Positions 1 to 64,000 of a DNA stretch of 64,000 bases are shown here, in pieces. The stretch is taken from assembly GCF_039555335.1 (NCBI RefSeq), contig NW_027305499.1, forward strand, positions 124,001-188,000. Reading direction: 5' to 3'. The first letter of the stretch is position 1, and each line of letters opens with the position of its first letter. This stretch comes from Amphiura filiformis (Eukaryota > Echinodermata > Ophiuroidea > Amphilepidida > Amphiuridae). The notes beneath the pieces are model-generated. The model was given only the letters and a program-made list of their open reading frames with translations, made no database searches and had not been told where the DNA came from. The translations under genes were made by a program, and so were the position numbers.

Positions 1-241
1 TTGCATCAACATCTGAAAGATCGATCTAGCAAGTAACCGACGGATGGAGGTACAAGATTGGTCAGCATCTGATCAGGGATCGGGAGCGGTAACGATGGTT
101 TTCGCGAGGTCAGAAAATATTTTCCCCAACGGTCGGGAAACAAAAAGACCACGCGATCACAGACATAAACCTCCTTACTTAATAAGTTTGGTGGTTAAGA
201 ATAGCGACACTGGTTCTTACCATGCCGAGTATTCTGTATAG

Positions 242-960
242 TCTGAAAACCTGGTACCCGTACACCACCGTATTATGATCACCCGAACAATGTCCCGGTA
301 AACCTCCCGCCCGTCTCTGATTACTAACGTAAACGGAAGTATCGTAGAGAAGGGCGAAGGTGGCTTCCGGGACACCGCCTGCTAGATCTCCTCAAGGGAC
401 AACCGAACGGTATACCCAAGATGATGAGATAGCTCGTGTCGAGTGGGTCGTGGGACGCGAAACCTTCATGATCCCCGGACCCCACCAACACCTGGACCAG
501 CCATTGCGACAGCGGCTGGACCGAAAGGCTCTGTAAGGGTGATGAATGCGGTCGTGAGTCCCTCGCAAGGCTTGTGTTCGGAAGAAATAGTGCTGCAGCG
601 CCTTATCGGACACCCCAGCCTCTCTTTGGCTTCAGCCGAACCTTGCCCAACCCTGGGGATTGGAGAGGGACGAATGTCGGTATGCACCGCGCCTTCAGAG
701 TCACGAGAACAGAGCGCCAAACAGTGTCGCTCCAGTGTTTGTGAACACGGAAGCTAACCTCGAGACCGTGTGCAACTCAGCACCGCCGTCCCGAAGCCAA
801 CGCCAAACCGGAAAGCCATCTTGAGAGTTACGTGAAGGCGCCGCTTTTGACGGAAGGTCAAAAGGGTGACCCTTAAAGTAATCTAAGACTGTGTTGGGAT
901 CCCTTAGGAGGATCACTTTCCTTTTAGGTAGACACTCGTTGAACATACCGTCGAGGCGTA
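242..960 (-). pseudogene. Tyrosine recombinase domain of the DIRS element, frameshifted
   Basis: Minus-strand fragments in shifting frames match DIRS recombinases. About 960-740 gives VLDYFKGHPFDLPSK, then ELHTVSRLASVFTNTGATLF, the region before the first catalytic arginine. About 613-400 gives KALQHYFFRTQALRG and an HxxR-type motif (THSTRAIS). Translation continues to about 250 with a VSLEEI-like and a YRDIVRV-like segment. The nucleophile tyrosine region lies near 330-300 but is frame-disrupted, so I cannot assign it. The enzyme would insert a circular cDNA without making target duplications. At least three frames are needed, so it is a pseudogene. Confidence 0.75.
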
Positions 961-1099
961 GACTAATAAGGTAACCATCGGCTATGATAGTCGACCCGTC
1001 TCGAACCTCGGTGAATGGAGAGGACAGCTGACTTATAGCTGGCCCCAGTGGCCCGCTGAAGTCTCGCTTGGAACTTTTCTGTCAGAAACTCCGGAACTA

Positions 1100-1880
1100 G
1101 TAGCACAGAGGCTCTAGCGGGAGAGCTATTTGTCTCATTGCACCAAGCGTAGTATGGAGCCAGACTCTGGCTATACGTACGGAGGGTAGACTTCCGTCTA
1201 GCCCCGGCGATGAGAAAAACAGCTTCTGATGAAAAGTATCCCTCCGCTGCGTGTTCCTGGTAAGGGCCATGCAGCTAACTGCAGGTGCTCTAGTGATAGA
1301 CTGGTACCTCCGCTCCGGCATCCGGAGTAGATCTGGTACTGGGAGTGCCAGCGGCCTTGCCGCTAGCAGAATGACAATGCAGTCTTCCCACCCGATCTTG
1401 GCCACCACCCTCATGAGTAGTGAGATCGGAGGGACTGCATAAGCTGTCATCCCTCCCCAGTCTATGGACAGAGCGTCCACGGTGAATGCTTGGGGGTCCG
1501 TGACCCTTGATCAGTACACCGGCAGTGGATGATTGCGATGAGATGCGAACAGATCTTTTGAGGGTGGTACATCCCTTGAAGATCGCCTGAGCGACCTGCG
1601 AAGCAAGGGACCATTCTGCTGGTCCCGACACCCTTCCTCGTGACAGATTGTGCGCGAGGATGCTGGTGACGCCAGCGATGTGTATCGCTCTCATCGTAAT
1701 CTGCCTGAACTTGCACCACCCTATCAGGTGTCGTGCATGCAGGCTCAATCGTGGTGGCCCGGAGTCCCCTTGTCTGTTGGGGTAGGCTACCACGGTTGTG
1801 TTATCCGTCAGGACAACGGTATGTGATTCCACGATCACCTCCTCGTAAGCGAGGGAGGTTAATGTGAAACTCTGTCTCTA
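1100..1880 (-). pseudogene. RNase H and downstream linker of the DIRS element
   Basis: The minus strand from about 1838 reads VVLTDNTTVVAYPNRQG and then ITMRAIHIAGVTSILAHNL, the DIRS/Ngaro RNase H signature with its acidic DN pair and the AHIAG core. A second frame from 1480 reads DALSIDWGGMTAYAVPPISL, the conserved segment between RNase H and recombinase. RNase H removes the RNA strand during cDNA synthesis. The change of frame between the two conserved blocks shows at least one indel. Confidence 0.8.
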
Positions 1881-3420
1881 TGGCCCCCATAGGCCCGAGA
1901 CGGAGTCTCCGTGGATGTGGACCCCCAGCCCCGCTTTTGACGCTATGGTCGTCACTACGTGACATACCGGGGTGCAGGAAACCTGACACCCTGGGTCAAA
2001 TTGGGCTGATGGGTCCACCACCAGAGTTCCTCTCGCGATCTCCGACAACGGAACCGCGAGGGATATTGGTGACGACTGGGCCTGCAAGCAGGCTAGAAGG
2101 TGTAGTTGGGTAAGCCTAACGTAGAAACGGCAGTACAGTACGAGGTCTACCATACTGGCCATTAGGCCTACCACCTTCATCCATGCCACAGCGGGTTTTG
2201 CCCGAGACTCGCCAAGAGTCAGGCACACCGCACCATGTTCGCCACCCGCTCGGGTGAGAGCACCGCGAACCCCTCCGTGAGGGTGATCTGGGCCCCTACA
2301 AATAGTGGTGTCTGCGTCGGGACCACGCTGGACTTTTTTTTTTTTTTTTAGCTGATCAAAAAAAAATCCAGGGTCCCGCACCCTACGGACTATCAACCCC
2401 ATGAGACCCGTAGTCTTCAGTGGAGTGCGTCCGTATATGAGCCAAACGTCCAGGTAGCAACTGATGTTGACACCCCTGTGCTTCAGGTACGCTGCCACCG
2501 CTCTGACCAAGAGTGTTAAACACCCTGGGAGAGATGGACAGGCCGGATGGCCGGTATCAAAACTGGTAATTTTGATCCTGTACCTAGAAGCGCAGATGCC
2601 TCCGATCTAGAGAGGCGATTGGCATATGCAGTTAGGCGTCCGAGAGATCTAGCGATGCTGTTCCCATGTCCCTGATGGGGCAGGCTAGCACCGAGGCGAG
2701 AGTCCCCATTCTGAACCTCTTGGGCCTGAAGAACGTGTTCAACAGCCTGCGGTTCCGGATGGGGCTCCCGTCGCCGGTCTTCCTTGGAGCCAATGGCTCC
2801 AAGATCCCCCGTAGAACGGGGGGTAGACCGGGACAATCGCCCGCTTCGTGCGAAGCTGTGTGATCCCTGTCAGTAGTGCCCGACGCTGGGGCCGCCTCTG
2901 ACGGCACTACTGTGGACCTCTGAAATGTGCAGACGAATGTGGGGAGACTGGGTTGCCAGTCTGTAACCCCCCACTCACCACTGACCATACCCAGGCGCTC
3001 AAAGAGATGGTTTCCCACCTCTGGGTGAAAGCCATAAGCGGTCGTCCACTGGGAGATCCCCCTGTGGAAAACCCGCTGAGCCCCCCAGGAATGCTCTGCC
3101 TAGCTTCCCTTGGAAGAGCGCTTGCTCTTCTTCGGGCTTGCCAGCTGTTCCTGTGCTACCCTTGCGCCTCCCAGAAATGGGTGTTGCAGAGGTAGTGGGC
3201 TCGGTACTGTTGGTGGTGCACGGTCTGCTGAAGTCGGAGCTCCTACCCATGGTAAGGGCAGTTTCCGACCTCTTCAGAGTGCTCCGTTGGTAGCTTCTTT
3301 TTGCACGGTCCTCCACCGTGGCGCAGAAGCATCCAAAGAGAAAAGGACCCTGCCTTTCCATCGCGTGAGCGATTGGAGTGGCAGGCCCCTCCCCGGCGCT
3401 GAGTGGACACCCTATGGGCT
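1880..3420 (-). pseudogene. Reverse transcriptase of the DIRS element
   Basis: Minus-strand translation shows KTGDGSPIRNRRLLNTFFRP, RFRMGTLASVLACPIR and LDLSDA (palm, first catalytic Asp) at about 2830-2635. It continues with HLSQGV at about 2530 and then VAAYLKHRGVNISCYLDVWL from about 2500, where the catalytic YxDD is YLDV, so the second active-site Asp is lost. From about 2210 it reads AWMKVVGLMASMVDLVLYCR, the thumb region. A run of T followed by A tracts at 2335-2369 has degraded the segment between palm and thumb. Several frames are used, so the enzyme is dead. Confidence 0.82.
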
Positions 3421-3449
3421 AGGCCCATGGAGCTCTCGTTGAGGCTAGC

Positions 3450-5826
3450 TGTTAGCACCGCTAATAGGCTCACCTGCATGAAGAGCTCAGATGTTGTCTG
3501 AGCGTGATACGCTTGACGACATCTGGGTCCCTCTCGGATCCCCTCAGGTAGGTCCTGTGGTCCTCCCGCGTTACACGCAGAGGAAGCGCAGTAAGCACGC
3601 CGCGTCCATAGCTCTACTGAGCTCGACAGCCCTACGATATCTACCCGTGAGGTTTGCCGGGAATGAGAGTGCAGGCGTCCCCTGTGAGGAAGCAGCAGCT
3701 GAGCATCCTACTGAAAGGATCCCCTGGTCCACCTCCATGGACTCCCCCTTAGGGGGTGTCCGGAGGAAGATCAGTGCTGTTGCTCCCCTCGCAAAGCGGG
3801 GAAGGAGACTGTAGTGATGTCACTACCGACTCAGCTTCCGACTCCTTTCCTCGCCCACAGTATCCGTATCATGCTCCGATGATGACGGTAACTGAGGACG
3901 GGCATCTGAAAGCGGGTAAGAAGGCATAACCACTGTGTGGCTCGCCGACTACCTGCCAGCAGAAGAGGGAGTACTCCCGCAAGACCCTGAGGTATCCGCC
4001 ATGGCACCACTGGGTCCGCATGCTCTCGCAGCCGTCGTCCTAGCGCTAGCAGCACGGGGCCTACCCTGATCAAGATCTGGGTTAGCCCCATGCCGGCTGG
4101 CCTGGTCAACAGCTGATGTTGGTACTGCGTGGCCATCGCTAGGCGACACTTGCCACGGTGCTAGGCCGTGGAAGAAACACCCTGCGGCGGGTACCACGGG
4201 CATACCCGCCGGCAGCTGACCCTGAAAGGATCCGCCACCAGGGTAACCCCATGGTACTGCAGTACCAGCACCGCCTCCCCCCCCCCCTTGTTGCCACAGA
4301 GACTGTGGCGACTCAGGCGGGTGCTGCGGTACCGGTGCGGTATCAGCGTGGGTACCCGTGAGGGTTCCCAACTGTGGACCGCTGTACCCTCGCCACACTG
4401 CGTTCCCTGTTTGGGGGATCAAGCTGTGTGCTGGCGTGGTACCGCGCGGTACTAGCGTAGGTGCCCGTGAGGGCTCCCGGCTGTGTACCACTGTACCCAT
4501 GCCTCACTGCGCTCCCCGCAAGGGATCAAGCCGTGTATGGGTACCCTATACCGGCTGTCCCTTGGCTAGAGGGAGCTTGCCTAGTACCACGGGTAGCTGA
4601 GCGTGCAGATACCCCGATCAATCACCTCGCCACCTGAATAGGCAGCGCCAATCAATGGAGCTATGCCCTGTTGATTTGACAGTGATCGATCAAGAGAGGG
4701 TAATTGACCCATTGACGGTAATGGATCACCCACGCTCCGCTGGCTCTCGAGGACATAAGTGGGTTGTTGATCAGCTAGGCTGTTCAAGCTACCTACTGTA
4801 CCCTCTAGAGCTTCGCCCAAGGTCGCTGTGTGTGGCGGACCACTCACGGCAGCTATGGGCGGGTGCATAGCGGCTACCACTGAAGTCAAGCCGTAGCTCG
4901 CCTTTGTAGCTGCCACGAATGCACCTGGGTCGCTGTCCCGTGAGAGACTGCGAGCCCAACCCCTGAATAATCGCCAGCCAGTCCCTGTGGACAGCCAGCA
5001 GCTATTCTAGGGCCCAGGGTATCACTCGGCGGTCCCGCCATGGAACGCTGCCGCAGACAACCCCAGTTGGTTCTGCTAAGACTACACCCACAGCGTTAGC
5101 CGCGTATCGCCTCTGTTGAACCCATGCATGCTAGGGTTCAACCCAGGCAAGCCCGGGTACCTTTGCATGCTGCCCGTCGCTGGCTACTACTGTGGCTGTT
5201 TGAGCCTGTAGATATGCCTGCAACAGACGGGTGTCCTCCTGCTAAAAACCCGTGAGGATTTTCGCTAGAGGACTGGTATCCTCCTGCTACAAACCCGCTT
5301 AGGGTTTTCGCTGGTGGTTACCGCTCTGCTGCCTGCTACTTTGCTCCGACGTATAGTCAGTGCTTTCGCTGGCTGCTGAGCCTTTGGACGCCAGCTTAGC
5401 AGTCCCGAAGGAACCGCTTGCTTGTCCGGGGACCGAGCCCCTTAAGCAGACCTGCCATGACCCATAGGGGCTGTCACAGCAGAATCTACCGTATCGACTG
5501 GTATCCTCCTGCTGCAAAACCCGCTAGGGTTTCCGCTGGTGGGTACCGCTCTGCTGCCTGCTACTTTGCTCCGACGTATAGTCAGTGCTTTCGCTGGCTG
5601 CTGAGCCTTTGGACGCGCTTAGCAGTCCCGAAGGAACCGCTGCTTGTCCGGGGACCGGAGCCCCTTAAGCAGACCTGCCATGACCCATAGGGGCTGTCAC
5701 AGCAGAATCCACCGTATCGACCTTACCAGTGCCCTTGGTAGATTTCTTCTTCGCCTTATGGCGATGACGGAGCCTATCCAAATCGTCAAGCTGGAACTCG
5801 GAGAGTCCTAAGCAAAAGAAAGACAT
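3450..5826 (-). pseudogene. ORF1/gag-like region of the DIRS element
   Basis: An ATG at 5826 on the minus strand opens MSFFCLGLSEFQLDDLDRL followed by a basic stretch rich in Lys and His (RHRHKAKKK), a plausible ORF1 start just inside the element. The frame is soon interrupted (stop after about 53 codons) within a tandemly duplicated segment. Further in (about 4500-3950) the sequence is rich in Gly, Pro and Ala in several frames and recodes short repeats. ORF1 of DIRS elements is poorly conserved, so the assignment rests on position upstream of RT and on the continuous GC-rich composition. The proteins in this stretch give no domain I recognise. Confidence 0.5.
5271..5720. repeat. 225-bp tandem duplication inside the DIRS ORF1 region
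   Basis: The segment starting gactggtatcctcctgct at 5271 recurs at 5496, an offset of exactly 225 bases. The two copies match almost throughout (shared words such as gctactttgctccgacgta and accgtatcga) with only small indels. A further short partial copy of the first 40 bases precedes them at about 5230-5270. Confidence 0.9.
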
Positions 5827-6030
5827 CTAGAAGATCGTGAGCACTCCCTGTGGGTGAAACAGAGCGGGTGTGGGTCCCGCTCCGTCACCAGGGAAGGGCA
5901 AGCCCGACAGGGCCGAGGCGGCGAGGAGAAAAGGGAGGGGGCACTACCCCCCCAACACGCGACTCAAGCCCAGTAAGCAAACCTGAGCACGGAGGCTGGT
6001 CGCTAACGTTAGTGGTAAAGTAAGGACTGG

Positions 6031-7168
6031 CTAACTTTATTACTAAAATGTCAGACGGTCCCTACCAATCCCCACCGTATGAATATCTGATTAACTCGCT
6101 TTATTGGACGGTAATGAAGACATAACGATAGAGTAATCACCCTAACATAGCAACAATAACCTACCGTACATGAAATACAATGTGTATGTATAAACATCTA
6201 TTGTAACTTACAGGCTGCAATGGTTGTTTTACGTGGGAAACAAAATGAATGGCGCCAACGAAAGGCCATTTTGAATTGCTCGTGTGTCCCGTGATACAAA
6301 CGGAGGCACGATATGTAGCTAAGTTTTGGATCGTTTTTTGTCACTTTTTCGCCAGAAAATGCCGTCAAAACTATCCTCAGCCGAACAATACCGGTTTGGT
6401 TTTACCTAAGGTGCGAAACTACAACCGTATATCCCGCCTTGGCCGAGAAATTGCTACACAGTGCTATGAACAATCGATAGGCACGTCTGTGTCAGTCGGA
6501 GACCAAGGAGGATAAGGGACGATCATATGGTGTGACGTCACCTTTTGGGTGAGTCCACCGGGGATCGGGGTTTTTGTTATTTATTCATTTATGTGGGACA
6601 AAATGACTATTGGTTTTTCCGCATCTCGGGATCGATGCAAGAAGTATCTTAATCAACATCGGAAACGGTAAGATCGACCGGTGTACTGAGTCTGATCGAT
6701 ATATTGCCAGTCATGAAATTCAACCGAAAAGGACATTTCTGTCCTGAACATGTAGATTTAGACTGCTTCTGATGCTACATGCAAGAAACATACATTATTC
6801 AGAGAGCCTTTGAGATTCATTCATTCATTCATTCATGTATAAATCAGTCAATGAATGCTTGAATTCGTATCCTGAAATCAACCAGAATGGGATATCCCTT
6901 GATGAATGTATGAATACCAACCCAGGATTGACAACTTCAGACTGACATTGACAGATGCATTTATACATATCAAGTTTTAGGCTGTCGTATCAATAAGAAC
7001 ATTGATCTTAAAACTGAATTGACCATTATGTCATTCCTTCAAAACCTGGAACATATCGGCACAACATGCACCATGAAAATTGGTTCCAACCTTTGAAAAC
7101 ATTTTTTTAAGCAATATGATACCCATATACATGACTTTATGAAAGCACAGAGAAAGAGATATATATAA
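6031..7168. other. Gene-free transition from DIRS to AT-rich DNA
   Basis: Base composition falls from GC-rich to AT-rich across 6000-6600. A CCACCGGGG-containing segment near 6540-6575 could belong to the element's terminal repeat, but I found no matching copy at the left end. At 6818-6833 there is a short (ATTC)n run. No coding signal is seen. Confidence 0.4.
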
Positions 7169-7546
7169 TTAAACCCATAATGTACGACCTTATAATATGA
7201 AATTGGTAAATTTTTTTCAAATCTGATTTTTTTGCATATTTGTAATGTTTACACATGTCCCAACTTGCACCTAAATGAAATCGGCCAAATTTGTTGTCTT
7301 TGTAGGTCAACAGAGCAAAGTTCAACATATTATCATAATTTTAAAAATTATGATAATATGTCTTCCCATAGAACTGCATATTAAATGACCAAAATAACCT
7401 GTGGGATTTCTTTCACTTTACCTTGTTATTTCAACTTAAAATGGACAGCAACCCTTCCCGGCAGTTATTACTAATATTATTTTAACATTTTGAATAAAGA
7501 ATTAAAAAAATTAAAATTTGATGGAAATTGTACATTAAGGCTTTAA
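7169..7546. mobile_element. TTAA-bounded TIR element (copy 1)
   Basis: The left end reads TTAAACCCATAATGTACGA and the right end is the inverse of TTAAAGCCTTAATGTACAA. The interior matches the element at 39964-40297 over most of its length (shared words such as gcatatttgtaatgttta, cccatagaactgc and tttctttcactttacctt). TTAA at both borders resembles piggyBac-type target sites. No transposase is encoded. Confidence 0.75.
7326..7360. repeat. Perfect 35-nt hairpin
   Basis: The arms catattatcataattt and aaattatgataatatg flank a short A/T centre. The hairpin sits inside the TTAA element and is missing from the related copy at 39964-40297, so it was added or expanded here. Confidence 0.85.
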
Positions 7547-8771
7547 TAATTACATCTTGACTGTTGATTTGTGATATGTAATTGGCGATATTAATTGCTT
7601 TATTTCTTAGAACTGCACTTCATACACTAACATCCATTTGAAGAACTTGAATCGTAACTCATATATCAATACCTTGAAGAAGTGCTACAATTATACAAAA
7701 TTTGGTGTCAAAAATTTGATGCTTACTAATACTACTTTACAAAATTTAACATTCAAATGAAGTCAAATTTCAAAATTATATTCTTGGTTTTGTTATTGCA
7801 CACCACCTTCCAGAGATGCTATAAAACAAGAAAGCTTTAACTGCTCCATAAAAATTGTGGTTAATTTACTATTTTCATCCGTAAGTGAGCATCAGGAGCT
7901 TTGTTGACGACATTCTCTGGCAGATGAGTAATTGAAACTGATACCTCGTGCTCTATGTAGAAATTGTGGCTAATTGACCAGTAAAGCGTCCATATTGATA
8001 AAGTGTTCTGGTAGTGGAAATAAAATTTGACATATTAACTAGCCCCCACAGGCTTCTCCTACATGTAGATGCTTAATATTAATGGTGGATGTTTTTTTCA
8101 TCTCAGATGGATTAAATTGTACAATTTTGATATAAAAATTAGATGGTTTGAATCCAATGCACAGATTTATTGGTTGAGCTACATCGTATATGAATCTAAC
8201 ACAATTGGACAAGACATGAAACCAATAAATTAATTGTATTGGGTAAAAATATATCAATTTTATCAATATTATGTTCTAGAATTGAGAAAAAAATATCAAC
8301 CTGGACTTTTAACTCTGTACAAGGTTTAGGAAGGAAGATTCTGAGAACATAACCATGTACAAAATTGTACACTTCAATGCATAGCTAGGTCACATACCAC
8401 TTTCAAAATGTCAAAGCTTTTTCTGTCCTCTTCATCTGCCTAAACCATTATCTCAGTTGTAGCACATGTATCGAATATAGGCCTATTGTAATTAATGCAT
8501 AAACCCAAAATGTTCACCTTCTAAAAGGCAGTGACGTTTCGATGCACAATTTTAATTTGCTACATAAACCGAGTGTCCATGTTCAATTTTTATATCTTAT
8601 GATAGATCCCTTTAAAATGGCACAGGTGTTTGGATGTACTTTTTATAGGGCACAGGTGTTTGGTGTACTACATGTTGTATTTGACAGACCATTACCTGAC
8701 AAGTCATGAGGATGACTTATCTTAGACCTGAAGCCTTGCATCAGTTTAGTCAAAAAGAAAAGTAACATACA
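7547..8771. other. AT-rich gene-free stretch
   Basis: Nothing codes here. A short direct repeat ggcacaggtgtttgg occurs twice at 8618-8663. No transposon ends were recognised. Confidence 0.4.
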
Positions 8772-9165
8772 GGCCTACATTGTACTTTTCTAACAACCCA
8801 CATGTACGTGCAAGTAACAATCCTCTGTGACTATTGGTCAATATTTGGTTTGTGGAAGCGCATTACGCTCATGATATATCACACAAAAAAGCTCTTTATA
8901 TAATTTTTTTTTTTAGGTTTACACATTTGCATGCATGTTTGATACTTTTCTGGTCAGGTTCATCCAGAAATTTTGCCCCCCCCCCAGCAACACGCAACAC
9001 ATGGGTCTACATTGCACTTTTCCAACAACCCACATACACATTACAATCCTCTGTGACCATAAGTTGGTTTGGGGAAGCTCATAACTCATATATGTTGTTA
9101 GCACATGTATGCTCATAATATCACAAAAACAGCTCATATCATAATTATAGGTTTTAAAACACATT
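8772..9165. repeat. Diverged tandem duplication, unit about 230 bp
   Basis: The stretch from about 8778 (tacattgtacttttctaaca, then acccacatgt) is repeated from 9008 (tacattgcacttttccaaca, then acccacatac). Both continue with caatcctctgtgac, a ttggtttg(t/g)ggaagc box, gctcat and a tatcacaaaaa box in the same order. A C9 run lies between the copies. Confidence 0.75.
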
Positions 9166-10558
9166 ATGAGAGATCTAGTAGACTGTCTGGTTCCCTCAGA
9201 AAATTTGGCCCAGAAAGAGTCAATTATTCTAATTAACAGATAGGGAAGACAATTGGGTTATTTTTGAAACCCTGAAGTTGAGAACCATCATCTTGGTATC
9301 GTCATTACTGTTGTTGTCGTCAGAGTCATCGTCATCATCATCATCACCATCAGCTCAAACATGTGCATTATCTTCAAGAGAGAAGTGTACAACATATAGC
9401 ACTTTCAAAACATACCACTAAGACTATTTTTAGTTTCAATACAACAAATTCACCTCCTAGGTCTAAGCTTACTTCCCCTATAAACAAAAATATAAACCCT
9501 GGAAAACATTTCTTTCCATGATACAAACACTATTTTGGCCATGTCCACTGTGTATTCTAATGATTTCTCTGGTGTTCTGAACATAGTAAACCAATTCCAC
9601 CCAGCAAATATTTCTTAATTAATACCAGAGGAATTTGGTCCATTTTGGTATAGTCCTCATTGAATTATAATACTATCTGGCATTACGTTCTATAACAGCT
9701 ACTCTCAGTAGGGCTGGGAAAAGGTGGGGTATCCAGGAAGCTCGATCCTTAGGAAATTTGTGCAATGAAGGGAAATTTTGGTTTCCAATATAACATTTTT
9801 AAAAAACATTAATAAGAAATTTTGAAAAAATGCTATCTTTGTGGAAAATTTTAATTATCATCCTGGGGAATAAAAATGTTCTATGACAGCAACTCTGCCA
9901 TATGTTTTGAATGTTCCAAACACCTTTTTTGCTTTAATTTTAATGACTCAAGTCTTCGACAGAAGTCTATATACAAAACTGCACTTTCCGGCAAAGCCAA
10001 AAGGCGCACACGTACCTAGCGTAAAGTGGCAAAGACTGAACCATTACCACAACATGAGCAAAAGAATACTTGTATGAAGTGAGCCCAATGGCACAGATTA
10101 GTACAACATACAAAACCCATCATATTCCTGGTTAATAATTTGGCTGCGGCAGTGGATTAGACCATCCTTTGATAGATTACTGTTAAAAGGATTCTCAAAT
10201 CTTAAAAGAATTCTGATAAAATTAGTCAATATGTGTTAGTTACACTCATGGCTCTTTCAAAATAAGGTACTGATTACGTCAATGATCCCTGATGCATATA
10301 TATACCTATATTAAATTTGGAATAAAATATCTATTTTGATCATGTCATATATATGCAATTCCATTTGGTTTGGCGAGTAGGATAGACATACATGTGTATG
10401 TTATTTAATCCAGAAAAATAAGCTGTAATGTAACATTACTATAAAATTGAATTTTAAGTTCTTATTTCTTATCTTGTTTTCAGCAACATAAAAATAGTGT
10501 CATGTCTCTGAACCACAAGTCCAATTTAAATGTATCGTAGCCTATCAAACTGTCTCGT
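9166..10558. other. Gene-free stretch with a short CAT-rich microsatellite
   Basis: A (CAT/CGT)-rich run lies at about 9316-9352. Otherwise the DNA is AT-rich and noncoding, with no TIR pair recognised. Confidence 0.4.
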
Positions 10559-10810
10559 CAGGCTGGGAAATAAGAAGCGCCAGACCAGGGGCTTATTTTG
10601 TAAAAAAATAGCCCCTGGTTCACGGGATTTTACAGGGAACCAAGGGCTATTTTCAATGAACCAGGGGCTATTCAATGGATGGGAAAATTTGTTGTGTACA
10701 TTTTGGGAAATAAGAAGCACAGGACCAGGGGCTACTCTGTAAAAAAGATAGCTCCTGGTTCACAGGTTAGGGGCTAAATGGCCCTTGGTCCCCACTTATT
10801 TCCCAGCCTG
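10559..10810. mobile_element. CAG...CTG TIR element with internal caggggct motifs
   Basis: The termini CAGGCTGGGAAATAAG and CTTATTTCCCAGCCTG are perfect inverted repeats of 16 bp. The interior repeats the words accaggggct and agcccctggttc in both orientations several times. The flanking eight bases do not form an exact duplication (tgtctcgt against gactcttc), so a hAT assignment is less secure than for its likely relative at 19901-20199. Confidence 0.8.
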
Positions 10811-11014
10811 GACTCTTCGTGCATAGATGAAAACAGCAGGAGTTGCATAACAAAGAACAGTTAGTATGCATTTCCTAGCTACATACATGTATAGGATACA
10901 CATAGAGTATCAAAGTACAGGTAGGAGTATTACTAGCTGTGGGCCCTGCTGTGGGTCGGCTTAATATATTATTCAATTGTTGCCCGAGGTACACAATACA
11001 TTATGGTTTTAAAA
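10811..11014. other. Short gene-free spacer
   Basis: AT-rich DNA with tacatacatgtata words and no recognised feature. Confidence 0.35.
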
Positions 11015-12000
11015 CTACTTGAAATCAATTGAAATTTCATTTTGAGTTGCAACTATATCTGATTGTGGTGAGTGTAAGTCCGTAGCTCTAGCAAAAGTAT
11101 AATCCAAAAACACATTCAAAATGCAGAATTTTGTGCTAACTGAACTACAGATATCACATGTTAAGATTGCAATCATATCTTCAGTAGATAGCAGAAATAA
11201 TATGCATATCATGCTCATAGATCTACATTGATTCTCTCCAAAACAAATATTAACCACTTCTTTCCTTTGGCAAATTTGCAAGATTACATAAAGTTAATTT
11301 TGTTTATAAACTTTTTAAATCAAAGACAAAGACAAACATTAGGACTCCTGAATTCATTTACACATGTGTACATAAATATAATTTGACAAACATTGTGCAT
11401 TTAGATTGATATTCCATATTTATAAAAGGTACAAAATAGTTTTTTATAAAGCTATCTTCAGTAGACAGCATTTATGATTCACAAACATAAATGAATGGCA
11501 TAAATTTATGCCGCTTAAAAACAAATATACTTCTTGAAACAAATTTTTAAAGGTTAGTTTCCTAACCGTATTGAAAACAAGTGTAACAGTGATTACAATA
11601 ATCAAAAATAAGACAAAATCTAGCTCTTGAATTATTTTACAGTGCCGGTAGGTACAAGTACTGATGTGGATATGTGACAAAATATATTTTATCTTAGAAA
11701 GAAGCTTGATATCACCATCTTAACTTATATTAGCGATTACAATGTTATCTTCAGTAGATAGCAAAACAGTTATGTAGCCTGTGTAACCTAAATTAATTCT
11801 GTTTCAAATCAAATTTTAACTAGATTGCTTCTTCAGTCAAGCTTTATTTAAAAAAAAAAGAGTGCTCATGGTATAACTGGCATACTTTACAACATTAAAA
11901 CTGCTAAAAATAAAACCTCTCCCATGCAGCTCTATTATATGCAACTGAGCATTGAAGTAGATATTCAGCAGCTCGCAAAATTTTTAATCATCTCGCTCTC
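11015..12000. repeat. Three diverged direct repeats, period about 285 bp
   Basis: The word atcttcagtaga(t/c)agca recurs at about 11178, 11454 and 11742. The sequence before it (gatatcac, ttaagattgcaat-like) and after it (caaa(a/t)c/aaatatt, cacttct-like) also recurs. The copies have diverged, and a partial fourth follows near 11990-12040 (ctctccaaataaaatattca). Confidence 0.65.
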
Positions 12001-12393
12001 TCCAAATAAAATATTCACTACTTCAAATTTACTCATGTACATTCTGGAATCAATCTCTGATCATGCATTAATTTTCTCATTAATTTCAAGTCACACGTAA
12101 ATAATTTAAAAGACGCAATCAAAAATTCAATTTTTCTTGTGTAAATTAACATACCCATGGGCCTTTACAACGTCACTGTACATATGATTTTTTCAATCCG
12201 GCAGGTAAACACAATTTTTGATAAATCCCTCACTTTAATCAACTGACTAACATTAGGTATACATGTATTAAAATGATTGGTACCCATCATCAGTTTCCAG
12301 TGATTATGGACAAGACCATCACATCAAAATCCAACATAGCTAGGAGATACTTTATTTATAGACATTTTGAAATATTTTCTACATGAGTATACA
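12001..12393. other. Gene-free spacer
   Basis: Noncoding AT-rich DNA between the direct repeats and the next TIR element. No feature recognised. Confidence 0.35.
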
Positions 12394-12789
12394 TACCGTA
12401 ACCACTCGGGTATAAGCCCACCCCCCTAGATGGCAGATTTCACTTCAAAAATGGGGGTGGGCTTATAACCGGGGAGGGGCTAGTACTTGAATTTAGAAAT
12501 AAGAAAAATCATCCCCATTTGTATAATAATAATTATGCCCAATGTACCAGTAATTTCTATCATCTATGTCAATTTCTTAAAATTTTAAGTGTGGAATGTT
12601 AATTATCAACTGATATTCTTTTTATATATTTGTTCTTAAATGTGAGAGAAAAGCATTGATTTGATATTTAACTTGGCCAAAATTTAGTACTGGGCTTATA
12701 GCCGAGTGCACCCTTGTTCCCAGAATGTTTTGAAAAATAGGGGGTGGGCTTATACCTGAAGGTGGGCTTATACCCAGGTGGTTATGGTA
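12394..12789. mobile_element. TACCGTA-family TIR element (copy 1)
   Basis: The left end is TACCGTAACCACTCGGGTAT followed by aagcccacccccc. The right end carries the inverse, with ggtgggcttatacc written twice before a terminal ggttatggta. Termini in TAC and GTA with a TA at the junction suggest a Tc1/mariner-like TA target. The 396 bp interior is AT-rich and noncoding. Confidence 0.8.
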
Positions 12790-13184
12790 CTACATTAATT
12801 TAATGGCATGTTTCCAATCAGCATCAACAATGTTGCGGATTATCTTTAACCAGTTAATGTTTTCTTTAACAGTCAATGGTTATTATTAATGACAGTAGCT
12901 TGGAAACATTTTACATGAGACATTTAGGCTAGGCTAGAAATAATACTTTATTATATACTCATATCCTGCCACGTCAGTTTGCTCTCTACATCACAAGTTT
13001 TCATAAACCGGTACTTACCTGGACAATGAGAGCAATCGTTATTATTTCTGTCTGTTATTCTAGTGGTTTCAATTAACATTAGCCATATAATTTCTCCAGC
13101 ATTTCATGTCTTTGCTTCAGGAGAATAAATTTCAGTGAAACCTTATATTACCTGAACAAACAGGGAAACCATGTTTCTATTTTG
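12790..13184. other. Gene-free spacer
   Basis: AT-rich noncoding DNA. No feature recognised. Confidence 0.35.
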
Positions 13185-13425
13185 CCTAATTAAGGGCACG
13201 ATCATAAAGATCATCAAAATTCAGATTTTGATACCTTTGTCATTGTCATGATAGATGTGCTAACATCTAGCCTGTCAGACAAAAGCTGTGTATTCAAGAC
13301 AAAATAAGGCATTTTACATTTCAAAAATACCAAATGACAATTTGAATGAAATATCCTTCACTTAATATACAATTTTAATTTGTTTACACTTATGCTGGGA
13401 TCACTGAATGGGACTTTAATTTCTT
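13185..13425. repeat. Dispersed repeat, related to 40400-41295
   Basis: The words atcatcaaaattcagatttt, gatagatgtgctaaca and gctgggatcactgaatggga occur in the same order as at 40440-41295, and in inverted form at 36650-37200. This is a third, internally shortened copy of that family. Confidence 0.7.
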
Positions 13426-14286
13426 AGTCTAGTCCAGAAATTTAGTCATATCAATATAGAATAACACTGAATGTATCCACCAGCATAACAGGGCAACCAA
13501 AATGTAGTCTGCTATTTCTCTATCTAAATAGGCCTGCATCTTTCAATTATGGACTCTTTCAAAATGTGAGAAGGTGAATTGGTTTCATTTCAACAAATTT
13601 ACACAAGTAAAAAGATAGTTTTCCAAATTATTTGTGTTTTCAGTAAGAACGAACATTATTTCCTTGTGACTTAATTGTGACACCTACAAATCTGTGTAAA
13701 ATGAATTTATAATTGATTTATCTCATGTAAATGAAAACATAACACACAAAATAGACACTTTTGACATATTCTTCAATGTCAAAGAAATCTCACCGCAGCC
13801 ACAAATAGCATGCTTCATTAGTTCCCCATGTACTCCAGTCAGTCCCTGGTGAGTCACTAAGAGACCAATTCTATTGAATAGACCAGGAGCAAAGATGCAT
13901 AGTAAGTTTAATTTGATGATGCATTCCCTGGTGACATCTTCATCTCCATCACTTTTCAGATTCTCCTCTTTACACACACACACACATCTGCAGGTGATTT
14001 TTCATGTTCTTTTCACTGCCGTACTTGTTAGTATTCAATCCCCGCGCGCAGATCATGATGAGCTTGATTAAACAAGTGATTTTTGTTGCTGTACTTCATC
14101 ATGTAACTGAACTGAACATGTCATAGTGAAAGTTTTGAGGAAGTTTTGTTTTAGTTTTTAAATTGAAAAAAAAAATAGAAGATTTGATGAACCTTAATGA
14201 ACAATTGATTTTTTATATTGTACTGTACAAATTCTAAACACCCCCCCAAAAAAAAATTAACTAACAAACTAAATAAATATATAATG
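13426..14286. other. Gene-free stretch with short AC repeat
   Basis: A short (AC)n run lies at 13973-13986. A reading frame on the minus strand at 13723-13983 shows no family I recognise. Otherwise AT-rich. Confidence 0.35.
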
Positions 14287-15584
14287 TATATGGCCATGCG
14301 TTTTGAACTGAACACCCAAAAAGGGTGGTGGTGTCACACTTTTTGCCTCGATCGTTTTGTTTTTTGAGCATATCTTTGAAAGTACATGTAAAGAAGCTAT
14401 GGCAATAAATTTGGTACCAAATGAAAGCTAATATATTAATGATGAATTATGGAAAGTTACATGGAGGTATCTTGAACAGAAGCAGAATGGCATTCAATCC
14501 AATGACCCAAGTCAGGGGTGGTGGTGGCAGCGGCTCATGTGGCAGCGGCTCACCATGTACTAACTCAATGGGAAATTTCATTTTTTTTTTCTTGCAGTGC
14601 AAAAATGTTGAAATTTTCTTTAAAAACTAGTGTATATCAATAAATTTGGTATCAAAAGAAAGCTGACATTGTTATCTAAACTTTAATTCTGTAAAATAGT
14701 TGAAACAATAAACTGCCTTTAGCTAATGTTAAGGGCAAGTGCTTTGAACTCGACATCTAAAATGGGTGAGTGGTGTCACATTTTTCACTGGGGTCATTAG
14801 TTTTTTTAATGCATCATTGGAATAAAAAAAGATTTGATAGTAAATTTGGTATCAAATGACAGCTAAAACACCAATTATTAATTATGGAAAGGTGTCAATA
14901 AGATATCTATGGATATCTATATCTATATCTATGGCCAAGGCAGGGGTGGTGGAGCGGGGCACTCTCTGCACAAAACTGTAAGCGAAGTTGTCATTTTGGG
15001 AGCCTCGTAGTCGGTGTGCAAATGTGTTGCTATTTTTCTTTAAAATGAGTATTTATCAATAAATTTGGTATCAAAAGAAAGCTGACATTATATACACTTT
15101 TATTTTGTTATAAGTTAAAATAGTTAGCTGCTTTAGGGTATATGATAGGCCAATGTTCTCCAAGACAAGAAAAATTAATCCTATTTTGGTCACTTTTTGA
15201 AGGGTTGTATCATTTTACAAAAGTGATAATCCCCATACATTTATATATGGCAGGAAAGCCCTTACTCTGATCTATTAGAAAATGACATGAAATAAGATGC
15301 AGGGGTAACACAGAAATGTTAGTGACATTATACCCCTGTACCACTACTGTCAGTTGATGTTTTTTCTCATTCACATAAATGTAGCATTAGAACCTTACAT
15401 CTGACAGTGTTTCTGAGTATCTTGTTGGATTCCTTGTTCAATTTCCTTTCAGAAAATGTATACTTTTATCATGCTGGTGGGTATGGTTTGAAAAATATGG
15501 GCATTTGAAGGTGAAAGAGTGTCGCAAATTTCAAAAATCAGTGTGTGACGAAAAGTCGGCGAGGTGAAAACGCATGGCCATATA
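14287..15584. mobile_element. 1.3-kb TIR element with internal tandem repeats
   Basis: The left terminus tatatggccatgcgtttt is exactly inverted at the right terminus (aaaacgcatggccatata). Inside, a unit of roughly 420 bp is repeated: the landmark aaatttggta(t/c)caaa recurs at about 14406, 14643, 14841 and 15060, and gtggtgtcaca at about 14327 and 14771. TA dinucleotides end the repeats. A solitary copy of the terminus also lies at 52038-52060. No transposase was seen. Confidence 0.8.
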
Positions 15585-17356
15585 AAAAAAATCAAATTTA
15601 AAATATATCAAATAGGCCCCTTTAAAATAAAAACAAAAAATGGAAATAAACATGTAGCAATTAGTGGGTTTTTAGCGGTTCGGCATTAGACAAGTTTAGA
15701 AAATAAACATGATGTTTTTTGTACATTCTAGGCCTATAATTAGACCACAGAGGAATGTTGAATGGAAGTTCCACTTTCGGCCTGTAGGCCTACTACTTAA
15801 ATGCTATTCGGAACCCCTGCAATTTGCCCAATGGTGACCAAAAGACTAGATTTTTACAAATTTCTATGCAAACCATCAATCATAAAACCCATTTAATGAT
15901 CCATTTTGACCTTCAGAAATGTATATCTGAACTTTAAAAAATTATAATAAAAGTAATCATTTGTAATAATTTTATATGACTGCAGAGTTCATGAATATGG
16001 TTGATGAAAATGCCCAAATAAAATTCAAAGAGGATTTTGCAAAATAGCATTCATCCCCAATGAAACAAATGTGCAAGCAAGTTAATGAAATCAATTATTT
16101 CATGTACCTGCTTCTGACAGAAGTGGCAGGAAGCCACCTTTATGGCATATCCTATCTGGTATTACCGTTCATGTACGCCATTATTGACCAAGCTACTGCT
16201 GGGCCTTATGACTCACTGTATTTACACATAATTGTGTTACCACTTACACACAGCCTTAAAATATGACCCAATTTTACTAATAAATTAAAAGAGAAAAGAC
16301 AAGACAAGTCACTGTCAAGTTCAACAAGCCATGGAAGAATGCACATTTGGTGACTGCTACCTAGTACTAATACTGATTACAGCCAATGTACAATGTGCTT
16401 TGTTCTGTATCATACGTACATAATCATTGTTTTAGAAATTTATTCAAAAAGAAAAAAAAGGTCAAATCTTTAATTTACACACCCAAGTTTTTGAATTTAC
16501 ACACCCAAACCTTCAAATCCGACCTAAGACCTTGTTACATACAAACACATGCATTTAATTTTTGCAAAATTTTTTGTCATTTAATTTCTAGACTGAGTAA
16601 TTTCTGAAAAAATAAAATATTTCTATTGTTTCTTTTCCGTTTAAAACATTGGAAATTAAAAATGAAATTCTATTGACTTTACAATTTGGTTTGGAATTTG
16701 TGCATCCCCCCCCCCCAAAAAAAACCCCAACCCAACATATACATACTAAATAAAAAACAACAACACACTGAATCACTTAGAATCATACAATTACAAATTT
16801 GGATTTGCATCTGTTTAAAAAATTGTGTACTGTTGCATTTACAAATGTGTAGGCCACTGTATGAAATAATCTAAGCACCATTAAATTTGCCTTGAATGAT
16901 GAGACCATGATACTCATGCTGATGATCAAATCATGAAAATGGCCAACATGCACACATGATGAGATTTTCCTGTGAGTTCCAAAAATGGATCGATACTCAG
17001 TCATGTAAATTTTATCCCCCTCTGCTGGGCCTAATTAGGGATGTTACTTAGATCTTGGTTGGGCCTGATAACAGATACTTGGAACTACAAACCTTTCCTG
17101 AGCATTTGCCATAAAATAGGGATTTCTGAAGTTTTCCTCTGTTCTTTTTTGTTAGTTTTAAAAGTGAATAATACTGTATATGATATCCAGGAATCTCCCA
17201 TAAAGGTAAACCGGAGACCCAACTGAGATCCAAGTGTCTCCCCCTCTCGCTGGTCATTTCACCCTCTTCACTCCATAGTAAATGCAATAAGAGATTGATT
17301 AATTTTAAGTTTTGTGAAAAAGATAAGGCTACATAAAACATTTTTTTTAAAATGTG
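15585..17356. other. AT-rich gene-free stretch
   Basis: A plus-strand reading frame at 16060-16266 has no recognised domain. A C10/A8 tract is at 16706-16723. No element borders were identified. Confidence 0.35.
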
Positions 17357-18085
17357 TTTCTTGTTATGTTTAAACAGCCACTTTTTATTAGCGTAAATAC
17401 ATTTTCCACATCAAATGGAAATTGGCAGCCGTAATACTAGATTCAAATGTTTAGGGGGTGTAGATTTTATGGTTTTTGGTAGGGCTTGAAGACAAAATGG
17501 CAAAGGAAGTATGGATAGACTTCATCAGACTCTCCCAGATGGCTCATGAATCACCTTAGCTAAAAGGCTACATACTATAGACCACTTGACATCATTGTTT
17601 ATCAACAAAGGCGAGGGACTGGTCTATCGATATGCTTGAACGAACTGCTACACTGTTCAATGGCTTTCTTGTACTAGATGAAATGTGGTGGGTGATTTAA
17701 AACGCACATGCCCTGAGCTACGATGCGTATGTACACTTCAGTGCAAATAACAATGGAAATTACCATAATTCGGGCGCATACTGCCTGGCAATAACGTCAC
17801 ATGTCAGGTGGTCTATAAGCCTGTCAATATTAAACATGAAAACATTTTTGTGTTTTTGTTTCTTTGTGGTTTTTGTTATGTTTAAACAGCCAATTAATTT
17901 TTTTACTCAGCACAATTTTCCACATCAAATGGATATCGACAGCCGTAATACTATTCAAATGTTTAGGGGTGTGTAGAGTTTATAGTTTTGTGGCACATGC
18001 AGGGCTTGAGGACAAAATGGCAGAGGAAGTATGGATACATCATACAGCCTTCATCAGACTCTTCCAGATGGCTCAGCTCATGAAT
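17357..18085. repeat. About 210-bp direct duplication flanking a MITE
   Basis: The segment from about 17362 (gttatgtttaaacagcca, cagccgtaatact, gacaaaatggca, ccagatggctca) is repeated from about 17874 to 18085 in the same order. The TIR element at 17576-17817 lies between the two copies. Confidence 0.8.
17576..17817. mobile_element. TATAGACC MITE, copy 1 (242 bp)
   Basis: The ends are TATAGACCACTTGACAT and ATGTCAGGTGGTCTATA, inverted repeats of about 17 bp. The interior matches the copy at 40508-40753 closely (shared gtttatcaacaaaggcgagg, tacactgttcaatggcttt). TA at the ends suggests a TA target. It encodes no protein. Confidence 0.88.
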
Positions 18086-19271
18086 CAAATGCACCTCAAC
18101 CCAATTCAAAGATAGAAGCTGTGGCAATCTGCAAAATGGGGAATTCTTGGTATACATACCGAGGTATCACGTGGGTCTTCATATGGATCACTATCTGATT
18201 TTTCCTTGATGAAGAGAAAACATTATTCTTCTCTGTAAAAATTTTGTGAGTGATTTGGTGGTGGTGGAGTTGTTTATTGGTTTGTTTACACTGTTGCTTA
18301 TATTCTGATGTTTTTCATAGATGTAGTACATGTAAGAACTTATGAACATACATTGTATGTACATTACATACACGTAAGATAGTCAATGAAAAATTGAGCT
18401 GTGTCTGAAAACGCTAATTGTGGTTTATTCAACTTAAACATGACAGTACATGTAATTACTTTTCATGCTGTGTGCTGCTGCATGTACAAAATATTATGTT
18501 TGTATGTACATGTATGTCATACGTTAAATATCGATCAACAGAACAATTTATGAATTGAAGCAAATAACACATTGGGCAGTTGGCATGTCACATCTTCAAA
18601 TGTACGCACTTACTGTTTGCAAATGAATAATGTGGATTATTCAAATTTATTGTGCATTGTATTTGACAGAATTACGTGAGTGTGAAATATTGAAAATTCC
18701 AACTTTGACCGATATTTTAACTGTCATACTTTTTCATGGATATTTTACCCCCCCACACACACACATATGAAAGGACTTAAGTTTTATAGGGCATCATCAA
18801 AATTTTGGTTTGTTCCTAAGTAATAGAAAACAGTGGAATATACATTGTCATGTTTGTGCAGTGACAGTCTTTGCCCAATTCTTAATTTAGTTGTTTTTTT
18901 TACTGTGACATCACTTTTGCATCAATCCTGCCACAATATATTCAATTCCAAACTGAAATGATTATAATGAAAAACTTCGCTAAATTAGAGAAAACTACAT
19001 GTATGCACAAACCTTCTCAACATCTACAAAAGCATACCTACACATGGGTATAACATCAACAGCATGTAATGAATCAAATTTGTGGAATGCCGCATACGCA
19101 TCCCGATTTAATCAGATTTGGCAGCCTTATCCTCACAAAATACAGTTTGTATGTAAGTGTATTCACTGTCAAATGTGGGGCTCCTATTTAACTCCAGTGT
19201 CAACATGGCATTATTGTTAGCATCTATAGGTATGTGATGACAGATTGATTTGTGCCTTGCTTCAAAATAAA
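18086..19271. other. AT-rich gene-free stretch
   Basis: Contains tacatgta-type words and a C8/(CA)5 run at 18749-18767. No coding or element signal recognised. Confidence 0.35.
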
Positions 19272-19348
19272 TACCGTACTGACGCGAGTATAGTCACACA
19301 CCGCTTTTGGGTGAACATTTTTCAAAATTGGGGGTGGGACTATACTCG

Positions 19349-19381
<33 letters not shown>

Positions 19382-19721
19382 GTTTTGTAGTGTCCCTGGA
19401 CCTAGACCTAAATGCTAGGATCATTCATGGTTAACCTAAAAAAAAAAAAAAGATGTTTTGTATTTTTAATATGAAAATTGATAATTTGTATACATGTCAT
19501 AATGATTTCAAAATGCATTGAATTTGAATTTAAAAAAAAAAAAATTTTTAAGTTCAATCTTGAATGATCCTAGCATTTAGGTCTAGGTCCTGGGACACTC
19601 CAAAGCCGAAAAATAAATAACTTAAACAATTTTTTTTTTTTTTTTCTTAATTTCTGAATTTTTCGAAAATTTGGGGTGGGACTTTACTCGAAGGTGGGAC
19701 TATACTCGCGTCAGTACGGTA
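19272..19721. mobile_element. TACCGTA-family TIR element (copy 2)
   Basis: The left end is taccgtactgacgcgagtat and the right end the exact inverse (atactcgcgtcagtacggta). As in the 12394 copy, the subterminal phrase ggtgggac(t/t)(t/a)tactcg appears twice at the right. Inner arms also pair: ggacctagacctaaatgcta at about 19398 against tagcatttaggtctaggtcc at about 19570. Long T runs and A runs fill the centre. Confidence 0.88.
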
Positions 19722-19900
19722 ATACAACTTATATATTATTGCACAGAGATGTGATTGTGAATGTGATGACACAATTTGATCCACTCAGGCCGAAGTTGGC
19801 AATTGTGGAAATTGACTTACCATTGTACAATGTATGTTGTATCATTGAAAAAAATTGCTGATCACAGTACAGTACTTATTAGCTTTTACACACTGAGTAA

Positions 19901-20199
19901 CAAGCCTTAAAATAAGCAGGCGTCAGGAGCAAATTTGCCCTCCTTAAGCCATCAATTGCTCCTGGTTTTGTAAAATTCAAATGAACCAGGAGCAATTTTC
20001 GAAAACAAATTGCTCCTGGTGCCAGTTTTGCACATGATGCAGTAGTGCTTATTATGTTGTATTGTATATGCAGAGAGAAAGAGATAATTTAAAAATTGAT
20101 CATGTTTCTTCAGAAATTGCTCCTGGTTCTTGAAAAATTGCAGTGAACCAGGTTCATAACAAATTGCTCCTGGTTCCAGTCCGCTTATTTCATGGCTTG
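19901..20199. mobile_element. hAT-like nonautonomous element, 8-bp TSD ctgagtaa
   Basis: The termini CAAGCCTTAAAATAAG and CTTATTTCATGGCTTG are inverted. The element is flanked by exact 8-bp duplications ctgagtaa at 19893-19900 and 20200-20207, the size typical of hAT transposons. The interior repeats attgctcctggtt and its inverse many times, as in the 10559-10810 element. Confidence 0.85.
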
Positions 20200-20328
20200 C
20201 TGAGTAATGCTGGATTTTAAATGATACAAATTTCTTGAATAGCCTGTTTATTTCTAAAAATTTTGTTTTACCAAAAAACAAATTTAAAGAAATAGTCTAT
20301 TCAAAAATTTACAATTCTAATACTTAGG

Positions 20329-20766
20329 TAATATGTGACGTGACATGTCAAAAGGAGACACTTTTGGGCAGGTAATCAGTTTTGAGGTTTTTACATATCT
20401 TAAATATAGAGATATTTTACTCCACAATGCCGTTTTCCCCCAATGAAATCGGACATTCCTAAGCGAAGATATTGAGTTCGTAAGTTATGGTATATTTTTA
20501 TAAAATTGGAAATTGAGATATCGGCCTTTAAAAATATTATTGACAATGTTGAGAGTAGGAATTACCAAGAAAAATGTCTCAAAAAATACAAGATGCCAGT
20601 TATATTCCGGTCTGAATCTATCAGACAATATTCTAAACATTGATAACATCCCAAATTCGCAACAAACCTAAATTGTGAAAAAATCTCCCCCGGGCAGATT
20701 TTTGGCTATTTCTCCATTTGCGATCCTGCCCAAAAGTGTCTCCTTTTGACATGACACGTCACATTA
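20329..20766. mobile_element. TIR element, 42-bp inverted ends
   Basis: The left end gtgacgtgacatgtcaaaag, then gagacacttttgggcagg, is mirrored at the right by cctgcccaaaagtgtctcct, then tttgacatgacacgtcac. TA dinucleotides bound the repeats. The 438-bp element encodes nothing. Confidence 0.85.
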
Positions 20767-21156
20767 GTATTTAAAAATAAATAAATTAATTTACAAAGAA
20801 ATACAAAACAATAAATTAGTTATTTCAAAATTGTTTTAAAAAAATGGAGAGGGACACTAGTACTCAATATTTAAATATTATAAAAATATTATTTTTTGCT
20901 GTATAAATTATGTGTATGCAGGAATCACAATTTCATGCACCATAAATTAAATTATGGAAATGATCACAGTCAAACTGGAGTCTGGACCTTTTCATGCATG
21001 GAAAACAATTGAATTAATTAACTGTAGAAAAAAAGTCAAAGCCGCTGGCAATCACTGCTGGGATGATTGTAAACTGCTGGGATTTTCTTGTAATTTACAG
21101 ACCATGTACGGTACTAATTATTTACACTTTTTAAAGCCTAAATGTAAAACAATGTA
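20767..21156. other. Gene-free spacer in the mannosidase downstream region
   Basis: AT-rich DNA with an unrecognised plus-strand reading frame at 20954-21175. No feature assigned. Confidence 0.35.
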
Positions 21157-21164
21157 CTGGTGGG

Positions 21165-21682
21165 CAGGGGTGTAACCAGACCTGACCTTCCGGGGAGCAA
21201 AATTTCCCAATTTTTGACCAAAAGTTGTATTATTTATAAAAGATCGCGAGCGGCTTGCCCTTTGCAAGTGATAAACGGTGGGGGTCAAGGGGCTCGCCTT
21301 AGGGCCCTGGTGGGGTCCAGGGGCAAAGCCCGGTCAGAGAATCAAGGGCGGAGCCCCTGAAGCTCATGGTTTTGGCATATTAGAAGCTAAAAATCCAGTG
21401 TTCAGAGTACAAAATTTCACAATGAAGGTAGTATAGATCTTCTTCCTCTTTCTTTCCCTTTTCTCTTCTCCCTTCCCCTTTCTCTTCTCCTTCCCTTTTT
21501 TCTTTGCTTCTTTCCTTTCTCTTCTTCCCTCTTTTTCCCCCTTTTTTCTCTTCTCCTTCCCCTTTTTTCTTCCCTCTTTTTCTCTCCTTCCCCCCTTTTC
21601 CCCTTCCCAATTTTTTGCTCTTCTTCCCATTTTTTTTTGTGTCCGAGGGCAGCTTGTCCCCCCCCACTGGTTACGCCCACTG
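21165..21682. mobile_element. hAT-like element, 8-bp TSD ctggtggg
   Basis: The ends CAGGGGTGTAACCAG and CTGGTTACGCCCACTG are inverted. Exact 8-bp duplications ctggtggg lie at 21157-21164 and 21683-21690. The right half (about 21434-21640) is an almost pure polypyrimidine tract. The element lies just downstream of mannosidase exon 2 in what should be its second intron. Confidence 0.9.
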
Positions 21683-21936
21683 CTGGTGGGTGCTTACAAA
21701 ATTAACAAGTGAAATGTGCAGAACTTTGATTGTAAAATGTAAACATGCAGTTAGCTTATTCTCCTGCAAACATTTGTGTGCAAACAGAAAAAGTAAAAAC
21801 TAAAAAAGTTTTTGCTTTTCATTAATAGAGATTATAACTGCTTTTTTAATGAAATAAGGGGACAGTGTATGTGTAAATGATGCTTGATTATTCTTGAACA
21901 TGAAACTTGTTAGCAACACAAAACAAACAAACTTAC

Positions 21937-22155
21937 CGCTGCAGTAAATTTAAAGTCATGAGCAATCCAATCTCTGGCCTTATGATACTGGTCTTGCAAT
22001 CCCATTATAAATAGTGTATCGATGCCATCTACTATCGTTGCACCTAGTGACGTTCTACCAAATATACTAGCTGAATGACCCATGTGTGAGACTGGTTTCA
22101 GCTCATTGGCACCCCACGCATATTTCTCATAGCCACCCCATGCATGGAGCATCAT
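21937..22155 (-). CDS. MAN1A: Class I alpha-1,2-mannosidase (MAN1A type), coding exon 2
   Basis: This 219-nt exon encodes 73 residues beginning MMLHAWGGYEKYAWGANELK. It contains GATIVDGIDTLFIMG, the start of the GH47 catalytic (alpha/alpha)7 barrel of Golgi mannosidase I, which trims Man9 N-glycans. Splice sites are canonical on the minus strand: acceptor cag|atgatg at 22156/22155 and donor gcg|gtaagt at 21937/21936. Both borders fall between codons, as for the joining exon at 28693-29322. The next exon, expected to begin with a VFEVNIRF-like stretch, was not found between here and 6000, so intron 2 is long or the exon was missed. The exact paralogue (MAN1A1, MAN1A2, MAN1C1) cannot be decided from these residues. 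Confidence 0.94.
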
Positions 22156-22357
22156 CTGTGGACAGAACAAAACATGATTACATTCAGGGACATGAACAAT
22201 TAAAGCCATAATGTGTGATTTGCTTCACAGCGATGCCCTCAATTTTATTCGAATTTCTACTCTTTGCATAATTATAATGCCCAGTGGTATACTAAAATAC
22301 CACGTAAAAGACTAAGCCTGAAGTGCGTTAATAACAGCAAAATCTAACTTTTTGTAT

Positions 22358-22381
22358 TAAAACCGGGTCGACCCGGTTTTA
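22358..22381. repeat. 24-bp perfect palindrome
   Basis: The sequence taaaaccgggtc joined to its exact inverse gacccggtttta forms a perfect palindrome centred on a SalI-like gtcgac. It lies about 200 bp upstream of exon 2 in intron 1. Confidence 0.9.
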
Positions 22382-22610
22382 TTCAGAGTTCAATGATCGA
22401 ATACATACTTGCTAACATGTACGGTACCGTGGATGTCAGCTTGTATCATACACACATCGAGCGCGATGCTCCGTGCAGTTACATGTAATACGATCAGCGA
22501 GCGTAGTACACGCATTGTAGGCGTTGGAATGAATCGCAATTTTCTTCGTTATACCTTATTTGCTTGGCTCAAAATTAAAAGGGGATAATGTGATCAGTGA
22601 AAACAAACAT

Positions 22611-22744
22611 TTAAATAAGAATCTATTCTTTATGCAAATAAATAATCCATTATTGCTTTATTGTAGGCTTGGGCGATTTAAATAAGAATCTATTCTTTAT
22701 GCAAATAAATAATCCATTATTGCTTTATTGTAGGCTTGGGCGAT
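22611..22744. repeat. Exact 67-bp tandem duplication
   Basis: Positions 22611-22677 and 22678-22744 appear identical, beginning ttaaataagaatctattctt. Identity of the two units indicates a very recent event or an assembly artefact. Confidence 0.92.
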
Positions 22745-23372
22745 TGTTATACAATAGATTTTGATTCATTTTTTAAAATATAATTGCTTATTTTCGATTT
22801 GATTCCGCTCACACCATACAAACTGTCTGCCAATGATCACATCATTCACAAGCCTTTTTGATCTGGCTAAATATTTCCCATGCACCATCAAGCATGACTT
22901 AATGAGGAGCTGTCAATTGGTACTGGTAGTGACATTTAATCCATGGTTTAAAATCAGCTCAATATTCACGAAATGTGAAATACAATGTAGGCCTATGTAC
23001 ATTTATGTTTGTTGTACAGTCTAACTCAGAGTCTCAGGCAGGAACACAAAAAGATCTAGGTCTGTTTCTGTAATGCTTATTCTGTAAGATTTATTTCGAC
23101 ACATGTACATGTGTCCTCAAAGCGTTTAAAACGGAACCCCTAGCAGAGGGTGGACACACTGTGTCATCCAAATAATATTAAGGAATTAATTGCAGATCAT
23201 GTAATAAATCTTTTTTTAAATTATAATTATAATTGGATGACACCCAGTGCACACAGCCTGGTAACTCTAAATATCATAATTTGGAAAAATTATTTATATA
23301 CTGGTTGAATGGGGAATTAGGTTTGGCTGACAATATAGGTTATCCATGATAATTGATATTCTATAAGCTGCA

Positions 23373-23610
23373 CAGTGGTAGCGCTATAACTAAACACTCC
23401 AGTGTAGTAGGGGGTCCGGAGTAGAGTTTGGTGAGTCCGAGTTGCACAAATGCAGCATAAATCACTTGCAATAGCGCTACATGTAGATTGAAAAACTGGG
23501 GGTCTGCAGGGACCCCTGAACTTGCAGAAAATTTAAAAACAGGGGTCCGAACTCTATTTTGGTGGGTCCGGCCGTCCGGGACCCCAAAAAGCAACCTAGC
23601 ACTACCCCTG
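23373..23610. mobile_element. hAT-like element, TSD aagctgca (minus-oriented copy)
   Basis: The ends CAGTGGTAGCGCT and AGCACTACCCCTG are inverted, and exact 8-bp duplications aagctgca occur at 23365-23372 and 23611-23618. The interior is the reverse complement of the element at 27963-28225, including the words gtccggagtagagtttggtg and tctgcagggacccctgaact. Confidence 0.93.
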
Positions 23611-23948
23611 AAGCTGCATACCCTATCAGCGACTGCTATAGGCCTACCTTGTTTAGGATTTTCAGAAGTACCTGCATGTGCAACCATGACTGTTTCAAAA
23701 TAGCCCGCCAAAGTCATGCAAGTAACTCAGAGGTTGTGCATTGAATTGGTTTGAATGAAGTCACACATGACTAACATGGATAACCCTCTAAACACCAATA
23801 CCCCAAACAAGCTCATGCCTGGTACAATGTAGGACCAAAATAAGCTTACTATTGGATGAATACCGGTACACTTGAATGTTAGATGATTTGATCAGTCTAT
23901 TACAACCAAAATAGAAAGAGGTACTTGACTCAAGAGGGCACTCAAGTG

Positions 23949-24895
23949 CAGGGTTCCCGTTAAGGTTTTAAAAATGTGCGTCCGTAATGACGCAAGTTTG
24001 CTGACGAGGTTGCAAAAACTTGCGTCCAGACAGATTTGTGTGCGTCCATCTGAAATTCACGATTATGACGATACACACGTACCCCAGGTCTACACCTCAA
24101 CAAATGTTGATTGTTAAAAAAAATAAAAGTGCATTTTCACCGTGATATTCCATCTCCATTCGCTATGATAATTTTTCTCATTTCTGTGTCAGTTTTGGTC
24201 CCAAACGTGGTCAAAAACAGGTGCAAAAACATGAGCAAAGTCTGTCAATCTTGAGCAAATTTTAGATTTCGTAATTTTACTTCGCATTTCTTTTTTTTTA
24301 AATTAACGTGTTGTTGATGCTACAAAGCTAAAACACGCGCTGCCACAAATAATACGCAAAAGGGTTATCATTTGGATTTTGTCTTTAAAATTGCTTTTAT
24401 TCATCGTAACAATAATACTAATAAAGGAAACCTAGATTATTTATGAGAAAATAAACATAAAATATTAAAAATTGAATATTGTCAGGTTGTGATAAATAAT
24501 GAAATAAACATTAACCGCACGTTAGCGGCACATGTTGAGTCCAGCATTCTTGCTTGTAAACAAAACAATCGGGACTTCCCCAGGCCATCAAACAGCAATC
24601 GTTCGGAAAGCATGCAAAAAGTGCACGATTTCCTGACGTTGCATTTACAAATATTACAGAATTTACTTCAATTCTTAGCAGGTGGGTCAAAATTTTGCGG
24701 CTTTTATTATCTTAAAAATATAAAAGAATAAAAATTTCTTATTTTTATCATCAATTAATGATAAAATTTGAAGTTTTGTCTCGTCCACATGCATGTGACA
24801 TGGACGCATAAAATACTTGATTAGCCATGTAAACTTGCGTGCAAATTTGTAAAATATGCGTCTGGACGCAATGACGCACACGAACGGGAAGCCTG
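23949..24895. mobile_element. hAT-like element of 947 bp, TSD ctcaagtg
   Basis: The ends CAGGGTTCCCGTT and AACGGGAAGCCTG are inverted, with exact 8-bp duplications ctcaagtg at 23941-23948 and 24896-24903. Subterminal gcgtcc/ggacgc words recur several times near both ends, as expected for transposase-binding sites in hAT elements. No transposase frame is evident; short reading frames inside are unrecognised. Confidence 0.93.
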
Positions 24896-25743
24896 CTCAA
24901 GTGAAGTGGATAGAGTCATTAAATGGATTGAAATTGGTCTGACTTTGAGCTTGTTTTGGAGTGGTTTTTGGTCCTGTTTGTACTACTTTTGAGTGTTTAA
25001 AAAAACCTTATTTTTATAAAACCAATTGATGCTAATTCTGCATTCAGACTAGAAAAAAGATGTCCAATTTTCAGACAGTGTATGTGTGTTTGCAGACACA
25101 TGCCCTGGCCTAGATAGTTCATCTCACCTCAAGATAAATGAATTAACGGTAGTGATGTCAAAATGTCAGCTCTGTATATGAGACTGATGAGATTGTGCAA
25201 CCTTAACAAAAAAGCATTATGCTGCCATTATGAGCACACCTTTTTAAGGAGCCTACTCAAGCCCTTAAATTTGGCAATTTCTGAAATCGTGGGGTTCCAG
25301 TCAACATCGGGGTTCCAGTCTTTACAGAACCTCCTCCAGTGACAATGTGTGCGCGCTTGAAGGAATTCCCCCATGATTGACATGATTACAATACATTCCT
25401 GTCACTCTTGTAGTCAATACTTTTCTTGTCTTCTGCAAATGTTCAGAAGACATTGAGACACAAAAATATGAAAAACATGTTTACTGTAGTACGGTACCGG
25501 TACTTAGTGTTTCTTACAAAGTGCCAAGTTCACCCGTATTGAAATACTGTCATGTTTGTCCAAACAAGGAATTTAGCGCATGCATAATCCGAGAATTCAG
25601 TGTTCGATTTACCAGAATAAAAAGTTACTTGCATTTGTGCAAATACCGTACCATAGAAAATCTACCTGCACAAAGTGAAAGTAACTTGCACACAAATGAA
25701 CCATAAAATAAAAAAGTTTATGTGCCGTGAAACTAATCATCTA

Positions 25744-26920
25744 GCTGGGTCATTCCACCAGGTTGGGACACAGTGTGTTACATGGACTATATCATTAAAA
25801 GTATCATTACAATTGAATCAAATGTTTAATGTAACATTAATTTGAGGGTGTACAAGTGTTTTAGAAGGTTTTAAATTATCATAAGTCACAATTTACTAAA
25901 AATATGATCAAAAATGTCTCATTTTGCCGTAACATTGACACGGTGTCAATGTTACGTCTGCAGTTTACTTTTTTACATTTTTCCAACACTTATATAAATA
26001 TGCAAATTAATGATGTGCACTTAATTGCAATACACACAATGCAACTAGAAACACAATTATGATTGCAGTCATTGCCTAAATACAGCAGAAACAGCAAGAA
26101 ATAGAAAAGTGTGAGTGCAGACGTAACATTGACACCGTGTCAATGGTACGTCTGCATTCACATTTTTCTATTCTTGCTGTTTCTGCTGTATTTGAATACC
26201 GACTACCATAACAATTACTTTTTTGTGTGTTGCCATTTGTCTTTTAGATAGTACATATAGTTATTTCACATTAATTACTTATTTAAGTGTTGCAAAGTAA
26301 GGAAGTTTGACGTAACATTTAATATTGACAAGGTGTTACATGGAAAATCCTCATTTTCTTTCCTAGCATTTCAAGACCTAAGTAAATAGTTATGCAAAAT
26401 CACTTCGTGTACAATTCACAACGTACACACTGCAACAAGAAATGCTTTAGTTGTGGTAGTCAGTCTCAAAATACAGCAGAAACAGCAGAAATTAAAAATG
26501 TGAGTGTGGTTGTGGTGTCAATGTTACATCTGCATTTAAAAATTTCTATTTCTTGCCATTTCTGCTGTAATTTGGGCACTGACTACCATTATAAAGGTAT
26601 TTCTAGTTGCACTGTGTGTATTGCAATTTAGTACACATTATTAATTTGCATATTTATATATTTAAGTGTTGGAAAAGTGTAAAAAAGAGAAATGCAGACG
26701 TAACATTGACACCGTGTCAATTTCATGTCAAAATGAGACATTTTTGATCATATTTTTGTAAAATTATAACTTACATAATTTCAAACGTTCTAAAACACTT
26801 GCACATCCTTAGATGAATGCTATATTAAACAATGGATTCAAATGTAATGATACTTTTAATGATATAGTCCATTAACACACTGTTAACACACTGTGTCCCA
26901 ACCTGGTGGAATTACCCAGC
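25744..26920. mobile_element. 1.2-kb nested-palindrome TIR element
   Basis: The ends GCTGGGTCATTCCACCAGGT and ACCTGGTGGAATTACCCAGC are inverted and flanked by TA on each side (25742-25743 and 26921-26922). The inverted arms extend more than 200 bp inward. Inside, the hairpin taacattgacaccgtgtcaa, with its mirror ttgacacggtgtcaatgtta, occurs at about 25930, 26120 and 26698. The word acagcagaaacagca and its inverse flank the central copy. It encodes no protein. Confidence 0.88.
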
Positions 26921-27155
26921 TATGAAAAGTAAAATTGGTGTCATTTCGTAAGGGATATTTATATTACTTCTTTGATGTTGAGGCACATTGTATGTTTCCG
27001 ATTCCAACTGTGTAAAATTTACGACTAAAATTCTACATGCACTTGTACATTTGAAAAGTTATAGGTGGTATATCGAACACTGTCCGAGATTTCTGAAATT
27101 GCGAAAGGGCTTAAAACATGCAGTGAAGTGACTTCACTAACTAAGTATATTACAG

Positions 27156-27548
27156 TACCGTAAACTGGGGTGACTTTGGACACTGGGGTGACTTTGGAGA
27201 CGCGTAGGAAAAACTATTATTTCATACAGGCTCTTTTACCAAAATATTTCTAAGAATAGTTTTGTATGTTGTTCACATGTGGTAATGTATGAAAATTACA
27301 AATGACTACCCGTATGTGGTATTGTGTTATCTTGCATGCTTTTCATAACTTTTTTGCTGCACCCAAAAAATACAGGACTTTTGTGGTGGTCAAACTTTTG
27401 ATACTCCACCGGAACATAACAAGGACAAACTTTGAACCCCCAAAATTATTGGAAAATAAAAGAAAATAAACTCAGAATTATAAAATAATTAATGACATTG
27501 ACAGTACAGCAAATTTCTCTAAAGGCAAAGCCACCCCGCTTTACGGTA
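27156..27548. mobile_element. TACCGTA-family TIR element (copy 3)
   Basis: The left end is taccgtaaactggggtgact, with ggggtgactttgga written twice. The right end carries the inverse (gccaccccgctttacggta). The doubled G-rich subterminal phrase and TACCGTA end match the architecture of the copies at 12394 and 19272. Confidence 0.85.
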
Positions 27549-27962
27549 GTATTACCACTTACATGTACTGATATCTTGTGGGGCGAGATCTAGTATTCTG
27601 TGTGAATGCCTACATCTACTGAATGGACCAAATTTTACACAAAAAACCTTCATGCTATGAGAACAACCTTACTGGTACATGCTTAGGTGTACACTAATTG
27701 GGGGAATGAATAAAAAATTTGCAATTTCAAATTCATGAGTGAGACTCATTTCTCCGCTCATTTCCCACATTCCCTGACATTAGGCAAAATATCTAATTCT
27801 CGATCATGAGAGCCAATATTTGCGGTGAGCATACTACGCAACAATCAAATGTTTAGCCCAAGGAGCAAACTCAGCTTTTGACAATTGAGCATTCATCACG
27901 GTCTTTGAAAACGATCGGCTCTAGAAGGTCCAGGTTTGGTCATGTAGGTCACGCGATTGTGT

Positions 27963-28225
27963 CATGGGTAGCGCTAAGTTGCTTTTGGGGGTCCCGGACC
28001 CACCAAAATAGAGTTCGGACCCCCTGTTTTTAAATTTTCTGCAAGTTCAGGGGTCCCTGCAGACCCCCAGTTTTTCAATCTAGTGCTATTGCAGACATAC
28101 TATTTATGCTGCATTTGTGCAACTGGGACTCACCAAACTCTACTCCGGACCCCCTACTTTTTAATTTTCTGCAAGTTCAGGGGTCCCTGCGGACACTGGA
28201 GTGTTTAGCTCTAGCGCTACTCCTG
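27963..28225. mobile_element. hAT-like element, TSD gattgtgt (plus-oriented copy)
   Basis: The ends CATGGGTAGCGCT and AGCGCTACTCCTG are inverted. Exact 8-bp duplications gattgtgt lie at 27955-27962 and 28226-28233. The interior is the inverse of the element at 23373-23610, and the phrase tctgcaagttcaggggtccc occurs twice. Confidence 0.93.
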
Positions 28226-28692
28226 GATTGTGTCATTCCATAGAAAGTACACTGACGCAACAGTACGCAGCAGGTACAAGTCCTCTCAATGCTCATGATC
28301 GAGAATTAGATATTTTATATACCCGATAGAGGGGGGAAAAATGAATAAATTATAATTCCATGTACGGTACATCATGTGTGAGACTCATAACAAATCGTAT
28401 TCTGTCGGTCGGACATCCGGGCATGAACCGGCTGACAATAGCACTGGAGTGAAAACAACATTCGCATTCACTGAACTCTGGAGTGTATCACAAGCTATCA
28501 CACACTATTGTGCCAGGTTCGACTCTCTGCAAAAAAAAAAAAAAAAATGCGATAAGTTGTTTTCACTCCAATGCATGAATAGATGTGATGTGGCCCCGAC
28601 CGAGAGAATAAAGAATATTTTGTAATTCCATATTATATTGCGAAACTCATCCCAACACAAATTCTAGCACAGGCATAAAACAGGTGGTATAC

Positions 28693-29322
28693 CTCGCGGA
28701 TTTTATTCCTCCTTGTTTTTGTTTGTTCGTCATCTGGGTCACCATCTGATTCCTCTATAACACCTTTCTCTTCTATATGTTGCCTTGCTTTGTCTTTTTC
28801 CTCTTCTCGTTTTCTTAACTCCTCCTCCTTCTGTTTCCGTTGGAAGTCCTCCTTATCTTTCTCAACTTCCTGTTTAATTTCATGATGATCGTCACCAACT
28901 TGTGGTGGTTCGTTTACTCTTTCTTCACTTTCACCTGCCTTTTTGACAGGTGGGTTTATTGCTTCCCTGGCTTTTTCTAAAGCCTGTTCTTGCTGTATAA
29001 GTAATTCCAGTTTTCTTTGATCATCTCGTTTGTGAAGTTCGTGATCCTCGATATCATGACCAAAGTCTATTGCTCCTTGTCCTGCTGGTACTAAATCCAT
29101 GGGACGAGGTCTGAACAGTTCTTGCGGTGAGTCTACAAATGAGTTAACCCGATCGGGTAGTAAAAACATCGCACTATAACATAAACTTATGAAAACTAGA
29201 CCTATTAGACATAACACATATTTTTCTGTAGTTCTTAGTGCTACTCTTCCGCCCGAAACGGGTACAGGAACACCGTTTACATAGCGTTGATGCAAGGGTA
29301 AAATCGGCCTGTTCGTCGCCAT
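28693..29322 (-). CDS. MAN1A: Class I alpha-1,2-mannosidase (MAN1A type), coding exon 1
   Basis: This exon encodes residues 1-210. The start is the ATG at 29322 (caaaATGg, a good Kozak context). A type II membrane layout is clear: a cytosolic tail of about 34 residues, one membrane segment at about residues 35-56 (YVLCLIGLVFISLCYSAMFL), then a luminal stem rich in Glu, Lys and Gln. The stem contains likely coiled-coil runs such as KEDFQRKQKEEELRKREEEK. The exon ends NKIRE before donor gtatac and joins in frame to MMLHAW of exon 2, matching the animal Golgi mannosidase IA/IB junction. The enzyme removes alpha-1,2-mannose from N-glycans in the Golgi. The catalytic residues lie in exons not seen here. 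Confidence 0.93.
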
Positions 29323-29593
29323 TTTGCTCAGCTGTGTCACTAATGTCTGGGTTGCCAGCCTGATATTGAGTTAGTGAACCTGAAGTTGACGTGTCAAATT
29401 CCTATGCGCAGGAGCCTCAATAAACTCGAGCATAAAATAATATCGAGTGTGATCCTCTCCCGGGGATCCTCTTGGCTCTTTTTATGTTATTTTAAGTAGA
29501 TATCCACTAAAAAAGACCTATTCCCAAAATGTCAGTTGATTCCGATTTTGCGTTTGCGAGTTATGCATGATTATGTCATGTGTATCATAATAA
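29323..29593 (-). promoter_or_regulatory. 5' flank of the mannosidase gene, with a partial element copy
   Basis: The first 140 bp upstream of the ATG are unique-looking and GC-moderate, and would hold the 5' UTR and core promoter. No TATA box is obvious. From 29466 to about 29583 the sequence is an inverted copy of 29812-29930, the right half of the adjacent TTAA element, so mobile DNA comes within about 145 bp of the start codon. Confidence 0.5.
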
Positions 29594-29938
29594 TTAAAGG
29601 GGCACTTCGTGATCCACAGCCTCATCCCCCACTTTTCTCAAAAAAAGTTGAGATTTTTATATCACTGGAAACCTCTGGCTACATAATGTTTATGTACAAA
29701 ATATTTCTTGCAGATTAATTCGTTTAGCAAAGATATCGTGAAATTTGAATTTCGTTCTGGTGCACCAGAACGAAATTACAACGTATTGTCTATGGAGCAG
29801 TGTAATACACATAATCATGCATAACTCGCAAACGCAATATCGGAATCAACTGAAATTTTGGGAATATGCTTTTTTCGTGGATATGTACTGAAAAATGTCA
29901 TAAAAAGAGGATGCTAGGATCACGAAATACTCCTTTAA
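29594..29938. mobile_element. TTAA-bounded element with cttcgtgatcc ends
   Basis: The ends TTAAAGGGGCACTTCGTGAT and ATCACGAAATACTCCTTTAA are inverted and bounded by TTAA. A perfect 30-bp palindrome (aatttcgttctggtg and its inverse) lies at 29748-29777. The right half is also present inverted at 29466-29583, so together they form a large hairpin. Confidence 0.8.
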
Positions 29939-32614
29939 GAACGTAAATCCAATTTGACGATATTTTTGCTAAATGATTGCAGATTTTTTTTTTCATTTCA
30001 CTTTATTTAGGCCCGTATATTTTGGTGACCAAGGATAAACTTACACAACAAAGTATAATAAAGCACATTAATTTCTACTGTGATCATCATGATCACAGTA
30101 GAAATTAATTTACAAAGTGTTACAGAGAGAGAGAGAAAGAAGAAGAAAAAAAACAGATATAATATTTAACACCTACATAAAAACATCGTCTATAGTGCTC
30201 TTGTTCTCCTTCTAATATAATATATTTTTATTCATTTCAGCCATGTTCTGTATAGTGAGACTAAAACATGAATCAGATGAGCTCATAAAGATACAGAGGG
30301 CAGTCTAACGCTCCTAGAAAAATCTCTAAATTACACGATGATTAATTGGACATTTCGGCAACGGGATGTCGTGTTTATGTTATCGTGTAATTTTAGGACA
30401 CGTATCTGAGGACGCTCTTCCCCTGACACTCCCACTCTGTCCCAGTGCATACCTGGATAGTTACCAAAGCGGTTGTTCAAATTGAGGCTAAATACTAATT
30501 CCAAAGGATCCTGTAGTTTTTTAGTGGGGATCTAATACACTTCGCCATTGCCCAAAATTGAGAACAGAATTATGGCTTTAGAATTCCTGTCCTGACTTTT
30601 AAAAATCACCGAATTGCGAAACTAGGATAGGAATCAATCAAAGTAGACTCGAAAATCAGATTGAATTTGAATCATGCAGGCCCCTCAACCCTCAATTATA
30701 TTCATCACATTACGATCAGAAAAAGTATAGTTTGACCTACCTCTGATTTGCAATTTTCGGCTCTTGGCCTACTACGGGGTAAAACAAAATGAAATCTCGG
30801 CTCCACTAATTTTGGTCTCAAATTGTTCCGCTTGGCTGAACAGCATTTTAAACAAAGACTAGTTTGATCACGGTTATCAATATCATGAAAGCCATTTCGT
30901 GATCCACAGTTTGTTTTTCTATTTTATTGATCTCATGTGCATTTGCTGTCTACCGAAGAAAGTAAAACTGTTTAAGGGGAATAATACCCTGATTTTCATC
31001 AGTACCCCTCTTCTTTTTTTTCTTGCAAATTTATGAAGTACCGGTACATAAATATGTTCATCACCTCATGTCCTGAACTTATAAAATATCTCTACATACA
31101 AAGTGCTTTTAAACCATTTTAGTAAGTCATTTTAGCCCTATATATTTTTTGTTTACTGTATCCTAGTAACTCAAATGTGTGTTTCATAACAAACCATAAT
31201 TTATTCTATTCAACATGTTCAAGTAGTGTACATGAATAGAATACCGGTACATTAAATCCTTTGTTATACTCTCTATAGAAAATCTAGTGGTGCATGCAAA
31301 ATAACAGTTAATAGTAACACTGAATAAATTAAATAAACACTTACACAATGGATGCATAGTCATTAGTCAATTTAATACTATAATGTGTTGTTAGGAGAAG
31401 AAAAGGCTATTAGGTCACCGTATGTCAGGTTATAGGTCAATTGGGTCAGGTCAAATTGAAGCATCCATTTTAAATACACATGTGAGAGTCTGTGATATCA
31501 TAATGAGGCATAATTTTGATATTCTGTCTTTAACTGGATATATATCGAGAAGTGCAAGGGGATATAGGCCTACTAATATACCTTGGGATGTAAATGGTGA
31601 GTACAATTTAGAATGCCTAGTTGAGATGGATTTCACAAATAAATATAAAATAGTTACCAAAATCACACTAAGCTTACGGAAAACTACCCAATATGGTGGT
31701 ATAGGTGACAAGAAATACAAATTTTTTCAACATTGCTGTAGTATGGTTGTGGTAACCTGTTACCTATGGCTTAATTAAGTTTCAGTGAAATAATGTTGCA
31801 AGTTAAAAATACAAAATATAGCTCAACATTGAAAATAGAAGCATTTTAACCAGTTCCTTTTTTGATAGGTGTGGAGCACCAAGTTCATGAAGTCATAAAA
31901 GAAATCAGGAACCGCTTATTCCCATTTTACATATCAACTTTATTTCCCTAATGTGTTAGCAACACATATCCAAAATTTTAACGAAATCCGTTGATAGTAA
32001 GCTTTCCAAAATGAAGTGAATTTAAAACATCAGTGATGTACCACCTTTTGGCTTCTACCTATAAAAGCATGTAAGCTACATTGATACCGATGCCACCAAT
32101 AAAACGAGAAGATTTGCCCCTTCATTTTGCATATCACTTTGTCCATTTTTTTTTTTTTGTAATTTCTTCACAAAAGGCAAAAAAAAAAAAAAAAAAATTC
32201 AATGGGTGTAGTAGGCCTACCCCCTTAATGCATTTTGTTATTTTTACCTCTTGAATTGAACGAAATAGAATTGATGTTTTTAGTATTGTGAATTTGTGAT
32301 ATGGTGTTATCTACTAAAGACCAAAATTAAAATTTCTAGATATTGCGGCATTTTCTTAATCTTGTGCTAGGCCTATAAATATTTATGTTGTATATTTGTT
32401 AATATTATATATTACATTACTTGTGTATTCAAATTGTATTAATCATTACAAATTATTGTTAATACATGATTTCGTTCATATTCTTGCAATTTACTTTAAT
32501 TATTTCTTATTAATATATTTAATGAATTACTGTACTCAATGTTAATATTGTATATGATGTATATGTTATTGATTGATGAATAAACTTGAACTTGAACTTG
32601 AAAGGTTAGACCTG
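29939..32614. other. Gene-free stretch with a possible LINE tail
   Basis: No confident coding region. A plus-strand frame at 31422-31778 includes DIIMRHNFDILSLTG, which faintly resembles a LINE endonuclease N-terminus. At about 32576-32602, aataaacttgaacttgaact looks like the repeated tail of a non-LTR element. Both hints are weak. Confidence 0.35.
30067..30109. repeat. Perfect 43-nt hairpin
   Basis: Two 21-bp arms, attaatttctactgtgatca(t) and its exact inverse, are separated by a single C. It is not inside any recognised element. Confidence 0.92.
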
Positions 32615-32910
32615 GTAAGAGTTATTTGAATGGCTCCACATTATTCCTCATTTCAGCGTGCTTTCATAGTGAAGAATATTATTACTGGTTGACACGAATC
32701 TATGGAGAAGTGCAGAAAAGAATTAGAAGACAGCTTCCAAGAGCAAGGAGTATCCCATGCAAAAACATACTATAACTTCCAATGTTTCAAAATTTGATAT
32801 GGGCAGTTACAGAATGGATCCATTCCAGGTGTTAAGTTCATTTACGATGGGGCTTCACCTCACACTGCCATACTCGTAAGGCAGAAACTTCAGGAACTAT
32901 CTTTCTAAAA
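32615..32910 (+). pseudogene. Degenerate mariner/Tc1-like transposase fragment
   Basis: Broken plus-strand frames read SSFQRAFIVKN and then a VQKRIRRQLPRARSIP-like helix-turn-helix segment. After a gap comes FIYDGASPHTAILVRQKLQE, which matches the D-G-A-(T/S)-P-H-T motif around the second catalytic Asp of mariner transposases. The central catalytic part and the C-terminus are missing. No inverted termini were identified. Confidence 0.7.
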
Positions 32911-34616
32911 GTAGGCCTACATGTAAAGCAATATCAAGGGGGTGACACTAAATTCACGGTTGTTCTATTAGCAACGCAAAATCTATGAAAAATTCAGCTG
33001 GTTTACTAGCTAGAAAGTGAGGCCAGTTATCGATCCGTTATAGCTCGTTATGAATAATTCATGTTCGACCCCTTGGATCATGTTAATTGAGTTTGGCAAA
33101 TAACAACGTTGTTAGTTTTGCGAACTTTGCCTGTTCAATGAGAGTATAGCGCGCCCCAATACATCTGGGCACAAAACAGGCGAAAACGATCCAGTTTAAT
33201 GAAATGGCGGACGGGTATTCCCATCAGGCACCAGTGATATGTTTTTTCAAAGAAAGTCTACTAATTTGATATGAAATGACATTTTGCTATAGCAAAGTCA
33301 AAATTAGGACTTGCTGTCAACAATATGAAGGAAATATGTGACAGAGGCAAGGTGGGAAATACAAGTTAAGTTATAATAACCTTTGATACCCGACCTGACC
33401 TTCCATCATGGCGCCTTATTCGTCTTTATGTATTTCTATTATGCTCTCAAGTAAAATAAAATACCAATCTGCATTGAGCAGACAATGTTACTTGGCTCCC
33501 AGCATGAATTATTGATTTTATACGGAAGTAAAGAAATGCATAGTGTATGTGCAAGCCGTACAACAAAGGCAACAATATTTACGGTAAATCTGAATAGTGG
33601 TCATATGTTGACATATCATGTGTTCGGGAAATCACGTGGCAACATTTTAAGATTTCAGGCTTGTTTACTAGTTAATTGCCATTTGTACTCTTTATTATTT
33701 ATCTTTGTTAATTAACATATATTTTAAATGCTGATAAATCGTGGTTGGCTACCCATGATATCTGTTAAATTCAATGTTTTATGAATATAATTCTACCACG
33801 CAGAGGGGGTCACGCAGCAGAATTTCACATCACCTGACTTAGCTACATTTCGAAGCTCTGCTCTTCAAATTCATGTAAATTTCAAAGTTTATACATTTAA
33901 TATATTTAATATGATACTAATTTTTGTTATAACCAACTGGTACACGAAATATACTAGCTTATTACCTATACAGAAAGGTGATTATCAGCCTTCACTCAGC
34001 AAATTGACATGCCCGGCATATGCAGCCATTCTCCGTCTGGATAACATGACTGTCGCCCTCAATACGTCTGGGCACAAATTTAAATAACAATACGCTATTT
34101 ACATATCAATGCGGCCTCATGCTAATTAAAGCTGCCCCATCCAGGAGATCATCCTTGGCAATATTATGTTATGTAGACTGAAATGAAAAAAAAAAATGAT
34201 TGAGTGCGTATGCAATAAATAGTTCAAGCAGTGAACCTATTCATCTTGTGTTGTGTAAGTGAAACTATAATTACGACGATCTTCGTTTAAATGACAATAG
34301 CTTCCAGATGCTTCAACCAATTATCTTCAGATTATTAGATCAATAAGTTAACATATGCCCCTTTTTATTTATAGTACATTTAATAGTGTCCTATTAATTA
34401 GCAATTAGGCCTATTATATTTGATATATTTTTGAAAATGTCGCATATCCCGGTACCAATCATTTTGATACACCCTGAATCTACTGAAGATAACTCAAATT
34501 AAATGCATGTTGTCATTTTTTCGTCTCTTATATTTTAGCTTATAGAACCGTGTTAGTTGTGCAATTATATGGCGGTCAAAGATAAACATTTTTTAAGCAA
34601 GCAGTAAATAGTTAAC
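32911..34616. other. Gene-free stretch
   Basis: AT-rich DNA. The phrase ata(c)gtctgggcacaaa occurs at about 33163 and 34062, so some shared repeat content is likely. No element borders were found. Confidence 0.35.
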
Positions 34617-35483
<867 letters not shown>

Positions 35484-35746
35484 TGGTCAGATGATAGAAA
35501 CTGGGTAATGGTGTATGGATCTGCCAACAGAGGCAAGCTGGTGCCGGTGTTGGTATACTCGTGTCCAAATTCATCTACAAATGCCTGCCGAGTGTAGAAG
35601 TCATCACTGAGAGAATCCTATTATATGCAACATTTCACCATCGTATATGCTCCTACTGAATGTTCATCATCTGCAGCAAAGGAAGACCTCTCTCTTTGAC
35701 CATCTGGACCAAGTAAAGAAATATAATATCCATATATACCGTGTAC
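35484..35746 (+). pseudogene. Non-LTR retrotransposon A, endonuclease part 1
   Basis: The plus-strand translation in shifting frames reads an AGVGILVSKFIYKCLPSVE-like segment, then YATFHHRIYAPTE or TIVYAPTE, then HLDQVKKYNIHI. These match the APE-type endonuclease of LINEs around the Y-A-P-T motif. The reading stops at 35746, where the 6.4-kb element begins, and resumes at 42180 with VLGDFNARVG. Confidence 0.78.
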
Positions 35747-36544
35747 GGAAAGTAAATACCCCCCCCCCCTTTATATTTAAGGTAAAAAAGTGATGGAAAA
35801 TCGTAGAAACTTACCAATACTTTAGTTTTTTTTTTTTTTTGCTTTTCTGATCTGATATTGTTGTCGCCATCGTGTTCAAATACAACTGGGTTTTTTGTAC
35901 CCTCTAATATATTAATGCTGTCTTAATACCGCTCTAGATCATTTTTGTCGGAAAATGCATATTCTTGGCCATTTTGGACCTCATTTTGGACGCCATTTTG
36001 AATTTGAAACATATGAATGGCATAGTTTGGGTACACATAGGGCCTGCACTTTGGCTCGACATTTGAAAGGGGCGTGAATTCATTTTTGGATACGCCCCTA
36101 TTATAATTAGGTAATACTCGACATTCCCTATTATGTATATACATGTACCACATGTAGTAAATCTGTCTGCTTTATCTGTATTGTGCCGTTCTTAAGCAAA
36201 CAGTTAAACACGATTTCATCAAACATTATAACAATAGCTCTTTTACAGTGTGCAATCATCCTGGGCAATAATTTGGCAATAATAGAGGATGTGCGTGAAA
36301 TTATTGATTGGCTCCATACAAATGATTTGAACCGGTGTCCTTCACCGTAATCATGGCGCAATGCAGTGCATTCAATCAAACGTTGTCGTCAACCTATTTG
36401 ATCGTATAGTGCATTTGTTATGTGTGTGAGACGAGCTGTCGCGGTAGATTGCAATAGCTTGTAATCATGCTTTTGTTGAATGAATTTGAGTACTCCGCCA
36501 TATTTACGGTATGCTACGTCATAATCTAGGTGATTATTTGCATT

Positions 36545-37340
36545 GGATGTCTTGAATACGCTGGCGAAGTTGTGTAATAATCGGACTAATGCTATAACAG
36601 TAGGTGAATACAAGTATTGAATATAGGCCTATCGCGTTGCAAAGCCCAATTCAGTGATCCCAGCGAAAGTGAAAAAAAAATCAAATTGTTACTTTTATAA
36701 AATATTTTAATGAAAAAATTGGCAAAAACCCAAGAAAACGGCAGTATCGACGAAGTTGAAGCCCCATTCAAATAGGCCTACATGTAGCTAATTTATATAT
36801 TGTCTGTAATTACAGATTCACGTAAATGCATTATTTTTGTCTTAAATAGGCCTACACGGCTTTTGGCTGAACCACTAGCAGAAGACACCAAATTGATGTT
36901 TTATGACCTTTGACATTCTTTTGTGGCGAGTGACATGGTCAGTTCAATTCACGCCGCGTGTCCTTGACAGGTTTGACTCTGCTTCAGTGGTCATGAAAGA
37001 ATTCAAAAGATAACCTCTGCCCCAATAATCCCAAGCAATTGTCTGAAACTGCTTTTCGGATGATGTATCATAAGAACTCAGTCGTCAAATGATGATAGTC
37101 ATATAATAACCAAAAGATTATTACTGACTACTATATCATTGAAGACTGAGTTCCGCAGGACAAAATCTGAATTTTGATGATTTTTACGATCGTCCGGATG
37201 AAAAAATCACTGAATGGGCCGTTAGTTCCCTCCTCTCCTTACCTTGGCAATATGAATCAAAGAAAAATAAAGAAAAAAATAAATAAAACAAGAAAAAAAA
37301 AAGACAAAGAAAAGAAACAATAAAAGAAAAACAAATATGA
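36545..37340. repeat. Left inverted arm of the 6.4-kb element
   Basis: The segment from gtcttgaatacgctggcg through gtgatcccagcgaaagtgaa, aattcaaaagataacctctg and attttgatgatttttacgat appears in reverse complement at 40300-41360. Apart from the MITE inserted in the right arm, the order is collinear. A third shortened relative is at 13185-13425. Confidence 0.85.
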
Positions 37341-37374
37341 AAAGTTTGAACAATATTTGGTTTATAAAATTAAT

Positions 37375-37480
37375 GTGACCGTGATGAGGCTCGAACTCAC
37401 CACCTTCCGATTTAAAGTTCGAAGCGCTCGTGAACAAAATTCTGATGCCTTACCAAGTGAGCTGTGCTCCTGAGATACGA
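37375..37480 (-). repeat. tRNA-derived relic (SINE head or tRNA pseudogene)
   Basis: On the minus strand a pol III A box-like agctcacttggtaagg is followed about 50 bp later by a B box-like gagttcgagcctc. The outer ends do not pair into a good acceptor stem, and an anticodon arm is not convincing. This favours a SINE head or a decayed tRNA over a working gene. Confidence 0.55.
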
Positions 37481-37846
37481 AATAAAAATAAAATAATGCA
37501 CTGTATGTATACCTGCTTGTGTCGGTAATTGATTTGCTCATATTCCATAATGGTACAGTGCAACAGAGCAAAAATGCCCATAATTTAAAAGCTATATAAT
37601 TTATGAACAATATACACTACACATAAAAATACTAATACAAGGGCATTTCAACATAAGAATCCAAACAATTTTAATTGTACCAACATGCACAGCTTTGTCC
37701 TTATATCACATTTGGGTTTTTAACAAAATGTTATCAAACCTCTACAGTGATTGGCAGCTGCACAAGGCATCTCTTTGATAGCTGATAATGGCCATCCATT
37801 CAGCAAGTGGCTACTAACTGACCTTGACAGGCTTGAATGAGCAATC

Positions 37847-38996
37847 CCTCATTTCAAATATATAGTTTTGGTTTCTCTATTGTTCAGAAACCAAAAATCA
37901 AGGGATTAAAAAGTAGAGCTGATCTGGTTTGCAATCATAACACTATTATGCTGGAAGGACACAGTATAGGGTATATAACCAGAAGTATACAATAGCCTAT
38001 TGTGCTAACATAATTATTATCATGATTGATATCGGAAATCTATCCCGCGGACGACAGTTGATGCTCTCTGTCGAAGGTAGGTGGCATATTACACTCACGA
38101 GTTCTAGGCCTAGAAATCATATACATGCGCGTATATTGAAGGATGGGGCGGGGTGGGGGATTTGTTTGTTTGTATGAAACATAAACGATGCATGGAGATG
38201 ATTTGATTATGAATTAGTTTATTATCCCCGGAAGCACAACCCATACCTCTTTAAGAGGGGTCTCCCCTCCCTATATAACCACATCTTCCCTAAATTACCC
38301 CTTTCCCCTCCTCCTCCCCTACATTCGATATCTTCATCTCGAGCTCTCCTCCCCTTCTCTTTCACTTCCAATGCTCTCTCTCATCTGTTTCTCTCTCCCG
38401 GCCCATATCCCCTTGCCCTCCAACCACCCCACCCCCCACCCCACACAATCTCTTTCCCCCTCTATCTTCTACTTTTTGCAGTAAAATTGCTTCAGTAAAA
38501 GTCATTAGGTTATTAGAGGTCATATAATGGCCTTCCATCGATTCTGGTACATGGGATTAAGGACATGAATCGATTTTGTTTATAGCACCTATACAATTAC
38601 AATAGTGACCCCTTTTGTAATGTCGAATGCAAATATTTCGATGGTCTATATTTTTTCACAGGTGAATTAGCCTAGACTTATTCGGTTTTGTAAACCACGT
38701 CTTTCAATGTAGATTACCATGCTCGATTTCTCTCCTCGTGAATATTGCACTGCGAAATTTAAACATTTCTTTTGTATACTTAGATTAGGTAACTTCAAAT
38801 CAAATAATTTTACGATCCACACCACTTATAAGAAACTGAAACCAAAACCGAAACTGACTGACACAAATGTTCGGTTTTAAACAAAAGGTAGAAACAATGA
38901 GTTCGATATCTTATGATTCAAGTGGTTAGGCAGGACAATAGGAAACCACGTGACCAAAACCAAAACCAAAACTAAAACTATATATTTGAAATGAGG
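37847..38996. mobile_element. CCTCATTTCAAATATATAG element, copy A (1.15 kb)
   Basis: The left end cctcatttcaaatatatagt and right end actatatatttgaaatgagg are inverted. The interior is collinear with 43619-44815: gcataacccataccttt-like and polypyrimidine segments, tttgtatacttaga, and the doubled aaccaaaacc phrase near the right end. It encodes no recognised protein. A CT-rich block fills about 38260-38470. Confidence 0.85.
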
Positions 38997-39513
38997 CACT
39001 GTCATCTGCTACAAAACCATCACACTCTAGGTTTGACAATGGAGTGAAAGACTATTATTATTGATTAGGCGCGGATTTTAAAAGTACAGCTCCTATGCGT
39101 GTATAGCAAAAAAATGGAATACAATGTTTGGAGTCATGTAACTAAAATACTAAATGCATTCTGCAAAATGTGCTCTATCTGACCAATTTATAAAGCATTT
39201 CATTAGCTTTAATTTGACACATTGTTTGACATGTTTGGAATTATGGTAAATCATTAAATAAAATATTTATTAATTAATCAATTATGTCAATTAATTAAAA
39301 ATTTAATGCAAATATGCATATTTTCTCTGACAGAATTGTAGGATTTGACAAGAGCCATTTTTCTTGTAAGTTTGATTCTTATAACATACCGGTATCGTAT
39401 TGCGTCCCATTATAGTTACAGAAAAAAATACGCGTGCAGGACACACATACGCACACCTACACACACACACCCAAAGGATCGTACCGTTTTACAATCGTAT
39501 AATTCTTTGGCGC

Positions 39514-39539
39514 TAGTAGTAGTAGTAGTAGTAGTAGTA
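39514..39539. repeat. (GTA)n microsatellite beside a dispersed repeat
   Basis: A short GTA run precedes aattccaattttctttgctt, then gctcaaaattaaaaggggac, a sequence found inverted at 62955-63075 and in part at 22535-22610. Confidence 0.8.
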
Positions 39540-39963
39540 AATTCCAATTTTCTTTGCTTTACCTCACTTGTTCTGCTCAAAATTAAAAGGGGACATATCT
39601 GACAGTAAAAGCTTACATTTTATGGAAATTATGTTTAACTATTTGTTTAAACAGCACAAAACAGATCAAGCAAAATTACTATACATAGGACTATACATGT
39701 ATGGCATACCAGGGACTGTTTAAGAATATATCATTAGATTTATGATATTTACTTCGAGGACTGTTATATATCAAAAAAGTGAAAAATATCAAATTTTAAT
39801 AATTTGTCATAAAATTTGTATTATATATATTAAATTTCAATGAAATTTATTTGATATCAGAAAGACATTCTTCGTATTCAGAATGCAATTCGATATGTCT
39901 GATGTGCTCTCATGTCCCACAAAAAATACTATCGAAACGCTCAAAACGCTCGTTCCAGATCCC

Positions 39964-40297
39964 TTAAAGTCATAATGTACGATCTTATATTATTATAATA
40001 TGAATTTGGTTAATTTTTTTCAAACCTGATTTTTTAGCATATTTGTAATGTTTACAACTTGCACCTAAATGGAATCAGCCAAATTGCTTGTGTTTGTAGG
40101 TAAATAGAGCAAAGTTCGACATAAAGTCATAATGTCCTCCCATAGAACTGCGTGTTAAACGGCCAAAATAACAAGCAGTGTTTCTTTCACTTTACCTTAT
40201 TATTTCAGCTCAAAATTAACAGAAACCATTCCCGATAATTATTACTAGTATTATTTCAGCATTTTGAGTATATAATGATCGTACATTAAGTCTTTAA
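39964..40297. mobile_element. TTAA-bounded TIR element (copy 2)
   Basis: The ends TTAAAGTCATAATGTACGAT and ATCGTACATTAAGTCTTTAA are inverted. It is the relative of 7169-7546 but lacks that copy's internal hairpin. Confidence 0.82.
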
Positions 40298-40299
40298 TT

Positions 40300-41360
40300 T
40301 GGTTAATTTTCTTTGTCTTTTTTTTCTTTTCTTGTTTTATTTATTTTTCTTTGATTTATATTGCCAGGGTAAGGAGAGGAGGGAACTAAAGGAATATTCA
40401 GTGATTTTTTTGATTTTTTTTCATCCCGACGATCGTAAAAATCATCAAAATTCAGATTTTGGATACTAGACTGCGGAACTCGGTCTTCAATGATAGTCAG
40501 TAATTTTTATAGACCACTTGATATCACTGTTTATCAACAAAGGCGAGGGACTCGTCTATCGATATGCTCGAACGAGCCGCTACACTGTTCAATGGCTTTC
40601 CTGTACTATATGAAATGTGGCGGGCGATTTAAAATACACGTGCCCTTAGCAGACTACGATGCGTACGCACACTGCAAGGCAAAAAACAATGGACATTGCC
40701 ATAATGCGCGCGCATACTGCCGGGCAATGACGTCACATGCCAAGTGGTCTATACTATCATTTGAGGACTGAGTTCTTATGATCCGAGGAGCAGTTTCAGA
40801 CAATTGCTTGGGATTATTGGGGCAGAGGTTATCTTTTGAATTCTTTCATGACCACTGAAGCATAGTCAAACCTGTCAAGGACACTCGGCGTGAATTGAAA
40901 GACCATGTCACTCGCCACAAAAGAATGTCAAAGGTCATAAAACACCAATTTGGTCATTTGGTGTCTTCTGCTATCTAAAGGCCTTATATGGCTGATTTTG
41001 TACCTTTCGTCATTGTTATAGATGTGCTAACAAAGCTTGCTAGTGCAGTGGTTCAGCCGAAAGCCGTGTGTCTAAGGCAAAACATAATGCCGTGAGTCTG
41101 TAATTTATATACCGGTACTGACAGTATATAAATTAGCTACATGTATTTCAATGGGGCTTCAACTTCGTCAATACTGTCGTTTTCCTGTTTTGTTTTTTTT
41201 GCCATTTGTTTTTCATTAAAAAAAATTATAAACGTAAGCCTAACAATTTGATTTTTTTTTTCACTTTCGCTGGGATCACTGAATGGGACTTTGTAGCGCG
41301 GATTATTCAAAACTTGTTTTTACCTACTGCTATATAGTATTAATCCGATTATTACATAAC
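40300..41360. repeat. Right inverted arm of the 6.4-kb element
   Basis: Reverse complement of 36545-37340, longer because the MITE at 40508-40753 and an accggtactgac-containing segment are inserted. The arm begins with a T-rich run that mirrors the A-rich run at 37260-37340. Confidence 0.85.
40508..40753. mobile_element. TATAGACC MITE, copy 2 (246 bp)
   Basis: The ends TATAGACCACTTGATAT and ATGCCAAGTGGTCTATA are inverted. It is absent from the matching site in the left arm (about 37095-37130), so it entered after the arms were duplicated. Confidence 0.9.
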
Positions 41361-42179
41361 TTTGGCAGCGTATTCAAGACATAGGTTATGTAAGGGATAA
41401 ACTGTACATGGGTATAGAGGCCCTGCATGCTTTTATTGATTGGCTCCAAACAAAGGATTTGAAAAGTGTCCTTCACCGTAATCACGGCGCAGTAGCCTAC
41501 AGTCCATTCAATCAAATGTTGTCAGTGTGCGAGACGAACGATGTATAAATCTGGAGGTCACATCATCACTTATCATGCTTATTGTAAAAAGTTTGTCCAA
41601 TGCATATACTGTGTGTAGGCCTATTGTTCCCGGGTATTGTCAATGCAATCAAGCAAACAGGTATTTTTATATTTTGAAAAGGCCGCTATAGTATATCCAC
41701 ATGGGTGTCTTGAATGGCCAATCATATGGGACATAATCAAATTGCAGTGACTGCTTCCTTTGTTACCACATGTCAGTCATCTTGTGATTATTGGACCATG
41801 TAAACCTGCAAAAAACGAGCCAAAGTGCAGGCCCTATGAATGTTTCAAATGCATAGCCTCCAAAGACATGTTTAAATGCTGTCCTAATGCCGCTCTAACC
41901 CATTTTTGTTTGAGAAAACATATTTTGTCAGCCATTTTGAACTTCATCTTGGGCGCCATTTTTTATGGTCTGCTGAGCTCCAAGAACCTTTTAATTTCAC
42001 CTCATCGGGAAAACTGCTGTAAAATTGTGAAACTTCGATCAAATTTGATGCTGTAAATGCTGAGATATGCTAAAACATTTCAGTTACCATCTTAGATTGT
42101 GTGGTTATGGTATACAAACATCTTCAGTAATGCATTTGCCATACAGCACTAGGGGGGTATTTACTTTCCGTACACCGTA

Positions 42180-42963
42180 TAGTTCTTGGGGACTTTAATT
42201 AATGCCAGAGTTGGAAATGATAGCCACGCTACGCACCCCCTGATTGTTGGTAGGCATTGTTTCCATGATTCCACAAATGACAATGGTGAACGGCTATTTC
42301 TTGTGAACTTGTGTCAGGAATACAACCTTCGACTTGCACAACCAAGATTCCATCATCCACTTTGCCGCAAGTGGACATGGATGCACCCAGGTGGAACAAA
42401 ATATCAACTGGACCACGTCCATATTGATCAACTGCAAGTGGGTCAATTCTCTTCGGAACTGCCGTGCCAACAATAAGTAGAACTGGACTCTGACCATCGC
42501 ATTGTCAGCATTCTCTTAGTCACTACCTTAAGAACAAGCAAGGGAAAGCTATGCAAAAGACCCAAGTTCAATTGGAGGAAGCTGCAAGAGAAGAGTTTCA
42601 ACTAGAGCTATCAAATCGATTCCAAGCACTGAGCATGATGGATGATGATCCCATAAACATCACAGAAATATACGGGTCCTTTGAAACAACGGTAAGAGAA
42701 GGTGCAGAGAAAGTGGTTGGCAAGAAAGGGCCCTGCGGCCTGCCAAGCTGGGTATCTGATGAGACCAACAACCTGAAAATCGAGAGGGATAAGGCTACAA
42801 GAAGAAATTTTCTCTAAGCAAATCCCCACAATCAAGAGAAAGATGGAGGAAATTGAATAGCAGTGTCAATGATTCTTATAAAGTTAAGTTGATGAGGCTG
42901 TTGCACTCAGTAAACAGATGGATGAGCTGAGAGCAGCTGATAAGACTGGGAACTATACAACTA
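42180..42963 (+). pseudogene. Non-LTR retrotransposon A, endonuclease part 2 and linker
   Basis: The frame resumes with VLGDFNARVGND, then TNDNGERLFLV and KWTWMHPGGTKYQLDHVHI. These are the catalytic G-D-F-N and the T-W...H-I blocks of an APE endonuclease. It continues (42551-42817) with a QVQLEEAAREEFQLELSNRF-like linker typical of the region before RT. The reading stops at the mariner insertion after NYTTT. Confidence 0.82.
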
Positions 42964-43068
42964 CAGGGTGTCCCAAAAGTCTCGATACCTTTTTAAACCT
43001 TTGTATCTTTAAGAAGAAATGGTATACAAAAATTTGAAAACATATTTGCAAAGAAGACACTTGGGCAA

Positions 43069-43528
43069 TTATTTTGGCACCAAACTTGCCCCCCTTTTGT
43101 GCCTCCTACTTAGAAATAATGTTAGATGAATGTATATAATAGGCACATAATAACAGTCATTCCTTTTCTGAACATTCACAGATCTTCTTGGTCTTGCTGA
43201 TACAGCACGTCTTACTTTATCAATGTTTCGTGTATCGTCCAGTCTTCCTACGTCCATAGCGCACTGAATCACGCACTGATCCTGTCTTAATGAATTTGTT
43301 GACAATGTTTTTTATGCAGCATTTTGATGGTGCTCGAGCATGTCCTGTGAGTTGATAATTTTCTTTGAACTTCTTTTGAGTAAGTTTGACCGATTTCGTT
43401 TCGGCATAAAACCAAAGAATGTGAATTTGTTGTTGAATATTGTAAATCATGTTGATACAACGCCATTTATCACTTATTCGTGCATACAAAATGTCATCAC
43501 TGTGCAAAAACAAACCGCCTGAATGCAC
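43069..43528 (-). pseudogene. Mariner transposase, N-terminal helix-turn-helix part
   Basis: Minus-strand frames read YAETKSVKLTQKKFKENYQL, then APSKCCIKNIVNKFIKTGSV and a RYGRRKT hook. These are the two helix-turn-helix DNA-binding motifs of mariner-type transposases. A second frame continues DDTRNIDKVRRAVSARPRRS. The strand is opposite to the C-terminal half, which implies an internal inversion. Confidence 0.8.
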
Positions 43529-43554
43529 TTGAATGGAAGGGGGGGTTGGTAGCA

Positions 43555-43618
43555 GAGCAGAACAATGGTTTCAACAGGAAAGTGCGACTCCACACACAGC
43601 CAAAGTGACTCTACAATC
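43555..43618 (+). pseudogene. Mariner transposase, central DDE fragment
   Basis: The plus-strand frame reads AEQWFQQESATPHTAKVTL. This is the motif around the second catalytic acidic residue, normally Q-D-G/A-A-T-P-H-T; here the Asp is replaced by Glu. The frame is cut by the inserted element at 43619. Confidence 0.8.
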
Positions 43619-44815
43619 CCTCATTTCAAATATATAGTTTTGGTTTCTCTATTGTTCAGAAACCAAAAATCAAGGGATTAAAATGTGGAGATGAACTGGT
43701 ATGCAATCATAACACTATTGTGCTGGGAGGACACAAGAGGGTATATATAATCAAAAGTATAATGGCCTATAACCATACGTATATAATAGCCTATTGTGCT
43801 AACATTTTCATTATCGATATCTATCAACGTGGGCGACTTTTGATGCTCTCTGCCGTAGGTGGCACACTTCCATGACACCATAAAATTACACCCGAGTTCC
43901 TAGGCCTACATGTAGAAATCATGTGCATATATTGAGAGGGGGGGTGTTTTGTTTATTTGTCTGAAATATAAACGATGCATGATGATGTAGATGATTTGAT
44001 TATGAATTAGATTATTCCCCGGAAAGCACAACCCATACCTCTTACCTATGTTCCTCCGCCACCTATACCGTATATAACCTCCTCCTCCCCCCTCCCCACA
44101 CTCGATATCGACTCTTCCCTATTATTCCACTCCACTCTTGAGCTCCCTCTCCCCTCCTTCCCTTCCAACTTCCAATGCTCTCCCCCCTCTGTTTCTCTTT
44201 CTCCCTTACCCTTACCCCTCCCCCCACACACACAAAACTCTTTCCCTGGCGATCTCTTTTCTCTCTCTCTCCCTTCTCCAATAAATAAATTGAATAAAAG
44301 TCAGTTTAAACCAGCTTTCTATGATATTGATCTTCCGTCATGCGACATGCACATAAATAGAGTTGTGTATAATAGTGTTAATATCACTGAAGTCATAATC
44401 TGTCAAGTGTCTATTGTCATGTCTGTGGAAATATTTCGATGGTCTATATATTTTCACAGTGAAATCAGCTTAGGCTATTTCGTAGTCTCTTGTCAATGCT
44501 TTCAAACTAAATCAATGCTTTCAAATGTAGACTGCTTTGTTCGACTTCTCTGCTCGTGAATATTGCACTGCGAAATTTAAACATTTCTTTTGTATACTTA
44601 GATCAGGTAACTCGAAAATCCTGTAATTTTATTCGTCACACCACTTATAAGAAACTGAAACCAAAACCGAAACTACCTGCCACAAATGTTTAGTTTTAAA
44701 CAAAAGGTAGAAACAATGAGTTCGATATCTTGTGATTCAGGTGGTTAGGCAGGACAATAGGAAACCACGTGACCAAAACCAAAACCAAAACTAAAACTAT
44801 ATATTTGAAATGAGG
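43619..44815. mobile_element. CCTCATTTCAAATATATAG element, copy B (1.2 kb)
   Basis: The ends are the same inverted repeats as copy A (37847-38996), and the copies are collinear and in the same orientation. A polypyrimidine block (about 44085-44285) corresponds to the one in copy A. It splits the mariner transposase between the central DDE fragment and the C-terminus. Confidence 0.87.
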
Positions 44816-44819
44816 CAAT

Positions 44820-45052
44820 GGCTTGACAATCGTTTCCATGAGAAGATCATGTCAAACTTGGCCACCTCATTCTCCAGATTTACGTCAACCTGATTTTTTT
44901 CTGTGGGGTTATCTCAAAGACCGTGTATAGCACAAAACCTCGCAGCATACCTGACTTGAAGGAAAACATAAAGAGTGAGATAAGAAAACTTGCAGAAGCG
45001 TCATTCAGTACTTCACCGTCAGAGTACGAGAGAGTGTGCGAATTTATATGAT
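44820..45052 (+). pseudogene. Mariner transposase, C-terminal part
   Basis: The plus-strand frames read WLDNRFHEKIM, then WPPHSPDLRQPDFFLWGYL(K) and DLKENIKSEIRKLAEASF. They match the mariner W-P-P-x-S-P-D-L-x-x-x-D-F-F-L-W-G motif with the third catalytic Asp. One-base shifts near 44853 and 44925 break the frame. Confidence 0.85.
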
Positions 45053-45636
45053 GGACATCTTGAGCATATTCCGAATAGACTACTTGCAAAACAAAAACAA
45101 GTCCAAAAACTACGGAAGAACAAAATAAAAATAATGTGAAGTTGTTGGGAATAGTGTTTCAATTTGACAATGTTACTGGTGATTTGTTGGTTTGTTCCCA
45201 TTAACAATTTTTGCATATGCGCTATATTCATGCATGATGTCTTCTGACTGAGCATGAAAAGGGGAGTTTCAATGTGATAATTCAGTAATGATAGGGGTAT
45301 CAACTCAATCAAAACATTATAAAACCCTTGAGATAAGGCAAATTACTTTACCAAGTCACTTTGTTAGGATTGTAAGCAAATGCAGAAGAGGGTGTTAATT
45401 TAACAATTCGTTTGCATTTAATTAAGTGTTTTTGTTTATCCGCTTGAAAGAATGATTTGCCATATGATAAACATTTGCTCGTATCTTCATACTACAACAT
45501 GCAAATATAAGCAAGTTTGGTATCAAAAAATTGCCCAAATGTCCTCTTTCTAAATATGTTTTCAAATTTTCTGTATACTATTTCTTCTTAAAGATACAAT
45601 GGTTTAAAAAGGTATCGAGACTTTTGGGACACCCTG

Positions 45637-45779
45637 TACTTGGAAAATTATCCACATACTCTCCGGAGCGAAATGTGAAAGTCAAAAGGAAAGATGGGAC
45701 AGCTCCTTCAAGTGATAAAGAGGAATGGAAAAGTTTCTTCAGTTCGTTGCTCAACAATGACAGTGGTTTGGGTCTAGTC
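45637..45779 (+). pseudogene. Non-LTR retrotransposon A, linker piece 3
   Basis: With the mariner and one TA removed, the frame continues NYTTTWKIIHILSGAKCE, then (other frame) VKVKRKDGTAPSSDKEEW and FFSSLLNN, the usual segment between endonuclease and RT. It ends at the hAT-like insertion. Confidence 0.78.
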
Positions 45780-46198
45780 CAGGGGCGTAGCCAGCTTTCT
45801 TGGTCAGGGGGGGGCAAAATAAAATTTGGGGGGCACAGACGAAAAAAATTGCAGTTGCATCATACAATACATAGAGACTGTATGTCTTCGAGCTTCCCGA
45901 AAAGGGCCTCATTGGGATGATATGCGCGCGTAGCGCGAAAAAAATGGTATTTTACTCTATTTTCGCCCATTATCCGGCAAAAAAGGCCTTATTGTTATAA
46001 TGTGCGCGCGTAGCGCGGAAAATTTTGTATTTTACACTATTTTGGGCCTGAATTTTGCTAGAAAAGGGGCTCCTTGCCCCTTTCCTTTGCCCTCCTGATT
46101 TTCTCTTTCATTTTTTGTCAGAGCGGCACTTTTTCTTAAATTTTTGTGTCAGGGGGGCACTCTGCCCCCTGCCCCCCCCCCTGCTGGCTACGCTACTG
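45780..46198. mobile_element. hAT-like element, TSD gtctagtc, inserted in LINE A
   Basis: The ends CAGGGGCGTAGCCAG and CTGGCTACGCTACTG are inverted. Exact 8-bp duplications gtctagtc lie at 45772-45779 and 46199-46206. The ends closely resemble those of the 21165-21682 element. Two internal copies of gcgcgcgtagcgcg occur. Confidence 0.95.
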
Positions 46199-46206
46199 GT
46201 CTAGTC

Positions 46207-47400
46207 AGAACTACAAGCTACTATATGTACCCCCACCAGCGCCCCATCACCCCATCTGTGCTGACCCCCTACTCGTGAAGAGACTGTTAAGACAATTGCC
46301 ACCATGAAAACCAACAAAGCAGCAGCTTTAGATTATGCCATTATACAGTCGAAGCCCTTCAGGGATTTGGTGATCAAATGGTTGATGTCATTCATGCTTT
46401 CAGTTCAGAAATTTACACTACGCTATCTCCATCACGCCAATGGATCACCAATGTTATTATACCATTACCAAAGATTTTTGATGACCAACTATAGAGGCAT
46501 ATCACCCATGTCTATAGCTGCTAAAGTCTACAACAAGATCCTTTTAAACCGAATTCGGCCTCATGTAGACCCCTTGTTGAGAAGTAACCAGGCTGGTTTC
46601 ATATACTAAGAAGAATTATGGAAGGCTTTAAGGAATACCAGCACCCCTTGACAGTTACCTTCGTTGAATTCAAGAAGGCCTTTGATTCCATCAACAGAAC
46701 AGTAATGTTCTCAATATTGCGTCACTACGGCATTCCAAGCACTTTGGTCAATGCCATAAAGGTACTTTACAGTATCTCCAGTAGCGCAGTTATGGTTGAC
46801 GGAGGCATCTCTGAACCCTTCGATGTAACAACAGGAATCCTGCAAGGCGATGTATTGGCTCCCTTTCTCTTTACCATCCTTGTTGACTACCTTTTGGGAA
46901 AGGCGTCTGGACCAGACTCCGGAGTCGTGACCTATCCTCGTAGATCAAGAAGATATCTGGCCAAATTGCTAAATGACCTGGACTTTACTGACGACATCGC
47001 TCTCCTTGAGTCTTCCACCCCTCGGGCCCAGTCTCAGCTCTCCAGGACCCGCTAATGCCGCAGCTGACCTTGGACTTATAATCAGCGCACCCAAAACAGA
47101 GTATATGACCATCAACTGTCAACCACAGCCTCCTCTCCAAGTGTACGGAAACCCCATTAAGTATGTAACCCTCTACACACCCCCACCCCCACACCCCACA
47201 CCCCACACACCTACACCCCCGTACAGACAAAGGTATCGGTAATGACGTCAGTCAAGAGCTTCGGCTGGATAATAGGAAACCACGTGACCCAAACCAAAAG
47301 TAATCCTGAAACTCATAACTTGAAACGACCGAGAGTAGAGAAGCAGTTTGGATTAGAGCCGCCAAGGAGGAAATACCATGAACGGAGATAAAGGAAATGA
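46207..47400 (+). pseudogene. Non-LTR retrotransposon A, reverse transcriptase
   Basis: The plus-strand frames read TNYRGISPMSIAAKVYNKIL, NQAGF, then RRIMEGFKEYQHPLTVTFVE, FKKAFDSINRTVMFSILRHY, GILQGDVLAPFLF and LLNDLDFTDDIALLES. The order of RT motifs is complete, but the catalytic F-A-D-D is FTDD (46984-46995), and frameshifts occur at about 46610 and 47040. The reading ends in a CA/CCCCA-rich run at 47170-47222, after which GNDVSQELRL suggests the LINE C-terminus. The clade is not assigned; it has an APE-type endonuclease. Confidence 0.88.
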
Positions 47401-47970
47401 TGTCTTGCTAAGTATTTTCGACCAGCTTCTAGCGCAACCAACGGTAGCATCTTCAGAAAAAAGCAAGGTTGCTAGTATCATCTGTTCCAGCTCCAGTGAC
47501 ACCATAATAATCTAATTAGACCTATTGGCATCTTACTTTAAAAATATTAATGTAACAATCTGTTGTGCTAGTATTCATGCTCCTCCAGTGAACATTTGCT
47601 TAATCCTACCCAGGACATTATACATGAGGTGTCACTGGAGTTGGAAGTTAGAACAGATAATATTTTGGTGAAGAGCTGCGCACCTTTGTTCACTAATAAC
47701 CATTAAGGTATAAGACATTTTTTGTTTTTGCTATAGCCCCCGAATGAAATGTATATGTTTGTACTCACTCAGGTAGCATTGTGTGTGAATTTTACATATA
47801 TTCATATCTTTTATTGCATATAAAACCACAGTACAATACAATATATATAATACAATTAAGCGGAGCATAGCAATGCAATAATTACGCAACAATGAAGAAG
47901 ACATTATAAATTTGTGGGAAACCAAAGATGGTTGGGACAATTGCCAGATACCCCAGCAAATCGACAACCA
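47401..47970. other. Spacer with a minus-strand polyadenylation signal
   Basis: No coding region on the plus strand. On the minus strand, AATAAA at 47815-47810 lies about 155 bp after the stop of the frame at 47971-48885, a plausible 3' UTR. Confidence 0.5.
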
Positions 47971-48885
47971 TTATCGCTGCAAAATATTGCGAGCGCGCTG
48001 CTTCCAGATAATATAAGAGCCAATGGCTGCGCTAATGCTGAGGTATCTAGCGATCGCCTTACACCGCCTATTTGAAAAGCCAAGCATTTTTAGTCCTGAA
48101 GTGACCTTGTTGTGAATACTTCCGAGGCTACCTATAATAATGACAATTGTTTTGCATGAATACGGTGTGTGAAGGGTGATGTGCTCATTGAGTGGTTGGT
48201 AAATGTTGAATTTGGTGTTATAACATGTGTTAACAAAAGCATCAAATGGGCATGATATTTCAACAATAAAAGCTTGCATGGCCTGACGATCACAAATAAG
48301 GAGATCGGGTTTTCTGTGATGGGGGTGTAGTTTCATGGTTTCCTCCCTAATAAGAGCCACAATACGGTCGTGTCTAGCAACATAAATGTTTCTGAAATGC
48401 ATACAACCATTCATGATGTGGGATACAGTATCAGCTGGATTATTACAAATGCGACATGTTTTTGGGTACGTGTTGGGGTAGTATTTGTGGAGGAGAGAAT
48501 TACACTCTAAAAGATGTAGGCGTGATTTGAATATAAAACGAACAAGATTATCATCTAAAGCCAGATTTGACAAAAACTTTGAAGACAATACCTTATTGCA
48601 CTTAGTTTTGAATATTCTGCCTTGTGATTCCAGGTTGCTAAGTCTGTTTATGCGTTTATTGGTATGAGTCTGTTTGAGGTGGGTGGAAACTAATTGAACA
48701 TCATCATGTTCAGAAACAAAAGCATACACATCATTATGAAACTCTAATTTCAGCTTCTCGCGCATGCATAGCTCATTTAACTCAACCCAAATGGATTTAG
48801 GCCAGTTGACCTTACCCCTTTTGACTACTCTGCCCTCTTCATCCACTTCACAATTCCCAAACAAAGCAAAATATATACAGATCAT
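47971..48885 (-). CDS. Intact zinc-knuckle plus PD-(D/E)xK-like domain of a retroelement
   Basis: This uninterrupted frame of 304 residues starts at an ATG (48885). It contains C144-x2-C147-x8-H156-x4-C161 (CRICNNPADTVSHIMNGC), then RHDRI at 171-175. At 192-211 comes KPDLLICD...AFIVEIS, with P193-D194 and E209 in a PD-(D/E)xK-like arrangement. The CCHC finger followed by R-H-D and such a motif is the layout of the C-terminus of site-specific non-LTR elements (R2-like, restriction-enzyme-like endonuclease). No RT precedes it: a CR1-type LINE end abuts at about 48900. It may be a 5'-truncated insertion or a separate gene. The intact frame stands out among broken neighbours. Confidence 0.72.
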   Translation of the reverse strand: MICIYFALFGNCEVDEEGRVVKRGKVNWPKSIWVELNELCMREKLKLEFHNDVYAFVSEHDDVQLVSTHLKQTHTNKRINRLSNLESQGRIFKTKCNKVLSSKFLSNLALDDNLVRFIFKSRLHLLECNSLLHKYYPNTYPKTCRICNNPADTVSHIMNGCMHFRNIYVARHDRIVALIREETMKLHPHHRKPDLLICDRQAMQAFIVEISCPFDAFVNTCYNTKFNIYQPLNEHITLHTPYSCKTIVIIIGSLGSIHNKVTSGLKMLGFSNRRCKAIARYLSISAAIGSYIIWKQRARNILQR

Positions 48886-48913
48886 CAGAACATTTAAAAT
48901 GAATTATACAAAT

Positions 48914-49860
48914 GTGTCTTAAGAGCCTTCCTAAAAACGGATGTTGATTGGTAAACGATTCCACATTCTGGGAGCATTATAGTAGAAGGCCCCGCGCTCA
49001 GCAGACTTCAGTAGTTTAGATGTATTGTGTTCTGTCAGTCGTGTGGTGTCAGATGCTGAGCGCAGTCCAGCTCTACCAGGTTGATTGGGAGTGATACAAG
49101 AGGAGATGTAATTAGGAGCCATATGATTCAGGCATTTGTAAACAAATAAAAAAAGTACTTTAAACAAAATTATTTTTTCCACAGGCAACCAATGCAGTTC
49201 TTCCAAACATGGAGTTGCATGATCTTGTTTACGGACTTGACATATCATCTTGGTTGAATACGCTGAATGTCAGTTTTGTTTGACCCTAGGAGCAGACCAT
49301 TACCATAGTCGATTTTAGACAAGATGATCGAGGGCACGGATGACAAGATGGCAAGTATCACGATCAAGATACCTACGAATCCTAGAAAGGTTTCGAAGAT
49401 GGTATGTCAAGCTACAGCAAAGGTTTGTATTGGCAGAAAATGACATGGACGAATATAATACCTAAATTGTGGACGTTATCAGATGGTTTGATTAACATAT
49501 CGCCAACACACAATGACACAGGACCCACAAAATGTTTCAGGTGGGACGGAGTGGCTACAAAGAACTCTGTCTTGCTGTCATTGAGCTTAAGCATATTCCT
49601 CCTCATGCATTTTCTGAGAGCATCAACACAGCAAGACAGGTTATTCAGAGCAGCCACAATAGAATAAGGGTCCTTGGGGTTATAATTTGTGTTCAATAAT
49701 ATTTGTATGTCATCTGCATACATGTGAAAATTCAAATCGAATGATCTAACTATACTATCAAGCTTTCAGAACATACAAAGTAAAGCCAAGTGGTCCTAAA
49801 ATAGACCCTTGAGGTAAACCAAACTCTAAAGTTTTTTACATCCGAACTAGGTGCTATTCT
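48914..49860 (-). pseudogene. CR1/jockey-like LINE fragment (RT to C-terminus)
   Basis: Minus-strand frames read GLPQGSILGPLGFTLYVL (about 49840-49765), then MYADDIQIL with the catalytic Y-A-D-D at about 49720-49709, and RRNMLKLNDSKTEFFV. After a gap comes HWLPVEKIILFKVLFLFVYK and RMWNRLPINIR at 49230-48935. The catalytic acid pair is present, but frames change, and the N-terminal half is missing. Confidence 0.85.
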
Positions 49861-50059
49861 TTTTTATCGCCATCATAGTGTCTCAAATGGCCCAAAATGA
49901 GGGGTTTTCAATATTGCCGTCCCCATTTACATGTAAAATAAAAAGGCCCATAAAAATTGAATAGTACTTAGTTCTGATGTAAAATTCACACAAAATGCTT
50001 TTTGAGTGATTACAAAGATAACTAGACTTAGCTGTGGTCTAAGACCACGAACACAGCCG
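49861..50059. other. Noncoding spacer before the repeat array
   Basis: AT-rich; no recognised feature. Confidence 0.35.
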
Positions 50060-50250
50060 TGTTGTGACCCCTTAATGACCTTTGACCCCAAAATCTACGA
50101 AAACCCCACAGGCATTACCTTATGTCAATGCATGTGTGCACATAGTATCACTCTGCCATGTTATTTGTGACAGAAGGACATTTTGAATGTTTTTTATCTT
50201 GGACCGGAAGTGATCCTTTAATGACCTTGGACTCCAAATAAAAAAATATC
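50060..50250. repeat. Isolated units of the 146-bp DR1 repeat
   Basis: The DR1-like tgacctttgaccc at 50076 recurs in diverged form (tgaccttggactc) at 50222, exactly 146 bases later, with accggaagtgatcc before it as in the main array. Confidence 0.7.
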
Positions 50251-52119
50251 ACATATGGCCATGTGTTATGAGTTGGGGGTCTCATAGGCTGGAGCCCGGA
50301 CATTTGCGCATAATTTTTTGCATATATGTTGAATTGTTTAATTACTGTAGATAACTGTAGGTAAATTATATACCAAATTAAAGCTCTTAGTGAGTGCTTC
50401 AAATTGGTACCTTAACTTTTAATATAGCATGTATACTTCAGAAGTTATCGCAGCTCAACGCAAAAAATGTCAGGGTGGAGTCGGCCCATGATATGCTGGC
50501 CCATGATATGCACTTTTATGTTAATGTTTGCTCCAGCTTATTTACATGTTGTTTCTGATTTGCTTTTTTGCCCCAAATTAGTCAAATTGCCTAAATATGA
50601 CAAGCCTGAATACTATTCAGTATCCTGAATGTGCAATCTTCAGAGTTTTAGGCTTTTAATTAAATTAATTAGCCAGGGTGGAGTCGGCGTACGATGTGCC
50701 TGCACGGAAAATGCCAGCTCAGGATATGCTCTTTTCCGGTGAAATTTGCGAAAACTTATCAGGATTGCATTTCTGATTTGATACACACTGTCATATTTAA
50801 ATATTTAACTTAAAAACATAACCTTCTTAATTCACATGCACTTTTTAAAAATCCTTTTTTTTTTTGGGGGGTCCAGGTATTTTACATGTTTAGTGGCGCA
50901 TCATGGTACGTTTTCAGAGGGTGCATCGACAAACAAATTCCTGGTGGACCCTGTGTTACTGTGATTACTGGGTATGATTATTGTGCAAACAAATGTCAAT
51001 TGTACACTATATTTAAGCCCAAAATTTGTGTTTACCAGGCAAATTTTCAATTTCACACTATGGGGGGGAAGTTTCTTTGAGAAGGGGTTGAGTTTTTTTT
51101 TTGGGGTGAAATTTTCTTTTGTGGGGGTTGAGTTAGCTAACAACTCATTTTGGGTGTAGGATGGCTCAACTCCCTAACCCCTTGATCTTCACAATTTCAA
51201 AGCACTACATGTATTTAAAGTTAACTTTGATGTTCATCAGTTGAGCATGCGTACTAGCACCGACTTAATCTCAGTTTTCGCGATTTTTTGTACCAGTACC
51301 TGTATCTTTCTAACATTTATAAAGTAATTTTGTACAAGAAACTTTCTCAGGAGGCAGTCATTCCAAAAGAAACTGTTTTGTATGTTGGGATTGACTTGCA
51401 AACATAGATCTGAAATTCTGCAAAGCAGCGAAACTTATTATTTTAAATCCTGACTGTGACTGTGATATCATACATGTGCAACTCTACTACATGTAACTTC
51501 AAACTTCATATTTTGGACAACAAATTTCAAAATACTGTGAATAACTAGTTGTACACTATGACTTGAATTTATATACATGATATGACATTCTTGTATTTTA
51601 GAAAAGTTAATTATTCTAGACAGAGCATGATTTGTTAATTTAACCAAATTTAACACCGTTTTTGAATAGAGCGTTTTAACCCTTGCGCAATTTTAGCACA
51701 GTAACAGGTAGCAAAGTAAAACTATATATTTTCTGAAAGCTTTTGATGTGGGGAATGCAAAAATGGAGTCTATTTGAATGTAGGGTAAGGCATTTTAAAA
51801 ATAGGACCACTTGATCTTTGGTAATTTAAAAAAAAAAATTCCCTCTAGAACTTCATATATATTTCTTACCACTGCCCCTACATCAGAAATAACTGCATTT
51901 TTGGATTCCTCATGAAATTTCCTTTCAGGATATGTACACTTTGCCTATAGTAGCGTGTACAGGTACTGAAATAATTAATTCTAAACAATAAATGGTGCGA
52001 TTTCCCAAAAATATGCAATGTCCGGCAAAAATCCCCCAACTCAAAACGCATGGCCATATACATTAGGTAAACATAATTCATGTGTGCACATACTGTCATT
52101 CTCCTATGTTTTTCTTAGC
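50251..52119. other. Gene-free stretch between array segments
   Basis: Noncoding DNA. The phrase cagggtggagtcggc occurs at 50471 and 50674 in a direct repeat with atga/gatatgc words. A solitary terminus of the 14287-15584 element (aaaacgcatggccatata) is at about 52044-52061. Confidence 0.4.
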
Positions 52120-53157
52120 TAATAAAATTTTTTGAAGGAATTTGGATTTATACCGGAAGTGACCACTTAATGACCTTTGACCTCAAATCTGTGTATGATT
52201 CATAGACACTGTGTAATAGCAATGCATGCGCGCAAGTTGCATCACCGTCCTACGTAATTTGTGGGAGAAGTAGCATTTTGAAGCTATTTCGTTTTATACC
52301 GGAAGTGACCCCTTAATGACCTTTGACCTCAAACAAAAAATACCACATATACATTAGGTAAACATAATTCATGTGTGCACATACCGTCACTCTCCTATGT
52401 TTTATACAGGAAGTGACCCCTTAATGACCTTTGACCTCAAACAAAAAAATACCACATATACATTAGGTAAACATAATTCATGTGTGCACATACCGTCACT
52501 CTCCTATGTTTTTCTTAGCTAATAAAATTTTTGAAGGAATTTGGATTTATACCGGAAGTGACCCCTTAATGACCTTTGACCTCAAATCTGTGTATGATTC
52601 ATAGACACTGTGTAATAGCAATGCATGTGCGCAAGTTGCATCACCGTCCTACGTAATTTGTGGGAGAAGTAGCATTTTGAAGCTATTTCGTTTTATACCG
52701 GAAGTGACCCCTTAATGACCTTTGACCCCAAACAAAAAAATATCACATATACATTGGATAGACACAATTCATGTGTGAATATACCGTCACTCTCCTATGT
52801 TTTTTTTTTTTTTTAAAATTTTTTGAAGGAATTTGGTTTTATACCGGAAGTGACCCCTTAATGACCTTTGACCTCAAATCTGTGTATGATTTATAGACAC
52901 TGGGTAATAACAATACATGTGTGCAAGTGGCGTTACTGTTCTACGAAATTTGTGGGAGAAGTAGCAAGTTAGTTGAAATCACGTTTTGGACCCCTGTGAC
53001 CCCTACTTGACCTTTGACCCCACAAATTTCATGTGACATGTAGGGGCATGGCCATTGATGATTGTGACCAAGTTAGGTCAAAATCGGTGTACGCATGTCA
53101 GTGCTAGAGCAAATGTAAAGGTCGACAGAAGAAAGAAGAAGAAGAAGAAGAAGAAGA
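52120..53157. repeat. 146-bp tandem array carrying DR1 nuclear-receptor-like sites
   Basis: The core TGACCTTTGACCT (or ...CCC) occurs at 52171, 52317, 52425, 52570, 52716, 52862 and 53008. Spacing is 145 or 146 bases except one shortened unit of 108. Each core is preceded by accggaagtgacc(c)cttaa. Alternate units share longer stretches (tgtgtatgattcatagacac against acattaggtaaacataattc), giving a dimeric higher-order unit of about 291 bp. The array ends in an (AAG)n run at 53128-53157. The core read on the minus strand is a direct repeat of AGGTCA with one spacer. Confidence 0.88.
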
Positions 53158-53437
53158 TCCTGTGTAATTAAATACTTTTCATTCGGGGGCTATGTGGAAT
53201 TTTTTTAATTGTATTGCTTGTACAATGACATCCTTTCACAATATAATGTCCATCTGAAACAAAGGTGTGCGTAGCAGTTTGAGGATCTTACAGAGTTCCA
53301 ATCAAAGAAAAACTATAAACTAATAACTAACAGCCTTATCGTTAAACAAGGTATCATCATAGTATCATAAACAATAAATTAGAAAAGTTATTAATAGTTC
53401 ATTATCAATTTACGGTATACGCTGTTTTTCAGCATTG

Positions 53438-54487
53438 TCAGCAAATCGCTGTCATTGTACCCTTGAATGCATTTCGATAGCGTTGATTTGTTGCCGCGTA
53501 AACGACTGGATTTATCGACGAATTGAGACCAATGACAAGATAAACAGCATTGATCCAGAATATGTCTTGGATATCAGTCCACGGAATGAAATTATATTCA
53601 CCGAGAGCATATAATGTTTTATAAGTGGTATACACAGAACAACATGTAAGATAAATGGCGCCATTTGCAATCACCATACTTGCTACCTGGCGAAGATTTT
53701 TATATAATTCGGCAGATGTTTGCAGTTCTCTGTTATGCATACGCTTTCTCAAAGTCACTAAAATGCTACCGTAAAGATACGAGTTACCGACTAATAAGAG
53801 AAGGAAGTAAACAGGATAGAAACCGTCTACTATTTTGCCAAATAGTGCAATTTCCTTTGCTTCTGGTGTATTTACATGCTCAATAGGGTAGGTAATGTAA
53901 CGATTGTCATCTGGTCATATAAAACAACTCGCGCTTATCTTTGTATCGCGTATAATATACGCTGTACATCCAAAAAAGAGGCTCACGAAAAATACAACAC
54001 ATGTAAGTTTAATCGTGCGTTTCTTTCCTTTCAGAATGTAATGTTTGATCGGACAACATATTGCCAGATACCTCTCAAAAGAAGAGAGTGTAACCAGAAG
54101 AGTTGACCAAATGAAACAGGTTATGTATATAGCAGGGATGATTGAACGCAGAACGACTATTCTACCGGATGCTAAACCAATAAAGTCTCGTAAGCGGCTG
54201 GTATTATAGGCTACGATACGAGATCCACCTACGAACATCACTGTTATCAAATCTGTACAAGCTAGACTCACTAAGTATATAAAGGTAGGAATATGTAGAG
54301 ATGGTACTCGGATCACAGTCCAGATAAAAGTTGTGTTACTTACGAATCCAAACACTATTATGAACGGCCAGATAATCAGGTACAATAACCATTCATTTGG
54401 CATATAGACAAATGAGTATAACCGTGATGAGTTTCGAAGATCAATAGTATTGTCCGGTGTGCATGTTGTATTCATATTTGTATACAT
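53438..54487 (-). pseudogene. Class A GPCR, intronless, broken by one in-frame TGA
   Basis: On the minus strand a frame opens at ATG 54487 (a second ATG at 54475 aligns with the starts of the other two cluster genes) and runs to 53438. It is broken only by a TGA at 53917-53915. The stop replaces the conserved Trp of CFLW in extracellular loop 2 (TGG to TGA); everything after it is in frame and conserved, with no indel. Visible class A landmarks are GFVSN (TM1), LACTDL (TM2), SFERYLAICCP (TM3, E-R-Y for DRY) and NSSINPVVYA (TM7). N-terminal NTT and NSS are N-glycosylation sites. It is more diverged than the two plus-strand copies. It could be a pseudogene, a segregating null allele or a sequencing error. 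Confidence 0.9.
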
Positions 54488-55019
54488 TGGTGACCCGGTA
54501 ACAAGGAATACTGCCGACTTTGACTAACAGTGATACGAATACATGGATTTGAAACAGAAGCCTGGTATGTGAAATACTATCTGATATATGTCAAGTACAT
54601 GCCAGTATTCTTAGTAGGCCAATGACAGCACTAGACTGTAGTATTATAGTATTCTGTGTGAAACGACAATTGAACTAAGTCATGTGTGAAGGCGAAATGA
54701 ACACAGAACGTGTTTCTTGTTATCAGTCACCAAGCAATAATTGCAGCAATACCTACTTATTCTGGTACCAATAGCAAAAGACTTTGAATGAAGAAAACTT
54801 AATTACTATTCCAAATGAATGTTGTTAACAATAACGTGTAAAGCTTCTAATCATAGTACATGTTATGGATACAGAACATTTAGTACATAATAGTGATACT
54901 GTCAATCACAAGACATCATCAAAAATGACTATCCCGATTGTAGACAAGATATCACCACAGCATCACCATCAGCCGAGGACGCGAGTCGACATAGCGAAAA
55001 CGTTCCTGGTAAGCGAAAA
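54488..55019. other. Divergent intergenic region between GPCR copies
   Basis: The minus-strand gene and the first plus-strand gene are head to head across about 1.1 kb. The 5' UTR phrase gggtcaccaa just before the minus-strand ATG is shared with the gene at 58698. No coding signal. Confidence 0.5.
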
Positions 55020-55084
55020 ATAGTGCAGGGACGAAGTTAATCATTTGATCTACCCAACGCTTGAATGTCCACTCCAATATGGAT

Positions 55085-55582
55085 ATTTAAATGTTTGCTC
55101 AGTTACGTATGATTTAACACGAGTCACGTTCTGTTCTTATGTTAATATCACTAATAAAAGGCCAGATACGTGAATGTTATTTGACACCATCAACTACCGA
55201 CATAATTGTCCGGTACTGTTCTTTTTTAGCTTTGCAAATCTGATTTTATTGATATTTTGAAAAGTTAAAATACATAATAATTATTCACAATCTCTCTGAC
55301 AAGTACCAAATTACACGTGTATTGCATTTTGTGTGGTGACAGGCGATTAACGGTTTCAACAGCAGGCACGTTTTAAAATATTATTGATGATTTTTGTATC
55401 AATGCCACGCCACTTAACCCGGCTACTTAAAAATCCTATTACAATTGTTGGCTCACTGTGAAAATCCACATTTCAAGGAAGGCTGGTATATATTGCCATT
55501 CATTCTCAATAACTTCTGGAATCGTTTCGACAAAATTGGATACAACCTTATTTTACTGTTAGGTCGTCAATATAATACAAAT
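55085..55582 (+). promoter_or_regulatory. Duplicated 5' flank of GPCR copy 1
   Basis: This flank is collinear with 58200-58697: aatgtttgctcagttacgta and acgagtcacgttct, then acgtgaatgttattt, ctgacaagt(a/g)ccaaa(t/c)tac, then acacgtgta and gcattttg. Conservation of roughly 500 bp suggests that promoter and 5' UTR were copied with the gene. Confidence 0.7.
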
Positions 55583-56632
55583 ATGAATACTACATGCGAA
55601 CCGGATTATACTATTAATCTTCGAAACTCATCTCATTTGTACAGTTTTATCTTTATGCCAAACGAATGGTTTTTGCACCAGATTATATGGCCGTTAATGC
55701 TGGTGTTTGGATTCGTAAGTAACATAACTTTCATCTGGACTGTGATCAAGGTTCGATCTCTTCATACGTCTACTTTCATATATTTTGTCAGTTTAGCGTG
55801 TGCAGATTTAATAACATTGATTGGAGTAAGTAGTTATAACATTTTTAGCTACCAAAGTAGCCATTTCAGACACTTCAAAGGCTTGCCAATTACTGAAGTC
55901 ATTATTGTCCTTTCTATATTCCCTGCTATATACAACTCATGTTTCATAGCATCAACTCTTTTGGTGACACTCTCTTCGTTTGAAAGATTTTTGGCAATAT
56001 GTTACCCAATTAAACATCATATTATTAAAGGAACCAAGAGAACACTTCGGTTAACTTGTTTCGTTGTTCCATTGAGTGTTATTTTAGGAACTGCTGCTAG
56101 CAATATTCGAGGGTACAAGCAGAGAGCAACTTACTGCTTTCTTTGGCCGGACGGCTCTCATTTCAGTACCTATCCTACGACAGTAATGCTGCCGGAATTG
56201 CAGATTAATCCATCGCTTTATGAAAAAATTGTAGATCCAATCTATCCTATTTATTTCCTTATTTTAGCCGTAGTAAATTTGTATTTCTATGTAAGAATCT
56301 TGGTAACATTAAGCAAGCGAAGACATAATACTAACTTACAAACATCAGCGGAATTAGAGAACAATCTGCGGCAAGTCGTGAACATGGTAATCGCAAATGG
56401 CACTGTCTATCTTACATGTTGTTCCATTATGGTAGCATACCGACTAGCGACAATCTTACTTGCAAATGATATTATTTTGCTGGATGCGGAATATGTAATA
56501 AAGTGGTCTTTTGTTGTATACCTTGTCATTGGGTTCAATTCGTCGATTAATCCTGTAATTTACGCTGTCACACATCAACGCTACAGAAATGCTTTGAAGG
56601 CCACAATGGTATCTTGCCGTGCACCAAAGTAA
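55583..56632 (+). CDS. Class A (rhodopsin-like) GPCR, intronless, copy 1
   Basis: A 349-residue seven-helix receptor. The ATG at 55583 is chosen because MNTTCEPDYT aligns across all three copies; upstream in-frame codons lack a conserved ATG. Landmarks are N2 and N15 glycosylation sites, TM1 N47 (GFVSN), TM2 D75 (LACADL), TM3 E134-R135-F136 and TM7 N323-P324-x2-Y327 (NSSINPVIYA). Unusual points: no Cys at the position 25 residues before R135, where the class A disulphide Cys normally sits, although extracellular loop 2 keeps C185; and TM6 lacks the CWxP motif (YLTCCSIMV). It may be a neuropeptide or chemosensory-type orphan receptor; the ligand is unknown. It ends at TAA 12 codons before the end of its paralogue. 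Confidence 0.93.
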   Translation: MNTTCEPDYTINLRNSSHLYSFIFMPNEWFLHQIIWPLMLVFGFVSNITFIWTVIKVRSLHTSTFIYFVSLACADLITLIGVSSYNIFSYQSSHFRHFKGLPITEVIIVLSIFPAIYNSCFIASTLLVTLSSFERFLAICYPIKHHIIKGTKRTLRLTCFVVPLSVILGTAASNIRGYKQRATYCFLWPDGSHFSTYPTTVMLPELQINPSLYEKIVDPIYPIYFLILAVVNLYFYVRILVTLSKRRHNTNLQTSAELENNLRQVVNMVIANGTVYLTCCSIMVAYRLATILLANDIILLDAEYVIKWSFVVYLVIGFNSSINPVIYAVTHQRYRNALKATMVSCRAPK

Positions 56633-56760
56633 AGATGGAAGAGTAATACTGACACGGATCATCTTTAGAATACAACGTGGCATTCCGTTAGGATGTGGGT
56701 GCTGCCTGGTGTAGTCTCAAAGACTGGAGGCCCAGCCCTCAAAACACATGATTGGGGTCA
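56633..56760 (+). other. Conserved 3' flank of GPCR copy 1
   Basis: The sequence agatggaagagtaatactga, then cacggatcatctttag and ggcattccgttaggatgtgg, matches 59748-59880 nearly base for base. In copy 2 the first 40 bases are coding; here they follow an earlier stop. Confidence 0.85.
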
Positions 56761-57950
56761 TAAGTTGCTCCACTCTCTGTTTATAATGATAAAATGAATG
56801 TATACTTTGATCAGCTCGTAATCGGCGGGAATTGTTAGGCTTTACCACTACGCCGAAAAGTAGACCCACGTTTAGAGTGATATAGTTGGCCTGTCTGGTC
56901 TATATTGTGCATGTTAAATAAAGTAGACAAAGTGTGGGGCTTGAATTAATAATTTGTGATACTTCTGGTGAGATGTCACAAGACAATTCTCGAAATAAAA
57001 TATACTGATATTAATCCGCGATGTTATAAGGCCCGCCGATTACGAGCTGATCAAAGTATAGTCTAATTTTCAATAATATACCGATAGGTCTACTGAAGAA
57101 TGTCTACACTTCGCAGAATATTAAATTGAGTAATTTTCCTGACGGGCGCCGCAAAGTTTATAATAATATATTGTGCACAAAAGGTATCTTTGCAGTTGAA
57201 TAAAGGCGATTTCTTAAAAATAATAAAAAAATTACCAAAAAGTAATCAATAGAGGGAGATATTGTTCTGTATTTTTGATACCTAATTAGGCACGATGCGA
57301 ATTTATTTCCCCAACTTATACCAATTTGAATGAAAAAGAGAGCACTGTATAGGGCACATCGTACGGGTCTATAATATAGTTTTGTCAGAATTTCCTATTT
57401 GATTTTACCATTTTTCACTTCTAACTGCCAAAATGTCAAACTCAGTACTTTATTTCGAATGCAACCAGCAGAAATAATCGATTTATGTCACGAACCAAGT
57501 TCAGGTCTGCTAAATCAAGAATCTCACACTAAAAGACACATTTCATGCCTAATTTTAACACCAGGATTTATTTAAAAGGTAATATGGAAGCACTATAAAA
57601 AATACAATATTAATATTTTTTATTTGACTGAGAAAATAAATTTTAAAGCAAAATGGTGTGTCTCAGAATTATGTTGATGTCAACATGACTATATTCAAAC
57701 GACTTCCAGCACGACTATGCATAACGATAGATGGTGGTCAGAAGCATTCTGACGGAATAAATGGATAATAAATATTTTAAGACAGCTCCGTCAAAGTTTA
57801 TTTATACCTGCTTATTTTCACATCGTCTTGCATCTCAGAGTATTAAAAAGTACGTTTATTTCACCAACCGAACTTTTATTACGGATGCATACTTATTACT
57901 TTACATACTTTCAAGCGGTTAATGTTAACGATACAAAATCTAACGGATAC
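56761..57950. other. Intergenic, gene-free
   Basis: The phrase tgatca(g)gctcgtaatcggcgg at 56809 is echoed inverted at about 57036-57053 (ccgccgattacgagctgatc), with tttgatc/gatcaaa around, forming a 250-bp hairpin region that spans about 56795-57062. No coding signal. Confidence 0.5.
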
Positions 57951-58089
57951 ATTAGGCTGAGGCGCCCTATTTAACGTTAGCTTTGGACATTTAATTATTT
58001 TATTGATTTTTCACCCGGGTAAGTCGGGTGCAAAATAGATAAAATAATTAAATATCCAAAGCTAAAGCTATAGGGCGCCTCAGCCTAAT
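57951..58089. mobile_element. 139-bp foldback between GPCR copies
   Basis: The arms attaggctgaggcgccctat and atagggcgcctcagcctaat, extending inward through tttggacattt(a)aattattttat, pair almost perfectly around a small loop with cccgggtaagtcgggtg. It lies about 610 bp upstream of the start of copy 2. The word aatctaacggata lies before it and again at about 58184, as part of a local duplication. Confidence 0.88.
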
Positions 58090-58697
58090 GTTTAAATGTT
58101 TACTCAGTTATGTACGATTTAACTAGAATCACGTTTTCTCATAACTTTTTTCAATGGCACACGCGCCAAATACCTGATAAAAAATCTAACGGATATTTTA
58201 AAAATGTTTGCTTAGTTATATATGCTTTAACAAGAGTCACGTTCTTTTATCATAACTTTTACTTCAATACCACACGCGCCAGATACTTGAATGTTATTTA
58301 ACACCAACCAACCAACATAATATCCGCTGTTGTTGGTTACTTACAAATTGTATTTTATTGTATTTTGAATGATATAATACGTAAGTGTTCACAATGTATC
58401 CGAAACCCTGACAAGTGCCAAACTACACGTGTATGTCATTTTGCAGGTGACACGTGACACAGACTATTGAAGATTTTGACAGCAGGTACGTTCTAAAATT
58501 CATGATATTTTACCAATGCTATGGCACTTGGAGTAACGAAGCTGGTACCATTGTTTGTTTGTAACAGACTTAGTGATAAAATCCATACTACTGGAAAGGC
58601 ATATTCCCATTCATTCTCAATAATTTCTTACATCGTTTTGGACAAAACTTGATACAGTCTTATTTTGTTGTCACTGGGTCACCAATATAATAATAAC
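58090..58697 (+). promoter_or_regulatory. 5' flank of GPCR copy 2, partly triplicated
   Basis: The phrase atgttt(g)(c/a)ct(c/t)agtta(t)gta, then gatttaac(a/t)aga-tcacgtt, occurs at about 58091-58140 and again at about 58203-58250, both homologous to 55095-55135. The remainder to the ATG is collinear with the flank of copy 1. Confidence 0.7.
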
Positions 58698-59783
58698 ATG
58701 AATACAACATGCGAACCGGATTACACTATTGATCTTCGCAACTCATCTCAAATATACAACTTTGTCTCTATGCCAAACGAATGGATGCTGCACCAGATTG
58801 TATGGCCGTTACTGCTAGTGTTTGGATTCGTAAGTAACATAACTTTCATCTTGACTGTGATCAAGGTACGATCTCTTCATACTTCTACATTCATATATTT
58901 TGTCAGTTTAGCGTGTGCAGACTTAATAACATTAATCGGACTAAGTGGTTATAACATTTGTGACTACCAAATAAGCCATTTCAGACACTTCACAGGCTTA
59001 CCAATTGCTCAAGTCATTGCAGCCCGTTCTATAGTCCCTGCTATATTCGTAACCTGCTTTATAGGATCAACTCTTTTGGTGACACTTGCTTCCTTTGAAA
59101 GATTTTTGGCAATTTGTTACCCACTTAAACACCATGTTATTAAGGGAAACAAGCGAGCATATCGACTAACTTCTGTTATAGTTTTATTGAGTATCAGTTT
59201 AGGAACTGTAACATACAATATACCAGATTTTAAACAAACATCAACTTACTGTTTTCTTTGGCCAGAAGGCACTCATTTCAGTACCTATCCTACGTCACTA
59301 CTTCTTCTGGAATTGAAGATCAATCCATCGCTTTATGACAAAATTGTAGATCCAATCTATCCTACTTATGTCCTTATTTTAGCCGTAGTAAATTTGTATC
59401 TTTATGTAAGAATCTTGGTAACATTAAATAAGCGAAGACATAATACTAAATTACAAACATCAGCGGCATTAGAGAACAATCTGCGACAAGTTGTGAACAT
59501 GGTTATCGCAAATGGCACTGCATATCTTGCATGTTGTTCCATTTTAGTAGTATACCGAGTAGCAATAGTCTTACTTGCATATGATGTTATTTTGCTTGAT
59601 GCCAAATATGAAATAACGTGGTCTATTGTCGGTTTTCTTGCCATTGGCTTCAATTCCTCTATTAACCCAGTAATTTACGCTGCCACACATCAGCGCTATA
59701 GAAATGCTTTGAAGGCCACGATGGCATCTTGCTGTGCTCCAATGCATAGATGGAAGAGTAATACTGACACGGATCATATTTAG
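58698..59783 (+). CDS. Class A (rhodopsin-like) GPCR, intronless, copy 2
   Basis: A 361-residue receptor collinear with copy 1 without indels through residue 348. The ATG at 58698 begins MNTTCEPDYTIDLRNSS. It retains GFVSN (TM1), LACADL (TM2), SFERFLAICYP (TM3), a CFLWPEG loop-2 motif and NSSINPVIYA (TM7), followed by helix 8 (HQRYRNALK). It shares the lack of a TM3 disulphide Cys and of CWxP in TM6. The C-terminus adds HRWKSNTDTDHI compared with copy 1, where CAT is replaced by a TAA stop. The gene lies 2.1 kb from copy 1 in the same orientation. Ligand and expression are unknown. Confidence 0.94.
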   Translation: MNTTCEPDYTIDLRNSSQIYNFVSMPNEWMLHQIVWPLLLVFGFVSNITFILTVIKVRSLHTSTFIYFVSLACADLITLIGLSGYNICDYQISHFRHFTGLPIAQVIAARSIVPAIFVTCFIGSTLLVTLASFERFLAICYPLKHHVIKGNKRAYRLTSVIVLLSISLGTVTYNIPDFKQTSTYCFLWPEGTHFSTYPTSLLLLELKINPSLYDKIVDPIYPTYVLILAVVNLYLYVRILVTLNKRRHNTKLQTSAALENNLRQVVNMVIANGTAYLACCSILVVYRVAIVLLAYDVILLDAKYEITWSIVGFLAIGFNSSINPVIYAATHQRYRNALKATMASCCAPMHRWKSNTDTDHI

Positions 59784-59985
59784 AATACAACTTGGCATTC
59801 CGTTAGGATGTGGATGCTGCCTGGGGTAGTCTCAAAGACTGGAAGTACAGCTCTCAAAAGACATGGGTGGGGTCATAGTCTCCATAATGATAACACTAAT
59901 TCATGTTCAGCGGTTTGCAAACCAGCTGCCAAGATGCTTACTCGTAAGGACTTGACGACATTTAGTCAATAGGCTACAGACAGCA
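59784..59985. other. 3' flank of GPCR copy 2
   Basis: The first 100 bases are homologous to 56657-56760, after which similarity ends at about 59880. Confidence 0.6.
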
Positions 59986-60485
59986 GGTGCTCGTATAGCT
60001 GCCATTATCATGCATTATTAACTATTAGGAGTGGAGGTATTCCAGCCAAGTGGAAACAAAGTAGAATAACACCAATTTTTGAAACATGGGGTCAGGTTTG
60101 AAGCAAGTAATATCGCTCCATGTTATATTAGCTGTGATAAAAGTGTATGAGCGTTTGGTTCATGATCAATTATTCAATTATTACTTGTAATGATAGTATT
60201 ATGATGTGACCAGTCGGGATTCAGACCAGAACATTAAATTCAAACTTGCTTGTTAGATGTTTCCGATTACCTCCTCCAAAATTTGAATGAAAGCATGTTC
60301 ACTGGCCCGATTTCTTAGACCTTCGCAAAGCGTTTGATACGGTCCATCTCAAAACGCTTATTAACAAGTGGAGTTGAGCAAGAGTGGAATCAATGGCCTG
60401 GTTTATAAATCCTACCTGAATGAGCGTTTTCAAATTTGTCATGTTTGTAAAATGAATGACGAGCAGTCTTTGGTGTGTCTCTACA
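59986..60485 (+). pseudogene. Jockey/CR1-like reverse transcriptase fragment
   Basis: Broken plus-strand frames read GGIPAKWKQSRITPIF, VHDQLF(N)Y, QSGFRP, FLDLRKAFDTVHLKTLINKW and YKSYLNERFQIC. They are RT fingers-and-palm motifs in the correct order up to the first catalytic Asp block (D-L-R-K-A-F-D). Stops and frameshifts are frequent, and the Y-A-D-D block is absent. Confidence 0.82.
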
Positions 60486-62202
60486 TCCACTAGTATACAA
60501 ATATTAATTTTTTTTGTTTAATATCACTCGTACATAAATTCTATTACTAAAATATTATTTAAGGAAGGAAATACATTTTTTCATCAACATAACACCATGT
60601 TTTGCCGTGATATACTTCACATTTTGGGATCCACCCCATAAGTAACTCGGCAAGTCTAAGAGTCAGCGCACGACTTGGCGCAGGCGCACTACGGCGCAGC
60701 ACTATGATGGTAAAAACTATCACACGGAGAGGCTGATAGTAAAAATGATAAATGGTAATCAACCAATGAACTGTCTAGAATTTATGTACGAGTGATATAA
60801 TATCAAAGGTGGCTACTCCGAAAGTTCGCTAGTACCCTAACCCTAACCCAAAACCTAACCCTAACCTTCAGAATAGCCAACCTTTTTTAGACTAGCGAAC
60901 CTTATTTTCGGACTAGCGACCTTTGTACTAGCCTGTAAAAAAGAACAGAAAGGATACCTTAAAAAGCAAACAAATGAGGCGTAAATAGGGGCAATTTAGA
61001 AAATCTTTTAGTTTTATACGGGTCCATATAAGGTATCTTTTCTTTGCTTTATGTTCCATAAGGCCCTGACATAAGGCATATTCTCTTTACTTTTGCGGAC
61101 CCCGGGCCCGAGGATAACGTACCCTCCGCCCTTGTCGGCGGACTGCCATATCAATCTGTCCCTAGATATCATGAAAATGGTCCTGACAGGAAAATCATCA
61201 TCAGTAAGGTGAAAAATCTGGTAAGAATAACCACTATCAATCAAATACTTAATACTTTAAGTTACCCCCTGTATTAAATACTTTCCTCGGGTATTCACGG
61301 TGTATAGATCAAAATAGAAGTAACCTTGTGATGAACACATAAAAACAACATTTTCCTAGTTTTACATAGTACACGGAATTGTTGTCAAACCATTGATATT
61401 AATTCAATGTGTTTTCAAATCTATTTCAAATTCAATTTCTATTATGTATCTTTGATAATGACGAGTATTTCAAAGTCAAACGCTGGTTCAGGGTTTGTGT
61501 ATAGATTTAATTACTGTATCTATTTTGAGGGAAATTGAACACTTTAATTTGATTTGTAACCATGGGAAGACCCTTTTGAAGTTGGATTTCAATGGGTTAT
61601 TACCGGGGTTCAATGCCATATTTCCACAAGTCGTTGCGTAACTTGGGATTCAGCAAAAACAAAGTGAGACGCATGTGCAATAATGTGGCAGAAGGGCTGA
61701 ATCATGTTCATCATGGATATGTTCGCGCTATCTTCAACCTTTGGCATTTGCGATGTTCATCTTTTATCTTCAGTTTGGTTTGTTTTAGGCCACAATTTTG
61801 GTCCATTTCAGCAAAAAAACGTCAAATTTTCGCGCGCATACGTCCTAGTAGAGTTTTTTGTAGCGGGTCAGCTGGACGATTTACACAGTGGAGGTAGCGA
61901 GGGGGTGCCCTGGGAGCCACCTTAGGGGGACGGGCGCCGAATTGACCAATTAGCATCGATTTTTTTCAATATTTTTGTATCTTCATACACTTATGGCGGG
62001 AGAGAGCATTTGCCTCTTATTTTTGTATGTGTTTTATGATACCAGATTGGACGGTGGATTGGATTTGTAAATAAATCACGTGACCAGTGTTGACTTAATA
62101 CAATTGGAACACTGTAGTGCTTGCGAGAGACGGGTATGTTGTGGGGGACAGCACCTTTAGGTTTAGACTTTGATCTTTTCAGTTTCCTCCTTTAATCCGA
62201 AC
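60486..62202. other. Gene-free stretch
   Basis: A plus-strand frame at about 61610-61690 reads SLRNLGFSKNKVRRMCNN, which faintly resembles the extreme C-terminus of the R2-like element frame at 47971-48885 (GLKMLGFSNRRCKAIARYLS). This could be a retroelement 3' end, but support is weak. Confidence 0.35.
60835..60866. repeat. Short interstitial telomeric repeat
   Basis: The run ccctaaccctaaccc, then aaaacctaaccctaacc, is a degenerate (TTAGGG)n array of about five units in CCCTAA orientation. Gactagcga-type words lie on its right. Confidence 0.8.
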
Positions 62203-62560
62203 ATCCCAGCTAACACAGAATGTTTTGAAAACGTTTTAAACAGGTTATATTTTGGTTTTGGTAAAATCGTTTTAATGATTAAAATGTCGGGTTATATAAA
62301 GGATAAATGTCATAAAAACGTTTTGTATGAAAACACACCGCAACAATTGTGATTAAATTCCAAATTTCACACTACAACAATATTTTGAAAACTTTTTCAA
62401 AATGTTATTGTAAAATAATTTTGGCAAATATGTTTTGCCAAATATTTTGTCAACACTTAGATAACATTATGTTAGGATATTTGAAGTTGGTTATCAAAAA
62501 TGTTTTATAATGTTATGTACCCTTCATATAACCCGACATTATACGTTTTCTGACAAACTT
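62203..62560. repeat. Repeat rich in (a)acgttt and ttttgaaaac words
   Basis: The words aacacagaatgttttgaaaa, aaacgtttt, ttgccaaatattttg and aatgttataatgttatgt recur with variation. The phrase gtcgggttatat at 62288 is mirrored by atataacccgac at 62526. It looks like a dispersed repeat or foldback. Confidence 0.55.
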
Positions 62561-62768
62561 TTCTAACCTTATGCGAATGATGTTGAAAACTTTGGTCAAA
62601 AAAGGACATTGTCAACAGGAAGTAAAGGTCATACATCAGTCATTCACCAGTATCACACCACCGATGACGGAGTATGGTTACTCTGAAATTATTCGGACAA
62701 AAACGTGAGTGTTGTTGACTAGTTTTAAACTTTTCTTTGAAATACTAGTAATTAAATCGTTTAACGTC

Positions 62769-62900
62769 GTTGGGTAGGAAAAACCTCCTATGTACTTGTG
62801 GCCCTTGAACATGTTTAAAACAAAACTGCTAAGAGGAGGGTTTGCTTTAAACATGTTCAGGGACCAATGACACATACATAGGAGGTTTTTTCTGCCCAAC
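62769..62900. mobile_element. 132-bp foldback element
   Basis: The left arm gttgggtaggaaaaacctcc, then tatgt, and cttgaacatgtttaaa are mirrored by tttaaacatgttcagg and acataggaggttttttctgc, then ccaac. The arms account for nearly the whole element. Confidence 0.85.
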
Positions 62901-62902
62901 AA

Positions 62903-63330
62903 TTAAAGCCATATTTTAACATTTCTTTAAAAATAGATTAGTATTTATTTAAATAAAATGTTAGCATTTACTGTCAGATATGTCCCCTTTTAATTTTGAG
63001 CCGAACAAGTGAGGTAAAGCGAAGAAAATTGGAATTTACTACTAGCACCAATGCATGTTACTCCGGCGGTTGTAATATGGTACGACTCTCTGGCGTGGGT
63101 CCCGGTGTGTTGACATCGCATACGCGTTCGACTAATATTTCTATCGTAATAATAAAACGACGGTTCCGGTGGTTTATTCAAAATCTCGGATTTTGACAAA
63201 ACTACAGCACCTAAAGTCTTGATTTTTGCAGAGAATCTTTGTTTACTAAAGTACATTACAATCGTGTAAAAACCTAAATTAAATTTTTTTGAGGGCATTC
63301 TCATCAGCAAATGTTATAATATGGCTTTAA
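62903..63330. mobile_element. TTAA-bounded TIR element
   Basis: The ends TTAAAGCCATATTTTAACAT and ATGTTATAATATGGCTTTAA are inverted and bounded by TTAA. The left interior (tactgtcagatatgtcccct, then tttaattttgagc) is the reverse complement of 39510-39625 and resembles 22535-22610. Confidence 0.8.
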
Positions 63331-64000
63331 CTTGTGGATAGAGCGCGCACAACGTACGCCATATTCTGAAGTGGTGCTTGAGCATAACTGATTTCATTTC
63401 GTAATTATTAAGTTGCAAATTAATGAGGACAATTTTCTTTGATTAGTATACCTTCTATTCACAGAGAAAGCAGAAATTATATATGCAAATTAATTCACGT
63501 CATAAGTTTGTTTCTTAATCTACACTAGAAAAAACACCCACCATAATTTTATTTTTGGAAATTAATCCCGTCATTAGGAATGCAATTGAATATATGAATA
63601 CAAAAGCCACCCAAGTCCATACTTTGGCCAAATTGAGTTAAGCATGGGAAAGTGTTGCTATACATAGGCCTGTCATATGTATGAAAGAACAACTCAAATT
63701 CATCCTCTGTGTCTATTGAGCATGTGGAAAATAGCATGTATGAAAGAATCAACCCAAGTCCATGATTTGAGTCTTGTAACACATTGATTGAAATCCAGTA
63801 TGTATAAAAGTCCACTTGTAACACATTCATTGCTGGAGAGTGACTTTTGGAAAAAAATGGGTTTAATCAAGGAAAGTGTGTGGTTTATATTACATGGCAG
63901 AATGCTTATCAACATTATACATAACTGTGTGCTTTATTTTGTATTATCTTACTAGTGGTAATCTCATTCCAACATTATTGTCTTAGTATATGATTCAAAA
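63331..64000. other. Gene-free window end with short direct repeats
   Basis: The phrase acccaagtccat occurs at 63610 and 63752, and cttgtaacacattgattg / cttgtaacacattcattg at about 63773 and 63815, indicating diverged direct repeats. No coding signal. Confidence 0.4.

Follow-up and report, generated by a model that had tools for sequence, protein, structure and literature searches.

The array of tandemly repeated nuclear-receptor-type motifs analysed here is best read as an example of a known architecture, that of a Helitron with satellite-like central repeats. With a probability of roughly two in three, its units are the central repeats of a rolling-circle element that is Helitron-like and non-autonomous and lies on the minus strand at 50,022-53,157 of the window (the whole 64,000-nt stretch of DNA that was analysed), with its 5′ end at 53,157 and its 3′ end at 50,022. 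This putative element would span 3,136 bp, or 1,333 bp minus a later insertion, and its proposed membership of the Helitron family is deduced from the structure of one copy. The array, the insertion that splits it, the structures at its edges and the conservation of a 42-bp block among its units were directly observed.

A dimeric array split by a DNA transposon

A pattern scan of the window retrieved eight exact copies of TGACCTTTGACCY, starting at 50,076, 52,171, 52,317, 52,425, 52,570, 52,716, 52,862 and 53,008. The last seven, within 52,171-53,020, form the main array with spacings of 146, 108, 145, 146, 146 and 146 bp, so that the seven exact copies, the 145-146 bp spacing and the one shortened unit described in the sequence-only reading are all real. 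With up to two mismatches, the window contains 13 matches, whereas 100 shuffles gave an expectation of 2.63 and no more than 9 in any of them, although the copy number alone is uninformative on selection because the copies are all members of one array. Tandem Repeats Finder detected periods of 109, 146 and 292 at the main array. The occurrence of the period of 292 beside that of 146 indicates that the dimeric higher-order repeat suggested earlier truly exists, with alternating units of an A type (U2, U4, U5 and U7) and a B type (U3, U6 and U8), the only departure from alternation being the passage from U4 to U5.

Nine units were counted in the plus-strand orientation, namely U1 to U8 and a core copy, U9. 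U1 (50,047-50,192, DR1 at 50,076) adjoins the right end of the element and carries an intact core of three half-sites, with neither CCGGAAGT nor TTTTATA. U2, an A-type unit split by a transposon, consists of a left part (50,193-50,255), in which the DR1 at 50,222 has decayed to TGACCTTGGACTC with two mismatches, and a right part (52,059-52,141). It is followed by the B-type U3 (52,142-52,287, DR1 at 52,171) and by the A-type U4 (52,288-52,395), which is shortened to 108 bp and precedes another A unit, U5 (52,396-52,540, DR1 at 52,425). The shortness of U4 and this A-A order look as if about 37 bp and one whole B unit had been lost. The alternation then resumes with U6 (B type, 52,541-52,686, DR1 at 52,570), U7 (A type, 52,687-52,832, DR1 at 52,716) and U8 (B type, 52,833-52,978, DR1 at 52,862). 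The core copy U9 (52,982-53,024, DR1 at 53,008) adjoins the left module of the element and has three half-sites without CCGGAAGT. It is not a full unit: U1, U5, U6, U7 and U8 are mutually alike (z of at least 5.6 in 10 comparisons, U2, U3 and U4 being left out), whereas the similarity of U9 to these five units stops downstream of the core, beyond which none was detected (z from -0.3 to 0.6 in five comparisons). As the core of U9 is flanked by dissimilar sequence, the core is also present beside the left end module. With 10.5 bp per turn, the spacing amounts to 13.9 helical turns for the full-length units and 10.3 for the short one, which places most cores on nearly one face of the helix; this is only a curiosity so far.

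The array extends beyond the seven clustered copies. A pair of motifs about 2 kb away had been noticed previously, and its spacing of 146 and the exact copy at 50,076 stand, but the copy at 50,222 has two mismatches. An interpretation of this pair as an independent array is rejected, since a TA-flanked DNA transposon of 1,801 bp (50,256-52,056), overlooked in the sequence-only reading together with the Helitron-like ends, is inserted inside U2 and cuts the pair off from the main array. Its inverted ends of 24 bp read TGGCCATG[TC]GTT[AT]TGAGTTGGGGG. They were recovered as an inverted match between 50,253-50,279 and 52,033-52,059 by BLAST of 51,901-53,320 against the window, and an inverted-repeat search gave arms of 27 nt, flank included, that are 93% complementary. 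The left arm interrupts the A unit after CACATA and the unit resumes past the right arm with TACATT; when the flanks are joined and one TA is dropped, U2 measures exactly 146 bp, which identifies the 50,076/50,222 pair as the detached far end of the same array.

The two parts of U2 differ in their resemblance to the other A units. Compared with an A consensus that was built for the U2 comparison and the Fisher test from U4, U5 and U7 only, and that is unreliable at positions lacking in U4 at which U5 differs from U7, the left part is identical at 50/62 positions and the right part at 76/78 (Fisher p 0.0013). Unit by unit, the identities of the left part are 49/61 with U4, 49/62 with U5 and 52/62 with U7, and those of the right part 45/47 with U4, 81/83 with U5 and only 70/84 with U7, against which the contrast is absent. 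We read this pattern as the right part having stayed homogenised with U4 and U5 while the detached left part drifted.

A second, diverged and TA-flanked member of the transposon family occurs at 14,291-15,580, with ends starting with the same TGGCCATGCGTTTT; the two copies share the ends TGGCCATG[CT]GTT[TA]T as well as 45 bp of internal sequence at 82%. Other traces of mobile DNA in the window are a reverse-transcriptase fragment (PF00078) at 46,618-47,055 and minus-strand reading frames at 48,931-49,735 that resemble retroelement remnants by eye; the one frame of these that was scanned (48,931-49,248) gave no Pfam match.

A composite block shared by the units

A DR1 site consists of two RGGTCA half-sites spaced by 1, and the exact TGACCTTTGACCY found in eight of the nine units conforms to this definition. 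The match to DR1 pointed out in the sequence-only reading is genuine, but the strict form AGGTCA-A-AGGTCA is present in only five of the seven copies of the main array, those at 52,716 and 53,008 being GGGTCA-A-AGGTCA. The DR1 is only a part of a 42-bp block, which also comprises a third half-site at DR5 spacing and CCGGAAGT. In the sense of the element, the internal units read AGGTCA (or GGGTCA)-A-AGGTCA-TTAAG-GGGTCA, then CTTCCGG, then TATAAAA or TATAAAT; we take the half-site words to be of nuclear-receptor type and CCGGAAGT to be ETS-like. The pattern TGACC-N6-TGACC-N3-GACC, with up to two mismatches, has 11 matches, nine of them in units of the array, against 0.12 expected. All three half-sites are complete in 8/9 units, including U1 and U9, and in the latter they are kept though the spacer is CTACT instead of CTTAA. 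Over both strands of the window, CCGGAAGT is confined to six of the nine units, while TTTTATA is common, occurring at 23 plus-strand places and its complement at 22.

Between the A and B consensus sequences, 41/42 positions are identical in the block and 58/104 outside it (Fisher p 1.1e-7, the limits of the block having been chosen after the alignment was seen). Judged from these sequences, the DR1 motif reflects more than the chance conservation within a satellite that had been offered as an alternative. Whether the core is better conserved than the rest of the unit, a question raised with the first interpretation, depends on the level of comparison. It is so between unit lineages: with an A consensus derived for the window ranking from U2 (rejoined), U4, U5 and U7, the mean pairwise identity among four lineages (A consensus, B consensus, U1 and U9) is 0.949 for the DR1, 0.667 for the rest of the block and 0.474 outside it. 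The DR1 window ranks 4th of 119, and each of the top six windows overlaps or equals it. Across all nine units it ranks 7th of 119 (0.923, outside 0.590), and 15th of 119 for A, B and U1 only. Conversely, it is not so inside the A class, where the DR1 comes 87th of 108 windows (0.872, outside 0.895), and inside the B class its identity of 1.000 is tied with at least 13 other windows. The detached half of U2 gives no advantage to the core either (10/13 for the DR1, 40/49 for the remainder, both small numbers), and on the same cut-off side the core of U1 is intact. The DR1 is the most widely shared part of the block. The constraint is real for the time at which A, B and U1 diverged; nothing in these comparisons suggests continuing constraint.

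The nature of this constraint could be independent of any receptor. At somewhat less than even odds, the block is a recombination or transposition signal acting in the manner of a CENP-B box, its likeness to receptor sites being incidental. This proposal draws on an analogy with the CENP-B-box-like motifs of satellites, proposed as such signals in the discussion of PMC7492417, of which an excerpt was available, and on the presence of the core in all units, including those next to the two end modules (U1 and U9), where exchange or transposition would act. Some monomer clusters of oyster in the same paper likewise have short conserved segments in an otherwise dissimilar remainder. The absence of CCGGAAGT and TTTTATA from U1 and U9 argues against this proposal.

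Helitron-like edges

On the minus strand, the 5′ edge of the element (53,132-53,157) is a (TTC)n microsatellite that opens with TC TTCTTCTTC right after an A and that Tandem Repeats Finder delimits at 53,127-53,157 with a period of 3. The junction at 53,157 reads GGA|TCTTCTTC, a TC preceded by A as in Helitrons; this sign is weak alone because the (TTC)n tract offers many TC, and the tract could be an ordinary microsatellite in which a TC is easily found. A left flanking module (53,025-53,131, minus strand) extends from the microsatellite to the first core and is dissimilar to the compared units (z from -0.3 to 0.6 for 53,025-53,127). The 3′ edge (50,022-50,048, minus strand) consists of the hairpin GTGGTC-TTA-GACCAC (50,034-50,048), 8 nt, CTAG and then T at 50,021, that is GTGGTCTTAGACCAC-8 nt-CTAG|T at 50,022, with a palindrome slightly short at 15 nt. 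A scan of both strands for such ends (6-bp stem with at least 4 G/C, loop of 2-6, gap of 6-10 nt, CTRR then T), with limits fixed after the site had been noticed, retrieved the edge of the array as the only site in the window, against a mean of 0.05 and at most 1 in 20 shuffles; a looser scan gave four sites. Folded as DNA, 50,026-50,075 forms two hairpins at -7.9 kcal/mol (z -2.15, 5/200 shuffles equally good).

Canonical Helitrons, as described in the available part of PMC4067079, start with 5′ TC, end with 3′ CTRR behind a 16-20-nt palindrome located about 11 bp from the 3′ end, and insert between A and T with no target-site duplication. The present element resembles them in its 5′ TC, its 3′ hairpin followed by CTAG and its A/T junctions, and resembles the non-autonomous ones of the same source in having no ORF of at least 90 aa inside it, and so no helicase of its own. 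No duplication adjoins the assigned ends, but the short direct match described below lies near them. It departs from the canonical description by its palindrome of 15 nt instead of 16-20, by (TTC)n directly at the 5′ end and by its occurrence as one copy. A BLAST search with 51,901-53,320 returned no second copy within the window. Likewise, no relatives were found in viral contigs (four patterns) or genome contigs (one pattern) of viral or prokaryotic collections, nor among phage records by blastn with 52,540-53,160, an absence that means little given the viral or prokaryotic nature of these collections.

The general layout also resembles that of another group of Helitron-like elements. In the oyster elements covered by the accessible part of PMC7492417, short satellite-like arrays lie between two modules, with a microsatellite on the left and a palindrome on the right, and the central repeats of the 13 clusters average 140-180 bp; the 146-bp unit and the arrangement of the modules match these Helentron-carried repeats. 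Central tandem repeats between two flanking modules are indeed present here, and with its satellite-like central array, left microsatellite and right palindrome the element is similar to HINE/Cg_HINE of oyster, DINE-1 and Pearl as they appear in the portions available of PMC7492417 and PMC4067079. In contrast to these, subterminal inverted repeats of about 11-15 bp could not be convincingly identified in it, the best candidate being 9 bp with one mismatch, equalled in 52/100 shuffles that preserve base composition only, and its hairpin lies in Helitron style 12 nt inside an end with CTAG. Membership of the HINE/Helentron group was rejected for want of these repeats.

The same edges, taken in the opposite direction, might belong to a plus-strand SINE-like retroelement, with tandem repeats at its 5′ end and (GAA)n as its tail, which we consider unlikely. 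The (GAA)n tract at the downstream edge resembles a simple-repeat tail, and a direct match of 10 bp, with a single mismatch, near both edges (equalled in 5/100 shuffles, which again preserve base composition only) is the main support for an element that makes duplications, but this match does not adjoin the tail. Moreover, the hairpin-CTAG edge would be left unexplained, the window was negative for tRNA genes with ARAGORN, and an Rfam search of 49,000-54,000 gave one match only, sub-threshold, to a microRNA family and outside the element. A SINE was therefore set aside.

Other repeats were encountered in the window. An inverted pair at 36,904-37,313 and 40,298-40,937, whose arms measure 122 nt (96%) and 113 nt (81%) and are 3.7 and 3.0 kb apart, perhaps delimits a further foldback or inverted-repeat element; each of its sides adjoins a DR1-like word with one mismatch, TGACCTTTGACAT. 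A perfect (ATT)48 microsatellite is located at 35,340-35,483, and an exact tandem duplication of a 67-bp unit at 22,609-22,745, some 400 bp away from a glycosyl hydrolase family 47 ORF (21,910-22,209).

Proposed origin, predicted receptor binding and possible regulatory role

We infer both the mobility mechanism and any protein binding from the features above. The Helitron-like element would be mobilised in trans by a replication initiator/helicase from an autonomous relative. Unequal exchange would have built the A/B higher-order repeat and afterwards shortened the array, and the TA-flanked DNA transposon would then have split one unit, leaving U1 and one half of U2 isolated. During the A/B drift, the 42-bp block was most likely retained either by protein binding that serves the spread or the transcription of the element, or through promotion of exchange between units. 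Host nuclear receptors would probably bind the block in vitro, since it holds a consensus DR1, a third half-site at DR5 spacing and the ETS-like CCGGAAGT; any use of the DR1 by the host would be a separate claim.

Such use would take the form of a host regulatory platform, on which RXR/HNF4-type receptors and an ETS factor, bound to the DR1/DR5 cores, regulate nearby genes such as the adjacent GPCRs. The consensus DR1 in an unusually conserved block, its perfect AGGTCA-A-AGGTCA form in 5/9 units and the core of U1, which is detached from the main array by the insertion but intact, are favourable to this proposal, which also has precedents carried by transposable elements, namely HNF4 on Alu (PMC3252374) and heat-shock elements in Caenorhabditis Helitrons (PMC6927752), as far as the consulted parts of these sources go. 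We nevertheless regard it as rather improbable: the DR1 in the detached half of U2 has decayed like its surroundings, on the small numbers given above, and the nearest GPCR gene (53,438-54,487, minus strand), whose end is some 280 bp away from the element, is interrupted, with ORFs of 190 and 106 aa of which the shorter has no Pfam match, and has the appearance of a pseudogene. Furthermore, according to the available part of PMC6927752, the enrichment of heat-shock elements in Helitrons is not universal. The interrupted gene belongs to a cluster of related rhodopsin-type GPCRs at 53,438-54,487 (-), 55,583-56,632 (+) and 58,695-59,783 (+). A rhodopsin-type match was obtained with Pfam for three of the four GPCR-like pieces scanned among the neighbouring ORFs, and a protein search with one neighbouring GPCR gave 26 matches, the only named one shown being from Amphiura filiformis at 31% identity.

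The period of the array had been seen as that of nucleosomal DNA and as a possible basis of a phased receptor-binding platform, a suggestion that finds no support. A length of 146 bp is that of the nucleosome core particle without linker, and one nucleosome per unit would leave zero linker between phased nucleosomes; a unit of this size is, moreover, common among the central repeats of Helitron-like elements, as in the oyster clusters above. Least probable among the alternatives is a plain satellite fragment whose motif was retained by homogenisation or chance alone, since, even if the DR1 within the A class is no better conserved than the remainder, A and B are nearly identical in the block but not elsewhere, and a further core adjoins the left module, which is otherwise unlike the units.

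Alu, a retroelement, is not known to contain a comparable tandem array, whereas nine cores stand in tandem here, eight of them with all three half-sites. The putative Helitron nevertheless shares with Alu the property of a transposable element spreading nuclear-receptor consensus sites, according to the parts available of two studies on the binding of Alu repeats by HNF4 (PMC3252374) and on Alu repeats with DR2 sites (PMC1785376). It is also comparable to the Caenorhabditis Helitrons of PMC6927752, rolling-circle elements with many copies of a host transcription-factor consensus, whose heat-shock elements, in the text available, gain HSF-1 occupancy on heat shock with a response of nearby genes; there, occupancy and induction were measured, whereas the present motif is of nuclear-receptor type and known from its sequence. 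In the titles and beginnings of abstracts retrieved from the open-licence literature, nothing links Helitrons or satellite DNA to DR1 receptor sites, and the motif string is absent from the 15 papers in which it was sought. One review (PMC9301316) contains both "helitron" and "nuclear receptor", and PMC10995137, which deals with the origin of a complex nuclear receptor element, may bear on the subject.

This analysis recasts a motif array as a mobile element with testable ends, and leads to the hypothesis of a rolling-circle transposon carrying a conserved composite nuclear-receptor/ETS block. If copies of the element in the genome do not retain the block, it would be an ordinary Helitron with satellite-like repeats. 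Conversely, if they retain it while the remainder drifts, a possible role of such elements in connecting genes to receptor networks would become a question to ask. The most far-reaching version, a long shot at present, is that of a Helitron family of an animal, perhaps a marine invertebrate, spreading ready-made tandem receptor modules. Most 146-bp units would provide three AGGTCA-like half-sites (DR1 plus DR5) together with an ETS site and a TATA-like word, uniformly oriented within the element. If true, genes near any insertion would come under the control of retinoid or lipid receptors, in parallel to the heat-shock Helitrons acting for HSF-1 in Caenorhabditis.
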